From Endomicrobium sp. (lineage in GTDB: Bacteria > Elusimicrobiota > Endomicrobiia > Endomicrobiales > Endomicrobiaceae): a stretch of 64,000 nucleotides of DNA. The stretch spans positions 186,001 through 250,000 of the forward strand of contig JAISJB010000001.1 of NCBI GenBank assembly GCA_031261715.1, in the 5' to 3' direction. The notes beneath the pieces are model-generated. The model made no database searches. It was not told the DNA's origin and saw nothing but the letters and a program-made list of their open reading frames with translations. The stretch's first letter is position 1; each line of letters begins with the position of its first letter. A program made the position numbers and the translations under genes. Positions 1-64,000 of this stretch are shown in pieces.

Positions 1-66
1 TATATTTAAAATTTAATTATTTTTGATTATTGTACTTAATTAATATATTATCAGTCAATTATCTAA

Positions 67-1404
67 TTATTTTTCATATTGCAATTTTTGTTTTAAAATA
101 TCAATTTGATGCAAAACAGATATTTTAGAAGTTCCTCCATAAGAATTTTTCATATTAACTATTTTATCTATATTCAAGTAATTAAATATGTCTTGTTCGA
201 AAACTTGCGAAAATTTTTTGTATTCTTGCAATGAAAGATTATTAAAATCTTTTGATGTTTGTTGACAATATAAAACTATATTTTGTACTATTCCATGAGC
301 CTGTCTAAATGGAACATTGTGCAATGATAGATAATCAGCTATTTCTGTTGCTAAAATAAACCCTTTTTCTGTACTTTGTAAAGTTTTGCGCTTAATAAAT
401 TTTATACTTCGAAACATGTCATCTATTATACAAAGACAATCTGTAGTATTATCTAATGCATCAAATAAACAAGCCTTATCTTCTTGTAGATCTCTATTAT
501 AAGCTAGAGGTAAGGCTTTCATTACTGTAATAATTGATATTAAATTTCCTAGAACTCTACCAAATCTGCCTCTAATAACTTCAGCGTAATCAGGATTACG
601 TTTTTGTGGCATTATAGATGACCCAGAAGTAAATTTACTATCTATAGTAATATAACAAAATTCAGGATTTATCCATAAAATTATTTCTTCACATAATCTA
701 GTTAAATGTATAAACATAACCACTATACAAAATATAAATTCTATAACAAAATCTCGATCGCTTACTGCATCTAAAGAATTGTTACTAATATTTTTAAAAT
801 GTAACAATCTAGCAGTGTAATGTCTGTCTATATTAAATGATGTTCCAGCTAAAGCTGCACTTCCTAATGGTAAAACATCAATTCGTTTATAACAATCTAC
901 GAAACGTTCTTTATCACGTTGCATCATCCATGCATAAGCAAGTATATAGTGAGAAGCCAAAATAGGCTGAGCATGTTGTAAATGAGTAAATCCTGGCATA
1001 ATAACATCAATATTTTCAATAGCCTTATTGATAAGAGTATTTTGAAAATGTGTTATTTTATTTTTAATATTTTTAAGTTCTTTTTTAAGATACAATCTTA
1101 AATCAGTGGTCACCTGATCATTTCTACTTCTAGCAGTATGCATTTTACCCCCAACACTTCCTATCCTATTAATAAGCTCTTTTTCTATTGCATAATGTAT
1201 ATCTTCATCGACAGGCAACTTCCATCCATTATGTAAATCATCTAAAATTGCTTCTAACCCAAGAATAATTTTTTTAGCATCTGATTTACTTATAATCTTA
1301 GATTTGCAAAGCATTTTAGTATGTGCTATAGAGCCTACAATATCAGCTTCTGCAAGTCTCTTATCAATATCAAACGAACTAATAAATTGATTAACACTTT
1401 TCAT
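67..1404 (-). CDS. argH: Argininosuccinate lyase
   Basis: Last step of arginine synthesis: cleaves argininosuccinate to arginine and fumarate in the cytoplasm. It belongs to the fumarase/aspartase superfamily. Visible family motifs are TARSRNDQVTTD near residue 90, THLQHAQPI in the middle, and the signature GSSIMPQKRNPD near residue 265, which carries the catalytic serine loop. The 445 aa are slightly short for the family (about 460), because the usual N-terminal LWGGRF segment is missing. The ATG is preceded by AAGGAG, and an in-frame TAA lies four codons upstream, so the start cannot be extended. It is the last gene of the left-hand minus-strand group, 71 bases after ilvE. Confidence 0.95.
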   Translation of the reverse strand: MKSVNQFISSFDIDKRLAEADIVGSIAHTKMLCKSKIISKSDAKKIILGLEAILDDLHNGWKLPVDEDIHYAIEKELINRIGSVGGKMHTARSRNDQVTTDLRLYLKKELKNIKNKITHFQNTLINKAIENIDVIMPGFTHLQHAQPILASHYILAYAWMMQRDKERFVDCYKRIDVLPLGSAALAGTSFNIDRHYTARLLHFKNISNNSLDAVSDRDFVIEFIFCIVVMFIHLTRLCEEIILWINPEFCYITIDSKFTSGSSIMPQKRNPDYAEVIRGRFGRVLGNLISIITVMKALPLAYNRDLQEDKACLFDALDNTTDCLCIIDDMFRSIKFIKRKTLQSTEKGFILATEIADYLSLHNVPFRQAHGIVQNIVLYCQQTSKDFNNLSLQEYKKFSQVFEQDIFNYLNIDKIVNMKNSYGGTSKISVLHQIDILKQKLQYEK

Positions 1405-1475
1405 AGATTTTATTTACTCCTTATTTATTATAGTTTGTATTTAAATTATATTTAGCAATAAAAGTACAATAATTC

Positions 1476-2366
1476 CTATAATTCAATTGGAGTTCCAGTT
1501 GACATTACTAAATTTTTAAACTCTCTCATAAGTTTTATTGTTATTGGGCCTGGTTTACCAGACAAAATATATTTGAAATTTACTTTAACTACAGGTATGA
1601 GTTCTATAATAGTTCCAGTAATAAAACATTCATCTGCATTGTAAAGATTGTATATATTGATTCTTGTTTCTTTAACAATAAGATTTAATTTGTTTCTAGA
1701 AAGTTCTATAACTGTTTCTCTAGTTATTCCATCAAAGCAACCTTCAACAATAGAAGGGGTATACATGATTCCGTTTTTAATAATAAAGATATTGCTTGAA
1801 CTACATCCAATTATGTATCCTTCAGAATTTAATAAAATAGAATCATGAACATTGTGTTGTATGGCTTCCATTTTATATAACATATTATTTAAATAATTAA
1901 TTGATTTAATATGAAAATCTAAAGAATCATGTCTTACGTTCTTTAAAGGAAGTGTAATAACATTAATTCCATTAATATATAACGATTGTGTATATAAACA
2001 CACAGAAGTATCAATTGCTATAATTATTATGGAAGTGGTATCATATTCATATTTCAGTTGATTATATTGTAATCTATTATCGCCTTTTATTGTTACTATA
2101 AGTTTAATATATCCATTAATAAGTTTATTAATAGTTAATGTTTGAATAATTGCTTTTTCTATTTCACTTTGTTCAATTTTAATAATTAAACTAATAGTAC
2201 GTGCTGAATATAATAATCTTTCTAAATGTTCTTTTAATCTAAATATTCTTCCATTATAAATTCTAATATATTCATAAACTCCATAACCATACAGAAATCC
2301 ATAATTAAAAATTGATATTTTAGCTTCACTATCATCAAAAAAACTACCATCTATATATACTTTCAT
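1476..2366 (-). CDS. ilvE: Branched-chain amino acid aminotransferase (class IV PLP)
   Basis: PLP-dependent transaminase that exchanges the amino group between glutamate and branched-chain 2-oxo acids. The fold-type IV pattern is clear: GFLYGYGVYE near residue 23, RLKEHLERLLYSA, the likely Schiff-base lysine in HIKSINYLNN, a GCFDGITRETV segment, and a C-terminal SGKPGPITIKLMREF that resembles IlvE. At 296 aa it has the normal length. D-amino-acid aminotransferase and 4-amino-4-deoxychorismate lyase share the fold, but the C-terminal motif favours IlvE. It follows lolD by 19 bases and is probably cotranscribed. Whether it serves synthesis or salvage of branched-chain amino acids cannot be told here. 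Confidence 0.85.
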   Translation of the reverse strand: MKVYIDGSFFDDSEAKISIFNYGFLYGYGVYEYIRIYNGRIFRLKEHLERLLYSARTISLIIKIEQSEIEKAIIQTLTINKLINGYIKLIVTIKGDNRLQYNQLKYEYDTTSIIIIAIDTSVCLYTQSLYINGINVITLPLKNVRHDSLDFHIKSINYLNNMLYKMEAIQHNVHDSILLNSEGYIIGCSSSNIFIIKNGIMYTPSIVEGCFDGITRETVIELSRNKLNLIVKETRINIYNLYNADECFITGTIIELIPVVKVNFKYILSGKPGPITIKLMREFKNLVMSTGTPIEL

Positions 2367-2385
2367 ACTTGTGTCTCCAATCTAC

Positions 2386-3045
2386 TTAAATTAATTTACC
2401 ATTTACGATTTGTATTATTTTGTTAAATTTATACAAAATTTTATCATTATGAGTTATAAGTACAAGAGTTATATTATCAGCAAGTTCAAACAGTAAATTT
2501 TCTATTTCTAATCCAGTTTTATAATCTAAATTACATGTTGGTTCGTCTGCAAATATGATTTTAGGTGTATTTATCAATGCTCTTGCTATAGCTACTCTTT
2601 GTTGCTCACCTCCAGATAGTTCATTTGGATAAAAATTTGATTTATACAATAAACCAATTTTGTGCAGAAGATATTTTGCAAAAGATATTTTTGTATTTTT
2701 TATTTTCCATACAGGAATTAATATATTTTCCATAATTGTTAAATCATGTATCAAATAATGAAATTGAAATATAAAACCAATATGATTTTTTCTAAAATTA
2801 CATAAAGATTTATTACTACTTGCAAATAAATCTATTCCATTGATATATACTTTTCCACTAGTAGGTTTCTCCATTAACCCCATAATATGAAGTAACGTAC
2901 TTTTTCCAGCTCCAGATGCTCCTATTAAAGCAACTTTTTGTTCTGTTGAAGTAATTTCAAAATTTAGTGTTTGTAAAACATTTATTGAACTAAGGTCACC
3001 TTTTTTTTGATATTGTTTAGTTAAATTAACTACTTTTAAATACAT
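2386..3045 (-). CDS. lolD: Lipoprotein-releasing ABC transporter ATPase LolD
   Basis: ATPase subunit of the LolCDE complex, which extracts outer-membrane lipoproteins from the inner membrane. The 219 aa contain a full ABC domain: Walker A GASGAGKSTLLH near residue 42, a Q-loop in FIFQFHYLI, the signature LSGGEQQRVAIARAL and Walker B IIFADEPTCNLD (the usual Gly before Asn is Cys), then the switch histidine in LITHND. It lies 14 bases after the membrane subunit gene, so the pair forms a transporter. MacB- and FtsE-type ATPases look similar, but the LolC partner decides the call. Its presence implies an outer membrane. Confidence 0.88.
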   Translation of the reverse strand: MYLKVVNLTKQYQKKGDLSSINVLQTLNFEITSTEQKVALIGASGAGKSTLLHIMGLMEKPTSGKVYINGIDLFASSNKSLCNFRKNHIGFIFQFHYLIHDLTIMENILIPVWKIKNTKISFAKYLLHKIGLLYKSNFYPNELSGGEQQRVAIARALINTPKIIFADEPTCNLDYKTGLEIENLLFELADNITLVLITHNDKILYKFNKIIQIVNGKLI

Positions 3046-3059
3046 AAAAAAGCTTATTA

Positions 3060-4244
3060 CTATCCATTTTTAATAGCATTGAGTGGATCTAATTTAGAAA
3101 CATAATAAGATGGATATAAACTAGATATAACAATGATCACAAATGTACTTATGGTTACTAGTACTATATCAACAGGAATAAGACAAATAGGTAAGTTATC
3201 AATAAAATAGATATCGTTCGGTAAACTAACTATATGTATATATTTTAATAATAAACTTATTATAATTCCTAAAATAACACCTATAATAATTCCAAAAGAA
3301 CCTATAATTATACCTTCAAGAAAAAATATCTTTGAAATTGACCATCTAGAAAAACCTAATGCAGACATTATACCTATATCTTTAGTTTTTTGAATACTTG
3401 ACATGATAAGATTGGAAGTAATATTAAATGATGCTACAAAGATTATAAATCCTAAAATAATAGTCATCATTATTTTTTCAATTTTAAGTGCAGAAAATAA
3501 TTGTTTATTTGTTTCTATCCATGTAGTAATATTATATAACGAAGGAAGTATTTCTTGTATTTGTTTTTTTGCTGTTTGTGCTTTATTATAATTAGTCAGA
3601 TATATATCAAAACCATTTATCTTGTTATCCATTTCAAACATTCGTTGCCCTTGTTGTAAATTAATCAAACATAAATATGAGTCTAACATATATTGTCCAA
3701 AAGTAACTATAGAGCTAATATTGCAATAACATGTTTTAAAGTTATCATGTATTAATATTATTTGAACTTTATCCCCAACATTAACAGAAAGATTTTTTGC
3801 AAGTTCTTTTCCAATTATTATATTAGGAATTTTACTAGAATTTGTTGTTAAATTTTTATTATAGTTTAATGCTTTTAATGTAATTAATGTTGTATAATCC
3901 AAATTTGAATTAGTAACTAAAGCTTGTTTAGAAATGAATGGAATAACATTTTGTACTGTCTTATTTTTTTGTATTTTTTTTTGGACAATGAAGTAATTTG
4001 TAAAACAACTATTAAGAGATGTAATAGTCATATGAGGTTGACTACCTATTATTCTATTTCTAATATCTCTTTGAAATCCACTCATTACTGATAAACTAAT
4101 AATCAATGTAGAAACACCTATAGCAATGCTAAAAGCTGTCAAGTAAATAACTAATTTAGATGCAAAACTTTTATTTTTACTATTTAAATATTTTATTGCT
4201 ATGAACAATTCTACAGATAACATATATAAGTTTCTTTTTATCAT
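3060..4244 (-). CDS. lolC: Lipoprotein-releasing permease LolC/LolE
   Basis: Membrane subunit of the LolCDE lipoprotein-release transporter. The 394 aa show the expected plan: a short cytoplasmic start with ELFIAIKYL, a first membrane segment, the conserved SVMSGFQRDIRNRI stretch, a large periplasmic domain (about residues 65-260), then three C-terminal membrane segments and a PSYYVSKLDPLNAIKNG tail. Only one such gene is present, so the transporter may be a LolC homodimer with LolD, as in bacteria that have a single LolF-type protein. The first ATG lies 11 bases after lysS. A second ATG seven codons inside is also possible. Confidence 0.88.
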   Translation of the reverse strand: MIKRNLYMLSVELFIAIKYLNSKNKSFASKLVIYLTAFSIAIGVSTLIISLSVMSGFQRDIRNRIIGSQPHMTITSLNSCFTNYFIVQKKIQKNKTVQNVIPFISKQALVTNSNLDYTTLITLKALNYNKNLTTNSSKIPNIIIGKELAKNLSVNVGDKVQIILIHDNFKTCYCNISSIVTFGQYMLDSYLCLINLQQGQRMFEMDNKINGFDIYLTNYNKAQTAKKQIQEILPSLYNITTWIETNKQLFSALKIEKIMMTIILGFIIFVASFNITSNLIMSSIQKTKDIGIMSALGFSRWSISKIFFLEGIIIGSFGIIIGVILGIIISLLLKYIHIVSLPNDIYFIDNLPICLIPVDIVLVTISTFVIIVISSLYPSYYVSKLDPLNAIKNG

Positions 4245-4255
4245 TAAAATGTATT

Positions 4256-5731
4256 TTATTCCGGCTTCAAAGTAGGAAATAGAATAACATCCCTAATAGA
4301 CTGTATTTCTGTAAGAACCATTATAAGCCTATCTATACCAATACCTAAACCTCCTGTTGGTGGCAAACCTTGTTCGAGTGCACAAATAAAATCTTGATCA
4401 TATGAAGAAACGGTTTCATTATTACTTTTATTTTTTTTAGTTTCTATTTGACGTATAAAATTGTTTTTTTGTATCTCAGGATCATTAAGCTCAGAGTAAG
4501 CATTTCCAATTTCCAATTTATTAATATAAATTTCAAACCTTTCAGCTATTTTGACATTATGTTCTTTCATTTTTGCTAACGGAGAATATACTGATGGATA
4601 ATCCATAAGAAAAAATGGAGCATGTAAATTTGGTAAAATTTTTTCATCAATTATTTGCTCTAAAACTTTTTTATTTGTTGCATTTTCTGAAATCTTAAGA
4701 TTTAAATGTTTAACACGTTTAAACATTTCCCCTTCTGTTTCAATATATGGCAACAAGTCAAGTCCAGTGTATTCATTTATTAAATCAAATATTTGTGCTT
4801 TCTTAAATTTTAAGTTAGTTTTAGAATTAAGAGCTTTAGCTACAGTTTGAATAAGTGTTTCAGCTAAATTTAGCATATCATTATAATTAGCATAAGCTTG
4901 ATAAATTTCTATCATAGTAAACTCAGGAGTATGAGTGCTATCTATCCCTTCATTACGAAAACTTTTTCCTATTTCAAAAACTTTGTCCATACCACCTATG
5001 ATTAACCGTTTTAAAAATAATTCTGGCGATACTCTTAAGAACAAATTTGTATTTAAAGCATTATGATGTGTAATAAAAGGTTGTGCACTTGCTCCCCCTG
5101 CAATGGATTGCAAAATTGGAGTTTCTACTTCAATAAATCCTAACTCCGTAAGTTTAGTTCTAATAGCAAACAAAGCAATACTTCTTTTAATAAAAACATC
5201 CTTAGACTTTCTATTAACAATTAAATCTATATGACGTTGTCTATATCTTATTTCTATATCCTTAAGCCCATTCCATTTTTCAGGTAATGGACGTAAAGCT
5301 TTTGTTAAAATCTGCCATTGGTTGATAATGATACTTAACTCATTTGTTTTTGTCTTAAAAGGTTTTCCTTCAACTGCTATAATGTCAGATACATCAATAA
5401 CTTTTTTTAAAAGTGTATACTTGTCCTTGCCCATAATAGATTTATTTACATATATTTGAATTTTAGACACACCATCTTGAATATCGAAGAACATAACTTG
5501 ACCCATCTTTCTTATACTAATAATCCTACCACAAATTTTAATTATTGTATCTGAGCATTGTCCAATACTCAATTTGTTGAACTTATTTTGAACTTCTAAA
5601 ATATCTATTTGTTTGTGATATTGTGATGGATATGGATTAATCCCATGATTTCTCAGTATGTTTATTTTATTTTTTCTATTATTAATTATTTCATTAATAT
5701 TTTTTGTATAGTGATAATTATTATTTTTCAT
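4256..5731 (-). CDS. lysS: Lysyl-tRNA synthetase, class II
   Basis: Charges tRNA-Lys with lysine in the cytoplasm. The 491 aa have an N-terminal OB-fold anticodon-binding domain (GRIISIRKMGQVMFFDIQDG near residue 70) and a class II catalytic core: motif 2 region FRNEGIDSTHTPEFTMIEIY and C-terminal motif 3 GGLGIGIDRLIMVL. Length is normal. It is followed closely by lolC-lolD. A tRNA-Lys(CUU) gene lies elsewhere in this window. No clear Shine-Dalgarno sequence precedes the ATG, and an intergenic stretch of 91 bases separates it from the upstream gene, so it may have its own promoter. Confidence 0.96.
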   Translation of the reverse strand: MKNNNYHYTKNINEIINNRKNKINILRNHGINPYPSQYHKQIDILEVQNKFNKLSIGQCSDTIIKICGRIISIRKMGQVMFFDIQDGVSKIQIYVNKSIMGKDKYTLLKKVIDVSDIIAVEGKPFKTKTNELSIIINQWQILTKALRPLPEKWNGLKDIEIRYRQRHIDLIVNRKSKDVFIKRSIALFAIRTKLTELGFIEVETPILQSIAGGASAQPFITHHNALNTNLFLRVSPELFLKRLIIGGMDKVFEIGKSFRNEGIDSTHTPEFTMIEIYQAYANYNDMLNLAETLIQTVAKALNSKTNLKFKKAQIFDLINEYTGLDLLPYIETEGEMFKRVKHLNLKISENATNKKVLEQIIDEKILPNLHAPFFLMDYPSVYSPLAKMKEHNVKIAERFEIYINKLEIGNAYSELNDPEIQKNNFIRQIETKKNKSNNETVSSYDQDFICALEQGLPPTGGLGIGIDRLIMVLTEIQSIRDVILFPTLKPE

Positions 5732-5822
5732 TTAAAATTTAATGTGTTTCTTTTTCATTAAAGTAACATGAATTTTAACATTTTTTTCTTATAGTTTACA
5801 ACCTGATGTTTGCTAATATTAA

Positions 5823-6485
5823 CTAAAATTTATTATTCCATTGGCTATTAGTATACTTAATTTTCATAATAGTATGTGCATATTTTATAATGTCTGTACT
5901 TAACTGTATTTGTTGTACTTTCATATTTAACATAATGCCTATATTTTTTCTAAAATGTTTTAGAAATCTTTGTGTTTGTATTGTACTTAAATGCAAATGT
6001 ATTGATCCTTGAACTATTAATTTGTCTTTACATCTACGTAGACATGAACCAACAATTTTATTCCCGTTTAAAATAAGATCGTTGTTTAGAACAGTATTAA
6101 GACAGAACTGATTATTATGGATCTTGGCATGATTAGTACAAATAATAGGTTGAATATTTATTTTCTTTAGCGAATTATAGATTGCTAGGTGAATATTTTT
6201 ATATGTTTCACTATAATTATATACATTCCACAACGGATATGAAATAACGAAACAATATGAGATGTCATAATTATGAATAACTGTTAGACCTCCAGTTATT
6301 CTTCTTACAAATTGATATGGTAAAATAATATCACGACTTTTTTGAAAATACCCTATTGTTATATATATGCTATCCCAATAGTATATTCTTAATATTGGAA
6401 TTTTATTATTACTATATGTAAACAATATTTCATCAATTGCCATATTTATAGCAACATTTCTTGGAATATCGTTAATAAAATACAT
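5823..6485 (-). CDS. Lipoate-protein ligase / octanoyltransferase family protein (LipM-like)
   Basis: Member of the biotin/lipoate protein ligase fold family that attaches lipoyl or octanoyl groups to lysines of 2-oxoacid dehydrogenase or glycine-cleavage H proteins. Visible: LRIYYWDSIYITIGYFQ near residue 32, VRRITGGLTVIHNYDISY at 60-77, and GNKIVGSCLRR with the family lysine near 143. A cysteine at about 128 (QFCLNTVLNNDLIL) sits where LipM octanoyltransferases carry their acyl-thioester Cys, so LipM is slightly favoured over LplA. The 220 aa are short because the C-terminal accessory domain of LplA is absent. It lies 12 bases downstream of murJ. Exact substrate is undecided. Confidence 0.75.
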   Translation of the reverse strand: MYFINDIPRNVAINMAIDEILFTYSNNKIPILRIYYWDSIYITIGYFQKSRDIILPYQFVRRITGGLTVIHNYDISYCFVISYPLWNVYNYSETYKNIHLAIYNSLKKINIQPIICTNHAKIHNNQFCLNTVLNNDLILNGNKIVGSCLRRCKDKLIVQGSIHLHLSTIQTQRFLKHFRKNIGIMLNMKVQQIQLSTDIIKYAHTIMKIKYTNSQWNNKF

Positions 6486-6497
6486 ATTATTTTTTTT

Positions 6498-8069
6498 CTA
6501 TTCTTTTCGTATTAATCTTTTTATATTTATATATTTTATCATTTCTTTTAATTCTTCATTGTTAAGAATATATGATATCAATATAAAGATTATACAACTT
6601 AATATTATTGTAATAATAATTAAAGGTAACAATCTTATTGTGAAATACAGGTGACTATATATAAAAAGTTTAGCGATTATTACAGAAATAATAGAAGCAA
6701 ATAATGATTTGATAGCTGCAACACATATCTTTTTTAATCCAAATTTTCCAATTTTTGTTTTAAGATATAAAATAAGGAAAATGAAATTAAAGTATGATGA
6801 AATAGATGTTGCCAATGCTAAACCTCTTATATCCATAAATTTTATTAGGATTAAACATAATAATACGTGAATTATCATAGATAAAATGGATATTTTAACT
6901 GGTATTTTCGTATCTTTCGATGAATAAAATGCATTATTAAGTAGTTTTGAGCCAGCAAAGGCAGGTAAGCCTAAAGCATAATAAAATAGTGCTTTATTAG
7001 TCATTATAGATGCTGTATTATTAAAATTCCCATATTCAAATAATGCTTTTACTAACGGAAGACCAATAAACATTAAGCCTATTGAAGCAGGAAATAAAAT
7101 AAAATTTGTCATTCTAATTGCATAATTTAGTTCTTGTTTAAAAGTTTGCAAATCATTTGTTAAATAAGCTTTTGACATAATAGGGAATAATACACTAGCA
7201 AATGCTAAACCAATCATTGATAATGGTAATTGCATAATTCTTGTAGCATAATAAAGAGCTGTAATAGATCCCTGTGTTAAAAATGATGCACAATTACTAT
7301 CTATAAAAACATTGATTTGTTCAACTGCTACTCCTAATATAGATGGAATCATGAATAGTATAACTTTTTTTAAACCTGTATTTTTAAAGTTAAAATTCAA
7401 TCTTAACTTCCAACCTAAATGTTTAAATTCTAAGTATTGTATAATAAAATACAATAATGAACCTATGACGAAACTTATAGCTAATCCTTTAATTTTCATA
7501 TTGTCAACACAAAATATTATGTATGAAGTTGTGAATAAGTACAATATTTCTAATACATTTGATATTGATGGAGCTACTGCAGGTATAAAAAATGAATTTA
7601 ATGTATTTAACACTGATACTAAAAAAGCTGACAAAGCTACAAAAATAATAGATGGAAAAATTAGTTTTGTTATTTCTATTGTTAGTAATATTTTTGTTGT
7701 ATTATGTTTCAATCCAACAGCAATTAATTTAATAAAGATAGGAGAAAGTACTATACCAAATATAGATATTAAAATAAGTATTAATACTAATAATGTAAAA
7801 ACTACATTTAAAAACTCTTGTGTTTCTTTTTTTGAATGCTTATTTAAATATTCACTGAATACTGGAATTATTGCTATTGCAAAAGAGTTTTCTCCAAATA
7901 AACATCTAACTAAATTTGGAATTTTCATTGCTATATAAAACGAATCTGCGCATGTAGTGGTTCCAAATGCGATAGCAATTAAGATATCTCTTATATATCC
8001 AAGAAATCTAGATATAATAATACCACAAGAAACCTTACCAGCATGTGCAATTAGTCTGTTATTTTTCAT
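6498..8069 (-). CDS. murJ: Lipid II flippase MurJ (MviN)
   Basis: Inner-membrane flippase of the MOP superfamily that moves lipid II to the periplasmic side for peptidoglycan assembly. The 523 aa are hydrophobic throughout, with about 14 membrane segments. Family landmarks are the N-terminal SRFLGYIRDILIAIAFGTT and PNLVRCLFGENSFAIAIIPVF, followed by EQINVFIDSNCASFL and ALYYATRIMQLPLSMIGLAFASVLFPIMSK in the middle. It lies 7 bases after miaA in the murJ-miaA-mutL-mutS run. Together with alr, glmM and glmS it indicates that a peptidoglycan wall is kept. Confidence 0.95.
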   Translation of the reverse strand: MKNNRLIAHAGKVSCGIIISRFLGYIRDILIAIAFGTTTCADSFYIAMKIPNLVRCLFGENSFAIAIIPVFSEYLNKHSKKETQEFLNVVFTLLVLILILISIFGIVLSPIFIKLIAVGLKHNTTKILLTIEITKLIFPSIIFVALSAFLVSVLNTLNSFFIPAVAPSISNVLEILYLFTTSYIIFCVDNMKIKGLAISFVIGSLLYFIIQYLEFKHLGWKLRLNFNFKNTGLKKVILFMIPSILGVAVEQINVFIDSNCASFLTQGSITALYYATRIMQLPLSMIGLAFASVLFPIMSKAYLTNDLQTFKQELNYAIRMTNFILFPASIGLMFIGLPLVKALFEYGNFNNTASIMTNKALFYYALGLPAFAGSKLLNNAFYSSKDTKIPVKISILSMIIHVLLCLILIKFMDIRGLALATSISSYFNFIFLILYLKTKIGKFGLKKICVAAIKSLFASIISVIIAKLFIYSHLYFTIRLLPLIIITIILSCIIFILISYILNNEELKEMIKYINIKRLIRKE

Positions 8070-8076
8070 TTCTTAC

Positions 8077-8931
8077 TTATAATATGAATTCAATATCTGG
8101 TTGGTGTTTAAACCATGTTATTTGTCGTTTAGCATAGTTTCGTGTATCTTTTGAAAATTCTAAAAATAATTCATCTTTTGAAATGATATTTTCTAAATAT
8201 TTTATGATATGTCTATACCCTATACTAGTCATTGCTATAGTATTTTTATTAAAACCCATTTTGATAATTTTGTGAGTTTCATTTATTAATCCATTATTTA
8301 ACATATATTGACATCTATTATTAATTCTATTATATAAAATATTTTTATTTATCATGATATTATAATGTTTGAAATTATACCTACGATGTTTTACACTATA
8401 AAGCTCTTTCATTGTTTTTTTAGTCATAATATTAATTTCTAGTGCTCTAATAAGTCGCTGTGGATTATATTGATTTTTTTTAGCAGATTCTGGATCTAAT
8501 AATTTTAATTGATTATAAAGTTCATTACATGATTTAAGCCGTAATGTATTTCTTAAATCAACATTTGATTTTGGCATTTTATCAATACCATAAAGCAGTG
8601 CTTTAATGTATAATCCACAACCTCCAGTAATAATTGGTACTTTTTTACTATGAATAATATTGGCTATAATTTTATCAGCATCTTTAACAAATTGTGCTAC
8701 ATTATAAAATTGATCTGGGTCTATGATATCAACCAAATGTTGTTTGATACCTTCAATTGTTCTAAGGCCATTTCTAACTAACACACCTTTTTTATTCGTT
8801 CCAATATTTAAATATTTATATATTTGTCTAGAATCACACGAAACAATTTCTCCATTAAGTTTTTTACATAGTTGTATGGCTTTATTTGTTTTACCACTAC
8901 ACGTTGGGCCTGAAATTACAATTATATTCAT
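8077..8931 (-). CDS. miaA: tRNA dimethylallyltransferase MiaA
   Basis: Transfers a dimethylallyl group to A37 of tRNAs that read UNN codons, forming i6A. The 284 aa contain the P-loop GPTCSGKT at residues 8-15, the catalytic-Asp region SCDSRQIYKYLNIGTNK, HLVDIIDPDQFYN, GGCGLYIKALLYG (usual Thr replaced by Cys), NPQRLIRALEI, and the C-terminal RNYAKRQITWFKHQ. Slightly short of the usual 300. The product is the substrate of MiaB, encoded three genes downstream in the same run, so the ms2i6A pathway is complete here. It follows mutL by 4 bases. Confidence 0.96.
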   Translation of the reverse strand: MNIIVISGPTCSGKTNKAIQLCKKLNGEIVSCDSRQIYKYLNIGTNKKGVLVRNGLRTIEGIKQHLVDIIDPDQFYNVAQFVKDADKIIANIIHSKKVPIITGGCGLYIKALLYGIDKMPKSNVDLRNTLRLKSCNELYNQLKLLDPESAKKNQYNPQRLIRALEINIMTKKTMKELYSVKHRRYNFKHYNIMINKNILYNRINNRCQYMLNNGLINETHKIIKMGFNKNTIAMTSIGYRHIIKYLENIISKDELFLEFSKDTRNYAKRQITWFKHQPDIEFIL

Positions 8932-8935
8932 ATCT

Positions 8936-10600
8936 TTATCTTTTAAAAATTTTTTTAAGTTCTGTTATTGATATTTTATGAGAAGTAGGCCTACCATGAG
9001 GACATGCAAATGGATCTTTACATTCAAAAAGTTTACTAATCAACTTTATTATTTCGCTATTAGAAAGTTGATCATTAGCTCTAATACTAGTGTGACATGA
9101 ATGTGATACAATTGTAGTAATTAATAAATTAAATGTATAATTTTTATTATGTTGTATTTTAAATAATATTTTCATAACTATATTTTTTATTAAAGATACA
9201 TTTCCTAATGCTGCTGGATACCCAGTTATTTTAAAAGCATTTTTACCAAATTCTTCAATATATATTCCTAACTTATTAAAAATATGTAAATTATCTTTAA
9301 TTTGATTAGAGAGACTAATAGAAGTATCAAAAATTTCTGGTATTAGCATTTTTTGTACTATAATACTATGATTTTCTAATTCAGTAAGATATTGTTCGTA
9401 TTGTATTCTTTCAGATACTGAATGTTGATCAAATATGTATATATTTTGATCTTTACTATTTTCTAAAATGAAATAAATATTAAAAATTTGGCCTATAACT
9501 TTAAGATACTTAATATTATTTGACCATAATTCTTTTAGTGAGGTGTTGTTATTCCCAATAAGTATTTTACTTGTAGGCTTATACGCAGTATTAGCCGTAG
9601 ATATAGATAAAAAATTATGATAATTAAGTTTATTGATTAAATTTTTATAAATAAACTCACATATTAAATCTTCTTTAAGTAATTTTACTTCATGTTTCAT
9701 TGGATGTATATTAACATCAATTTCATCTGCATTAATATCAAGATATATTAATATACCAGGATGTTTATTATGTGGAATAAATTGTTTATAAGCTTGATAA
9801 ATGCAAAGTTTAAGTAATTTCGTATACTTTACAGGTCTTGAGTTAACAAATAAATACTGAAATTTATTATGATTTAATGAATCATTTTTATCTGTGTAAT
9901 ATATATCTAAAAACATCTTATTTTGACTAATATTTAGATTATGTAATCTTTTACCAAAATCATTACCTAAAATATTTATTATTCTATTTATTCTATTATT
10001 AACAGAAGTTGTAAATAATATTAATTTAGATTCATTAAATAATTTAAAATTTATATTATAATTCGCAATGGCAAATTTTTCAATATATTGAAGAATTTTA
10101 ATAAATTCTGTAGAATTAGTTTTAAGAAATTTCTGTCTGACTGGTATATTATAAAATAAGTCTTCAACTTCAACTATTGTTCCTGTTTGTCCATACCAAG
10201 GACTTATTTTAATATTATAATTATCATGGTTGCATAGTTCCCAACCAGATAATGCATTTGCTTGTCTAGTTTTCATTGTCAACTTTGATACAGTGATTAT
10301 AGCGGCAAGCGCCTCTCCTCTAAATCCTAATGATGTAATATGCCATAAATCATCAAAGGTTCTGATTTTACTAGTTGCATGTTGTCTTATAGACAGTTCT
10401 AGATCTTTTTTATTCATACCACAACCATTGTCAATAACTCGTATAAATTTTTTACCTGATTGTTTTATTTCTATATTTATATAACTAGATTTAGCATCTA
10501 AAGCATTTTCTACAAGTTCTTTAACAACATTAAATGGACTCTCTATAATTTCCCCAGATGAAATTTTATTTATTGTATCTTTGGATAATATTTTGATCAT
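8936..10600 (-). CDS. mutL: DNA mismatch repair protein MutL
   Basis: GHKL-ATPase that links MutS mismatch recognition to strand incision. N-terminal motifs: NVVKELVENALDA near 24, DNGCGMNKKDLELSIRQHATSKI, GFRGEALAAI. The C-terminal part holds FDQHSVSERIQYE, which fits the DQHAx2Ex4E endonuclease motif of MutL proteins from bacteria without MutH (Ala replaced by Ser), and the CPHGRP motif near the end that completes the metal site. So this MutL probably nicks DNA itself. The 554 aa reflect a shortened linker. It sits 11 bases after mutS. Retention of mismatch repair is notable in a compact genome. Confidence 0.95.
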   Translation of the reverse strand: MIKILSKDTINKISSGEIIESPFNVVKELVENALDAKSSYINIEIKQSGKKFIRVIDNGCGMNKKDLELSIRQHATSKIRTFDDLWHITSLGFRGEALAAIITVSKLTMKTRQANALSGWELCNHDNYNIKISPWYGQTGTIVEVEDLFYNIPVRQKFLKTNSTEFIKILQYIEKFAIANYNINFKLFNESKLILFTTSVNNRINRIINILGNDFGKRLHNLNISQNKMFLDIYYTDKNDSLNHNKFQYLFVNSRPVKYTKLLKLCIYQAYKQFIPHNKHPGILIYLDINADEIDVNIHPMKHEVKLLKEDLICEFIYKNLINKLNYHNFLSISTANTAYKPTSKILIGNNNTSLKELWSNNIKYLKVIGQIFNIYFILENSKDQNIYIFDQHSVSERIQYEQYLTELENHSIIVQKMLIPEIFDTSISLSNQIKDNLHIFNKLGIYIEEFGKNAFKITGYPAALGNVSLIKNIVMKILFKIQHNKNYTFNLLITTIVSHSCHTSIRANDQLSNSEIIKLISKLFECKDPFACPHGRPTSHKISITELKKIFKR

Positions 10601-10611
10601 AATTATTTCGT

Positions 10612-13185
10612 TTATATGTTAGTAACTTTACTTTGTAAGTCACTTAATACAGAAAGCGCTTCTAGTGGTTTCATATTATTTAAGTTTATATTTTTTAATG
10701 TATTTATAATAAATGTCATAGTACTTTTTGTTAATGTTTGATTTATTGTACTTGTTTTAAGTATGCTATTTAAAATTTTATATGCTCGTTCTATAATTGG
10801 CATTGGCATACCGGCAAGTTTTGCTACATGTATACCATATGAATGATCAGCACATCCTTCTTTAATTTTATACAAAAATTTTATATCTTCTTTGTCTTCT
10901 TGCACGTTAATACTATAATGTTTCACTCCTTGAATATCTTTAGTAAAATTTTTTAATTCAAGATAATGTGTAGCAAATAATACTTTAATATTGTTATTTT
11001 TATTAAACGCTAAAAATTCTATTATTGCTAAAGCAATTGCTATTCCATCATAAATTGAAGTTCCTCTACCAACTTCATCTAAAATAATAAGGCTTCGTTG
11101 AGTATATTGATTTAAAATGATAGAAGTTTCAAGCATTTCTAACATAAAAGTAGATTCTCCAGCAGTGATGTTATCACTTGCACCTATTCTAGTAAAAATT
11201 CTATCTATGATCCCTATTTTGGCTTTTTCAGCTGGAACAAAGGAGCCAATTTGTGCCATTATTGTAATGAGAGCAATTTGCCTTACATACGTTGATTTAC
11301 CAGCCATATTTGGTCCAGTTAATATCATTACTCTTAAGTCATTATTAAAAAATATATCATTACTAATAAAATCACCATTTTTTAATATACGTTCTATCAC
11401 AGGATGTCTACCAGCTTTAATAGATAATTCTTTACCTCTTGTTACTACAGGACAAATATAATGATATTTTATTGCGTTCATTGCAAAGCAACAAAATATA
11501 TCTACTTTTGAAATAATATTAGAAATATTTAGAATATCTTTAATAAAATTAGCTATTTCTTTTAATAATAATCTAAAAAGATGATTTTCTAATCTAAAAA
11601 CTTGTTCTTGAATAAAATAGATTTGTTCTTCAAGCTTTTTTAATTCTAAAGTTATATAGCGTTCACTATTACAAGTTGTTTGTTTACGTATGTAATCTTT
11701 TGGAATTTTGTTACTAATTAATTTACTTTTACTTATTTCGATATAGTAACCTAAAATTGAAGTATATTTAATTTTAAGAGTAGTTATTCCAGACCGTAGC
11801 TGTTCTTTTATTTCTAACTTTACTATATCATGTTTTATATTAAGCACTCTACTTTTTAATTTATCAAGTTCATCATTCAAACCATTGTTAATTGTATTAC
11901 CATCATTTAAAGAGTTATTGGAAACTTCATCATGTAAATATAACGATATTTGGTTTATTATTTTGTTAATATTCAAAAGCAATATGTTAAATTTAGGTGT
12001 ATTATATAGCTGTAGCAGTTTACTAATATTACATATTGATTTTAATGAATTTTTTAAAATAATTAGTTCTCTTGGGGTTACAGTGTCAGATAATATTCTT
12101 GCAGCTATTCTTTCTATATCGTAAATTTCTTTAAGTTGTTTAATTATTTGCTCACGTAAGATATTATTTTGTATAAAAAAATTTACACAACGTTGTCTTT
12201 CTTTTATTTGAGAAATATTTAGTATAGGCTTAAGAATCCATTGACGTAATGTTCTAGCTCCACTAGATGTTTTAGTTGTATCTAACATAGACAATAGTGA
12301 AGTGTTATCTCTATTATTGTAATATATAGAATTTACAATCTCAAGATGTCTGATTGTATTTGAATCTAGATACATAAAATCTTTATTTTTAATATATTCT
12401 ATTTTAGAAAAAATTAAAATGCTTTTAGATTGCATTTCTTGCATATACGCAAGTAGTGCTCCGCATACACAAATAACTTGATTATCATTTAATTCGAACT
12501 TTTTTAAACTATTGTATCCAAATATTTTTAATATAACTTTTATACATCTATCAAGAGTAAAAAAAGAATTATTTATCTTGGAAATTAAAATTTTATGCTT
12601 TGATGCTAACTCAAAAATCTCATTATTAGTAGTATAATTATCTGGTATTAATATTTCACTAGGATTGTATTTACATATATCATTTTCAATGTATTTATAA
12701 GATGTTTTATAAGTAAAGAATCTACCAGTTGAGATGTCTGCTATAGCATACACAATACAAAGAGATTTTTTATTAATCATCATTGACATCAGATAATTAT
12801 TAATTTTTGAATCCAATAAAACGTCTTCTAAAATCATTCCTGGAGTTATGACTTTTGTTACTATACGTTTTATCAGTCCTGATTTTGTTTGTGATGTATT
12901 AATTCTTGATTTATTCTCTTGTTCGCATATAGCAACTTTAAATCCAGCTTTAATAAGTTTTTTAAGATATGAATGTAGTGAATTATGTGGCACTCCACAC
13001 ATTGGAATGCCACATCTTTGTGTAAGTACAATGTTTAATATAGGAGATACAAGGATAGCATCATTAGCAAACATTTCATAAAAATCTCCCAATCTAAATA
13101 GTAAGATCACTTCTAAATATTTACTTTTAATATCCCAATATTGTTTCATTAAAGGAGTTAATTCATTAGTTTTCTTATTATCCAT
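10612..13185 (-). CDS. mutS: DNA mismatch repair protein MutS
   Basis: Mismatch-recognition ATPase, full length at 857 aa. The N-terminal mismatch-binding motif is present as RLGDFYEMFANDA near residue 31 (Phe-X-Glu), followed by GIPMCGVPHNS. The C-terminal ABC-type ATPase has Walker A GPNMAGKSTYVRQ, ASDNITAGESTFMLEM, Walker B SLIILDEVGRGTSIYDGIAIA and LFATHYLEL. All core residues appear intact. It is 14 bases downstream of miaB and directly upstream of mutL, so the two partners are probably made together. Confidence 0.97.
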   Translation of the reverse strand: MDNKKTNELTPLMKQYWDIKSKYLEVILLFRLGDFYEMFANDAILVSPILNIVLTQRCGIPMCGVPHNSLHSYLKKLIKAGFKVAICEQENKSRINTSQTKSGLIKRIVTKVITPGMILEDVLLDSKINNYLMSMMINKKSLCIVYAIADISTGRFFTYKTSYKYIENDICKYNPSEILIPDNYTTNNEIFELASKHKILISKINNSFFTLDRCIKVILKIFGYNSLKKFELNDNQVICVCGALLAYMQEMQSKSILIFSKIEYIKNKDFMYLDSNTIRHLEIVNSIYYNNRDNTSLLSMLDTTKTSSGARTLRQWILKPILNISQIKERQRCVNFFIQNNILREQIIKQLKEIYDIERIAARILSDTVTPRELIILKNSLKSICNISKLLQLYNTPKFNILLLNINKIINQISLYLHDEVSNNSLNDGNTINNGLNDELDKLKSRVLNIKHDIVKLEIKEQLRSGITTLKIKYTSILGYYIEISKSKLISNKIPKDYIRKQTTCNSERYITLELKKLEEQIYFIQEQVFRLENHLFRLLLKEIANFIKDILNISNIISKVDIFCCFAMNAIKYHYICPVVTRGKELSIKAGRHPVIERILKNGDFISNDIFFNNDLRVMILTGPNMAGKSTYVRQIALITIMAQIGSFVPAEKAKIGIIDRIFTRIGASDNITAGESTFMLEMLETSIILNQYTQRSLIILDEVGRGTSIYDGIAIALAIIEFLAFNKNNNIKVLFATHYLELKNFTKDIQGVKHYSINVQEDKEDIKFLYKIKEGCADHSYGIHVAKLAGMPMPIIERAYKILNSILKTSTINQTLTKSTMTFIINTLKNINLNNMKPLEALSVLSDLQSKVTNI

Positions 13186-13199
13186 TTTTACAATATCAT

Positions 13200-14489
13200 T
13201 TATTCGTTTAAGATTGTATTACCAAATAAAGATGTGCCTTTAATATTTATAATTTTAACATTAATTATTTGACCAATATGAATATTATTATGTGTACTAT
13301 TTATTGTTATAAATGTCTTATATCCGTGATAAGTTGTAGCTTCTATACTATTATGATTTAGTTTATCAATTAAAACTTCCTGTGTAGACCCTATCATTTG
13401 AGATGCTAGTGCCAAAGAAATTTTATTTGACTCTTCAAGAATAATTTTATGCCTGCGTTGTTTTTCTAAGTATGATATATTATCATGTATTTTTGATGCA
13501 CTTGTATATGGTCGTTGTGAATATTTAAAAACATATACTTTTCCAAATTTTATTTTTCTAATGGCATTTAAAGTTTTATTGAAATCTTCTTCTGTTTCAT
13601 TTGGAAAACCTACTATAACATCAGTTGTTATATTTATAGATGGTATTGCAATTCTTAATTTATTAATTAAATTTATATATTGTTCATAATTATATTTACG
13701 ATTCATTTTATATAGAATTTTATCAGAACCTGATTGTATTGGTAAATGTATGTGAGGACATATTTTTGGAATTACAGACATTGCATGTATTAAATCATCA
13801 TTTAAATCTTTTGGATGATTAGTCATAAATCTTATTCTCATAAGTTTTTCGATTGTTGCAATCTTTCTAAGTAATTGTGTAAAAGTTACTCCATGATTAC
13901 TATATGAATTTACATTTTGTCCTAATAATATTATTTCTCTTGCTCCACTTTGAACCATAAATGTACATTTATTAAATATATCTTGATAATGAAAACTTAC
14001 TTCTTTGCCTCTAACAAATGGAACTATACAATATGAACAATAATTATTACATCCTTTTGCAATAGCAAGATATCTGATAATTGAAGATTTAATATATACA
14101 TTTTTAATGTAGTTAGGTTTATATTGATACAAGAATTTCATAATTGTTAAAACTGTACGTTTCATATTGTTAGTATCATTTCTTCCTATAATTAAATCAA
14201 TATTTTTGAAACGTTTTTTAAGTTGCAGTTGTAAATGTTCAGCCATACATCCAATAACAATTATTTTGTTATTTTTGTATTTTATTAAACGACCCAAATA
14301 AGAAAAAGCTTTTTGTTCTGCATGTTTTCTTACAGAACAAGTATTAACAATAACGATGTTTGCGTTACGAATATTCTGTACTTTCAATAAGCCATAATTC
14401 AAAAGATACATATTGAGCATTTCAGATTCATAAACATTCATTTGACATCCCATTGTATAAATAAAGAAAGTTAATTTGTGTTCATTCAT
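13200..14489 (-). CDS. miaB: tRNA-2-methylthio-N6-dimethylallyladenosine synthase MiaB
   Basis: Radical-SAM methylthiotransferase that converts i6A37 to ms2i6A37 in tRNA. N-terminal UPF0004 domain has the three auxiliary-cluster cysteines (MGCQMN, VNTCSVRKHAEQK, VIGCMAE). The radical-SAM core follows with CNNYCSYCIVPFVRG near residue 145, and the C-terminus has a TRAM-like RNA-binding segment. Length 429 aa is normal. MtaB and RimO are paralogs with the same layout; the VNTCSVRKHAEQK and VRGKE pattern favours MiaB, as does miaA in the same run. It lies 9 bases downstream of lon. Confidence 0.93.
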   Translation of the reverse strand: MNEHKLTFFIYTMGCQMNVYESEMLNMYLLNYGLLKVQNIRNANIVIVNTCSVRKHAEQKAFSYLGRLIKYKNNKIIVIGCMAEHLQLQLKKRFKNIDLIIGRNDTNNMKRTVLTIMKFLYQYKPNYIKNVYIKSSIIRYLAIAKGCNNYCSYCIVPFVRGKEVSFHYQDIFNKCTFMVQSGAREIILLGQNVNSYSNHGVTFTQLLRKIATIEKLMRIRFMTNHPKDLNDDLIHAMSVIPKICPHIHLPIQSGSDKILYKMNRKYNYEQYINLINKLRIAIPSINITTDVIVGFPNETEEDFNKTLNAIRKIKFGKVYVFKYSQRPYTSASKIHDNISYLEKQRRHKIILEESNKISLALASQMIGSTQEVLIDKLNHNSIEATTYHGYKTFITINSTHNNIHIGQIINVKIINIKGTSLFGNTILNE

Positions 14490-14498
14490 TTTAATAAT

Positions 14499-16853
14499 CT
14501 ATAATTTTATAGCAATAGGAATAACTTCATCCATATGTGCAACAGTTATTATATGTATTTTCTTTTTAACTTCTTTTGGAATATCTACTAAATCTCTATT
14601 ATTACTTATAGGACATAATACAACTTTTATACCTTCTCTATATGCAGCAAGTATTTTTTCTTTTAGACCTCCTATTCCTAGTATCCTTCCTCTTAATGTT
14701 ACTTCTCCTGTCATTGCAATTTTACTTTTTACAGGTTTATTCATACAAATAGATGCTAACGCTGTTGCTATTGCTATACCTGCACTTGGGCCATCTTTAG
14801 GGACTGCTCCTTCTGGAACATGAAGATGGAATTCTGTTTCTTCAAATATAGAATCATTTATATTAAATTTTGTTATAATCGATCTAACATACGTTAAAGC
14901 AGCTTGAGCTGATTCTTTCATTACATCTCCAAGTTTGCCAGTAAGAACTAAAGGATTTTTTCCTTTCATTTTATTTACTTCTATTGTTAGTACTTCTCCT
15001 CCGAATTCTGTCCAAGCTAAGCCTGTTACAACGCCTATATCATTTTCTGATATACGTTCTCTTGTATACTGAGCTATTCCTAAGTATTTATTAAGATTTT
15101 TAGGAGTTATTATTGTTAAATTAGATTTCTTATTCTTTTCGAAATACATAACAACTTTTCTACATATATTAGCAATTTCTCTAGTTAAATTGCGAACGCC
15201 AGCTTCACGTGTATAGTTTTCAATTAAAGACTGTAAAGCATTATTAGAAATAGTTAATTCATGGTCTTTTAATCCATGTTCTGTAGTTTGCTTAGGTATG
15301 ATAAAATTTTTGGCTATAAAATACTTTTCTGTATCTGTATATCCTGAAAATCTTATAAATTCCAATCTATCAAGTAATGTCTCTGGAATAGTAGTTAAAG
15401 TATTAGCCGTTGCTATAAACATAACATTTGATAAATCAAAATTTATATCTATATAATGATCATTAAATGCATAATTTTGTTCTGGATCAAGTATTTCCAG
15501 CAAAGCTGCTGATGGATCACTACGCCAATCTAAGCCAATTTTATCTATTTCATCTAATAGAAATACTGGATTATTAGCTTGTGCTCTTCTTATAGATTGG
15601 ATAATTTTACCTGGCATAGCTCCTATATAAGTACGCCTATGCCCTCTCATTTCAGATTCGTCTTTGATGCCACCCATAGAAATCCTTACAAAGTTTCTTC
15701 CTAAACTATTTGCTATTGATTTAGCAATAGATGTTTTTCCAACACCTGGTGGGCCAACAAAACATAAAATGGGGCCCTTGATTTTATTGACTCGTGATAA
15801 GACAGCAAGATATTCTAATATTCTATCCTTAACTTTTTGTAATCCATAATGATCTTTATTTAATATTTTTTCAGCTCTTATAATATCTAAATTATCACTA
15901 GTTGCTTTTAACCATGGTAATTCTAAAAGCCAATCTAAGTAGGTTCTTATTACAGTTGCTTCTGGTGAAATTAGCATCATTTTTTCTAATCTTTTAATTT
16001 CTTTTTCTGCAATGCCTTGAACATTTTTTGGAATTTCAGTTTTATTAAATTTTTCTCTTAATTCATCTATATCTTTCTGTATATCATCTTTTTGTTTTAG
16101 CTCCTTTTGAATAGCTTTAAGTTGTTCAGTAAGGTAATACTCTTTTTGTGTTTTTTCTATTTGATTTCTCACTCTAGCTTGAATACGTTTTTCAATATTC
16201 AATATTTCTATTTCTTTATTCAGTATTTGAATTAGTTTTTCTAAACGTTTAATTGGATTAATTAGTTCTAAAAGAATTTGTTTGTCAATATTTTTAATAA
16301 CTAAATGTGAAGCGATAGTATCAGCGAGTTTGGATGGATCTTCAATATTGCCAACTGATACTGACAATTCAATTGGTATTCTAGGATTTAACTTGATATA
16401 TTGTTCAAATAATGAAATTGAATGTCTCATAATAGCTTCAATTTCTGTAGTATGTTCAATTTTTTCAGCAAATATTTTCAAACCAACTTCAATATAACCT
16501 TTATCATTTAATTTAAAATCTGTCCATTGAGCGCGATTAATTCCTTCTAATAAGGCTTTTAGTGTATTATCTGGCATTTTTAAAATTTGAAGAATTTCAC
16601 ATACAGTACCAACATTATATATATCGTTTGGATTTGGATCTTCGATTTGTATATTTTTTTGAGTTACAATAAAAATCAATCTACTCATAGACATAGCTTC
16701 TTCTAGAGCTTTTACTGATTTATTACGACCTATTGATAAAGGTAATACCATAGCTGGATAGATAATTATATCTCTTACGGGAAGAAGAGGAAGAGAGTCT
16801 GGAATATTTACATTATCGTTTTTTTCACTTTTAAATTTTTCTATCTCACTCAT
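14499..16853 (-). CDS. lon: ATP-dependent protease Lon
   Basis: Homohexameric AAA+ serine protease that degrades misfolded and regulatory proteins. The 784 aa show the LonA layout: N-terminal substrate domain ([17 protein letters not shown] near 23), coiled-coil stretch around 190-260, AAA+ module with Walker [14 protein letters not shown] and Walker [12 protein letters not shown], and the protease domain with Ser in [11 protein letters not shown] and Lys in [10 protein letters not shown], so the Ser-Lys dyad is intact. Its ATG overlaps the clpX stop codon (ATGA), which suggests translational coupling. Confidence 0.97.
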
Positions 16854-17992
16854 GTCATCTCCTTACTATTTTTATAAAAAATCTTTATATTTTTGTTATT
16901 CTCTATAGATTTAGATGTAATACAAACTTTTGAAATTAATTTATTATCTGGGATCTCAAACATAATATCACATAATAAATTTTCAATAGTTGAGATTAAT
17001 CCACGTGCTCCAGTTTTTTTCTGTAACGCTATATGAGCTATTTTAGTTAAAGCATCTTTATGAAATTCCAGTTCAATATCTTCAAATTGAAATAATTGTT
17101 TATATTGTTTAATCAAAGAATTTTTAGGTTTTATTAAAATATCTACCAAATTATTAATAGATAAATTATCTAGAATAGATATTATTGGGATTCTACTTAT
17201 AAATTCTGGAATTAATCCAAATTTTATTAAATCTGTACTATCAATTCTACAATATGATGAACATTGACTATTTTCAGCTAGATTTTCTTGAATAAAGCCG
17301 AGCTGAGATTTTTTGTTTAAGCGTGTATTGATTATATTATCAAGTCCTTCAAAAGAACCACCAAAAATAAATAAAATGTTTGTAGTATCTATTTGAATAA
17401 ATTCTTGTTGAGGGTGTTTTCTCCCACCTTGTGGTGGGACATTAGCAATTGTTCCTTCTATAATCTTTAAAAGTGCTTGTTGTACACCCTCTCCAGACAC
17501 ATCTCTGGTTATTGATGTACTGCAAGATTTTCTAGCAATTTTATCTATTTCGTCTATATAAATAATACCTCGTTCTGCTTTTTTTATATCAAAATGTGCA
17601 TTGTGTATAAGTCTAAGTAATATATTCTCAACATCTTCTCCAACATATCCTGCCTCAGTTAATGTTGTTGCATCTGTTATAGCAAAAGGAACATCTACTA
17701 TTTTTGACAACGTTTTAGCTAATAGAGTTTTACCAGTACCAGTAGGGCCTATAAGTAAAATATTTGCTTTTTGACTTTCAATTAAATTATTTATGAAACG
17801 TAATTTTTTGTAATGATTATAAATAGCAACAGATAAAATTTTTTTCGTTTTTTCTTGACCTATAATATAGTTATCTAAAAAATGTTTAATTTGTTTAGGT
17901 GTAATTAATGTTTTATTATTTAGATTAATATTATTACTATATATTGTATCGTCTTGACAAAATTTATTTTTAAATTGATTACTATTCTTCAT
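16850..17992 (-). CDS. clpX: ClpX unfoldase ATPase lacking the N-terminal zinc-binding domain
   Basis: AAA+ hexamer that unfolds substrates and feeds them to ClpP. Walker [13 protein letters not shown] is at residues 82-93, the pore loop GYVGED, Walker [27 protein letters not shown], a ClpP-docking loop that reads LGF in place of IGF, and sensor 2 [10 protein letters not shown]. The 380 aa lack the usual N-terminal C4 zinc-binding domain: only about 30 residues of non-conserved sequence precede [16 protein letters not shown]. An in-frame TAA lies a few codons upstream of the ATG and clpP ends 14 bases away, so a longer N-terminus is excluded. Substrate or adaptor choice may differ. Confidence 0.93.
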
Positions 17993-18006
17993 AAATTTTT
18001 ATTACC

Positions 18007-18618
18007 TTATTTAGAATTTATAATTATTTCATCAATAATACCATAACTCTTTGCTTCTTGAGCAGACATATAATAATTTCTTTCTATATCTTTTAATACT
18101 TGTTTTATACTTCTACCAGTATGTTTAGAAATTATCTTAACAATCATTTGTTTTATATAAATTAATTCTTGTGTCTCTATGTTTATATCAGACACAGTTC
18201 CATTTAAGCTACCTTGATATATTAAAGGTTGATGTATCATAATACGAGAATGAGATAATGCATATCTCTTCCCTTTTGTTCCGGCTAATAGCAATATAGC
18301 TCCAAAAGACATTGCTATACCTATACATATAGTACTTATAGGACTTTTCACAAACATCATAGTATCATATATAGCAAGTCCAGCTGATACCATCCCGCCA
18401 GGTGAATTAATATATAAGTGAATTGTTTTATTTGTACTCTCAGAATCTAAATATAGTAACTGAGCTATTAATGAATTAGCTACATTAAGATCAATATTCC
18501 CATTGTTATTACCACCAACAAAAATGATTCTATCTTTAAGTAATCTTGAATACAAATCATATGTAACTGCAGAGCCTTGATTCCATTTTTCTATTACAGT
18601 TGGAATAACCAAAGACAT
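18007..18618 (-). CDS. clpP: ATP-dependent Clp protease proteolytic subunit
   Basis: Serine peptidase that forms the degradation chamber for ClpX. The 203 aa have GGMVSAGLAIYDTM, the catalytic Ser near 104 in GIAMSFGAILLLAG, and the catalytic His near 129 in SRIMIHQPL. At the third triad position the motif reads IERNYYMSAQEA where most ClpP have ERDxFMSAxEA, so the Asp is an Asn (codon AAT at 18076-18078). Asn at this place is known in Listeria ClpP1. A GGAG ribosome-binding site lies 10 bases before the ATG. It heads the clpP-clpX-lon run; no trigger-factor gene precedes it. Confidence 0.94.
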   Translation of the reverse strand: MSLVIPTVIEKWNQGSAVTYDLYSRLLKDRIIFVGGNNNGNIDLNVANSLIAQLLYLDSESTNKTIHLYINSPGGMVSAGLAIYDTMMFVKSPISTICIGIAMSFGAILLLAGTKGKRYALSHSRIMIHQPLIYQGSLNGTVSDINIETQELIYIKQMIVKIISKHTGRSIKQVLKDIERNYYMSAQEAKSYGIIDEIIINSK

Positions 18619-18711
18619 TTTTTCATATCTCCATGTTTTTGCAAATTATATTTATACAAACTTGTCACAATTTGATAAAAATAAATTTTATATTGTATTA
18701 TTATCACTATA

Positions 18712-18797
18712 TGCGGACGGAGGGATTTGAACCCTCAAACTAAAAATTAGTATATGGCCCTAAACCATATGCGTTTGCCATATTTCGCCACGTCCGC
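18712..18797 (-). tRNA. tRNA-Leu(UAG)
   Basis: Folds as a class II tRNA on the minus strand: acceptor GCGGACG/CGTCCGC with discriminator A, anticodon stem TATGG/CCATA around a loop with UAG at 34-36, a long variable arm, and T-arm GAGGG-TTCAAAT-CCCTC. Reads CUN leucine codons. No CCA is encoded. First of a three-tRNA group. Confidence 0.95.
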
Positions 18798-18816
18798 AAT
18801 CACAAACTTTAGTTTG

Positions 18817-18889
18817 TGCGCTGCATAGGACTTGAACCTATAACCTAACGATTAAGAGTCGTTTGCTCTACCAATTGAGCTAGCAGCGC
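18817..18889 (-). tRNA. tRNA-Lys(CUU)
   Basis: Cloverleaf on the minus strand: acceptor GCGCTGC/GCAGCGC with discriminator A, anticodon stem AACGA/TCGTT with loop CTCTTAA giving anticodon CUU, T-arm ATAGG-TTCAAGT-CCTAT. Reads AAG, the less common lysine codon in AT-rich genes. No CCA is encoded. Confidence 0.94.
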
Positions 18890-18903
18890 TTTTGTTAATA
18901 GAC

Positions 18904-18976
18904 AGCCGATGAGAGGATTTGAACCTCTTACTTATTGCTTACGAAGCAATTGCTCTACCAATTGAGCTACATCGGC
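18904..18976 (-). tRNA. tRNA-Thr(CGU)
   Basis: Cloverleaf on the minus strand: acceptor GCCGATG/CATCGGC with discriminator U, anticodon stem ATTGC/GCAAT around TTCGTAA giving anticodon CGU, T-arm AGAGG-TTCAAAT-CCTCT. Reads ACG, a rare codon in this composition. No CCA is encoded. Confidence 0.94.
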
Positions 18977-18987
18977 ATTACTACAAG

Positions 18988-19266
18988 TTAATTCAATTTG
19001 TCATTTTTACCATCATCATATTTAAATTTAAGACACATTTCTAACATTGTTAATAGTAATAACCCTAAATTACTCAGTGCCATGCTAACACTTTTGCTTA
19101 AAAATCCATAAATTAACAATAATGTATTAGCAACAATATACATTATTAACATAGTTAGTGATAAATCTTTGGTAGATCTAGTTTTAATCATTTTGATAAT
19201 TTGTGGAAAAATAGCGCAAAAACATAACGTATTGGCTGTTAAATACAAGCTAGTTGCTAAATTCAT
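18988..19266 (-). CDS. SemiSWEET-like (MtN3/PQ-loop) sugar transporter
   Basis: Small membrane protein of 92 aa with three hydrophobic segments (about residues 3-22, 37-57, 60-80) and a PQ-loop motif FPQIIKMIKTRSTKDLS after the first. This is the plan of bacterial SemiSWEETs, three-helix half-transporters that dimerise and let sugars move down their gradient across the inner membrane. The conserved Pro-Gln and the downstream Asn (NTLLLIYG) are present. Substrate cannot be told from sequence. It stands alone between the tRNA group (12 bases) and nnrD (35 bases). A passive sugar carrier would suit a host-associated cell bathed in sugars. Confidence 0.82.
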   Translation of the reverse strand: MNLATSLYLTANTLCFCAIFPQIIKMIKTRSTKDLSLTMLIMYIVANTLLLIYGFLSKSVSMALSNLGLLLLTMLEMCLKFKYDDGKNDKLN

Positions 19267-19301
19267 AATTTTGACTCCTTTTTTTTATATATCATAAAAT
19301 A

Positions 19302-20213
19302 TTATAAATAATGTTGCTTTATATTACTATGTATTTCATTAATCAATTTTTGATTATACATTAATTGGTGTATAATTAAACTAATGTTTGCTGCTACATC
19401 ACTTGCTAATATACCAACTGTTCCCTTTATATATTCTGTCCATTCACCTGCAAGTCCATGAATAAAAACTGCAAATTTGGTTGCTTCGAAAATGTCAATA
19501 GTATAATTAACAAAAGCAGATATTGCTCCACTAAGTACATCTCCACTTCCAGCAGTTGCCATTGCTGGGGTCCCAGTATTGTTTATATAAATATTACTAT
19601 AGTCTGCTACAATTGTTTGACTCCCTTTTAAAATACATAGAATATTATTACTAACTACAAAATTTTTAATTATGCTTTTTTTATTATTCAAATGTTTTAA
19701 CAGATTAACATCAATATTTAATAGTTTAGCAAATTCACCACAATGTGGAGTTAATATTACTCTTCCTTTTACATTTATATTATTCATAATACTCTTAACA
19801 TCATTATTAAAACAAGATATACCTGACGCATCTAAAATAATTGGTATATTTAATGAAGAAATAATTTTAATAATAAAATTCTTGTTATCTTTAGACACTT
19901 TTAAACCTGGCCCTATAACTATAGATGATACTTTTCTTTTTTTTATATAGTTAAAAATATCATCAACTGTTTTATAAACGCAAAATAATATTTCTGGTTT
20001 AGCCATCATACATGATTGATAAAAAAAACTTTTTTTAACAGCATATGTTACTAATCCAATTCCTGCATGCATAGCTCCTAAGCAACATAATATACCTGCG
20101 CCTGGCATATATTTAGAACCAGCAATAACTAAACTATGGCCATAATCATATTTATGAGTATTGCTATGGCGTTTTAATTTATTAATAAAATTGTTTATTT
20201 CATATTCATTCAT
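19302..20213 (-). CDS. nnrD: ADP-dependent NAD(P)H-hydrate dehydratase
   Basis: Repairs damaged NADH/NADPH hydrates, using ADP as phosphate donor. The 303 aa match only the C-terminal, ribokinase-like half of the YjeF family: YGHSLVIAGSKYMPGAG near residue 25, SSIVIGPGLK, PIILDASGI, ILTPHCGEFAKLL, and the hallmark NTGTPAMATAGSGDVLSG with the catalytic Asp. The N-terminal epimerase domain (NnrE), fused in many bacteria, is missing here. The ORF track begins at a TTG two codons earlier; the ATG chosen here has AAGAG eight bases upstream. It sits next to acpS, a common pairing. Confidence 0.92.
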   Translation of the reverse strand: MNEYEINNFINKLKRHSNTHKYDYGHSLVIAGSKYMPGAGILCCLGAMHAGIGLVTYAVKKSFFYQSCMMAKPEILFCVYKTVDDIFNYIKKRKVSSIVIGPGLKVSKDNKNFIIKIISSLNIPIILDASGISCFNNDVKSIMNNINVKGRVILTPHCGEFAKLLNIDVNLLKHLNNKKSIIKNFVVSNNILCILKGSQTIVADYSNIYINNTGTPAMATAGSGDVLSGAISAFVNYTIDIFEATKFAVFIHGLAGEWTEYIKGTVGILASDVAANISLIIHQLMYNQKLINEIHSNIKQHYL

Positions 20214-20246
20214 AACCAAAACTCTTATTCTTTTATAATTCTTATA

Positions 20247-20588
20247 TCAAAAAGCAATAGCTACAGCTACAACATACTTTTTAGTATGTGATAATGATAT
20301 ATCTATATTTTTACAATACTGATTTTTAACATATACCTTTGGTTTTCCATTTTTATCATGTTTTATTACAATATCTGATATTAGCAATGTTTTGTAACTG
20401 GAGTTAATTGCTTTCCAAACAGCTTCCTTGGCTGAAAAATAAGTTGCTAAACGTTCTATTGTTTTACATTGATTTGATGACATCACATATGAAATCTCTT
20501 CTTTTGCAAAAAGACGTTGTAAATAAATTTTATTTTTTATATATTTAATGAATCGTTCTACTTCTTCAATATCTATCCCAACCTTCAT
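20247..20588 (-). CDS. acpS: Holo-[acyl-carrier-protein] synthase
   Basis: Transfers 4'-phosphopantetheine from CoA to apo-ACP, activating it for fatty acid synthesis. The 113 aa show the metal-binding Asp in VGIDIEEVERF at residues 3-13 and the second metal ligand in YFSAKEAVWKAI, plus the C-terminal DISLSHTKKYVVAVA. Length is typical. It fits with accB/accC elsewhere in the window, which supply malonyl-CoA. It lies between glmS (27 bases) and nnrD. Confidence 0.95.
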   Translation of the reverse strand: MKVGIDIEEVERFIKYIKNKIYLQRLFAKEEISYVMSSNQCKTIERLATYFSAKEAVWKAINSSYKTLLISDIVIKHDKNGKPKVYVKNQYCKNIDISLSHTKKYVVAVAIAF

Positions 20589-20615
20589 ATTTATTGTAAA
20601 CCCTTTTTTAAAACT

Positions 20616-22439
20616 TTATTCTACAGTTACAGATTTAGCTAAGTTTCTAGGTTGATCTACATTATGCTTTAAGAAAGTAGCAGTATAATAAGCTATTAGT
20701 TGTAATGGAACGACATTTAAAATAGGAGATAGTAGTTCAATAGTTTCAGGAACATAAATTGTAAAACCAATCCTTTTTATTAAGACATTATTAGTTTCAT
20801 TTTGTAATGCTATTACAAAACCATTTCGTGCTTTTATTTCTTCTATATTTAGAAGTGTTTTTTTATATGTTATGCCGTTAGTGGCAATTACTATGACAGG
20901 AATGGTGCGATCTATTAAAGCAAGTGTGCCATGCTTAATTTCTCCAGTTGCACACCCCTCAGCATGTATATATGCGATTTCTTTTAATTTCAGTGCTCCT
21001 TCTAAAGCAATAGGGTAGTTAATATATCTACCTAAATACAAAACACTTTTTTTCCTAGCAAATATTCTTGCTATTTTTTTTATATTAATAGTATTACCTA
21101 GTATTATTTTAACTTTATCAGCTATTTGTAATAATTCCTTTAAATATTCTTTATGTTGTATATCTGTTAATTGTTTTCTTCGTAAACCTAAATTTAAAGC
21201 AAAGATAAAAAGTGCAATTAATTGACCGGTAAATGCTTTTGTTGAAGCAACTCCTATTTCTAAGCCACAGTATGTATACATAACATATGTTGCTTCAAGA
21301 CTAATATTTGACTTGAATGTATTGCATACAGCAATAGACGTACATTTTTTTCTTTTAATAAATCTTAAAGCTGATAACGTATCTGCCGTTTCGCCAGATT
21401 GTGAAATAACTATAATTAAAGTGTTCTGATTAATAATAGCATTGCTGTATATAAATTCAGATGCAATATTAACTTCAGTAGGTATATTAGTAAATTGTTC
21501 AAACCAAAATTTAGACACCAATCCGGCATAGTATGCTGTTCCACATGCTAATATATAAATTTTTTTGATATTGTAACAAATTTGTAAAATTGAATCATGA
21601 GTATCTAATAACTTTTCATAAGTTTGTTTTATTGTATATTGTTGCTCATAAATTTCTTTTAGCATAAAATGTTTATATTTTTTTTTATTTGAAGAAATAT
21701 TATTAATATTATTGCTAATATCACATATATTTAGCGTTTTTTGTTGACCGTTTAATTTCTTTAAAATAACATTATTTACATATAATTCTGCAATATCTCC
21801 ATTTTCAAGGAAAATCATTTTATTAGTATATGGAAGTAATGCAGAAATATCAGATGCCAAAAAATTTTCCTCATTTCCAATGCCTATTATTAAAGGTGAA
21901 TCTTTTCTTGCACATATTATTTTATTGTTATCTTGTTTGCACAATACTCCTATAGCATAGGAACCATTAATATGTAATAAAGTTTGTTGTACAGAATAAA
22001 AAAAGTCACCATTGTAATATTGATTTATAAGATTGACTATTACTTCACTATCAGTCTGAGAGTAAAATTTATATTCATTTTGTTGCATGTCATGTTTCAA
22101 CTCGTTATAATTATCTATAGCTCCATTGTGTACAATACTAAAATTTTTTTTGTAATCAACATGTGGATGAGCATTGTTAACTGTTACATTTCCATGAGTA
22201 GCCCAACGTGTATGTCCAATACCCAAAGTAGCTTTTGATATAATAGAATTATCTTTAGTATTATTAAATTTATCAGCAAGAGCATCAATATTACCAACAC
22301 TTTTTTTTATGTGTATCTTATGATCTAATAAAACTGCAATACCAGCGGAATCATAACCTCTATATTCAAGTTTTTTCAAACCTTTAAATATGATACTCAA
22401 CGCTTTTCTTTTTCCTATATAGCCAAAAATGCCACACAT
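20616..22439 (-). CDS. glmS: Glutamine-fructose-6-phosphate aminotransferase (isomerizing)
   Basis: Makes glucosamine-6-phosphate from fructose-6-phosphate and glutamine, the first step toward UDP-GlcNAc. The N-terminal class II glutaminase starts MCGIFGYIG with the catalytic Cys directly after Met, followed by LGIGHTRWATHG and HNGAIDNYNEL. Two SIS isomerase domains follow (ACGTAYYAGLVSKFWFEQ; VISQSGETADTLSALR; LGRYINYPIALEGALKLKEIAYIHAEG) with the C-terminal LAKSVTVE. The 607 aa are full length. No ribozyme/riboswitch is apparent upstream; only 9 bases separate it from glmM, so glmM-glmS are probably one transcript. Confidence 0.97.
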   Translation of the reverse strand: MCGIFGYIGKRKALSIIFKGLKKLEYRGYDSAGIAVLLDHKIHIKKSVGNIDALADKFNNTKDNSIISKATLGIGHTRWATHGNVTVNNAHPHVDYKKNFSIVHNGAIDNYNELKHDMQQNEYKFYSQTDSEVIVNLINQYYNGDFFYSVQQTLLHINGSYAIGVLCKQDNNKIICARKDSPLIIGIGNEENFLASDISALLPYTNKMIFLENGDIAELYVNNVILKKLNGQQKTLNICDISNNINNISSNKKKYKHFMLKEIYEQQYTIKQTYEKLLDTHDSILQICYNIKKIYILACGTAYYAGLVSKFWFEQFTNIPTEVNIASEFIYSNAIINQNTLIIVISQSGETADTLSALRFIKRKKCTSIAVCNTFKSNISLEATYVMYTYCGLEIGVASTKAFTGQLIALFIFALNLGLRRKQLTDIQHKEYLKELLQIADKVKIILGNTINIKKIARIFARKKSVLYLGRYINYPIALEGALKLKEIAYIHAEGCATGEIKHGTLALIDRTIPVIVIATNGITYKKTLLNIEEIKARNGFVIALQNETNNVLIKRIGFTIYVPETIELLSPILNVVPLQLIAYYTATFLKHNVDQPRNLAKSVTVE

Positions 22440-22448
22440 ATATCAATA

Positions 22449-23804
22449 TTACCTTGTTAATTCTAATATTTCATTTTGTATACTATCAGCAAGTTTATTA
22501 GCAATCAACTCTATTTCTTTTTGATTTAATCCTTCTACCATTATTCTTATAACTGGTTCTGTGCCAGAATATCTTACTATAATACGCCCATTTAAATTTT
22601 TTTCATAAACATTAATAAGTAACGATGATTTTTTTAATTTTGTAAAAGGTATCTTCTTAACAATATGTTTATTGACAATTACTTGAGGTAATTTTTTTAT
22701 ATTATTACTATTCATAAATTCTGACATGGTTATGTTTTCACTGATTAAAATAGTTAACAGAATTATAGAGCTTAGTAAACCGTCTCCTGTTAACAGAGTA
22801 TCTTTAAATATAAAATGACCAGATTGTTCTCCTCCAAATGAAGCATTATATTTATTCATATTTTTTATAATAAAATAATCTCCAACTTCACTAAATATTA
22901 CCTTAATATCTTCTTTTGCCATTGCTCGTTGTATTCCTATATTACACATAGTAGTAGTAACTAAAGTATTATTGTGAAGTTTATTATGTTTTTTTAGCCA
23001 AATAGCCATTGAAGCAAGAAAATAATCACCATCTTTTATATTCCCTTTTTCATCAACGAAAACAACGCGATCTGCATCTCCATCAAATGCAAAACCGCAA
23101 AAAGCTTTATTTTGTTTAATTATTTGTGATAATTTATATGGAAATAGTGCTCCACAATCTAAATTTATGTTAACACCATTAGGATTAGTGTTTAATGCAA
23201 TAACATTAGCTCCAAGCTTTTTGAGTACAGTACACGCACATTTATAAACAGAGCCATTAGCACAATCTATAATTATCGTTTTATTATATAATTTATTAGG
23301 TAAAAATTGGTCCATAATAAAATTTTCATACATTTTCAAAAATATAGATTGTTCTTTACAAATAATATTGTTTCTAAAAACAATGTTTTTAAAATTAGAA
23401 GTATTAATATTAATATGCTTATATATTTCTAGTTCAATTTTAGATTCTAATAAATGAGAAATTTTCATTCCATGATGATCGAAAATTTTTATTCCATTGT
23501 CATAATATTTATTATGACTTGCTGATATTACTATTGCTGCTGAATAATTTTTTTTTGTTACAATATAAGATGCAGCTGCAGTTGGCATTACTCCACCTAA
23601 TATAGGCAAAGCCCCTGTGTGCAAAATGCCTTTAATTAATTCTTCTTGTATTCTTTTCCCTGATAGTCTTGTATCTCTAATAATAAAAATGTTAACACAC
23701 TTCATAACTCTAGCGATTGCCATTCCAATTACTTGTAGGCTATTATTATCAAATGGGAAATGAGAAGCATTGCCCCTTATACCATCAGTTCCAAATAATT
23801 TCAT
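22449..23804 (-). CDS. glmM: Phosphoglucosamine mutase
   Basis: Interconverts glucosamine-6-phosphate and glucosamine-1-phosphate for cell-wall and lipopolysaccharide precursors. The 451 aa begin LFGTDGIRG, carry the phosphoserine loop as VISASHNKYYDNGIKIF (usual Pro after Asn replaced by Lys), the metal loop FDGDADRVVFVD, the sugar-binding FGGEQSGHFIF and the phosphate-binding C-terminal VRYSGTEPVIRIMVEG. Catalytic residues look complete. It directly precedes glmS, giving two consecutive steps of amino-sugar synthesis. It follows the folP-like gene, matching the widespread ftsH-folP-glmM order. Confidence 0.96.
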   Translation of the reverse strand: MKLFGTDGIRGNASHFPFDNNSLQVIGMAIARVMKCVNIFIIRDTRLSGKRIQEELIKGILHTGALPILGGVMPTAAASYIVTKKNYSAAIVISASHNKYYDNGIKIFDHHGMKISHLLESKIELEIYKHININTSNFKNIVFRNNIICKEQSIFLKMYENFIMDQFLPNKLYNKTIIIDCANGSVYKCACTVLKKLGANVIALNTNPNGVNINLDCGALFPYKLSQIIKQNKAFCGFAFDGDADRVVFVDEKGNIKDGDYFLASMAIWLKKHNKLHNNTLVTTTMCNIGIQRAMAKEDIKVIFSEVGDYFIIKNMNKYNASFGGEQSGHFIFKDTLLTGDGLLSSIILLTILISENITMSEFMNSNNIKKLPQVIVNKHIVKKIPFTKLKKSSLLINVYEKNLNGRIIVRYSGTEPVIRIMVEGLNQKEIELIANKLADSIQNEILELTR

Positions 23805-23857
23805 TTTAATTACAAAAGTAAATTATACCATATACCATACATAATAATAAACAATAG

Positions 23858-24976
23858 TTAGATTTTTTGTAATACTTTCAAAAAATTTATAATATTAGTT
23901 GTTGTTTTGACATCATGCACTTTTATAATATTGCCACCATATAATAAGATCAACAAATTTTCGATTATAGATGTTGTTTGATGATTCTTAAAAAAGGGGT
24001 TAAGCATACTTTCTCTCTTATTAGATACTGTTCCAACTACAGCTCCAAGAGATGAAAACATATTAATGCTTTTCATTAACTTAATAGTGTGTGCTATATT
24101 TGTTGTCAAACTAAAACCTAAATCTACTGCAATATATTGTTCTTCTATTCCAAATTTCATTGCATATTGTTTTCGTTTTATAAAGAAGTCATATACTTTA
24201 TATATATAATCTGTACTGTTCATTTTAGTCATATCTTTACTATATACTAATATTAATCCAGCCTTTTGTTGTGATATAAGTATTGCTAATTTTTTACAAC
24301 CTTTATTTAAGGCAAATACATCATGTATTATATCAGCGCCCTCATTTAAGGCAAACTTTGCTGTTTTATATTTATAAGTATATATAGAAATAGGAATAGG
24401 AACATATTTTCTTATAATTTTAAGTATTGGAGATAATATTTTGATTTCAGTTGTTGAATCATACAAGTTTGATGAGTGTGTTTCTATACTTAGTATATTA
24501 ACTCCTAATTTTTTAAATATTATTGCACGTTTTAAAGCCTTTTGAGGGTCCAGTATATTACTTATAACACCCATGATAACAGGATATTCTAAGTTAAAAC
24601 ATTTATTTTTACATTGAAATACTATTTTAGTATTTAATATTTTTTTAAGCTTTAAAGCAAACTCTTGTAAGCCAAATGGTTGTAATGAAAGTTTGTTTAT
24701 TAATTTTGTTATTTGTGAACTATTTGCAAATAACACTGCATTAGACATCCCACACTTAAATTTACTAACGTTTTCATTAACAGCAACGTCTGCCCCTACA
24801 GATATGGCTTCTTGTTTAAGAATATTAAGCCCTTTATTATTCATTTTGTTTATTAATATTGTATTAGAAATACCTTTTTTGGCTAATGGGACACAAACAC
24901 TTTTACTACATCCAACTTTTTGAACTAGTTGTAAAGATTCATTAATGTTATTTATAAATACTTTTCTTAAAATCAA
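23858..24976 (-). CDS. FolP-like protein (dihydropteroate synthase fold, active site degenerate)
   Basis: By position (between ftsH and glmM) and overall pattern this is the folP ortholog, in the long form with an about 110-residue N-terminal domain (LKQEAISVGADVAV, LQPFGLQEF). The pterin-binding barrel can be followed, but motifs have drifted: GILNVTPDSF is GVISNILDP, DIGGEST is SIETHSSN, the Asp of PISIDT is Tyr, and the Asn of IIND is His. VDLGF, a possible SRK-loop lysine (VSNKR) and VHDV remain. The reading frame is open for 372 codons, so it is not an obvious pseudogene. Normal dihydropteroate synthase activity seems unlikely. The start is TTG; no better start is visible. Confidence 0.72.
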   Translation of the reverse strand: MILRKVFINNINESLQLVQKVGCSKSVCVPLAKKGISNTILINKMNNKGLNILKQEAISVGADVAVNENVSKFKCGMSNAVLFANSSQITKLINKLSLQPFGLQEFALKLKKILNTKIVFQCKNKCFNLEYPVIMGVISNILDPQKALKRAIIFKKLGVNILSIETHSSNLYDSTTEIKILSPILKIIRKYVPIPISIYTYKYKTAKFALNEGADIIHDVFALNKGCKKLAILISQQKAGLILVYSKDMTKMNSTDYIYKVYDFFIKRKQYAMKFGIEEQYIAVDLGFSLTTNIAHTIKLMKSINMFSSLGAVVGTVSNKRESMLNPFFKNHQTTSIIENLLILLYGGNIIKVHDVKTTTNIINFLKVLQKI

Positions 24977-25040
24977 TTTTCAAAACTCTGTAAGTATATT
25001 TTAATAAAAATATCTTTTTTCTTATTATAAGTATTATCTA

Positions 25041-26867
25041 TCATAAACTGTGACATAATGGTATTATAGATTCTCCGTTGATTATCTTATCTAATTCTTT
25101 ACCAGTTAATTTTTCTCTTTCTAATAAATGATCTACAATTTTATGTACAATATTCATTTTTGTTGTTATTATTTCTGTAGATTTGTTTTTTGTTATATTT
25201 ATAATATTTTTAATTTCTTCATCAATAATTTCAAAAGTTTTCCATGAGTGATTTAAATCGCTCTCTACAAGATCTTTTTGCATTGAATTTGCACTATTAT
25301 TAGAGAAGCGTAATGGGCCCAATTGTTCACTCATCCCAAACTCTGTTACCATTTTTGTAGCTATGTCTGTTGCTTTTGAAATATCATTTTGAGCTCCTGT
25401 AGTTATTTCTGAAAAAACTAGTTCTTCTGTTACACGCCCAGCAAGTAATACAGATAATTTATCTAACAATTCTGATTTAGAAGTTAAATACTTATCTTGT
25501 TCAGGAAGCTGTATAGTATATCCTAGTGCAGGTCCACGTGGAATAATAGATATCTTATGTACAGGATCACTTGATGATAAAAATTTAGCTACTATGGCAT
25601 GCCCAGCCTCATGATATGCTATAATCTTTTTTTCTTTTTTAGATATTAAACGCGATTTTCTTTGTGGACCAGTAATTATTCTTTCTATAGCTTCTTCTAT
25701 ATTTTTCATATTAACAACTTTCTGATTATTTCTTGCAGCCAACAAGGCTGCTTCGTTCATAATATTAGCTAAATCTGCACCAACAAAGCCAGGTGTACTT
25801 TTAGCAATTACATGTAAATCTACATTACCATCTAATTTAACTTTTTTTGAATGAACTGTAAGGATTGCTTTTCTATCTTGCATATCAGGATTAGGAATCA
25901 TAATTTGCCTATCAAATCTTCCTGGTCTTAATAAGGCTGGATCAAGAACATCTGGTCTATTTGTTGCGGCAAGTAAAATAACGCCTTCTTTAGTATCAAA
26001 TCCATCCATCTCTACTAACAGTTGATTTAAGGTTTGTTCTCTTTCATCATGCCCCCCGCCTATACCTGATAATCTATGTCTGCCAACAGCATCTATCTCA
26101 TCTACAAATAATAAACATGGAGCAGATTTTCTACCTCTATCAAATAAGTCTCTGACTCTTGATGCGCCTACCCCAACAAACATTTCAACAAATTCTGAAC
26201 CACTAGATGAAAAAAATGGAACACCTGCTTCTCCTGCTACAGCTTTAGCTAACAATGTTTTTCCTGTACCAGGAGCCCCAAATAGTAAAACTCCTTTTGG
26301 AATACGTCCACCTAATTTTTGGAACTTATCAGAATTTTTTAAAAATTCAACTATTTCCTGTAATTCTTCTTTAGCTTCTTCACATCCTGCAACATCTTTA
26401 AAAGTAATTTTTAAATTCGTATTACTAGCTATTTTGGCTTTTGTCTTTCCAAATGACATCATATGTTTGCCATTTCCTGTCACGCTTCGCATCAGCCATA
26501 ACCAAAACAACATTAAAAGTATTATAGGCCCCCAATTTAGCAAAATTGGGCCAATCCAACCATTTTTATCAGTTGCAGAAAACTCAAGCACTTTATTATC
26601 TTCCATATCCTTTATTAAATTTGGATCATTCATAGGAACAGTTCTAAACTTTTTTAATACTCCATCACTATCTTGAAATTGTCCTTTAATAATTCCTGAT
26701 GATACTAATACTTTAGAAACATTTCCACTTCTTATATATTGTTTAAACTGCGAATATTCAAGATCAACTTCATGACTTCTTTGGCGTGACGAATTAACTA
26801 ACATAAATATAATACTAAAGAGTGTTAACCAAAAAAATATGTACCATAGATTTTTTTTCTCTTTCAT
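25041..26867 (-). CDS. ftsH: ATP-dependent zinc metalloprotease FtsH
   Basis: Membrane-anchored AAA+ protease for quality control of membrane and short-lived proteins. Two N-terminal membrane segments (about residues 7-24 and 107-126) flank a periplasmic loop. The AAA+ module has Walker [14 protein letters not shown], pore loop FVEMFVGVG, Walker [12 protein letters not shown] and the second region of homology [20 protein letters not shown]. The zinc site HEAGH follows, with a third ligand region in [12 protein letters not shown]. The 608 aa are a normal length with a short tail. A strong AAGGGAG ribosome site precedes the ATG. Upstream of folP-like and glmM, as in many bacteria. Confidence 0.97.
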
Positions 26868-26915
26868 ATTTTACTCCCTTGTTAATCACTATATCAGTTA
26901 GGAAAATAACAAATA

Positions 26916-27896
26916 TTAAGTATTTTTTATAAAAAACAATTTATTACCACTTATTTTACAAATCCATTCTTTTGATATTCTATAAGTGTAGAAAGATGAT
27001 AATTTTAAAAGTTTATTTATTATAAAGGTTATATGATGATTACATTTTTTTATTGGGATAATATTCTTCATCATTCTAAATTGTATTGCTTTATTGTATC
27101 GCAAAAATATTGTTAAATCAAGTGAAATTACATCATTTGTAACATTTACGCATTGCTTTTGAAGACAATCTACTATTTGTTGTAAGTATATATTATCTCT
27201 TAGTTGTATACAAGTAATGTTAAAAGTATGTTCAATAAAGCGTGGATTTATCTTTTCTAAAGCAGGTATAATAGAAAATCTTATTTTATTTCTAGTATAA
27301 ATATTTAAATAATTTGATTTGTCAATACAAAACGGCAAATTATGATAATTTATATAATTTTCTATTAGTTTACGCTTTATAGAAAGTAATGGCCGAATTA
27401 TCAGTATGTTACTTTTTAACAGCCTATTATGTGGAATACCAATAAAGCTACCACTACCTCTTAAGAGCCACATTAACATTGTTTCAGCATTGTCATTTGC
27501 ATTATGAGCAAGTGCTATTTTATTAAATTTGTATTCTTTTGCTATTTTTTCTAAATTGAGATACCTTAATTCTCGCCCAGCTGTTTCAATTGATAAAGAA
27601 TACTTTTGTGAATATTCTTTCACTTTTAAGTTTTTATAAATATAATCTATTTTAAATTTATGAGATAATTGTTTTATTAAATTCAATTCTAAATAAGAAT
27701 CTTGTCTTAAGTTATGATTAAAATTTACTATTAATATATTAATATTAATTTTTTTCTTCAATCTATATAACATATGTAACATACAAACAGAGTCCATTCC
27801 TCCTGATATAGATGCAACTATATTATCATTAGATTCAATAAACTTATTTTGTAAGTTAGTTTTACAAAAAATGTTCCATGTTGTATTTGTATTCAT
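26916..27896 (-). CDS. tilS: tRNA(Ile)-lysidine synthetase
   Basis: Modifies C34 of the CAU-anticodon tRNA-Ile to lysidine so that it reads AUA, a codon used heavily in AT-rich genes. The N-terminal PP-loop ATPase motif is SISGGMDSVCMLHML at about residue 29, then AHNANDNAETMLMWLLRGSG and IRPLLSIKRK, and KSNYLNIYTRNKIRFSIIPALEKINP, all typical of TilS. At 326 aa it is a short form lacking much of the C-terminal tRNA-binding region of E. coli TilS, similar in size to minimal TilS proteins. It is 4 bases downstream of the UPF0104 gene and upstream of ftsH, its usual neighbour. Confidence 0.92.
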   Translation of the reverse strand: MNTNTTWNIFCKTNLQNKFIESNDNIVASISGGMDSVCMLHMLYRLKKKININILIVNFNHNLRQDSYLELNLIKQLSHKFKIDYIYKNLKVKEYSQKYSLSIETAGRELRYLNLEKIAKEYKFNKIALAHNANDNAETMLMWLLRGSGSFIGIPHNRLLKSNILIIRPLLSIKRKLIENYINYHNLPFCIDKSNYLNIYTRNKIRFSIIPALEKINPRFIEHTFNITCIQLRDNIYLQQIVDCLQKQCVNVTNDVISLDLTIFLRYNKAIQFRMMKNIIPIKKCNHHITFIINKLLKLSSFYTYRISKEWICKISGNKLFFIKNT

Positions 27897-27900
27897 AAAA

Positions 27901-28896
27901 TTATTTGGAATGTATTTTTTTAATTTGTGTTTTATTAAAATTTTTGATTAAATTTACAGTTTCAAATACAATTAATAGCATAAGTCCAATTATTAACGGT
28001 AATATATAAAATAATACTCTATAATTAATTAATCCAACAATAAATTCTAAATTATTTTTCATTTTAGGAAGAAATAACATAATAGTAGTTTCAAAAATAC
28101 CAATACCACCTGGGACTTGGCTAAGAATACTACAAAATTGAGATATTAAAAATATTTTGAGAAAAGTTAAATATTTTATATTAGCAGTATATAGAAGAGA
28201 ATATAGAATAAGTGATGAAATAATCCAATCTAGTGTAGCAAATAAAATTTGAAAAGAAATAACTTTAATGTTTGGAATTGTTATAGTTTTATTAAAAATT
28301 ATTATTGTTTTATTAACGCTTAATATACTAAATAAACAATATATTAATATAATTAATATAAAAAATATACCTATTACTTGTAATAATCTATCTATTTTAT
28401 AATACGCACTTGTAAATGGAAATATAATACTACCTATTGTAATCAACCCAATCCATAGTGAAATGGAAGTAAATAATAATACTTTTGTTATGTTAATTAC
28501 TGACATTTTATACAATGAATATAATCTATAGCGTAAAGACCCTCCAAATAACATAGAATATCCAAGATTATTCCCTATACTGTTGCTTATAAAGCATATT
28601 AATAATATAGTTACGTTTTTTATATGCACTTTATGATTTGTTATATATTTTATCGCAACAATATCATATCCACCTAAAATAATATAGTATACTATAATTA
28701 GAGTTAATGCTATAATAAATCTATTTAATGGGATAGTTTTTAAAACACATATTAACTTGTATAGACTTATATTTGATATTTGTTTATATAGCAAATTTAA
28801 TGCAAAAAATAATGTTAAAATAAGAAACATTGTAAAAACATATTTCATTATTTTTTTTCTTTTTGGTTTAAACATCTTTGAATTAAATAAAGCCAT
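27901..28896 (-). CDS. UPF0104 / YbhN-family integral membrane protein
   Basis: 331 aa with about eight hydrophobic segments. It matches the UPF0104 family (also called the lysylphosphatidylglycerol synthase transmembrane or flippase domain, as in MprF and YbhN). The best marker is VPGGIGIFETTIMLFLP near residue 275, the family motif PGGIGxFE; GNNLGYSMLFGGSLRYRLYS near 110 is also typical. The catalytic MprF synthase domain is absent. The function of stand-alone members is not settled; lipid translocation is a reasonable guess only. It starts 28 bases from the divergent tRNA-Leu(CAG) and runs into tilS. Confidence 0.78.
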   Translation of the reverse strand: MALFNSKMFKPKRKKIMKYVFTMFLILTLFFALNLLYKQISNISLYKLICVLKTIPLNRFIIALTLIIVYYIILGGYDIVAIKYITNHKVHIKNVTILLICFISNSIGNNLGYSMLFGGSLRYRLYSLYKMSVINITKVLLFTSISLWIGLITIGSIIFPFTSAYYKIDRLLQVIGIFFILIILIYCLFSILSVNKTIIIFNKTITIPNIKVISFQILFATLDWIISSLILYSLLYTANIKYLTFLKIFLISQFCSILSQVPGGIGIFETTIMLFLPKMKNNLEFIVGLINYRVLFYILPLIIGLMLLIVFETVNLIKNFNKTQIKKIHSK

Positions 28897-28924
28897 GTAT
28901 TTATTTGTATGATATTTTAATATA

Positions 28925-29013
28925 GCTGAGGTGGTGAAAATTGGTATACACGCAAGTATCAGGAACTTGTCATCTTAATCAAGATGGTAGGGGTTCAAAT
29001 CCCCTCCTCAGCA
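28925..29013 (+). tRNA. tRNA-Leu(CAG)
   Basis: Class II cloverleaf on the plus strand: acceptor GCTGAGG/CCTCAGC with discriminator A, anticodon stem CAAGT/ACTTG around ATCAGGA giving anticodon CAG, long variable arm, T-arm GGGG-TTCAAAT-CCCC. Reads CUG. Its last 19 bases overlap the 3' end of nadB on the other strand. No CCA is encoded. Confidence 0.94.
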
Positions 29014-30584
29014 ATGTTAATTATTGTATTTTGTATATTAGAATTTGTATGTAGGTGATCTACATTAAAATATGTCCCTCTACTCTCCTTTCGTATAGTT
29101 GAACACTTAGCAATCATTTCAACAATATTTATGATATTTCTCAATTCTAATACATTTTGCGTGATTTTATTAGATACTCTTAAATAATTTTTTAATTCAT
29201 TTTTCCAAATAGTGATTTGATTATATGCATATGTAATTTGTTTATTGGAACGACAAATGCCAAGATTAGTCCAAGCTAATGATTTTATTTTGAGTAACAG
29301 TTCTGGATTGATATCAATAGAACTGTTACTATTATTATTAAAAGTATATTGCTTTGTAAAACTAATGTTATTTTTTAAATAATATCGTTTTAAAAATTGT
29401 GCTGAATCAACACTGATTCTATTTGCATATACAAGACACTCTAATAAGGAGTTAGAAGCAAGTCTATTAGCCCCATGTAATCCAGAACAAGCTGTTTCAC
29501 CAACTGAATACAAATTTTGAATAGTTGTTCTGCCATTTTCATCTATTATCACTCCACCACATACAAAGTGCGCTACAGGTTGCACTGGTATGTAATCTTT
29601 TTCAATTGCTATTCCATATTGTAAACATTTATAATATATATTAGGGAAACGTTTAATAAGGAAATCTTTATTTTTAGATGTTATGTCTAGATATACAAAT
29701 GTCTCATTACTCTTTTTTAGTTCTGTATCTATTGCCCTAGATATTATATCCCTGGGAGCTAAATCTTTCATAACATGGTATTTATGCATAAATGTACTGC
29801 CATTTTTTAATTTTAAAATTCCACCTTCTCCACGTAGTGCTTCTGAAATTAAAAATGAAGTATTGTTAATATATAAACATGTAGGATGAAATTGTATAAA
29901 TTCCATATTTGCAATGTTAGCTCCTGCCCTATAAGCCATTGCTATACCATCTCCTGTAGAAATATCTGGATTAGATGTATATAAATACGCTTGTCCTATA
30001 CCACCACATGCTAACACAGTTATTTTAGATATAAAAATTTCTATACAATTCTTAACAGTATTAGCAAAGTATGCTCCTATACAAGTATTATGATTATCTA
30101 ATATTAAATCAATTCCAAAGTAATATTCATATATCTTTATATTGTTACACTGCTTAATCTTGTTCAACAAAATTGTTTCTATTGCTAACCCAGTCATATC
30201 ATCACAATGAAGAATTCTTCTATGACTGTGGCCACCTTCAAGCCCTAAATCAAACATTGAAGTATCTTTATCTTTTTTTGTAAAATTAACTCCATATTGT
30301 ATAAGCTCATTTATTCTAATAGGTGCTTCTACTACTAATTTGTTAACTACTTGTTCATTACAAAGCCCATCACCAGTTTTTATAGTATCATGTATATGCG
30401 ATATAAAAGAGTCCTGTGAATCTATGACGCATGCTATGCCTCCTTGTGCTTTTACAGTGCTAGAATGCGACAATGTTTTTTTACTAACTAATGCAATTTT
30501 ATTATTTGAATCTTGAGAGACTTTAAGTGCTAAACTAAGGCCTGCAAGACCACTGCCTATGATTAAATAATCAAATTTTTCCAT
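28995..30584 (-). CDS. nadB: L-aspartate oxidase
   Basis: FAD enzyme that oxidises L-aspartate to iminoaspartate, the first step of de novo NAD synthesis. The 529 aa start with a dinucleotide-binding motif IIGSGLAGLSLALK at about residue 7, then HSSTVKAQGGIACV, HRRILHCDDMTG, ALRGEGGILK, APRDIISRAID with the family Arg, AHFVCGGVIIDENG, and the FAD-binding SVGETACSGLHGANRLASNSLLE. SdhA is a paralog, but the VKAQGGIA and HCDDMTG details and absence of sdhB favour NadB. nadA and nadC are not in the window. The last codons (AEEGI-stop) are the complement of the tRNA-Leu(CAG) 3' end. Confidence 0.93.
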   Translation of the reverse strand: MEKFDYLIIGSGLAGLSLALKVSQDSNNKIALVSKKTLSHSSTVKAQGGIACVIDSQDSFISHIHDTIKTGDGLCNEQVVNKLVVEAPIRINELIQYGVNFTKKDKDTSMFDLGLEGGHSHRRILHCDDMTGLAIETILLNKIKQCNNIKIYEYYFGIDLILDNHNTCIGAYFANTVKNCIEIFISKITVLACGGIGQAYLYTSNPDISTGDGIAMAYRAGANIANMEFIQFHPTCLYINNTSFLISEALRGEGGILKLKNGSTFMHKYHVMKDLAPRDIISRAIDTELKKSNETFVYLDITSKNKDFLIKRFPNIYYKCLQYGIAIEKDYIPVQPVAHFVCGGVIIDENGRTTIQNLYSVGETACSGLHGANRLASNSLLECLVYANRISVDSAQFLKRYYLKNNISFTKQYTFNNNSNSSIDINPELLLKIKSLAWTNLGICRSNKQITYAYNQITIWKNELKNYLRVSNKITQNVLELRNIINIVEMIAKCSTIRKESRGTYFNVDHLHTNSNIQNTIINIAEEGI

Positions 30585-30632
30585 TGTTCTCCAGTTTATT
30601 TGCTACGAAATCTTATTAATATCTAAATTGTT

Positions 30633-30707
30633 TGCCCGATAGTGTAAAATAGGTAACACATCTGTTTCTGAAGCAGAAGCTTCCTGGTTCGAATCCAGGT
30701 CGGGCAA
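30633..30707 (+). tRNA. tRNA-Gln(CUG)
   Basis: Cloverleaf on the plus strand: acceptor TGCCCGA/TCGGGCA with discriminator A, anticodon stem TCTGT/GCAGA around TTCTGAA giving anticodon CUG, T-arm CCTGG-TTCGAAT-CCAGG. Reads CAG. It sits alone between nadB and rpoD, on the strand opposite both. Confidence 0.93.
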
Positions 30708-30721
30708 AGATATTGGTAATC

Positions 30722-32251
30722 TTAATCTATATATTCTAGCAATGAACTACTTCTACTAGGATGTCTTAATTTTCTTATAGCTTTAGCTTCAATTTGTCTG
30801 ACTCGTTCTCTTGTTACTCCAAATTTTTTTCCTACTTCTTCTAGAGTGCTAGGATAGCCATTATCAATTCCATACCTTAAATTAATAATTTCAGCTTCAC
30901 GTTGTGTTAATGTTTTCAACACTTTTTGTAGCTCAAAACGTAATCTATAATGTCTAGTTTTAATAATAGGATTTGGATTTGTATGATCTTCTATAAAATC
31001 TTCTAAACATGAATCTTCTTCTTCTCCAACAGGCATTGCTAATGAAATAGGTTCTTGCATCATTTTTAATATTCTTCTAATTTTATCTTCTGTAAGTTTT
31101 AAATTCTTTGCGTATTCAGTAATATAAGGCTCTCTTCCAATAGTCTGCTGAATCTTTTTCTTAAATTTAGTAAGTTTAGATATCATTTCTCTCATATGCA
31201 CAGGAATACGTATTGTTCTAGCTTGATCTGCAATAGCACGGTTAATAGATTGTCTAATCCACCATGTAGCATATGTTGAAAATTTAAATCCTTTTTTCCA
31301 TTCAAATTTTTCTACTGCTTTAGATAATCCAAGATTTCCTTCTTGAATTAAATCAGCTAATTCAAGATTGCTAGCCCCAACGTGTTTTTTTGCAATAGAT
31401 ACAACTAATCTAAAGTTAGCTTCTATTAATTTGATCTTATCTTGATGGATTATAGATTCTATCTCTTGAATTTTTTTATATATTGTAAGTATTTCATCTA
31501 CAGTTACATTAGAACCGTCTAATAAATTATTTTGTTTTACTAATAATAGTGCTAGTCTATTAATATCTTTCTTAATATCTATATCTTGTATTGAATCATT
31601 ACATAAAGTTTTATATATCTTACCATTAGTATAATCTTTTAAAATATTTTTAATATTTACATTTATCACAGAGTTGTTACTATATTTGCGTTCTATTTTT
31701 CTTATATTAAGTTTTATATCATTTAATTTTTTCGCTACTGTTTTAACTTTGTTAATAATTCGCTTAATTTTTTCTTGATTAAGATTTAAGCCATAGATCA
31801 TATTTACTATGTCTTTGTTCAGTTCACTTATTTTGTTTATATATGTAGCTTTAACATGTGGTAATATTGTGGTTACATTTAATTTGTTTTCATAGTTATG
31901 TATATCTTTTTCAATATGTCTAATTTTCATTACTACCTGTTGTAATTTATTAGTCATTCCTATAAGCTCAGATTTTGATTTCCTACCTCTAGGCATAAGC
32001 TCTTTTGGAGTCATTTCATCTTGACTAATTAGTGTGTTCCAATTTTTTATTTCTTTTATAATAAAAGGAGATTCTAAAACTATAAGTTTTAATTTGTTTT
32101 CATTTTCTTTTATATTCTTCGCAATTTTAAGCTCAGAATGTCTTTCTAGAAGTGGAACTTGGGCCATTTCACTTAAATACATTTTAACTGGATTTATTTC
32201 ATCTTCTTGCTCGCTATGCTCAATAAATTGTTCTATATTATTGATTTCCAT
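30722..32251 (-). CDS. rpoD: Primary RNA polymerase sigma factor (sigma-70)
   Basis: Directs RNA polymerase to housekeeping promoters. The 509 aa begin almost at region 1.2 ([16 protein letters not shown] near 21), so region 1.1 is absent. A roughly 200-residue non-conserved region follows. Region 2 is strong: [19 protein letters not shown] and [19 protein letters not shown]. Region 3 contains [13 protein letters not shown], and region 4 ends with [29 protein letters not shown], the -35-binding helix-turn-helix. It is the last gene of the rpsU-dnaG-rpoD operon; its ATG lies inside the dnaG coding end (19-base overlap). Confidence 0.97.
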
Positions 32252-34017
32252 TTACCTTTTCCTGGATTTTTTAATATTTTTAACAACTTTGTATATTCTA
32301 GTAACATTTCTTTGTCCTTATTACTCTCTGTCATTAATGAAAGCTTTTTCATCATTAATATCATTTTTTCTTTTATTTTATTTTTTTTAATATCTTGTAA
32401 CATAATCATAAAAGCTTGATCAATATTACTATATTGTATTTTGTTAAATATTAATTCAGAAAACCACTTTTTATCTGATTGTGTAATTAATGTATTAAGT
32501 ATTTCAATTTCTGTGAATCCTATACTTATTAATTTAAAAACTTTTCTACATTTTGTGTCATTAAATACATTACAACTAAGTTTTTTTACATAATTTCTAT
32601 TATTTAAAATCAGATTTAACATATTCTCTTCTAGTGACATCAATACTCTTTTATCTTTGTATTGCATAATATAATGGTTATTTAATAAATTTTGTTTATG
32701 TTTACCATTTTTTATTCTATCATATTCGTTTACAATAATTTTTTCATCAATATCAAAATAATTTGCAATATAACTTATCCATTCCATACTAACAATTACA
32801 TTATTGGTTGTAGAAATAAAAGATATTAATTTGTCTATAATTTGAGCTTTCATCTCAGCAGATATATTCATTTTATTATTTGATACTTCTTTATATATTT
32901 TTTTAATCATAAAATCTATTGGTGTTATGGAATTATGGTTTACAAGTTTAGAAAATTCCTTAATACCATACTGTATGATGTATTCATCAATATCTATATT
33001 ATTTGGTAATTGTACAACTCTACAAGTTACACCTAATGGAAGCAAAATTTCTAGAGATTTATGAGTAGTTTGTATTCCAGCGTTGTCAGAATCTAATATT
33101 AAAGTAATATTTTTAGAATATCTAGCAATTAATTTTGCTTGTTCTCTTGTAAAAGCTGTACCTAAAATTGCAACAACATTAGGTATTTGAAATTGATGTA
33201 AAACAAGTACATCCATATAACCCTCTACTATAATAATATGCTTATTTTTAAGCAAACTAGGTAAAGCTTGAAAAAAGCCGTAAAGATGCTTTGATTTTGA
33301 ATAAACTAAAGTTTCAGGAGTATTAATATATTTGGATTTTATATTAGATTCAAAAACTCTACCACCAAATGCTATAACCATTCCATTAATATTATAAATT
33401 GGAAAAACAATTCTTCTTGACATATATTCAAAATAAATTTTTTTATCATTTTTTCCGACTATCCCTGCTTTTTGTAAGTCATTTATAGTATATCCATCTT
33501 TTAACAATTTATCTCGTATAAAATAATTATTAGGAGCAAACCCAAGTTTGAACTGATGTATTATTTCATCATTTAGTCCTCTTTGATACAAATATTTAAT
33601 AACGTTCTGTGTTTCATTATATCTATTATTAATTAAATAGTTATGATAATAAGTTGCAGTTTTATTTAAAATATTTAGGATCTTTGCATTACCGTCAATG
33701 AAGTTATCATTATGTCCATATAATTCATCTAGATTTATCCCACTTTGTTTAGAAAGTATTTTAAAAGCATCAAACCAAGATACATTATTAATAAGCATTA
33801 TAAAATTAAAAATATTACCGCTCACATTACAACCAAAACATTTAAAAATGCCTTTATCTGAATTGACTACAAAAGATGGATGCGTGTCATTATGAAATGG
33901 ACAGAGAGTTATCCAATTATTTCCAACTTGTCTTAAATCTGGTAAATACTCACCAATAACAAGTTCTATTTTATTTAACTCTTTTATTTTATTAATAAGA
34001 CCTTCAGGTATAGACAT
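32233..34017 (-). CDS. dnaG: DNA primase
   Basis: Synthesises RNA primers at the replication fork. The 594 aa have an N-terminal zinc finger ([11 protein letters not shown] then [10 protein letters not shown], a CHC2 pattern near residues 38-65), the catalytic core with a TOPRIM centre [15 protein letters not shown] and [11 protein letters not shown], and a C-terminal region that should bind the DnaB helicase, also encoded in this window. Stop codon TAG lies inside rpoD. The rpsU-dnaG-rpoD order is the classic macromolecular-synthesis operon. Confidence 0.96.
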
Positions 34018-34053
34018 ATTTTATTGATTTCTAATATGACATTTCTTGTTTTA

Positions 34054-34260
34054 TTATTTATACCATCTACTTTCTTTTAACATTTTACGACGTATTTTTC
34101 TTTTGATTTCAGCAAGTTTTTCTTTTTTTATTATACTTGGTGGTTTATAAAATTCACGTTTTTTTATCTCTTGCATTATTCCATTTTTTTCACATTCTCT
34201 TTTAAAACGTCTAATAGCTTCTTCTATTGATTCCCCTTCTCTTACTTTAATATTAACCAT
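34054..34260 (-). CDS. rpsU: Small ribosomal subunit protein bS21
   Basis: Small basic ribosomal protein of 68 aa near the mRNA exit region of the 30S subunit. The sequence [37 protein letters not shown] is a clear bS21 pattern, followed by a lysine/arginine-rich tail. First gene of the rpsU-dnaG-rpoD operon, 36 bases before dnaG; a 76-base gap separates it from the HIT gene and could hold a promoter. Confidence 0.96.
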
Positions 34261-34336
34261 TATATAATTACCTACCTTTTAACTAATATTTTTTAATAAA
34301 TTACATTATAAATAATATAAAATAAAGTAATCTTCT

Positions 34337-34729
34337 TTATCCAGGTGGCCAATTTAATTGTTTCCCACCAAGTAGATGATAATGCAAGTGATAAATAGTT
34401 TGTCCCCCATATATTCCACAATTATTAACTACCCTAAAGCCATTTTTTAATTCATCAAATTGTTTTGCTATTTTTGATATATAAATTTGTATCATTCCTA
34501 GTATTTCTATATGTTCTTCTGATACAATACTTAAACTATCTATGTGTTGTTTAGGGACAATAATTATATGAATTGGGGCTTGAGGATTAATGTCTAAAAA
34601 GGCATATATGTTATTATTATCAAAAACTTTATTAGATGAAATATTTCCTTTAGATATTTCACAAAATAAACATTTTTCTATATTATTACAATTTTTACTT
34701 GTATGTTTAATATATTTTATCTTGTTCAA
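34337..34729 (-). CDS. HIT-family (HINT-like) purine nucleotide phosphoramidase
   Basis: HIT-superfamily protein of 130 aa that probably hydrolyses AMP-linked phosphoramidates. Visible: CLFCEISKGNISS near residue 20, AFLDINPQAPIHIIIVPKQHI, the histidine triad HLHYHLLGG near residue 118, and the HINT-type C-terminus WPPG. The only workable start is TTG, with GGAGG 13 bases upstream; this makes it overlap the end of truB by 23 bases. The physiological substrate is not known for most bacterial members. Confidence 0.88.
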   Translation of the reverse strand: MNKIKYIKHTSKNCNNIEKCLFCEISKGNISSNKVFDNNNIYAFLDINPQAPIHIIIVPKQHIDSLSIVSEEHIEILGMIQIYISKIAKQFDELKNGFRVVNNCGIYGGQTIYHLHYHLLGGKQLNWPPG

Positions 34730-35462
34730 AATATTTATTTTTCCTCCAAGTTAATAATGTATTATAAGTAATGAAATATTTTTCATTTTTATGAATTAGC
34801 TTACTAGTATTGTTATTAAATATTTGAAAAGTTAAAGCATCTTTTACAGTAAATTGACCAATACTATAACGTCTTAAATCTTTTACAACTGCTCCACATC
34901 CATAAATTTTGCCAATATCACGAACTAAACTTCTTATATATGTTCCTTTTGAACAATTAACTTTTATGTATACAATATTAGCACTACATGATAAAAAATC
35001 AATTTTATATATAGTAATTCTTTTAGCCATCCTTTGAACAGAAACATTATGCCTTGCAAATTCGTAAAGTTTTTTACCATGATATTTAACTGCAGAATAC
35101 ATTGGTGGAATTTGTAAAATATTGCCTTCAAACATACTAAATATTTTTTTCATTTTCTTTATATCTATATTTGAAACATGTTCTTTCCGAATGATAATTC
35201 CTGTTACATCATCCGTTGTGCTGGTAATCCCTAATATAAAAGAACAAAAATACACTTTATTTGTTTGTGTTAATTGATATTGAAATTTTGTAGCTATACC
35301 TACTAAAACAAGCAAAAGACCTGTTGCATTTGGATCTAAAGTGCCACAATGTCCAACTTTTGATAAATTTAATAAAAGTTTTAATTTAGTAATAGCTTTA
35401 AATGAAGTTACACCCTTGGGTTTATCTAATAATAATAAACCTATAATATTTGCATTATTCAT
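34707..35462 (-). CDS. truB: tRNA pseudouridine-55 synthase
   Basis: Makes pseudouridine 55 in the T-loop of tRNAs. The 251 aa start LLLDKPKGVTSF, with the catalytic Asp in VGHCGTLDPNATGLL at residue 43, PPMYSAVKYHGKKLYEFAR in the middle and CSKGTYIRSLVRDIG near 170. The C-terminal PUA-like part is short. Its ATG overlaps the stop of the upstream nrnA gene by 4 bases. The infB-rbfA-nrnA-truB order is widespread. Confidence 0.96.
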   Translation of the reverse strand: MNNANIIGLLLLDKPKGVTSFKAITKLKLLLNLSKVGHCGTLDPNATGLLLVLVGIATKFQYQLTQTNKVYFCSFILGITSTTDDVTGIIIRKEHVSNIDIKKMKKIFSMFEGNILQIPPMYSAVKYHGKKLYEFARHNVSVQRMAKRITIYKIDFLSCSANIVYIKVNCSKGTYIRSLVRDIGKIYGCGAVVKDLRRYSIGQFTVKDALTFQIFNNNTSKLIHKNEKYFITYNTLLTWRKNKYFEQDKIY

Positions 35463-36448
35463 AAAATATCTACTAATTTAGTGTTGATATAATTTATAAC
35501 TAATTTGACTGCTTTATCTATATTAATCTTCAGTATACATCCAGCAGCGTTGATATGTCCTCCTCCATTGAATTCTTTAGCAATATCTAAAACGTTAATA
35601 TTTTCAACAGAACGATAGCTAACTTTAGTAGTGATACTGTTTAATTCTTCAAAAACACAACCAATTTTCACATTATGTATTTTTAATATGTAATTTATTA
35701 TTCCATGACTATCTTGATATGTTGTATTAGTTTTCTGTAACATATTTTGTGTAAGAACTATATAAGCAAGTTTATTATTTAGACTTGTTTTGATGTTACA
35801 CAAAGCTAATCCAAGTAATTTTAAATAATTAATATTATAATTTGCATAAATATTTTTATATATGTTATTTATATTAATATTATATTTCATCAGTTTTGCA
35901 CAAGCAATGTGCGATTGTTTGGTAGTATTTAAGTTTTGAAAACATCCTGTGTCAGTTAAAATTCCAGTATACAAACATTCAGCTTCATTTTTAGTCAGTT
36001 TAATTTTCATTTGTTCAAATATTTTAAGTACAAGTTCAGCAGTTGAAGAAGAAGAAGACATAATATAGTTAACATCTCCAATATATTTACAATTAACATG
36101 ATGATCTATATTGATTATTTTTTTAAATTGTTTATAAGTAACTATATTACCTATTCTAGTTAAGTTAGATACTTCTAACATTATGGCACAATCAAATGTG
36201 CCATATTCTCTAATTGTTTGCTTTATATTATTAGTACCTATAAGAAAATCTAATGATGTTGGAATTTGATCTATCGAATAAGTGCATGCTTGTTTATGTA
36301 ATCTAGTAAGAAGAGAAGTTATAGCTATTGCAGATCCCAAACTATCGCCATCATGTCTTATGTGTCCAGCAATAAAAAAAGTTTTAGAATTGTGAATTAT
36401 TTTGATAATATTAGAAATTGCTTGTAATTCATTATTATTTATATACAT
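35459..36448 (-). CDS. nrnA: DHH-family phosphoesterase (NrnA-like oligoribonuclease / pAp phosphatase)
   Basis: DHH/DHHA1 phosphoesterase that in other bacteria degrades short RNAs and dephosphorylates 3'-phosphoadenosine 5'-phosphate. Metal motifs: FIAGHIRHDGDSLGSA near residue 28, IINIDHHVNCKYIGD near 111, GILTDTGCFQ, and the DHHA1 motif FNGGGHINAAGC near 292. The 329 aa are full length. Placement between rbfA and truB is the usual one for NrnA, supporting the symbol. Overlaps truB by 4 bases and follows rbfA by 2 bases. Confidence 0.9.
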   Translation of the reverse strand: MYINNNELQAISNIIKIIHNSKTFFIAGHIRHDGDSLGSAIAITSLLTRLHKQACTYSIDQIPTSLDFLIGTNNIKQTIREYGTFDCAIMLEVSNLTRIGNIVTYKQFKKIINIDHHVNCKYIGDVNYIMSSSSSTAELVLKIFEQMKIKLTKNEAECLYTGILTDTGCFQNLNTTKQSHIACAKLMKYNININNIYKNIYANYNINYLKLLGLALCNIKTSLNNKLAYIVLTQNMLQKTNTTYQDSHGIINYILKIHNVKIGCVFEELNSITTKVSYRSVENINVLDIAKEFNGGGHINAAGCILKINIDKAVKLVINYINTKLVDIL

Positions 36449-36450
36449 TT

Positions 36451-36819
36451 TTATTTTTTATTACTTAATTTTTGTTCTTTTGCAACTTGATTCAATATAT
36501 TGTGTATCCTATTAGCTTTTTCATTAGTATTATCAAATATAAAACGTATACTTGGTATATATCTTAAATGTATAGAGGTTGCTATTTTATATCTTATATG
36601 TTTCAGATTTCGATTAAGAATTTTAAATACTTTTTGTTTAATTTCATTGTTACTTAAAACAGAATAATAAATTTTACAATTTAATAAGTCTTTTGTAAGT
36701 ACAACGTCCATAATAGTTACCAAAATATTATCTAGTTCTATTATATTTCTAATATTAGAAGATACAATTTGTTTTATTAGAACGCCAACTCTAGTAGATC
36801 TGTTATATGGTAATAACAT
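36451..36819 (-). CDS. rbfA: Ribosome-binding factor A
   Basis: KH-type factor for late 30S subunit and 16S rRNA maturation. The 122 aa match the family: STRVGVLIKQIVSSNI near residue 8, ILVTIMDVVLTKDLLNCKIYYSVL (typical TIT.V..T.DL..AkVYvSv pattern), and IRYKIATSIHLRYIPSIRFIFDNTNEKANRIHNIL. It lies 14 bases after infB, its standard position. Confidence 0.93.
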   Translation of the reverse strand: MLLPYNRSTRVGVLIKQIVSSNIRNIIELDNILVTIMDVVLTKDLLNCKIYYSVLSNNEIKQKVFKILNRNLKHIRYKIATSIHLRYIPSIRFIFDNTNEKANRIHNILNQVAKEQKLSNKK

Positions 36820-36833
36820 ATATAAGTTCCTAG

Positions 36834-38468
36834 TTAATTTTTAATTGTTTCTATAACGAAATTCTCTATTATGTCATTTATTTGAATATCTTTAATATTA
36901 TTGTTAATACTTATACCACATTCGTATCCTACTTCAACTTCATGAATATCTTCTTTGAATCTTTTTAAAGAAGATATATTACTTTCGCAAACAAGTTTAT
37001 TATTACGTAGTAATTTTATTTTAGAATTATTACGAATTTTGCCATTAATCACATAACAACCATATATAATTTTTGAATTTGATAACTTAAATATTTTTTT
37101 GACACTTGCTCTACCAAGTACTCTTGTTTCTATAATTGGATCCAACATATTTGTCATAAGAGTTTTAATATTAAGTGCAACTTCTGGTAAAAGCTTATAT
37201 AACTTAATGTCAACTTTTTTTAATTTTGCTAACTTTAGAATTAATTTATCTAAATGTATATTAAATGCTATTATAAGTGCGTTTGAAACACTTGCTAAAT
37301 CAATGTCAGACTTTGTAATTAACCCTACACTTTTGGATATAATTTTTAAATTTATTCCAGGCATTTTATTAATCGCTTTTAAATCACCGATTAATGCTTC
37401 TAATGTTCCTTTAACATCAGTTTTAATAATAATTTTCAACTCTTTAACTGATTTTTCTAATATAGAAGTTGAAATTTTTTGTGTATCAATACCATGATGA
37501 TACATTATGATTTCTTCTTTCTTATTATCAACTATCTTCTTTGCCTCTACTTCATCAGCAACTATACTAAATTTGTCACCAACTTGTGGAACTTCATTAA
37601 TTCCATAAATTTTAATAGGAGTACTTGGTAGAGCAATTTGTAATTTTTGGTTATGTTCATTTAGTATAGCTCTGACTTTAGCATAAGTCTGTCCTATAAC
37701 TAAATTATCACTAAGTTTTAGTGTTCCATCTTGAATTAATAATGTGGCAACAGGTCCTACATGTTTATCAAGCTGTGCTTCAAGAACTATACCAGTAGCT
37801 TGTGTATCGTAATTTGCTTTTAATTCCATCATATCAGCTTTAAGTATGATCATTTCAAGTAATAAATTAATATTGATTTTATTTTTTGCAGATATATTAA
37901 TTATTATAGTATCACCACCCCAACTTTCATAAATAAGACCATATTTACTAAGATCATGCATTATTTTTTGTGGATCTGCATTTGGTAAATCTATTTTATT
38001 AATTGCAATAATAATAGGCACATTTTCACTTTTAGCTTGGTTAATTATTTCTATAGTTTGAGCTTTCAGTCCTTCTGTAGCAGAGATCACTAACAATATA
38101 ATATCTGTTATTTTTATACCTCTAGAACGCATTGTTACAAATATTTCATGCCCAGGAGTATCTAAAAAAGTTATACTTGAACCTTTCATTACTTCTACTT
38201 TATATGCTTTAATATGTTGTGTAATTTCACCATATTCTGAAGATACAACATTACTATTACGTATTGCATCTAATAGTGATGTTTTTCCATGATCAACATG
38301 TCCCATAATGCTAACTATTGGAGGACGTAATGTATTGAGATTTTTATTTTTTTTTATCGTGCATTGATCAATATGTTTATTCTTTTTTAACATATTACTT
38401 CTATTTATACTATTTTTATTATTTTTCTTAATAGCAACATTTTGTATTTTTTTAGATGTGTTATTCAT
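36834..38468 (-). CDS. infB: Translation initiation factor IF-2 (short form)
   Basis: GTPase that brings initiator tRNA to the 30S subunit. G1 GHVDHGKT at residues 56-63, G3 DTPGHE, G4 NKID, and domains II-IV up to the C-terminal VEVGYECGISINN are all present. At 544 aa the protein is very short: only about 48 lysine/asparagine-rich residues precede the G domain, so the long N-terminal region of most IF-2 proteins (including the IF2N module) is missing. Between nusA and rbfA, as is usual. Confidence 0.96.
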   Translation of the reverse strand: MNNTSKKIQNVAIKKNNKNSINRSNMLKKNKHIDQCTIKKNKNLNTLRPPIVSIMGHVDHGKTSLLDAIRNSNVVSSEYGEITQHIKAYKVEVMKGSSITFLDTPGHEIFVTMRSRGIKITDIILLVISATEGLKAQTIEIINQAKSENVPIIIAINKIDLPNADPQKIMHDLSKYGLIYESWGGDTIIINISAKNKININLLLEMIILKADMMELKANYDTQATGIVLEAQLDKHVGPVATLLIQDGTLKLSDNLVIGQTYAKVRAILNEHNQKLQIALPSTPIKIYGINEVPQVGDKFSIVADEVEAKKIVDNKKEEIIMYHHGIDTQKISTSILEKSVKELKIIIKTDVKGTLEALIGDLKAINKMPGINLKIISKSVGLITKSDIDLASVSNALIIAFNIHLDKLILKLAKLKKVDIKLYKLLPEVALNIKTLMTNMLDPIIETRVLGRASVKKIFKLSNSKIIYGCYVINGKIRNNSKIKLLRNNKLVCESNISSLKRFKEDIHEVEVGYECGISINNNIKDIQINDIIENFVIETIKN

Positions 38469-38496
38469 TTTATTTTTTTTATTGTTATATATAATT

Positions 38497-39723
38497 TTAT
38501 TCCTTTTTACTTTGCAGAACCACTGTTATTTTATTTGCAGTTTTAGGGCCAATTCCTTTAAAAGCTAATAAATCATTTATTGATAATTTAAAAAGTTCAG
38601 ATATATTATTTACTCCTGCATTTATGAGTATTTTGATAACATATTTACTAATACCTAACGCATTTAGTTGTTGCAATGATGTTATCTTACCGTCCTGTTG
38701 CTTTTTATCAGATTTAACATTAATATACCATCCTGTCAACTTAGTAGCAAGTCTGACATTATGGCCATTTTTACCTATTGCTAATGATAACATATTATCA
38801 TTAACTATAGCTTCTATTTGTTTATTTTTCTCAGATGTAACTGTAACAGTTAGTACCTTAGCTGGAGACAATGAATTCGCTACATAAATTTTTATATCAT
38901 CTGAATAAGGAACTAAATCTATTCTTTCACCTTTCAATTCTTCTATTATAGGTTTAATTCTAATACCATTAATTCCAACACAAGCCCCTATAGGATCTAC
39001 CTTAATATTATGTGATATTAATGCTATTTTTGTTCTAATCCCTGGTTCTCTTACAATTCCAATGATTTCTACTATTTTTTCATATATCTCAGGAACTTCT
39101 AATTCAAAAAGTTTTCTTACAAATTGAGTACTTGTTCTAGATAATACAATTCCTGAATTTTTATTATTTTTATCAACCTTGATAATGACACTTCTTATTC
39201 TTTGTCCAATGCAAAACCTTTCATTTGGAACTTGTTCACTAATTGGAAGTATAGCTTCTGTATTGTCTAAATCTACTATAATATTTCTATTTATTATTCT
39301 ATATATAATACCACTTATAATTTGTCCAAGTTTTTTCGTCATTTCATCAAATAATGAATTCCTTTCTGATTCCTTAATTTTTTGTGTTATAACTTGTTTT
39401 GCTGTTTGTGCTGCAATACGAGAAAAATCTTGGACATTTAATGGTATTTTAACTTTATCTCCTATCATGACGTTAGTTAAGTTATGTATGCTAATTTCTA
39501 ATAGTGGATTACGAACTTTATCAACTGCACTTTTAATTACATTAACAATCATCTCACCACTAATACAGTTAACATTAGCTTCAACTATTACATGTTTTCC
39601 TACATGTTTTTTACAAGCTGATACCAATGCATTTTCAATAATATGTACAATATCTTCTTTTTTAATATTCTTATCTTTTTCAATTTGTTCAAGAATAACT
39701 AATAATTCTGACTTTTCTGTCAT
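38497..39723 (-). CDS. nusA: Transcription termination/antitermination protein NusA
   Basis: RNA polymerase-bound factor in pausing, termination and antitermination. The 408 aa show the N-terminal polymerase-binding domain, an S1 domain (about 135-200), two KH domains (DPIGACVGINGIRIKPIIEEL and AIGKNGHNVRLATKLTGW), and a C-terminal helix-hairpin-helix repeat (LINAGVNNISELF, FKGIGPKTANKI). The rimP gene that usually precedes nusA is not here; rplA comes first instead, with 70 bases between. A GGAG site lies just before the ATG. Confidence 0.95.
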   Translation of the reverse strand: MTEKSELLVILEQIEKDKNIKKEDIVHIIENALVSACKKHVGKHVIVEANVNCISGEMIVNVIKSAVDKVRNPLLEISIHNLTNVMIGDKVKIPLNVQDFSRIAAQTAKQVITQKIKESERNSLFDEMTKKLGQIISGIIYRIINRNIIVDLDNTEAILPISEQVPNERFCIGQRIRSVIIKVDKNNKNSGIVLSRTSTQFVRKLFELEVPEIYEKIVEIIGIVREPGIRTKIALISHNIKVDPIGACVGINGIRIKPIIEELKGERIDLVPYSDDIKIYVANSLSPAKVLTVTVTSEKNKQIEAIVNDNMLSLAIGKNGHNVRLATKLTGWYINVKSDKKQQDGKITSLQQLNALGISKYVIKILINAGVNNISELFKLSINDLLAFKGIGPKTANKITVVLQSKKE

Positions 39724-39793
39724 ACTTTTTCTCCAGGAAAGAAGTTTAGTTTAATTTGATTAATATAATTAAAAGTTAACTAGTTAAATTTAT

Positions 39794-40465
39794 TTACAGT
39801 TTACTATTGACTAAGATACTTGGACCCATAGTTGATGATAAATAAATACTTTTTAAGTAATTATTTGTTGTTGATGATTTAATAACATTGTGAATAAAAT
39901 AACGAACATTTTCTACAAGTTGATAATCTTGAAATGATGCTTTACCTATTGCTATATGTATTATTCCATAAGAATCATTTTTATATTCAATACGACCAAG
40001 CTTCAACTCTTTAATAGTTGTAGACAAATCAAAAGTGATAGTTCCAGATTTTACATTTGGCATTAATCTTCTTGGTCCTAAAATATTTGCAACTTTACTT
40101 AAGTCTTTCATAATGTCAGGAGTTGCTATTAAGACATCAAAATCAATCTTTCCATTTATAATACTATCAATTAAGTTTTCAAATCCTACAAAATCAGCGC
40201 CTGATAATTGTGCGTCTCTTTGTTTTTCTCCTTTTGTACAAACAGCAATTTTTATTTGTTTATTAATACTATGAGGAAGTACAATAAGACCTCTAATTGA
40301 TTGACTGTTATTATTTTTTAGATTAATACCTAATTTAATATGTGCCTCAATTGTTTCATCAAACTTAGCTGTTGATGTTTTTTTAACAATAGAAATTGCC
40401 TCATTTATGGAATATGATTTTCCTTTGTCAATTAATTTTTTTAAATTTTGTAACCTTTTTCCCAT
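39794..40465 (-). CDS. rplA: Large ribosomal subunit protein uL1
   Basis: Binds 23S rRNA at the L1 stalk and usually its own mRNA. The 223 aa start MGKRLQNLKKLI and contain KFDETIEAHIKLGINLKN (the family's DETVE motif), ILGPRRLMPNVKSGT and KLGRIEYKNDSYGIIHIAIGK. Length is near normal. It follows rplK by 18 bases. In most bacteria rplJ-rplL-rpoB follow, but here nusA does, so the classic cluster is interrupted. Confidence 0.96.
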   Translation of the reverse strand: MGKRLQNLKKLIDKGKSYSINEAISIVKKTSTAKFDETIEAHIKLGINLKNNNSQSIRGLIVLPHSINKQIKIAVCTKGEKQRDAQLSGADFVGFENLIDSIINGKIDFDVLIATPDIMKDLSKVANILGPRRLMPNVKSGTITFDLSTTIKELKLGRIEYKNDSYGIIHIAIGKASFQDYQLVENVRYFIHNVIKSSTTNNYLKSIYLSSTMGPSILVNSKL

Positions 40466-40483
40466 TTTATAATTTTCCCTATA

Positions 40484-40921
40484 TCAATTTTCATTATCTA
40501 CAATATCAATTCCCATACTTCTGATTGTCCCTTTAACCATGTTCTTTGCAGCAATTAAATTACCTTGTACATTTAAATCTGACATTTTGACTTTAGCTAT
40601 TTCTTCAATTTGTTTATCTGTTATTTTTCCAACTTTATTTCTATTTGGAATAGCAGAAGCTTTTGCAATACCTACAATTTTTTTAACTAAAACAGATACT
40701 GGTGGATTTTTAGTTATAAATGAAAATGTTCTATCTTCAAATATAGTAATAACTGTTGGTACTATTATACCATGTTCTAAATTTTTTGTTTTCTCATTAA
40801 ACTGCTTACAAAAGTTCATAATATTAATACCGTGTGGTCCTAAAGCAGAACCTACTGGAGGAGTTGGATTAGCTTCTCCAGCTTGAATTTGTAATTTAAT
40901 GATTATTTTAATATTTTTCAT
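40484..40921 (-). CDS. rplK: Large ribosomal subunit protein uL11
   Basis: Forms the base of the GTPase-associated stalk with L10/L12. The 145 aa show [34 protein letters not shown] near residue 8, an almost unmistakable uL11 start, and a C-terminal RNA-binding domain ending [17 protein letters not shown]. Full length. It follows nusG by 29 bases. Confidence 0.97.
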
Positions 40922-40950
40922 CGATCAGTTACCTCTTGTTATACATTGTT

Positions 40951-41481
40951 TCACATTTTTTCAACTTGTAAAAAATCTAGCTCAACTGGAGTAGGTCTAC
41001 CAAAAATAGATACCATAACTCTTAATTTACCTTTTTCTTGATTAATTTCCTCTACCATTCCAACAAAATGTTTAAATGGACCATCAATGATACGAACATT
41101 TTCTTCTTTATCAAATAATATTGCAGGTTTAGGTTTTGAATCTTTTGTACATATAATATTTTTAATAAGATTATTTACTTCATCCTGTGTCATTGGTATA
41201 GGTTTAACCCCGCCTAAAAATCCTGTTACCCCATTAATACTAGTAACAAGAGAATAAGTAATATCATTAATAGCCATCTCAATAAAAATATAGCTAGGAT
41301 AAAATTTCCTTTTTCTAATATTTTTTTTATTTTTCTTAACTAATATTATCTCTTCAGTAGGAATTAATATTTGTGAAATAAATTTTTGTATGTCTAAATT
41401 AGCTATACTAACTTCCAATTTCTTTTTAACTTTATATTCATATCCTGAGTAGGTATGAACAATATACCAGCGATATAACAT
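40951..41481 (-). CDS. nusG: Transcription termination/antitermination protein NusG
   Basis: RNA polymerase elongation factor linking transcription to translation or Rho. The 176 aa begin with WYIVHTYSGYEYKVKKKLE (NGN domain), carry YPSYIFIEMAIND and a C-terminal KOW motif in VRIIDGPFKHFVGMVEEINQEKGKLRVMVSIFGR. Standard length. It lies 13 bases after secE. Confidence 0.96.
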   Translation of the reverse strand: MLYRWYIVHTYSGYEYKVKKKLEVSIANLDIQKFISQILIPTEEIILVKKNKKNIRKRKFYPSYIFIEMAINDITYSLVTSINGVTGFLGGVKPIPMTQDEVNNLIKNIICTKDSKPKPAILFDKEENVRIIDGPFKHFVGMVEEINQEKGKLRVMVSIFGRPTPVELDFLQVEKM

Positions 41482-41494
41482 TTATACTCCATAT

Positions 41495-41701
41495 TTATAA
41501 TATTAAGCTAATAACTTTATGTATAAAAAAATCAATTACTCCAATAAACACAGCTATTACAACTATAACTACCAAAATCATGAAAAAGTTTATTAAAACC
41601 TTTTTAGGTTGTATCCAATCTACGTTTTGTAATTCGTAAAATATATTTCTAGTAAAAGTAGCAGCTTTCAAAAACAGTGATATAATAAAGTTAGTTCTCA
41701 T
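41495..41701 (-). CDS. secE: Preprotein translocase subunit SecE
   Basis: Small essential subunit of the SecYEG channel. I choose the internal ATG at 41701, giving 68 aa: the sequence contains the SecE motif ELQNVDWIQPKKVL (usual pattern xVxWPxxxE) followed by one membrane helix (about residues 38-60) ending in the typical DFFIHKVISLIL. The ORF track starts 11 codons earlier, two bases after tRNA-Trp, and adds residues not typical of the family. The tRNA-Trp-secE-nusG-rplK-rplA order supports the identity. Confidence 0.9.
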   Translation of the reverse strand: MRTNFIISLFLKAATFTRNIFYELQNVDWIQPKKVLINFFMILVVIVVIAVFIGVIDFFIHKVISLIL

Positions 41702-41735
41702 AATTCGATAATACAAAACCCAATTACTCCCCATA

Positions 41736-41810
41736 CAGGGGTAGAAGGACTCGAACCTTCAAAACTGGTTTTGGAGACCAGCAGTTTAAACCAATTAAGC
41801 CTATACCCCT
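41736..41810 (-). tRNA. tRNA-Trp(CCA)
   Basis: Cloverleaf on the minus strand: acceptor AGGGGTA/TACCCCT with discriminator G, as usual for tRNA-Trp, anticodon stem CTGGT/ACCAG around CTCCAAA giving anticodon CCA, T-arm GAAGG-TTCGAGT-CCTTC. Located between rpmG and secE, its position in many bacteria. Confidence 0.96.
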
Positions 41811-41821
41811 TTTTTTGTCTT

Positions 41822-41980
41822 TTATTTTAGTGTTTTATGTTCAGTATGTTTTCTACATTTTTTACAAAATTTTTGTAATACCAGTTTTGTCTTTGTTGTT
41901 TGTTTTTCAGATTTACTAAAATAATAATTTTTACTTTTGCATTTTGTACAACTCATCACTATAATACTTTTATCAGACAT
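41822..41980 (-). CDS. rpmG: Large ribosomal subunit protein bL33
   Basis: Small ribosomal protein of 52 aa. The first Cys pair SCTKCKSKNYYFSK and the second KFCKKCRKHTEHKTLK give the zinc-ribbon form of bL33. The ORF track starts 48 codons upstream, but that extension is a read-through of the tRNA-Thr gene. From the chosen ATG the length matches the family; GGAGG lies 17 bases upstream, slightly far. An ATG eight codons earlier is an alternative. Flanked by tRNA-Thr and tRNA-Trp. Confidence 0.9.
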   Translation of the reverse strand: MSDKSIIVMSCTKCKSKNYYFSKSEKQTTKTKLVLQKFCKKCRKHTEHKTLK

Positions 41981-42012
41981 TTGATATAATGTTTCAACCT
42001 CCATACAATAAT

Positions 42013-42084
42013 AGCCGAGAGTGGGAATCGAACCCACAACCACCTCCTTACCAAGGAGGTGCTCTACCACTAAGCCATCTCGGC
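42013..42084 (-). tRNA. tRNA-Thr(GGU)
   Basis: Cloverleaf on the minus strand: acceptor GCCGAGA/TCTCGGC with discriminator U, anticodon stem CCTCC/GGAGG around TTGGTAA giving anticodon GGU, T-arm GTGGG-TTCGATT-CCCAC. Third of the tRNA-Tyr-Gly-Thr group; the tuf gene that often follows this tRNA is missing. Confidence 0.96.
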
Positions 42085-42097
42085 AAAAGATACAATT

Positions 42098-42169
42098 AGC
42101 GGGAGACGGGAATCGAACCCGCATGACTAGCTTGGAAGGCTAGGACACTAACCATTATGCTACTCCCGC
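42098..42169 (-). tRNA. tRNA-Gly(UCC)
   Basis: Cloverleaf on the minus strand: acceptor GCGGGAG/CTCCCGC with discriminator U, anticodon stem CTAGC/GCTAG around CTTCCAA giving anticodon UCC, T-arm GCGGG-TTCGATT-CCCGT. Reads GGA and GGG. Between tRNA-Tyr and tRNA-Thr. Confidence 0.95.
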
Positions 42170-42181
42170 AAAAGTAATAAT

Positions 42182-42267
42182 TGGGGGCGGATGGATTTGA
42201 ACCACCGAAGGGATAAGTTCCCGCCAGATTTACAGTCTGGTGCATTAAGCCTCTCTGCCACACCCCC
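42182..42267 (-). tRNA. tRNA-Tyr(GUA)
   Basis: Class II bacterial tRNA-Tyr on the minus strand: acceptor GGGGGTG/CGCCCCC with one G-U pair and discriminator A, anticodon stem CCAGA/TCTGG around CTGTAAA giving GUA, long variable arm CGGGAACTTATCCC, T-arm GGTGG-TTCAAAT-CCATC. First of the group and next to the predicted promoter. Confidence 0.96.
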
Positions 42268-42362
42268 ATCCCACACAACTCCATATATATACTTTCACCT
42301 GAATCACGACTTAACTAATTTATTTACCTATCTTAAATTTAAACAATGTCTGTCTATATCAA

Positions 42363-42390
42363 ATTATACCACATTATTTTCCAAAACCAA
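42363..42390 (-). promoter_or_regulatory. Predicted sigma-70 promoter for the tRNA-rpmG-secE-nusG-rplKA operon
   Basis: On the minus strand TTGGTT is followed after 16 bases by a perfect TATAAT, about 95 bases before tRNA-Tyr, in the 162-base gap between purB and the tRNAs. This is the only evident promoter for the downstream genes. Seen by eye only; AT-rich DNA gives many chance -10 boxes, but a consensus hexamer in the right gap is suggestive. Confidence 0.5.
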
Positions 42391-42429
42391 GGTAAAAAAT
42401 TATATAAAAAGTATGCAATATTGTCAATT

Positions 42430-43725
42430 TTATTTTTTAAAGACGCGAGAAAATATATAATTAATATTTTTAAACTGTGATTCTATGTTACATGCACATC
42501 GAATTTCTTCATGAGTCAAATACTTTTTTATCTCTTGACTTTGTACACATGCTTCCTCAAAAGTTATTTTCATGTTTCTTGCTTTAACCGTTATAGATTG
42601 AACAATTCTATATGCAATATCTCTAGAAATTCCTTTCTCGACAAGAATTAATAAGATGGTTCCAGAAAAAATTACATCTTTTGTTGTATTTAAATTTAAT
42701 TGCATATTTTGTGTATTAATGCAAAGTCCTAACAACAAATTTTGCATCCTTATAATCATATAATGTAACACTATTGATGCATCTGGTAGTATAATTCTTT
42801 CAGTAGAAGAATGACTAATATCTCTTTCATGCCATAGTGCAATGTTTTCCATTGCAGTAATAGAATAGCCTCTCAATAATCTAGACAAACCACAAATATT
42901 TTCAGAAATAATAGGATTTCTTTTATGTGGCATTGCAGATGACCCTTTCTGTTTCTCCATAAAAGCTTCTTCAACTTCTGCTACTTCCGTTCTTTGTAAG
43001 TGTCTTATTTCAAGAGCTATTCGTTCCAAAGATGCTCCAATGTGTGCTATATTTGATATATAAATAGAATATCTGTCACGTGGAATAATTTGAGTTGATA
43101 CAGGTTCAGCTTTTAAGTGTAGTTTTTTACATACATATAATTCGATTTCTGGATTTAGATGTGCCATAGTGCCTACAGCTCCAGAAATTTTTCCATAACT
43201 AACAGTATTGCAGGTAAATTTTAACCTATCTAAAGCTCTTACAATATCGCAATACCAAGAAGCAACTTTTAAACCAAATGTCATTGGTTCTGCATGTATC
43301 CCATGAGTCCTACCTATTATAGGAGTCATTTTGTATTTAATAGCTATCTCAGATATTATAATAGCCAGCTTCTTTATTTCGTAAATAATAAGTTTCACTG
43401 ACTGTCGTAACTGTATTGCTGTTGCTGTATCTAAAACATCAGATGATGTTAAACCTAAATGTAAAAATCTACCTTCATCACCTATGCTTTCTACAACAGC
43501 ACTAAGAAATGCTATAACGTCATGTTTTACAATGCTTTCTATTTCATTAATTCTACCAATATTAATTTTAGCCTTTTTCTTAATTATTTGTACAGAATGT
43601 ATAGGTATTAACTTTAATGATGCCATTGCTTCTGCAACTAAAATTTCAACATTAAGCATTTGTCTAAATCTATTTTTTTCAGACCAAATTTTAGCCATTT
43701 CAGGGCGTGTATAACGTGCAATCAT
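42430..43725 (-). CDS. purB: Adenylosuccinate lyase
   Basis: Acts twice in purine synthesis: releases fumarate from SAICAR and from adenylosuccinate. The 431 aa show GLTSSDVLDTATAIQLRQ near residue 88, GRTHGIHAEPMTFGLK near 138, and the superfamily signature GSSAMPHKRNPI near 260 with the catalytic Ser loop. Same superfamily as ArgH at the left end, but the SSAMPHKRNP form is typical of PurB. Last gene of the purine/pyrimidine cluster, 6 bases after purN. Confidence 0.96.
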   Translation of the reverse strand: MIARYTRPEMAKIWSEKNRFRQMLNVEILVAEAMASLKLIPIHSVQIIKKKAKINIGRINEIESIVKHDVIAFLSAVVESIGDEGRFLHLGLTSSDVLDTATAIQLRQSVKLIIYEIKKLAIIISEIAIKYKMTPIIGRTHGIHAEPMTFGLKVASWYCDIVRALDRLKFTCNTVSYGKISGAVGTMAHLNPEIELYVCKKLHLKAEPVSTQIIPRDRYSIYISNIAHIGASLERIALEIRHLQRTEVAEVEEAFMEKQKGSSAMPHKRNPIISENICGLSRLLRGYSITAMENIALWHERDISHSSTERIILPDASIVLHYMIIRMQNLLLGLCINTQNMQLNLNTTKDVIFSGTILLILVEKGISRDIAYRIVQSITVKARNMKITFEEACVQSQEIKKYLTHEEIRCACNIESQFKNINYIFSRVFKK

Positions 43726-43731
43726 AATTTA

Positions 43732-44334
43732 TTAAATAAACCTCTCTAACTTATTTATTATATGTTTTATCGCCTTTGGATATATATTGTGTTCAATTGT
43801 TAAAACTTTTTGAGCAACATCACTCGGAGCATCAGTTCTGTTAATATGAACTTTTTCTTGTATTATAATCTTACCTGTGTCATAGCTTTCGTCTACTAAG
43901 TGAACCGTTGCTCCTGATACGTTATCCTTAGCCTTGACTACTGCTTCATGAACATAATGCCCATACATGCCTTTACCTCCAAACTTAGGTAAAAGTGAAG
44001 GATGAACATTTAAAATTCTATTTTTATAATTTTTAACTATATTGCTTCCTAACATTTTAATGTATCCAGCCAAACATATAATATCTATTTTTTCTTTTAT
44101 TAATTCATTTAACAACTGAGTATCAAAATCTTGTTTGTTATTAAATTGAGATCTCATTATACAAATTACTTTTATGTGACATCTTTTTGCTACTGTTATA
44201 GAATAAGCATTTGCATTACTTGAAATAACTAATGTTACTTTTGCCAAATCTTTTAATATACCATGATTAGTAGCATTAATTATAGATAGCATATTTGAAC
44301 CATAACCAGATACTAAAATCGCAATAGCTTTCAT
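43732..44334 (-). CDS. purN: Phosphoribosylglycinamide formyltransferase (PurN)
   Basis: Transfers a formyl group from 10-formyltetrahydrofolate to GAR in purine synthesis. The 200 aa start IAILVSGYGSNMLSII, contain the active-site Asn and His in ILNVHPSLLPKFGGKGMYG and the catalytic Asp region SGATVHLVDESYDTGKIIIQ. Full length. Its use of a folate cofactor is worth setting against the eroded folP-like gene in this window: folate must still be present, whether made or imported. Its ATG shares one base with the purM stop. Confidence 0.95.
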   Translation of the reverse strand: MKAIAILVSGYGSNMLSIINATNHGILKDLAKVTLVISSNANAYSITVAKRCHIKVICIMRSQFNNKQDFDTQLLNELIKEKIDIICLAGYIKMLGSNIVKNYKNRILNVHPSLLPKFGGKGMYGHYVHEAVVKAKDNVSGATVHLVDESYDTGKIIIQEKVHINRTDAPSDVAQKVLTIEHNIYPKAIKHIINKLERFI

Positions 44335-45320
44335 TATATAATTTGTACTCCTCTTTTTCCTTTATCCACATGCCCTATTATACTTGCATCAATAGACAAT
44401 GAATTTAAAAAATTTAAAATTTCATTAGAAACATTTGGACGAACAATAATAACCATACCTATGCCCATATTAAAAATTTTATACATGTCTTCATTTGTAA
44501 TATTACCTTTATTTTGAATAATAGTAAAAATATTAGGAATCTTCCATGATCCTTTTTGAATAATAACAGTAGTATTATTAGGCAAAATTCTTGTTATTTT
44601 GTTATGGAAGCTACCACCTGTAATATGAGCAATACCAACTATATTTTTTACATGTACATTATAATTAAACTTTTTAAGAAGTTGCAAGATTTCTTTTACA
44701 TAAATAGTTGTTGGTTTAAGTAATTCTTTGTTATATTGTTTAATTTCATCATTTGAAAATACTTTTCTTATCATAGAGTACCCATTTGAATGGGGGCCAC
44801 TAGATTTTAAGCCTATTACAAGATCTCCATACTGTATTTTTAATCCTGTAATCTCATTCCCTGTTTCTATAATACCAACTGCAAAACCAGCTAAATCATA
44901 CTCTCCACATTTATAAAAATCAGGCATTTCAGCAGTTTCTCCACCAATAAGTTGAATATTGGATAATTGGCATCCAGTAGATATTCCAGTTATAACTTGT
45001 TCTGTTTGGTAGATATTAAGGTGATTACATGCAAAATAATCTAGAAAAAATATTGGTTTTGCTCCTAAACATATTATATCATTAACATTCATTGCAACTA
45101 AATCTATTCCAATAGTATTATGTTGATTTAGTAGGAAAGCTAATTTTAACTTTGTTCCAACACCATCTGTTGAACTAACTAAACTATATTTTGTATTTTG
45201 TAGTTCAAATATTCCACCAAAACCACCTATCTTATCAAAACTTTTTTTTAACTTATCTACAAGATCATTACCTGCCTTAATATCAACTCCTGCTTGTTCA
45301 TATGTAATAGATGAAGTCAT
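44334..45320 (-). CDS. purM: Phosphoribosylformylglycinamidine cyclo-ligase (AIR synthetase)
   Basis: Closes the imidazole ring of AIR with ATP. The 328 aa contain YEQAGVDIKAGNDLVDKLK at the start, STDGVGTKLKLAF, GIDLVAMNVNDIICLGAKPIFFLDYFAC, QLIGGETAEMPDFY and GPHSNGYSMIRKVF, all typical of PurM. Slightly short at the C-terminus but complete. Coupled to purN by the TAATG overlap, and 33 bases after pyrE. Confidence 0.96.
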   Translation of the reverse strand: MTSSITYEQAGVDIKAGNDLVDKLKKSFDKIGGFGGIFELQNTKYSLVSSTDGVGTKLKLAFLLNQHNTIGIDLVAMNVNDIICLGAKPIFFLDYFACNHLNIYQTEQVITGISTGCQLSNIQLIGGETAEMPDFYKCGEYDLAGFAVGIIETGNEITGLKIQYGDLVIGLKSSGPHSNGYSMIRKVFSNDEIKQYNKELLKPTTIYVKEILQLLKKFNYNVHVKNIVGIAHITGGSFHNKITRILPNNTTVIIQKGSWKIPNIFTIIQNKGNITNEDMYKIFNMGIGMVIIVRPNVSNEILNFLNSLSIDASIIGHVDKGKRGVQII

Positions 45321-45353
45321 TTCTAGTTACTTCCTCCATAAAACAAAATTTAA

Positions 45354-45977
45354 TTATATTAGTTCTCTACTGCCAGGTTTTACTATTTTTTGATTATTAC
45401 AACACATCGGACACTTATTTTTAGGATAATTATTAACTTGCAGTTTTAAAAGAGATATTATTGGAACATTTAAATTTAACGTATTGTCTATACGTCTATC
45501 TACAATTGATGCTACTGCAACAATGATAGCCCCAGTTGAAGAAATGTGTTGAATTACCTCGTTTGTAGATAAGCCAGTAGTAATAACATCTTCTACTATT
45601 AAGACTTTTTCATTTTTACAAAGACTAAAATTTCTACGCAATTTGACAAAATTATTTACTCTTTCAGTAAAAATAGAGCGAACTCCTAATACTTCTCCTA
45701 CTTCATGCCCTATTACAATGCCACCTATTGCAGGTGACACTATTACATCAACTTTTATTTTATATTCCTTTATCTTATGACTAATTTGCATAGCAATTTT
45801 TTTTGCTTGAGCAGGATATTGTAGAATCAATGCTGATTGGAAGTAGCCATTAGAATGTAAACCACTTGATAATTGAAAATGACCACTTAAAAGTGCTTTA
45901 TATTTTTTAAAAAGTTCTGTTAACTCGGTTTGTTGCATTTGTATAAATTGCTCCTTAAGTTTAAACATATTTTTCAT
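45354..45977 (-). CDS. pyrE: Orotate phosphoribosyltransferase
   Basis: Joins orotate to PRPP to give OMP. The 207 aa show GHFQLSSGLHSNGYFQS near residue 32, SPAIGGIVIGHEV, and the PRPP-binding motif VLIVEDVITTGLSTNEVI. A C-terminal CPMCCNNQKIVKPGSREL resembles the cysteine-containing tail found in one PyrE subgroup. It follows pyrF by 7 bases, so the last two steps to UMP are adjacent. Confidence 0.95.
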   Translation of the reverse strand: MKNMFKLKEQFIQMQQTELTELFKKYKALLSGHFQLSSGLHSNGYFQSALILQYPAQAKKIAMQISHKIKEYKIKVDVIVSPAIGGIVIGHEVGEVLGVRSIFTERVNNFVKLRRNFSLCKNEKVLIVEDVITTGLSTNEVIQHISSTGAIIVAVASIVDRRIDNTLNLNVPIISLLKLQVNNYPKNKCPMCCNNQKIVKPGSRELI

Positions 45978-45984
45978 ATAATTT

Positions 45985-46638
45985 TTAGTTATCTTGTATA
46001 GTTTGATAAATATTATGTAAAACCATTTTGTAATTCTTACTATTTAATATTGATCTACCCATTACTATAAAGTCTGCTCCTTTATTAATAGCATATAATG
46101 GAGTTGCAACTCTTATCTGATCATCATGATTATTATTGTTTAATCTTATACCAGGAGTGATAACATTAAAATTTTTACCGCATTCTTTTTTTATTAAATC
46201 TATTTCAAGAGGTGATGATATGACTCCATCAAGACCACATGATTTTGCTAAAAGAGCTCTCTTAATAACTGTAGCTGGAGTAGTTCTTGTTCTTGTACTA
46301 GTTAAAACACTAACAGCCCATATTTTAGGATGATTATAGACTGAAGTAGCAGCTTGAAGCATTTTTTTCCCACCACTTGAATGGACTGTTAAACTAAATA
46401 TGTCAAGTTTTTGTGCTGATTCCACTGCTCGTTGTACTGTCATTGGAATATCATATAGTTTTAAATCCAAAAATACTTTTTTTCCGATTCCATTTATAAA
46501 TTCTATAATTTCTTTACCACATTGTATAAATAAAATAGGTCCAACTTTATAAATATCAATAAAATGATATGTTTCTCGTATTATTTGTTTAGCTTTATCA
46601 ACATTATCAACATCTAAAGCCAAAATAATTTTTTTCAC
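45985..46638 (-). CDS. pyrF: Orotidine 5'-phosphate decarboxylase
   Basis: Decarboxylates OMP to UMP. The 217 aa start ILALDVDNVDKAKQI, with the catalytic Asp-Lys network in KKVFLDLKLYDIPMTVQRA near residue 54, and a C-terminal phosphate-binding GADFIVMGRSILNSKN; VITPGIRL is also typical. The start is GTG, with AAAGGAT about 12 bases upstream; no ATG is available at a sensible place. It lies 15 bases after pyrD. Confidence 0.95.
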   Translation of the reverse strand: MKKIILALDVDNVDKAKQIIRETYHFIDIYKVGPILFIQCGKEIIEFINGIGKKVFLDLKLYDIPMTVQRAVESAQKLDIFSLTVHSSGGKKMLQAATSVYNHPKIWAVSVLTSTRTRTTPATVIKRALLAKSCGLDGVISSPLEIDLIKKECGKNFNVITPGIRLNNNNHDDQIRVATPLYAINKGADFIVMGRSILNSKNYKMVLHNIYQTIQDN

Positions 46639-46653
46639 TTTTTTTAATATCCT

Positions 46654-47574
46654 TTAAGATTTTATTTGCCCAATTAAATCTGTTATTGAGCTAATATTTT
46701 TTCTTTTTAATATATTATATGTTTCATCAATAATTGTGATTAAATTTGATGGAGAATTTAAACTCACACTTCCAATACTAACAGCAGTTGCTCCTGCTAG
46801 GATAAATTCTATTACATCAGAGCCATTTGATATTCCTCCACATCCTATTATAGGAATCTTAATATTACTTTTTTTATATACATCATAAACACACCTTAAA
46901 GTTATAGGTTTAATACATGGCCCTGACAATCCTCCTTTAATTGTAGAAAGTTTTGGTTTATAAGTATCTATATCTATTGCCATCGCTGGATAAGTATTTG
47001 CTATAGTGAGAGCATCTGCACCAGCTTCTTGAGCAATAAATGCAGGTTTTGTAATATCAGCATTTAAAGGACTTAATTTAGCAATAACAGGAATGTTTAG
47101 TACATTTTTTACATTATATACTATAGATTGTAACATTGATAAATCACTACAAATTATATTTTTTTGTAAATTTGGACATGACAGATTCAGTTCAATAGCT
47201 GAAATTATACTGTGCTCACTTAATATTTTAGCAATTTTAATGTACTCATTAGTAGCTTGTCCAGCAATACTAACTATGATTGGAACTCCGATTTTATATA
47301 ATTTTTGTAAATGATTTTGGATGAAAGATTCAAGCCCAATATTTTGCAATCCTATACTATTTAAAATTCCATAATCAGTTTCATAAAGTCTAGGTTGGGC
47401 ATTACCATTATTTGGATGTAAAGTAATAGTTTTTGTTATAATACCTCCAAGTTTACTTAAAGATATTAAATCAGATACTTCATGTCCATATCCAAAGGTG
47501 CCAGAAGCTGTTAAAACTGGATTTTTTAATTTAATTCCTGCAAAATTTACAGTTAAATCTGTTTGCCGTATCAT
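46654..47574 (-). CDS. pyrD: Dihydroorotate dehydrogenase, class 1B catalytic subunit
   Basis: Oxidises dihydroorotate to orotate with FMN. The 306 aa show LKNPVLTASGTFGYGHE near residue 17, ELNLSCPN with the class 1 active-site Cys near 132, VIAKLSPLNADI, ANTYPAMAIDI, GGLSGPCIKPITLRCVYD and the FMN-phosphate site IIGCGGISNGSDVIEFILAGATAVSIG. Pairing with pyrK, which it overlaps by 4 bases, identifies the NAD-linked class 1B enzyme. Confidence 0.96.
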   Translation of the reverse strand: MIRQTDLTVNFAGIKLKNPVLTASGTFGYGHEVSDLISLSKLGGIITKTITLHPNNGNAQPRLYETDYGILNSIGLQNIGLESFIQNHLQKLYKIGVPIIVSIAGQATNEYIKIAKILSEHSIISAIELNLSCPNLQKNIICSDLSMLQSIVYNVKNVLNIPVIAKLSPLNADITKPAFIAQEAGADALTIANTYPAMAIDIDTYKPKLSTIKGGLSGPCIKPITLRCVYDVYKKSNIKIPIIGCGGISNGSDVIEFILAGATAVSIGSVSLNSPSNLITIIDETYNILKRKNISSITDLIGQIKS

Positions 47575-48344
47575 TTTATTTTATAATGTTGAAAACTGCA
47601 TATTTTAAAAATAGGGCCATCTGTACATACTTTTTGAAGTTGATTATTTATTACTATAGTACAACTTTGACAATTACCAAACCCACAGCCCATTTTAGCT
47701 TCAAAGGATATAAATCCACTAATTTGGTTTTTGTAAATGATCTGCTGAATTTTAATAAGCATATTATGTGGCCCACATGCAAATATGATGTCATTTTTCT
47801 TAATCAAATTTTCTACTAAATCTACAATATAGCCTTTATAGCCGATTGACCCATCTTCAGTTGCAACAATAACTTTCCAATTAAGTGAGATAAACTGATC
47901 AACACATATTAAATCAGTCTTTGAACGTACCCCATAATAAAGTGTACCTGTTTTTTTTAATTTTTTTGCAAGAATATATAATGATGCTATTCCAGAACCA
48001 CCAGCTATAATAATATTATTACAATTTTCTTGTTCGCAATTGTTAAGGTTATAACCGTTACCTAAAGGTCCTAATAGTTTTATTTTACCTTTTCTTACTT
48101 GTGATAACTCTTTTGTTCCTTTTCCAACAACTTTATACAAAAAGCTTATGCTTTGATCTTGCATATTTATATCATGAATACTGAAAGGCCTACGTAATAT
48201 ATGACCTGGCAGATTAAGCATAAAAAATTGTCCTGGGTTACAATATATAACATTGTTGCCTACATGTATATTTAATTTAAAATACTTATCTTTAACATGA
48301 TTATTAGAAATTATATTATAATTTTTATCGAATCTCTTATACAT
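47571..48344 (-). CDS. pyrK: Dihydroorotate dehydrogenase electron-transfer subunit PyrK
   Basis: FAD/2Fe-2S subunit that passes electrons from PyrD to NAD. The 257 aa have a flavin-binding RRPFSIHD near residue 51, a glycine-rich IIAGGSGIASLYILAKKL, and the C-terminal cluster motif AKMGCGFGNCQSCTIVI followed by VCTDGPIF, giving four cysteines in the PyrK spacing. Directly upstream of pyrD with a 4-base overlap. Confidence 0.95.
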   Translation of the reverse strand: MYKRFDKNYNIISNNHVKDKYFKLNIHVGNNVIYCNPGQFFMLNLPGHILRRPFSIHDINMQDQSISFLYKVVGKGTKELSQVRKGKIKLLGPLGNGYNLNNCEQENCNNIIIAGGSGIASLYILAKKLKKTGTLYYGVRSKTDLICVDQFISLNWKVIVATEDGSIGYKGYIVDLVENLIKKNDIIFACGPHNMLIKIQQIIYKNQISGFISFEAKMGCGFGNCQSCTIVINNQLQKVCTDGPIFKICSFQHYKIK

Positions 48345-48389
48345 AATTATAAATTGTATATATGTTCATTTATAAAAAACAATACAAAA

Positions 48390-49661
48390 TTAAATGTGAT
48401 AAACTATACGTCCTGATACTATTGTCATAACAACTTTACCTTTAAATGTCTTACCAATGAAAGGAGAGTTTTTGCTTTTTGAAATTATATTGTCCTCATT
48501 AAATTTATAAATATAATTAGGATCTATTATTGTTATATCAGCTACATTGCCTTGTATTAATGAGCCTCTACCTTTTAAATTAAAAATTTTTGCTGGATTA
48601 TAAGTCATCTTAGAAATTGCTTGAGTTAAACTTAAAATTCCTGTATAAACAAGCTCACTTAAAACTAAATTTAATAAAGTTTCAAAACCTATGATTCCAA
48701 ATGGAGCTAAATCAAACTCTTTATTTTTTTCATCTTTAGTATGTGGAGCATGATCTGTACATATACAATCTATTGTTCCATCAAGCAACCCGTATTTAAT
48801 AGCCTCAATATCTTCTTTATTGCGTAATGGAGGGTTAACTTTTGTGTTAGTATCGTACAATCTAACAACATCATCTGTTAATGTGAAGTAGTGCGGGCAT
48901 GTTTCTGCAGTAACGTTAATTCCTTGTTTTTTTGCGTTTCTAATTAAATCAACAGCTCCTGCTGTTGAAACATGGGCTACATGTAAATGACTACCGGTTA
49001 ACTGAGCAAGCATTATATCTCTACTTATCATAACTTCTTCGGCTTGTTTTGGAATGCCTCTTAAACCTAGAATAGTTGAATTTATACCTTCATTCATGAC
49101 TCCATGTTTACTTAAATCTGTATTTTCACTATGAGAAATAAATGGTAAATCAAACATTTTTGTATATTCTAAAACACAACGCATAATCATGGAATTGTTA
49201 ATAGGTAATCCATCATCACTTATAGCAACTACTCCTGCTTGTTTAAGCATTCCTATATCTGCTAATAATGTTCCTTTAGAACCTTTTGTTGCACATCCTA
49301 TAGGAAAGACATTGATAATACCTTCTGTTTTTGCTTTAAAAATAATAAATTCAACAAGTTGAGCATTGTCAATAACTGGTTCTGTATTTGGCATACAAAA
49401 AACAGTTGTTATTCCTCCAGATGCTGCAGATTTAGTCCCACTACAAATAGTTTCTTTACTTTCTTGTCCAGGTTCTCTTAAGTGTGAATGAATATCTATA
49501 AGTCCAGGAATTGCAATTTTATCCTTGCCATTAATAATTTTCATGCTATTATTAGTTAATGGAGCTGTTACAATATTACCATCTTTAATAAAAATGTTTT
49601 CTATTACGTCTTTATTTTGAGATGGGTCAATGACTCTTATATTTTTAATGCAAACTTGCAT
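48390..49661 (-). CDS. pyrC: Dihydroorotase, class I
   Basis: Cyclises carbamoyl-aspartate to dihydroorotate. The 423 aa carry the metal-site motifs of the amidohydrolase family: DIHSHLREPGQESKETI near residue 57, PFISHSEN, HLHVAHVSTAGAVDLI, and CTDHAPHTKDEK near 305. This is the long class I form common in bacteria with pyrBC operons. It lies 2 bases after pyrB. All metal-binding histidines and the catalytic Asp appear present. Confidence 0.96.
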   Translation of the reverse strand: MQVCIKNIRVIDPSQNKDVIENIFIKDGNIVTAPLTNNSMKIINGKDKIAIPGLIDIHSHLREPGQESKETICSGTKSAASGGITTVFCMPNTEPVIDNAQLVEFIIFKAKTEGIINVFPIGCATKGSKGTLLADIGMLKQAGVVAISDDGLPINNSMIMRCVLEYTKMFDLPFISHSENTDLSKHGVMNEGINSTILGLRGIPKQAEEVMISRDIMLAQLTGSHLHVAHVSTAGAVDLIRNAKKQGINVTAETCPHYFTLTDDVVRLYDTNTKVNPPLRNKEDIEAIKYGLLDGTIDCICTDHAPHTKDEKNKEFDLAPFGIIGFETLLNLVLSELVYTGILSLTQAISKMTYNPAKIFNLKGRGSLIQGNVADITIIDPNYIYKFNEDNIISKSKNSPFIGKTFKGKVVMTIVSGRIVYHI

Positions 49662-49663
49662 TT

Positions 49664-50608
49664 TTATAACTTCCTTTTATTTAATAGATATAATACAGCC
49701 ATTCTTACAGCTATTCCATTAGTAACTTGTTTATTAATTACGGTATTAGTACTATCTGCAACTTCCGAAGATATTTCTATACCTCTATTTATAGGCCCTG
49801 GATGCATAACTAAAACATCAGATTTGGCTTTTAAAAGTCTTTTTTTTGTAAGTTGATACAATTTGACGTACTCATGAACTGACGGAAAAAAATTTTCTTG
49901 TTGGCGTTCAAGTTGTATCCTTAAAATATTTATAACATCAGTATCAACAAGAGCTTTATCAAAATCATAATAAACTTTTACTCCTAACTCTTGTATACTA
50001 GCAGGAATTAATGTTGATGGGCCAACCACAGCTACCTGAGCTCCCATTTTTGTTAATGCCCATATGTTGGATTTAGCTACTCTTGAATGTAGTATGTCTC
50101 CAACCAAAAGTACTTTTAAATTACAAAAAGTTTTTTTACTTTCATATATTGTATATAAATCAAGTAAACCCTGTGTTGGATGTTCATGAAATCCATCTCC
50201 AGCATTGATAATAGACGTTTTCAGAGTCCTAGCTAGTATATTAGGTGCTCCTGAAAAATAATGTCTAATAACTATAAAATCAGCTTTCATAGCTTCAAGA
50301 GTTTTACCTGTATCTATTAAACTCTCACCTTTGACAACACTAGAAGTATTAACAGTTATATTAAGAACTTCTGCAGATAATTTTTTTGCTGCAAGCTCAA
50401 ATGATATGCGAGTTCTAGTAGAAGGTTCATAAAATAAAGTGATTAAAGTTTTACCACTTAGAATTGAAGATTTAGTATTAGATACTAAAAAGAAATTCTT
50501 AAAATCATTAACCAAATTTAATATTAATTGCAATTCTTCTTTTTGTAAATATTCTAAACCTAATAAATCTTTACTATTCAAAAAACCATTACATATGATG
50601 TTCTTCAT
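49664..50608 (-). CDS. pyrB: Aspartate carbamoyltransferase catalytic subunit
   Basis: Joins carbamoyl phosphate to aspartate, the first committed pyrimidine step. The 314 aa show the carbamoyl-phosphate motif LFYEPSTRTRISFELAAKKL near residue 58, VVKGESLIDTGKTLEAM, and NAGDGFHEHPTQGLLDLYTI near 135. No regulatory pyrI and no PyrR gene is adjacent, so feedback control may differ from the E. coli or Bacillus schemes. First pyrimidine gene after purE, 75 bases downstream of it. Confidence 0.96.
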   Translation of the reverse strand: MKNIICNGFLNSKDLLGLEYLQKEELQLILNLVNDFKNFFLVSNTKSSILSGKTLITLFYEPSTRTRISFELAAKKLSAEVLNITVNTSSVVKGESLIDTGKTLEAMKADFIVIRHYFSGAPNILARTLKTSIINAGDGFHEHPTQGLLDLYTIYESKKTFCNLKVLLVGDILHSRVAKSNIWALTKMGAQVAVVGPSTLIPASIQELGVKVYYDFDKALVDTDVINILRIQLERQQENFFPSVHEYVKLYQLTKKRLLKAKSDVLVMHPGPINRGIEISSEVADSTNTVINKQVTNGIAVRMAVLYLLNKRKL

Positions 50609-50640
50609 ATAAAAATCTATACATGCTATAAATATATTTT

Positions 50641-50683
50641 ATAGACCCGCAATTGTAATGTGGGAAATGATGATCTGGTCTAT
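50641..50683 (-). promoter_or_regulatory. Inverted repeat between purE and pyrB
   Basis: The spacer directly after the purE stop codon begins ATAGACC and ends GGTCTAT, a perfect 7-bp inverted repeat enclosing 29 bases, with CCCACA and TGCGGG inside as a weaker second pairing. There is no following U-run, so it is not a standard terminator. It could be an mRNA-processing or leader element for the pyr genes, or chance. Confidence 0.3.
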
Positions 50684-51190
50684 TTATTTCGACTGTAGTT
50701 TGAGAAGTTGTAAATTATCATTAATAATACTATCTGTCATTTTTGATCTAAATTGTTTTAGTTGTTTCGTTAATGATTTATTAATATTTAGAATTTGTAT
50801 TGCTAAAATAGCTGCGTTAATAGCACCAGCTTTACCTACAGCTACTGTTGCCACAGGTATCCCTTTTGGCATTTGGACTATAGATAATAAAGAATCCAAG
50901 CCTACAAAATTTTCACTTGCAAGTGGAATACCTATAACTGGGACAAGAGTTGAAGATGCAATTACACCTGGCAATGCAGCGGACATTCCAGCAGCAGCTA
51001 TAAATACTTTAACTCCTAAGTTTTCAGCTGTTTTTATACATTTCAATAAATAATGTGGAGTTCTGTGAGCAGACGCAATGTGTAAACTGTATTTAATACA
51101 GAAACTATCTAAAATTTTTATAGTTTCATTAACTATTGTTACATCTGATTTTGAGCCAATAATTATTGCAATATCTATATTTTTACTCAT
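50684..51190 (-). CDS. purE: N5-carboxyaminoimidazole ribonucleotide mutase
   Basis: Converts N5-CAIR to CAIR in purine synthesis. I start at the internal ATG (MSKNIDIAIIIGSKSD), giving 168 aa, the family length, with AAGGA 12 bases upstream; the 38 extra residues in the ORF track run into the end of purD. Motifs: IGSKSD, ASAHRTPHYL, and VATVAVGKAGAINAAILAIQIL. The usual AGGAAHLPG loop reads AAGMSAALPG, a variant. purK is not in the window. Confidence 0.94.
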   Translation of the reverse strand: MSKNIDIAIIIGSKSDVTIVNETIKILDSFCIKYSLHIASAHRTPHYLLKCIKTAENLGVKVFIAAAGMSAALPGVIASSTLVPVIGIPLASENFVGLDSLLSIVQMPKGIPVATVAVGKAGAINAAILAIQILNINKSLTKQLKQFRSKMTDSIINDNLQLLKLQSK

Positions 51191-51206
51191 TATTACAATA
51201 TTTTCC

Positions 51207-52490
51207 TTATATTTTTCCAATATCTTTTCTATAATGCATACCCTGAAAATATATTGCATTAAGAATATTATATGTTTTTGCTGTAGCACTTTGTAAATTA
51301 TCATCTAATGATGTAATACCTAAAACTCTACCTCCTGCAGTTATAAATCTATTATTTATATACTTTGTGCCAGAATGAAAAATAAAGACGTCTTTGTAGT
51401 TTTCAACATCTATATCTTTTAACCCTGTAATTTCAATATTGATAATAGACTCATTAGGATAACCTTCAGATGCAAGTACAACACAAGTAGCATATTGTTT
51501 TTTCCATTCAATATATAATTGTGCTAAGGTTCCATTTATGATTGCATTAGAAATATCTAACAAATCCGTATTTAACAAAGGTAAAATCACCTGTGTTTCA
51601 GGATCTCCTAGACGACAATTAAATTCTAATACATAAGGTTGATTAGAATCATAACTTACAATTACTCCTATATACAATACTCCTTTATAATTCAAGTTTT
51701 CTTTTATAATACCGTTAACAGTTTTGTTTACAATAAGTTGTATAATTTTCTTATTTAAATCATCTGGCAACACAGTGTTAGGAATAGGAGCGAATGAACC
51801 CATGCCACCTGTATTCAATCCTTGATCATTATCATTAAGTTTTTTATAATCTTTTGCTATAGGCATCAGCGCATATGATTTTCCATCAATAAATAGTAAG
51901 TATGAAAATTCTCTTCCATAGATATATTCTTCTATTATTAATTTATTACCTGCATCACCTAGACTGTGCTCGTACATCATTTTTTTAACAATGCGAACTC
52001 CATCATGACTGTTAGAACATATATAAACACCTTTGCCAGCAGCTAAGCCATCAGCTTTGATTACTATTTTTTTATTTTTAGGATAATTTTCTAAAAAGTT
52101 AATAGCATCTGTAATATTTGTAAAACATTTATAATTAGCTGTTGGTATTCCATATTTCGTCATAAAATTTTTAGAGTATATTTTGCTAGACTCCAGCAAA
52201 GTAGCCTTTTTAGACGGCCCGATTATTTTAAGATTATGCATGTGAAAATAATCAACTATACCTAAAGATAAAGGAACTTCCTGACCGACGAATGTTAAAT
52301 CTACTTTTTTTTCTTTAACAAATGTTACAATTGATTTAAAATCAGTTATTGGAATATTAACACATTCGACATTTCTTGATATACCACCATTACCAGGTAC
52401 ACAATAAACAACTCTAACTTTAGAACTGTTAAGAAATTTCAAACATATTGCATGCTCTCTACCCCCAGCTCCAATCACTAATACATTCAT
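51207..52490 (-). CDS. purD: Phosphoribosylamine-glycine ligase (GAR synthetase)
   Basis: ATP-grasp enzyme that joins glycine to phosphoribosylamine. The 427 aa start VLVIGAGGREHAICLKF, with VIKADGLAAGKGVYI, GREFSYLLFIDG, GLNTGGMGSFAPIP, and the ATP-grasp core YVLEFNCRLGDPETQVILPLL. Full length. Probably the first gene of the nucleotide supercluster, with the cspA terminator lying 40 bases upstream of its ATG. Confidence 0.96.
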   Translation of the reverse strand: MNVLVIGAGGREHAICLKFLNSSKVRVVYCVPGNGGISRNVECVNIPITDFKSIVTFVKEKKVDLTFVGQEVPLSLGIVDYFHMHNLKIIGPSKKATLLESSKIYSKNFMTKYGIPTANYKCFTNITDAINFLENYPKNKKIVIKADGLAAGKGVYICSNSHDGVRIVKKMMYEHSLGDAGNKLIIEEYIYGREFSYLLFIDGKSYALMPIAKDYKKLNDNDQGLNTGGMGSFAPIPNTVLPDDLNKKIIQLIVNKTVNGIIKENLNYKGVLYIGVIVSYDSNQPYVLEFNCRLGDPETQVILPLLNTDLLDISNAIINGTLAQLYIEWKKQYATCVVLASEGYPNESIINIEITGLKDIDVENYKDVFIFHSGTKYINNRFITAGGRVLGITSLDDNLQSATAKTYNILNAIYFQGMHYRKDIGKI

Positions 52491-52531
52491 AAATTTTTTG
52501 CTCTATATACTCCTACAATTATAAATTAAAT

Positions 52532-52564
52532 AAAAACCTCGAAGAAACTTTCTTCGAGGTTTTT
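52532..52564 (-). terminator. Intrinsic terminator after cspA
   Basis: AAAAACCTCGAAGA, a 5-base loop, then TCTTCGAGGTTTTT. A G+C-containing 9-bp stem CCTCGAAGA/TCTTCGAGG is flanked by A and T runs, giving a rho-independent terminator on the minus strand about 6 bases after the cspA stop (it would also work in the other direction). It separates cspA from purD. Confidence 0.92.
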
Positions 52565-52569
52565 ATATT

Positions 52570-52773
52570 TTAAATTTTCTTTATATTGACTGCTTTTGGT
52601 CCTTTGTCAGAGTTAACAACTTCAAATTCTACACTATCACCTTCTGCTAATGATTTAAATCCTTCAGATTGAATAGCTGAATAATGTGCAAAGACATCTC
52701 CAGAACCATCATCATTAGAAATAAAACCATATCCCTTCTGATCATTAAACCACTTCACTTTTCCTTGTGCCAT
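52570..52773 (-). CDS. cspA: Cold-shock domain protein
   Basis: Single-stranded nucleic acid binding protein and RNA chaperone of 67 aa. [20 protein letters not shown] contains RNP1 (KGYGFI), and DVFAHYSAI contains RNP2 (VFAHY). The ATG chosen here (MAQGKVKW) has AAGGAG nine bases upstream; the 18-residue extension in the ORF track is part of the leader. It is a single-gene unit with its own promoter, an 80-base leader containing a hairpin, and a strong terminator. Confidence 0.96.
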
Positions 52774-52795
52774 TACTAACAACTCCTTATCTTTG

Positions 52796-52810
52796 ATTCG
52801 CAGTGCGAAT
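52796..52810 (-). promoter_or_regulatory. Hairpin in the cspA leader
   Basis: ATTCGC-ACT-GCGAAT on the minus strand is a perfect 6-bp stem with a 3-base loop, a few bases upstream of the AAGGAG ribosome site of cspA. A leader structure next to the ribosome site is consistent with temperature-dependent translation, known for other csp mRNAs. The role here is inference. Confidence 0.5.
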
Positions 52811-52852
52811 ACATAAATTTCAACCATATAATAATATAATGATTGTAATATT

Positions 52853-52882
52853 ACTATAACAAATAAAATATTTTATTGTCAA
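52853..52882 (-). promoter_or_regulatory. Predicted cspA promoter
   Basis: On the minus strand a consensus TTGACA is followed after 18 bases by TATAGT, about 80 bases before the cspA ATG. It lies in the divergent cspA/efp gap. Good match to sigma-70, and the cspA terminator confirms a single-gene transcript. Confidence 0.7.
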
Positions 52883-52908
52883 TAATTAGTATTTAAATAT
52901 AGTACCTT

Positions 52909-52937
52909 TTGACATAATAATACATTTTAGTTAAAAT
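52909..52937 (+). promoter_or_regulatory. Predicted efp-accB-accC promoter
   Basis: TTGACA followed after 17 bases by TAAAAT, 40 bases before the efp ATG, on the plus strand. A perfect TATAAT at 52943-52948 is an alternative -10 but lacks a good -35 at the right distance. The two TTGACA boxes of cspA and efp lie back to back, 26 bases apart. Confidence 0.6.
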
Positions 52938-52976
52938 TAGCGTATAATTTTATGCAGGGTTGCGTATTATTAATTT

Positions 52977-53552
52977 ATGATTTCAACATCAAATTTTAAG
53001 ATTGGAATTACTATTATAGTTAATGGTGAACCTTATACAATTATATGGTTTCAAAATCATAAGCCTGGTAAAGGTGGGGCTATTATACGTGTTAAATTAC
53101 AACATTTTATAAATAAGGGCTTTATTGAGCGTACTTTTAAATCTGGTGAGAAATTTATAGTTCAACGTGTTATAAGCGAAAAAAAACAATTTCTATATAA
53201 AGATAATATTAATAATTATAATTTTATAGATATGAGTACATATGAGCAAATTGTTATTCCTACTGCTTTATTAGGTAAAAAAATAAATTTTTTAAAAGAA
53301 GGAACTGAAATAGAAGTAAAGTATTTAAATGATAAGCTTGTTTCTGTTGAACTTCCAGTAAACGTTGAATTAACAATTAAAGAAGCAGAATGCGGTTTGA
53401 AGGGAAACTCTGCTGTGAATATGACAAAAATAGTTAAATTAGAAACTGGATTTAAAATAAGAGTCCCTTTGTTCATTAAAAAGGGAGATATAGTTAAAAT
53501 AGATACAAGAAATGGAAAGTATATAGAAAGAGTTAATAAAATAATAAAATAA
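52977..53552 (+). CDS. efp: Elongation factor P
   Basis: Relieves ribosome stalling at proline runs. The 191 aa have the three OB-like domains; the loop KPGKGGAIIRVKLQ near residue 29 carries the lysine (about 32) that is modified in many bacteria, followed by the RTFKSGEKF stretch and the C-terminal signature region with KGDIVKIDTRNGKYIERV. No EpmA-like modifier lies adjacent. First gene of the only plus-strand protein operon in the window, efp-accB-accC, an order found in many bacteria. Confidence 0.96.
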   Translation: MISTSNFKIGITIIVNGEPYTIIWFQNHKPGKGGAIIRVKLQHFINKGFIERTFKSGEKFIVQRVISEKKQFLYKDNINNYNFIDMSTYEQIVIPTALLGKKINFLKEGTEIEVKYLNDKLVSVELPVNVELTIKEAECGLKGNSAVNMTKIVKLETGFKIRVPLFIKKGDIVKIDTRNGKYIERVNKIIK

Positions 53553-53567
53553 AAATTTTTATAACAA

Positions 53568-54020
53568 ATGAATAAAAATGATATCAAAGAATTATTAGAA
53601 TTAATTAACAGAACTGATATTGAAGAATTGAAGTATAAAAATGACAATGGAGATTTTTTATACTTACATATGAAAAAAATGCATTCTATTAAATCTACGG
53701 AATTCAAAGATGAATTAAATGTTAATAATACGTCTCATCAGCCCAGAAATAACAAGAACATTAACAAAGTAATACCGATAAAATCTACAGTAGTAGGCAT
53801 CTTTTCAAATATTCAAATTAATGGTACACCATTATTAATTAAAGAAGGTGATAATATAGAAATAGGGCAAAAAGTTGGACAAGTTGAAGCAATGAAACTT
53901 ATTAAAGATATATGTTCTAATGTTAAGGGTAAAGTGTTAAAAGTATTAATAGAAAACGGACAAATAGTTGAATATGGACAAGAACTATTTGTATTAGAAT
54001 GTAATGTTAACAATACTTAA
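53568..54020 (+). CDS. accB: Biotin carboxyl carrier protein of acetyl-CoA carboxylase
   Basis: Carries the biotin for malonyl-CoA synthesis. The 150 aa have an N-terminal helical part, an Asn-rich linker (about residues 45-68), and a C-terminal biotinyl domain with the modified lysine near 110 in GQVEAMKLIKDI. The usual motif is EAMKLMN; the MN pair is replaced by IK, which should not prevent biotinylation. It is 15 bases after efp and 25 bases before accC. accA/accD are elsewhere. Confidence 0.94.
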   Translation: MNKNDIKELLELINRTDIEELKYKNDNGDFLYLHMKKMHSIKSTEFKDELNVNNTSHQPRNNKNINKVIPIKSTVVGIFSNIQINGTPLLIKEGDNIEIGQKVGQVEAMKLIKDICSNVKGKVLKVLIENGQIVEYGQELFVLECNVNNT

Positions 54021-54045
54021 AAGATGTGGAGATATAGTATAAAAT

Positions 54046-55398
54046 ATGTTTAAAAAAATATTAATTGCTAATAGAGGTGAAATAGCATGTAGAATTATTA
54101 GAGCATGTAAAGAACTTGGCATTAACACTGTTGCTATTTATTCTGATGTTGATAAAGAGAGTATGCATGTTAAATTAGCTGATCAGTCTGTATGTATAGG
54201 TCCAGCAAATGTACTAAATAGTTATTTAAATATACCAAGTATTATAGCAGCTTCAGAGGTAACTGGAGCTGATGCAATACATCCTGGCTATGGTTTCTTA
54301 GCTGAAAATACTTATTTTGCTGAAGTATGTGAAGCATGCAAATTAAAGTTTATTGGCCCTTCAAAAAATGTAATAAAACAAATGGGGGATAAAATAGCTG
54401 CTATCAAACTCATGAAAAAATTTGGTATACCTGTAATACCTGGATCCGATGGACCTGTTAACTCTGAAGATTCGAAAGCATTATATATAGCAGACAAAAT
54501 AGGGTATCCTGTTATAATAAAGGCTAGTAGTGGTGGTGGAGGGAAAGGAATGAGGGTAGTTTATTCTAAAGACACATTAAAACATTCTATTAATACAGCA
54601 CAGATAGAAGCTAAAAATGCTTTTGGAAACCCTGAGGTTTATATTGAAAAATTCATTGAAGAACCACATCATATAGAATTTCAAATTTTAGGTGATAAAT
54701 ATGGAAAAGTTGCTTATTTACCAGAACGAGATTGTTCAGTACAACGTAGGCATCAAAAATTGATCGAAGAAAGTCCATCAACTTTACTTACTGAAACGTT
54801 AAGAAAAAAAATTGGCAAAATAGCACAACATGCTGCTAGTATCATCAAGTACGTTACTGTTGGAACAGTAGAATTTATTGTTGATAAAAAAGGACATTTT
54901 TATTTTATGGAAATGAATACTAGAATTCAAGTTGAACATCCAGTTACTGAGATGTTAACTGGCATAGATCTAGTTAAAGAACAAATTAAATTAGCAGCAG
55001 GAGACAAATTGTATATTAATTCTGATAAAATTAAAACATTTGGACATGTTATAGAGTGTAGAATTAATGCTGAAGATCCAAGTAAAGATTTTATTCCATC
55101 CCCAGGACAAATAAAAAAATTATTTTTACCTGGAGGCCCTGGTATACGAATTGATACTAATATTTATACTGGATATACAATACCAGCTTTTTATGATAGC
55201 TTAATTATAAAACTTATTGCACATGGACAAACTAGATATGAAGCTATTATAAGGATGAAAAGAGCCTTAGAAGAATTACATATAGAAGGAATTAAAAATA
55301 CATCTTCAATCTTAAAAGATATAATAATAAATGAAAGATTCAATAAAGGGAATGTTAATACTAATTTTCTTAATGAACATATCTTTGGTAAATATTAA
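54046..55398 (+). CDS. accC: Biotin carboxylase subunit of acetyl-CoA carboxylase
   Basis: ATP-grasp enzyme that carboxylates the biotin on AccB. The 450 aa start KKILIANRGEIACRIIRACKELG and contain HPGYGFLAEN, IKASSGGGGKGMRVV (ATP-binding loop), ERDCSVQRRHQKLIEESPS, and FYFMEMNTRIQVEHPVTEM. Full length. Together with accB and acpS it shows that fatty acid synthesis is retained. It converges with radA, with 5 bases between the stop codons. Confidence 0.96.
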   Translation: MFKKILIANRGEIACRIIRACKELGINTVAIYSDVDKESMHVKLADQSVCIGPANVLNSYLNIPSIIAASEVTGADAIHPGYGFLAENTYFAEVCEACKLKFIGPSKNVIKQMGDKIAAIKLMKKFGIPVIPGSDGPVNSEDSKALYIADKIGYPVIIKASSGGGGKGMRVVYSKDTLKHSINTAQIEAKNAFGNPEVYIEKFIEEPHHIEFQILGDKYGKVAYLPERDCSVQRRHQKLIEESPSTLLTETLRKKIGKIAQHAASIIKYVTVGTVEFIVDKKGHFYFMEMNTRIQVEHPVTEMLTGIDLVKEQIKLAAGDKLYINSDKIKTFGHVIECRINAEDPSKDFIPSPGQIKKLFLPGGPGIRIDTNIYTGYTIPAFYDSLIIKLIAHGQTRYEAIIRMKRALEELHIEGIKNTSSILKDIIINERFNKGNVNTNFLNEHIFGKY

Positions 55399-55403
55399 AA
55401 ACG

Positions 55404-56744
55404 TTACTTAATAAACTGAAGCATCGTAGATATATCTTTAGCTTCTAAAATAGCCATTTTACCTGTATATGTTATATTATTCAAGTTACCTATAGGAATT
55501 ATAGCTTTTTTAAAACCTAATTTTTCTGCTTCTAAAAGTCTTTTTGTAATAAACGATATTGGCCTAATTTCTCCAGATAGACCTAATTCTCCACAAATGA
55601 TTATATCTTTTGGACATATAAATTCAAGAATTGCTGATATAATTGCTGATACAATTGCGGCATCTATAGCAGTTTCTTTGATTTTTATTCCACTAGCTAT
55701 ATTAATAAAAATATCTATATTGTGCATATTAATAGGTATATTCAACCTTTTTTCAATGACTGCTATAAGGATCATAATCCGTTTAATGTCATATCCTGTA
55801 GACATTCTACGGGGTATACTAAATTCGCTTTTAACCGTTAACGCTTGTACTTCCAAAATTATAGGTCTTGTCCCTTCAATTGCCACTGTAACTATGTTAC
55901 CAGCAATATTTATTGTATTGTTATCTCTATAATAAATTAATGATGTATCTAGCACTTCAGACAAACCAAATGAACTCATTTTAAAGAATCCAATTTCATT
56001 TGTTGGCCCAAATCTATTTTTATAGACTCTTAAAATTTTATATGTATTATATTTTTCATTTTCAAAATATAGAACTGTATCAACTACATGTTCTAAAATT
56101 TTTGGACCTGCTAAATAACCATCTTTTGTAATATGTCCTAAAATAAATATAGTAATATTATGAGTTTTAGCAAGTTGTAATAGTTGTGTAGCTATTTCTT
56201 TTATTTGTATTACTGTGCCAGAAGAAGTACCAAAATCTTGGCAATACATTGTTTGAATTGAATCTATAATTACAAACATAGGATGCATTTCACATATAAT
56301 ATTAACAATATTATAAATATTTGTTTCAGATAGAAGAAAAATATTTTGTTCACTTATTTCTATTCTTGTAGCACGACTTTTAATTTGTAATACTGACTCT
56401 TCTCCTGATACATAAAGGACTAGGCCTAGATTGCTTAATTTGCTTGCAATATGCAACATTAGTGTAGATTTACCTACGCCTGGCGCTCCTCCTATCAAAA
56501 TTAATGAATCAGGTACAATGCCACCTCCCATTATATTATCAAATTCATTTATTTGTGTTTTATATTTTGATAATTGTTTGATTTTTATATCTTTTAATCT
56601 ATAAGCATGAGCAGAATTTATAGTTGTGTACTTACTAACACTATTCCATGTTTTACAAACTGGACATTTGCCAAACCATTGATAAGTTTTATAATTACAT
56701 TGTTTACAAAAGTAATACGATGATGATGTTGATGTATTTTTCAT
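55404..56744 (-). CDS. radA: DNA repair protein RadA
   Basis: RecA-like ATPase that helps process recombination intermediates. The 446 aa have an N-terminal C4 zinc finger (YFCKQCNYKTYQWFGKCPVC), Walker A GGAPGVGKSTLML, the RadA-specific KNRFG motif in RVYKNRFGPTNEIG, and a C-terminal Lon-protease-like domain (GLSGEIRPI). It is 3 bases after alr on the minus strand. Confidence 0.95.
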   Translation of the reverse strand: MKNTSTSSSYYFCKQCNYKTYQWFGKCPVCKTWNSVSKYTTINSAHAYRLKDIKIKQLSKYKTQINEFDNIMGGGIVPDSLILIGGAPGVGKSTLMLHIASKLSNLGLVLYVSGEESVLQIKSRATRIEISEQNIFLLSETNIYNIVNIICEMHPMFVIIDSIQTMYCQDFGTSSGTVIQIKEIATQLLQLAKTHNITIFILGHITKDGYLAGPKILEHVVDTVLYFENEKYNTYKILRVYKNRFGPTNEIGFFKMSSFGLSEVLDTSLIYYRDNNTINIAGNIVTVAIEGTRPIILEVQALTVKSEFSIPRRMSTGYDIKRIMILIAVIEKRLNIPINMHNIDIFINIASGIKIKETAIDAAIVSAIISAILEFICPKDIIICGELGLSGEIRPISFITKRLLEAEKLGFKKAIIPIGNLNNITYTGKMAILEAKDISTMLQFIK

Positions 56745-56747
56745 CGT

Positions 56748-57893
56748 TTAAATAACAATTCTAGGTATATGTTCGGCTATAGAACATATCACTTCATAAT
56801 TTATTGTATTTTGTAAACTAGCCAAATCTTCAACTTTGATTTGAGATTTATTTTGATATCCTATAAGAACAACTTCATCAAATAAATTCACATTTTTAAC
56901 ATCAGTAACATCTATCATAGTTTCTGTCATAGTAATCCTACCAATAATAGGACAATACTTACCATGTACTAATACATGACCTTTATTAGATAGTATTCTA
57001 TTGTAACCATCTGAATAACCAACAGGAATAGTAGCTATAGTTGACATTTTATTTGTAACAAAAGTTCTCCCATAACTAATAGAAAAACCAGCTGGAACTT
57101 TCTTTAAAAACGTTATTAGTGTTTTCCAAGTTAATACAGGTTTTAGTTTAAATATTTTGTCCAAATTTTTAAAAGGAGGTAATCCATATGCAAGAAGTCC
57201 AAATCTAACCATATCTAAATGCGTATATTTATTTTTCAATAAAGCTGCTGAATTTGCACTATGAGCAGTAAATTTAAAATTCAAATATACACGAGCGAAT
57301 CTTACGATTTGAGTAAATATATTTAATTGTAACTGTGTAAAAGAAGGATCTGTATCTGCTACTGCAAAATGTGTATATAATCCAACCATATTAACACATG
57401 ACATTTTTGATATTTTTTGTAATATTATTTTAGCTATATTTGAACTAATTCCTATTCTACCCATTCCTGTATCTATTTTTAAATGAAAATTGATTCTCTT
57501 GTTTAAACGTATTGCTAAATGTTCTAGAATTGGTAATTGCGCAATTGATGATATAGTCGGTGTAAGAGAATGAGCAATAGCAACTTGAAAATTTTCAAAT
57601 GGGAAAATAGTATCTAAAAGCAAAATATTACTTTTAACACCAGATTCTCTTAATTTAATTCCTTCTTCAAGTGAAGATACTGCTAATTGAGAAATACCAC
57701 TTTTATTTGCTTCTTTAGCAAATTCTACACAACCATGCCCATAAGCATTAGATTTTATAACTAACATAATCTTAGTATCTTGTGCTATATAATTCCTAAC
57801 TTTTTTTAAATTAAAATGAAAAGCACTTTTATCTAATTCAATCCAATTTTGTTTAAAAAAAATAGATTGTTTTACTGTTTTTATATTAAACAT
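56748..57893 (-). CDS. alr: Alanine racemase
   Basis: PLP enzyme that makes D-alanine for peptidoglycan. The 381 aa carry the PLP lysine in VIKSNAYGHGCVEFAKEA near residue 47, GLYTHFAVADT, HSANSAALL, VRFGLLAYGLPP, and the second catalytic residue, Tyr, in AGFSISYGRTFVTNK. All key residues are in place. It is 17 bases after dnaB and 3 before radA, so it is part of the dnaB-alr-radA group. Confidence 0.95.
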   Translation of the reverse strand: MFNIKTVKQSIFFKQNWIELDKSAFHFNLKKVRNYIAQDTKIMLVIKSNAYGHGCVEFAKEANKSGISQLAVSSLEEGIKLRESGVKSNILLLDTIFPFENFQVAIAHSLTPTISSIAQLPILEHLAIRLNKRINFHLKIDTGMGRIGISSNIAKIILQKISKMSCVNMVGLYTHFAVADTDPSFTQLQLNIFTQIVRFARVYLNFKFTAHSANSAALLKNKYTHLDMVRFGLLAYGLPPFKNLDKIFKLKPVLTWKTLITFLKKVPAGFSISYGRTFVTNKMSTIATIPVGYSDGYNRILSNKGHVLVHGKYCPIIGRITMTETMIDVTDVKNVNLFDEVVLIGYQNKSQIKVEDLASLQNTINYEVICSIAEHIPRIVI

Positions 57894-57910
57894 AGTAGTA
57901 GTAGATTAAT

Positions 57911-59275
57911 TTATTCATCCTGTGTTATATATTCACTAGAAAATTTTGTATATTCTCCTTCAAAAATCAATGGAATGTTTGCTACAGGTCCATTTCTTTG
58001 TTTTGCTATTATCAATGTAGCTTTTTTTTGAATGTCAGGATTATCTCTGTTGTAATACCCTTCTCTATATAACATCATAACTAAATCAGCATCTTGTTCT
58101 ATGGCTCCTGAATCTCTTAAATCAGATAATTGTGGTGTATTATTTTTTCTACCTTGATCTTCTGGTTTCCTTGATAACTGAGATAAGACTACGACAGGAA
58201 TATTTAAATCTTTTGCTAATGACTTGAGTGCTCTAGATATATCAGAAACTTCTTGTTGACGATTAGAAAATTTATTATAATGATGACCTCTTATAAATTG
58301 TATATAATCTATTATTAATAATGATAATGGTGTACCTTGATTATATAACTCAGTTGCTAATTTTCGTGCTCTAACTTCTATTTCCATAACAGTTATATTA
58401 GCATCATCATCTATAAAAATAGGAGCTGTTGATATTTTTTTTGCTGCTTCGTTAAGTTTTGTCCAATCATGCTGACTATATTGTCCATTTCTAAGGTTCC
58501 AAGTGTTTATCCTTGCTAATGAAGATAACATCCGTAATATTACCATCGTTCGATTTGTTTCTAATGAAAAAATGCCAACAGGTTTTCTATTATATATGGC
58601 AACATGTTCAGCAATATTTAAGGCTAATGCTGTCTTTCCCATAGATGGCCGTGCTGCTATAATTATTAATTCTGATGGCTGAAAGCCTGTTGTTTTTATG
58701 TCTAGATATTTAAAACCAGTTGATAATCCTGAAAGTTTAGTAGAGTCACAACGAATTTCCTCAAGACTCTTTAATAAAGGGCGAACAAAACCAGTAACTT
58801 GTATACAACCTTGATTTTTATTATTTTTATATTGTGTAAAAATATTAAATAATGCAGATTGTGATTCATTCAAGATTTCATCTATGGATTTTTGCTCAGA
58901 TAAAGCCTGGTCTATCATTAAATGTCCAGCATTGATTATTCGTCGTAATATTGCTTTCTCTTTTATTATAGTAATATAACTTTCAACATTAGCTATTGTT
59001 TGTGTAGTATCTGTTAATTTAACTAAATATGATGTCCCACCTATATTAATAAATAAGTCATTGGTTTTAAGAATATTTGATACAGTAAAGATATCAATAG
59101 GTATTTTTCTAACGATATAAAGCTCATAAATAGTAGAAAAAATCAATTTATGAGCCTTACTATATAAATCATCTACACTAAGTAGATCAAATATTTTTAA
59201 AATAATCTCTTGATCTATAAACATTGAACCTAAAACAGCCATTTCGACATCTACCGCTTGTGGTATAAGCTTCAT
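57911..59275 (-). CDS. dnaB: Replicative DNA helicase DnaB
   Basis: Hexameric helicase at the replication fork. The 454 aa have the N-terminal primase-interaction domain (PQAVDVEMAVLGSMFIDQEI) and the RecA-like C-terminal domain: Walker A AARPSMGKTALALN near residue 214, FSLETNRTMVILRML, Walker B LSLLIIDYIQFIRG, and LSQLSRKPEDQGRKNNTPQLSDLRDSGAIEQDADLVMML. No intein is present. It follows rplI by 56 bases. Confidence 0.97.
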   Translation of the reverse strand: MKLIPQAVDVEMAVLGSMFIDQEIILKIFDLLSVDDLYSKAHKLIFSTIYELYIVRKIPIDIFTVSNILKTNDLFINIGGTSYLVKLTDTTQTIANVESYITIIKEKAILRRIINAGHLMIDQALSEQKSIDEILNESQSALFNIFTQYKNNKNQGCIQVTGFVRPLLKSLEEIRCDSTKLSGLSTGFKYLDIKTTGFQPSELIIIAARPSMGKTALALNIAEHVAIYNRKPVGIFSLETNRTMVILRMLSSLARINTWNLRNGQYSQHDWTKLNEAAKKISTAPIFIDDDANITVMEIEVRARKLATELYNQGTPLSLLIIDYIQFIRGHHYNKFSNRQQEVSDISRALKSLAKDLNIPVVVLSQLSRKPEDQGRKNNTPQLSDLRDSGAIEQDADLVMMLYREGYYNRDNPDIQKKATLIIAKQRNGPVANIPLIFEGEYTKFSSEYITQDE

Positions 59276-59331
59276 GTTTATAATATAGAATCACCTCCTA
59301 CACAAAATTAATTTAATAATATTTTTATTAA

Positions 59332-59781
59332 TCATTTATTTGTAACTAATAAACTAAGTTTTGCTATAACTTGTGGATGAAGTTTGATATCTATTGTATA
59401 TTGTCCTATTTCTTTAATATCTTTATAAAGAATAATTTTATGTTTATCTATTTTAAAACCACTTTCATGTAATAAATTAGCAATTTTAGTACTAGTTATT
59501 GCTCCAAATGTTTTATTATTATCTCCAATTTTAAGTTGTGTACATAGTTTTAGTTGTTCTAATTTAATAGCAAGTTTTTTAGCAACATTAATTAATTTAT
59601 TTTCATGATTCTGAAGCTGTTGAATATGATTGTTAACAATTTTTACATTTTTTTTATTTATTTCTATAGCTAATCTTTTAGGCAAGAGATAATTTCTAGC
59701 AAATCCTGCAGCTACTTCTTTAATTTTTCCAACAGTTCCAAGTATTGGAACATCAGACGTTAACATTACTTTCATCTTCAT
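59332..59781 (-). CDS. rplI: Large ribosomal subunit protein bL9
   Basis: Two-domain 50S protein near the L1 stalk. The 149 aa from the chosen ATG contain KVMLTSDVPILGTVGKIKEVAAGFARNYLLPKRLAIE, the bL9 signature, then a long connecting helix and a C-terminal rRNA-binding domain. The ORF track uses a TTG three codons earlier; AAGGAA lies 12 bases before the ATG chosen here, and an ATG two codons further in is also possible. It closes the ribosomal run rpsF-ssb-rpsR-rplI. Confidence 0.94.
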   Translation of the reverse strand: MKMKVMLTSDVPILGTVGKIKEVAAGFARNYLLPKRLAIEINKKNVKIVNNHIQQLQNHENKLINVAKKLAIKLEQLKLCTQLKIGDNNKTFGAITSTKIANLLHESGFKIDKHKIILYKDIKEIGQYTIDIKLHPQVIAKLSLLVTNK

Positions 59782-59815
59782 TATTATCAATTATTCCTTT
59801 TATTTTATATTATTT

Positions 59816-60112
59816 TTAATTTGCTTTAAAAGGTAACAGAGCTAATATCCTTGCTCTTTTAATTGCTTTACTTAATTTGCGTTGATGTTTGGCACATGTT
59901 CCAGTAACACGCCCTGAAAAAATTCTCCCTTTTTCTGTTACAAATGTACAAATTAAATTTATATTTTTATAGTCTATTTCAAGTTTATCTGTACAAAAGC
60001 GACAAATTTTTTTTCTTATATGAATATTTTTTTTTGTTTTGATTGATGAGCGTTTATATCCATTAGCAGTCAAATTATTCTGTTGTTTTAAGGTTTTATT
60101 AATAAAACTCAC
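59816..60112 (-). CDS. rpsR: Small ribosomal subunit protein bS18
   Basis: Binds next to bS6 on the 30S platform. The 98 aa have a basic N-terminal extension, then [16 protein letters not shown], the conserved [33 protein letters not shown]. The cysteines suggest the zinc-binding form. Start codon is GTG with a perfect GGAGG six bases upstream; the ATG one frame over is followed at once by a stop. It lies 13 bases after ssb. Confidence 0.95.
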
Positions 60113-60125
60113 ATTTTACCTCCAA

Positions 60126-60614
60126 TTAAAATGGAATTTCTTCATTATTATCATCCTCATCTATTGGATTGTTTACATTATTACCTTCTTCTGTATTAAT
60201 TTGTTTATCATTTATTCTATATTCCACTTCTGCATCTACATTAATTTCAGACAAATATTGAACTCTAGATGCAACAACTTCTAAACGACTATTTATTTTA
60301 CCATTATCGCTAATCCATTTATTAGTTTTTAATTTGCCTTGTATATAAACAGCAACTCCTTTTTTTAACTTGTCAAAAAGTTTTTCTGCTCTTTGCCCCC
60401 AAACAATAATTGGGACAAAAACTGGATTTGAATCCTTCCATGAATTATTGTTTGAATCTTTGATTCTTCTAGATAAAGCTATTACAAAAGAACATACTGC
60501 TTGGCCAAGGTTTGTTCTTTTTAAATCAGAATCTTTTGTTAATCTACCAAGCAGTACAACTGAATTCACTTCTGGAAAACGCAAAATTTTTGTTTTTTTA
60601 TTATTATTAATCAT
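60126..60614 (-). CDS. ssb: Single-stranded DNA-binding protein
   Basis: Coats single-stranded DNA in replication and repair. The 162 aa have an OB-fold (NSVVLLGRLTKDSDLKRTNLGQAVCSFVIALSR near residue 17; IVWGQRAEKLFDKLKKGVAVYIQGKLKTNKW) and an acidic, Asn-rich tail ending NNEEIPF, the conserved tip that recruits partner proteins. Its start overlaps the end of rpsF by 8 bases, as in the common rpsF-ssb-rpsR operon. Confidence 0.96.
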   Translation of the reverse strand: MINNNKKTKILRFPEVNSVVLLGRLTKDSDLKRTNLGQAVCSFVIALSRRIKDSNNNSWKDSNPVFVPIIVWGQRAEKLFDKLKKGVAVYIQGKLKTNKWISDNGKINSRLEVVASRVQYLSEINVDAEVEYRINDKQINTEEGNNVNNPIDEDDNNEEIPF

Positions 60615-60951
60615 TTTTATTTATCTTATTTTTATTATTTATATTAGTATCAGGTTGTAATTTATGTTTCGGTATATCTTGTATAGTGATAAAACGTATA
60701 ATTGAATCATTAACTTTACAAAATTTTTCTATTAAAGAAACTGTTTTATTATTGCCATTAAATTGTAATTGTATATAGTAGCCTTCATGCAATTTTTTTA
60801 TACAGTATGCAAGTTTTCTTTTACCAAGTTTTTGTATATTATTAATAGTTCCATTAGATTGTTCAATAATATGTACAATTTTGTTTATTAATTCATCTCT
60901 GTTATTAACTAATAAATCAGGTTTCATTACAAAAACGGATTCATACTTCAT
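60607..60951 (-). CDS. rpsF: Small ribosomal subunit protein bS6
   Basis: Pairs with bS18 on the 30S subunit. The 114 aa start MKYESVFVMKPDL and contain LGKRKLAYCIKKLHEGYYIQLQFNG and NDSIIRFITIQDI, typical of bS6. The C-terminal tail is Asn/Lys-rich and not conserved. First gene of rpsF-ssb-rpsR-rplI. A 33-base gap separates it from dnaJ. Confidence 0.95.
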   Translation of the reverse strand: MKYESVFVMKPDLLVNNRDELINKIVHIIEQSNGTINNIQKLGKRKLAYCIKKLHEGYYIQLQFNGNNKTVSLIEKFCKVNDSIIRFITIQDIPKHKLQPDTNINNKNKINKND

Positions 60952-60984
60952 CTATAACCTCGCTTTTATTTATAATATGTGTTT

Positions 60985-62103
60985 TTATTTGAACATTCTT
61001 TTAAAAAAACTATTACTTTGATAATTCACATTCTGTGGAATTTCCCCCATGCTTTTTGCATAATCAAAAAGCGCACGTTTTTGACTATCGTTCATATATT
61101 TTGGTACTGTAACATTTATTTTAATATATAAATCTCCTCTAGTACGTCTACCTAATTTAGGGAAACCCTGTTCTTTTATTCTTAAAACAGTTCCAGATTG
61201 TGTAGCAGCAGGAATTTTTATTTTAACATATCCATCTATAACAGGAACTTCACACTCAGTTCCCATAGCGGCCTTTGTAAAAGAAATAAAAATTTCTGTA
61301 TGTAAATCACTGTTATTCCTCTTAAATCCAGGCATATTCTGCATATGTATTACTACATATAAGTCCCCAGCCTCAGCACCATATGCTCCTGCATTACCAG
61401 CACCAGTAACCTTTAATGATGTTCCTTCATCAACACCTGGAGGTATTCTAATCTTAATGTTTTTTCTAATTTTAATAATACCTAAACCTTTACATTTTGA
61501 ACATGGATTATTAATAACTGTGCCTTTTCCATTACAATATCTACAATCTTGATTAATTGAAAAAAATCCTTGAGCAAATTTTATTTGTCCTGTACCTCCA
61601 CATTTTGAACATTTGGTAATTTGTGTACTATCCTTCGTTCCATGTCCTTGACATATAGGACAAATATCTTTTTTAGGAATTTCAACAATTACATCTGTTC
61701 CTTTCATTGCATCTAAATAAGACACATTAATTTCATATTGTAAATCTTCTCCACGGTATGTACTGGTTTTATTGGTCTTAGTAGAACCACCGAAAATGTT
61801 TCCAAAAATATCCCCAAAAATATCTCCAACATTAGAAAAATCACCACTATATTGTGTATAAGTATAATTATTATTAGTAGTATCATTAGAAGCATGACCA
61901 TAAGTGTCGTATTCTTGCTTTTTTTGTGGATCAGATAATACTCCATAAGCTTCATTAATTTCTTTAAATTTTTCTTCTACTGCTTTATTATTTGGATTCT
62001 TATCAGGGTGATACTTAAGAGCAAGTTTCCTATACGCTGATTTAATTTCATCCATTGACGCGGCTCTAGATATTCCAAGTATATCATAGTAATCGCTTTT
62101 CAT
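60985..62103 (-). CDS. dnaJ: Chaperone protein DnaJ
   Basis: Hsp40 co-chaperone that loads substrates on DnaK. The 372 aa are complete: J domain with the HPD motif ([10 protein letters not shown] near residue 30), a Gly/Asn-rich linker, four CxxCxGxG zinc repeats ([32 protein letters not shown], about 145-210), and the two beta-barrel substrate domains. It lies 76 bases downstream of dnaK, the usual order. No CIRCE-type repeat is seen in the gap. Confidence 0.97.
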
Positions 62104-62179
62104 TTTATATTTTTGTTACCTCATAAATAAAATAATTTAACTATTATAATATAAAACCACTTAATAAACAATTATAATA

Positions 62180-64000
62180 TTATTTTTTTTCGTCAACTAC
62201 TTCAGCATCTACTACTTTCTCATTGTCGTCATTAACATTATTAGTTTGCTTATTAGAATTGGTATTTACATTATTATTTGTTGATTTATCATCATTTTTT
62301 TGTGTTGTAGCTTTATATATATTTTCTGCAAGTTTATGTGATGCAGTTGTTAATGCCTCTTTTGTTAATTTTATTGATGCAATATCATTATTTTTAATTG
62401 CTTCTTTTGCAGCAGTTAAAGCTTGTTCAACTTTTAATCGTTCTTCATTATTAATTTTATCTCCATGTTCTTTTAAACTCTTATCAACTGAATAAATAAG
62501 TTGATCTGCTTCATTTTTAATTTCTATTTCTTCTTTTCTTTTTATATCTTCAGAAGAATATTTTTCTGCTTCTTTTACATATTTATCTATATCTTCTTTA
62601 GACAATTTAGTTGATGATGATATTTTAATAGATTGTTCTTTTCCAGTCCCTTTATCTTTTGCTGCAACATGTAAAATTCCATTAGCATCTATGTCAAAAG
62701 TAACTTCTATTTGTGGAATTCCTCTTGGAGCAGGTGGAATTCCATCAAGCATGAATCTTCCAAGAGATAAATTATCTTTAGCCATAGGTCTTTCACCCTG
62801 TAAAACATTAATTTCAACACTTGGTTGATTATCAGCAGCAGTAGAAAAAATTTGAGATCGCTTTGCTGGAACTGTTGTATTACGATCTATTAAAGGAGTT
62901 CTAACTCCACCCATAGTTTCTAATCCAAGAGTAAGAGGAGTAACATCTAAAAGAAGAATATCTTTAACATCTCCAGTTAAAACAGCAGCTTGAACAGCTG
63001 CTCCAAAACATACACATTCCATTGGATCTACTCCATGTTCTACTTTTTTTCCAACACAATCTTCAACAAATTTTTGTACTATAGGCATTCTAGTTGGTCC
63101 ACCAACTAATACAATTTTTGTTATTGTACTAGTTGTTAACTTTGCATCTTTTATTGCTTGGTCTATTGACACTTTACATTTATTAACTATTGGTTTAACT
63201 AAATTTTCAAGTGTTGCTCTAGTAAACTTAATTGTAAGATGTTTAGGGCCTGAGGAATCAGCAGTAATAAACGGTAGATTAATATCTGTCTCTAAAACGC
63301 TAGACAACTCAATTTTAGCCTTTTCAGAAGCTTCTTTTAATCTTTGTACCGCCATTTTATCTTTCATTAAATCTATTCCATGCATTTTATGAAAGTCATC
63401 AGCAATGTAATTAATTAAGGCATTATCCATATCAGTTCCACCCAAATGTGTGTCTCCAGAAGTTGACAGTACTTCAAAAGTACCTTCTGTTCCCATTTCC
63501 ATTATAGTGACATCTAAAGTTCCTCCACCAAGATCAAAAACTAATATTTTTTGTTCTTTGCCCACTTTGTCGATGCCATATGCAAGTGATGCTGCTGTTG
63601 GTTCATTAACTAATCGTACAACTTCTAATCCTGCTATTGCTCCAGCATCCTTCGTGGCTTGTCTTTGATCATCGTTAAAGTAAGCCGGAACAGTAATAAC
63701 AGCCTTATTAATTGTTTCTCCTAAATAAGCCTCTGCATCTTTTTTTATTTTTTGCAAAATAAAAGCTGAAAGTTGTTGAGGTGTAAACTCTTTATTATTT
63801 ATAAGATATTTATAATTTGTTCCCATCTTTCTTTTAAATGCACTTATAGTGCCATTTGGGTTTGTAACAGCTTGTCTTCTAGCTGGCTCTCCTACTAAAA
63901 GTTGTCCATCTTTCGTAAAAGCAACATATGACGGAAATGCTTTTCCTCCAAGAGTGGTACCTTCAGCTGAAGGTATAAGTGTTGTTTTACCACCTTCCAT
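62180..64000 (-). CDS. dnaK: Chaperone protein DnaK (5' end outside window)
   Basis: Hsp70 ATPase; the window contains its last 606 codons, and the ATP-binding GIDLGTTNS start lies beyond base 64000 (the first Met shown is internal). Visible: [57 protein letters not shown], the interdomain linker [13 protein letters not shown], and the substrate-binding domain, ending in a polar Asn/Asp-rich tail. The segment [27 protein letters not shown] is unlike the usual GRTTPS version and recalls a subtype that I remember from Thermoplasma and Elusimicrobiota. Confidence 0.97.

Follow-up and report, generated by a model that had tools for sequence, protein, structure and literature searches.

What does a folP gene still do when the active site of its synthase has gone? 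The question is raised by a gene in the folP position of a 64,000-nucleotide stretch of Endomicrobium DNA (hereafter the window), which comes from a reduced genome (483 kb over 5 contigs) in a lineage of termite symbionts; its relatives place this genome in the genus Endomicrobium/Endomicrobiellum. A first-pass annotation, made by eye, had described it as a 372-codon frame without stops in the conserved ftsH-folP-glmM position, with most pterin-site residues replaced and the N-terminal domain better preserved than the barrel, and had proposed either a retained but altered role or a very recent loss. The open reading frame bears out the length, with 372 codons, a TTG start and no internal stop. 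As to position, the gene does lie between ftsH and glmM, but relatives have folE between ftsH and folP (ftsH-folE-folP), and this gene is missing here. The features discussed below are listed in Table 1.

Table 1. Features of the folP-position locus and folate-related neighbours in the window (positions are those of the window).
Feature	Positions	Strand	Basis
folP-position gene: probable reductase domain fused to degenerate DHPS barrel	23858..24976	-	ORF; Pterin_bind 72.7 bits; TIGR01496 96 bits; AF2 pLDDT 89 (N-terminal domain) and 88 (whole protein)
N-terminal ~115-aa domain, residues 1-115, very likely DHFR2-type by homology	24632..24976	-	159.6 bits to family profile; AF2 pLDDT 89
C-terminal DHPS TIM barrel, residues 131-372, fold predicted intact, synthase site lost	23861..24586	-	alignment; fold match 6day
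Loop 1 remnant GVISN, residues 136-140; canonical GI(V/I)NMDPNSFSGDG	24557..24571	-	alignment
Loop 2 remnant SIETHSS, residues 163-169; canonical DIGAESSRPG	24470..24490	-	alignment
Tyr199 replacing Asp (E. coli D96 equivalent)	24380..24382	-	alignment
His218 replacing Asn (E. coli N115 equivalent)	24323..24325	-	alignment
ftsH-folP gap, 64 bp, folE site in relatives	24977..25040	.	no folE remnant
ftsH, normal neighbour; used in tree and rate comparison	25041..26867	-	ORF, tree, codon model
glmM, normal neighbour; used in tree and rate comparison	22449..23804	-	ORF, tree, codon model
PurN-like formyltransferase, folate-dependent	43732..44334	-	Formyl_trans_N 150.9 bits

The window FolP was aligned with 50+ sequences from the same genus, other Elusimicrobiota and Clostridia, a comparison that upheld every substitution named in the first-pass annotation. 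The four replacements read by eye as S, S, Y and H are correct: the Asn of G(I/L)LN (N22 equivalent) is S139, the Asp of D(I/V)G(A/G)ES (D56 equivalent) is S163, and the Asp of SxDT and the Asn of IND have become Y199 and H218. The alignment added further losses, namely the Arg of SRK, now N319, the Arg of RVHD, now K352, the Lys of GFGK, about 10 residues of loop 1 (MDPNSFSGDG, directly after GVISN) and the RPG(V/S) of loop 2. The Asp of VDLGF, the SRK-loop lysine and the His of VHDV, noted earlier as remaining, are indeed present as D285 (the Asp of (V)DPG), K320 and His354. Counted over conserved positions, the window protein keeps 11 of 37 in the site compared with 48 of 71 in the barrel outside the site (Fisher p 2e-4), and 20 of 25 in the N-terminal domain; canonical FolPs on long branches keep 35-37 of the 37 site positions.

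The protein passes the cut-off of Pfam Pterin_bind but reaches only 96.1 bits with the DHPS equivalog model TIGR01496, whose cut-off is 162.6; the same run gave 231-334 bits for eight canonical homologues. AlphaFold2 still predicts a confident barrel, whose best PDB match is a solved DHPS (6day, E 2e-17, TM-score 0.85 by target length). Of the properties of a dihydropteroate synthase (EC 2.5.1.15), the predicted model thus has the TIM-barrel fold, but the protein lacks the pterin/pyrophosphate site and an equivalog-level score, and the genome lacks the substrate supply via folE and folK.

A degenerate FolP was found in one further genome, Hm464_bin52 (G034, loci L029/L033; the window's own genome is G000), and the 31 other aligned FolPs of the genus are canonical, even those of the smaller assemblies G021 and G031. 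Because the degenerate form occurs in two independent assemblies, an assembly artefact is unlikely. In a tree of FtsH and GlmM the two genomes are sisters with a bootstrap of 100, followed by G031 as the next branch, and their terminal branches are long (0.19 and 0.25 substitutions per site). More has been lost from the sister protein than from that of the window, K320 and H354 included: it keeps 4 of the 37 site positions compared with 42 of the 71 other barrel positions (p 1e-6), and scores 51.4 bits with TIGR01496.

Both genomes have also lost the route to the substrate of the synthase. No folE remnant was found in the short ftsH-folP gap of the window, where relatives carry this gene, and a search of the genus genomes gave no folE match in G000, G034 or G031 and no folK match in G000 or G034; folK is present in G031. 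Among FolP-bearing genomes, those missing both genes are exactly the two with the degenerate FolP. The window's genome is a draft with an estimated completeness of 79%, and single gene absences in it carry some risk; folE and folK, however, are absent from each of the two sisters, and the conserved place of folE is empty as well. Folate is nevertheless still used: the window's genome encodes ThyX (220.9 bits), GlyA, FolD, Fmt, MetH and PurN, the last of which had been singled out earlier as still needing folate and does match Formyl_trans_N. The survey of folate genes suggested by the first-pass annotation further showed folC to be intact in both sisters and folB to be without a match in any of 42 genomes of the class; no ECF folate S-component exceeded the cut-off, and no folA (PF00186) match was obtained in 8 genus genomes.

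Several other observations were made during this survey. The class-wide absence of folB, with folE, folK and folP present, implies an alternative aldolase, and p-aminobenzoate synthesis is reported missing in Endomicrobium generally (PMC8809381). G031 (L135, G031:C1:11000-30000), the next sister, has folK and a canonical FolP without folE, which looks like a transitional state or the use of imported pterin. The ~200 kb assembly G021 (L132; 66% complete) keeps folE, folK and a canonical FolP and gave no FolC match. G008, a 400-kb assembly of 52% completeness without FolP, folK and folE, was set aside as a case of folate loss; ftsH is missing from it too and its glmM match is weak, and an assembly gap is probable. 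A second Pterin_bind match in the window's genome, considered as a replacement FolP, turned out to be MetH (L001:712-3138; 808 aa), which has homocysteine, pterin and B12 domains and no activation-domain match; a 171-aa ORF (L001:3140-3655) directly adjoins it and might be a split-off part.

For the N-terminal domain of the protein, Pfam has no model and solved structures gave no sequence match; IMG/VR yielded no relatives of it. Fold-search matches to a ThyX-like fold were weak (best E 0.23) and were not used. Within the Elusimicrobiota the domain occurs in the Endomicrobiales and one other lineage; leaving aside one contig-end fragment, the frames that contain it are all of FolP size, with ~370 residues or more. 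Its profile matches the N-terminus of the Sulfurovum mangrovi FolP (89 bits), a campylobacterial protein that stands for Helicobacter in this comparison, and the FolC-FolP linkers of haloarchaea (Natrinema, E 5e-10; Haloarcula marismortui pNG700, E 3e-6; H. turkmenica, E 7e-4); short FolPs and shuffled controls gave no match. Levin et al. 2004 reportedly located reductase activity in the N-terminal part of the H. pylori enzyme and in the haloarchaeal linker homologous to it. The window domain keeps K54, Q55, G61, Q99, F101, G102 and L103.

In PMC1971073, which cites Levin, Mevarech & Palfey 2007 on Helicobacter pylori, three bacterial dihydrofolate reductases are distinguished, DHFR2 being a flavin-dependent dihydropteroate reductase fused to DHPS; Methylacidiphilum, which has no folA, is thought to use FolP instead (PMC2474590). 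The window protein has a homologous N-terminal domain before its barrel, in a genome with ThyX and no folA match. Judged from this homology, the domain is very likely a DHFR2-type flavin-dependent dihydropteroate/dihydrofolate reductase domain. An anti-correlation between folA and the domain across the Elusimicrobiota was uninformative, folA being absent everywhere sampled. Since folA is also absent from sampled Elusimicrobiota without the domain (G043-G056 and others, outside the Endomicrobiales), the phylum has at least one further reductase; one could exist here, and the domain need not be the sole one.

The two halves of the gene have evolved under different constraint. In pairs of canonical FolPs the identity of the barrel exceeds that of the N-terminal domain by about 10 points, an order that is reversed in the window (N-terminal domain 55%, barrel 46%) and in its sister (53% and 35%). 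Between these two, the N-terminal domain shows 15.5% differences at second codon positions and 45.5% at third positions; the corresponding values for the barrel are 28.6% and 47.6%. In a codon model with branch lengths shared with ftsH and glmM, in which terminal branches were compared with the background, omega was 0.161 vs 0.159 for the N-terminal domain and 0.305 vs 0.110 for the barrel, values that are rough because synonymous sites are saturated. Across taxon sets and domain boundaries the barrel omega stayed at 0.30-0.34 against a background of about 0.1. An omega of 1 on the terminal branches was rejected for both parts (2dlnL 91.6 for the barrel, 141 for the N-terminal domain), for the barrel also with a second taxon set (2dlnL 22.3), and other domain limits agreed. 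For a barrel evolving neutrally, 0.2 neutral substitutions per codon would suffice to produce a stop with ~96% probability, whereas the fitted branches measure about 2-3 substitutions per codon (saturated). The gene is thus kept and its synthase site is not, and the barrel fold is partly constrained: selection on it is relaxed, not neutral. The dN/dS comparison among relatives, which had been proposed at the outset, thereby confirms that the N-terminal domain, evolving at its normal rate, is the better preserved part and the one under selection. It also favours a retained but altered role, the more so as a deeply diverged sister has the same kind of loss in an open frame; for the same reasons, and with a stop expected long before, very recent loss is disfavoured.

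We consider it likely, as the best account of these data, that the protein, once a bifunctional synthase/reductase, now acts in folate salvage as a reductase carried by a dead synthase barrel and takes the place of the missing folA. The ancestor would have carried an N-terminal flavin-dependent DHFR2 domain fused to a dihydropteroate synthase barrel. The line leading to the endosymbiont clade would have lost folE first, as it is also gone in G031, and then folK, which would have ended de novo pterin synthesis and left the synthase without substrate, so that its site could decay in both surviving lineages. The bacterium probably lives on imported folate, taken up by a putative importer; with folate still used and no folA, this folate must still be reduced. 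Imported oxidised or dihydro-folate would be reduced to tetrahydrofolate by the fused domain, with a predicted bound flavin, and then polyglutamylated by FolC, in keeping with the need of intact-folate salvage for DHFR plus FolC (PMC1971073). A fused reductase that is still needed would account for the ordinary purifying selection on the N-terminal domain. The likely reason for keeping the barrel is that the reductase domain, which was never seen without it, folds or dimerises on it; as such a scaffold it would persist under relaxed selection, although it is somewhat surprising on this account that all 240 barrel residues are kept open. It is unlikely, if worth entertaining, that the dead barrel has found a new use, holding imported dihydrofolate for the salvage-only flavin reductase domain or presenting it to that domain.

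A rebuilt site that makes the barrel a new enzyme or binding protein, for instance one holding imported dihydrofolate for the reductase domain, would agree with a barrel that is relaxed without being neutral (omega 0.3), keeps its predicted fold and, in the window copy, retains D285, K320 and H354. Of the 108 conserved barrel columns, however, 42 have changed in both sisters and only 9 of these alike (5 being the loop 1 deletions), and the sister has lost K320 and H354 too; because the sisters differ at most changed positions, a new common site is unlikely, and we regard this explanation as rather improbable. Slightly less credit still is due to a pseudogene in the making, with the whole gene free of selection and its frame open through very recent loss. 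The missing folE and folK, the raised barrel omega and the eroding genomes of the group (PMC11257099) would suit it, but neutrality is rejected for both domains, the N-terminal omega is unchanged, the frame of the sister lineage is open as well, the expected stop has failed to appear and the large loop deletions keep the frame; neither a lack of constraint nor stops or frameshifts were found. It is hardly credible that the protein, its site diverged, still works as a dihydropteroate synthase on imported pterin pyrophosphate: the three remaining site residues and the Pterin_bind score speak for it, against the loss of loops 1 and 2 and of the N22, D56, D96, N115 and R255 equivalents, the absence of HPPK (folK) and a score far below the DHPS equivalog cut-off.

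The locus amounts to a natural domain-inactivation experiment, in which folate synthesis is gone and the synthase site decays while the N-terminal domain does not. This is strong evidence for a need for the N-terminal domain in its own right, which matters since very few organisms have had the reductase half of a DHPS-DHFR2 fusion assigned, and since no dihydrofolate reductase is known for many bacteria. A synthase-dead natural protein also offers a clean start for assay and structure determination of a domain without Pfam model. For annotation it would be a warning that 'folP present' need not mean folate prototrophy in such genomes.

The closest known systems include the canonical Endomicrobium FolPs (such as L031, L131 and L132), which share the gene position, both domains and 46-52% overall identity with the window protein, but have a complete synthase site in genomes with folK and, except in G031, folE. 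The H. pylori DHPS/dihydropteroate reductase (cited in PMC1971073) also has an N-terminal reductase domain before a DHPS barrel in a ThyX organism without folA; unlike that enzyme, the window protein has lost the DHPS site, and its genome folE and folK, so that the reductase role is the only one that can remain. Haloarchaeal FolC-FolP fusions such as that of Haloarcula marismortui pNG700 (RR_RS03955) contain a linker homologous to the N-terminal domain, whereas the window's genome encodes FolC separately and has lost the DHPS site. The course of decay proposed here resembles the folate-loss series of phytoplasmas, in which folA is complete and folK and folP are pseudogenes (PMC3743221), DHFR thus being kept while folK and folP decay. 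In phytoplasmas, however, these are separate genes, while in the window reductase and synthase form one polypeptide and decay proceeds domain by domain.
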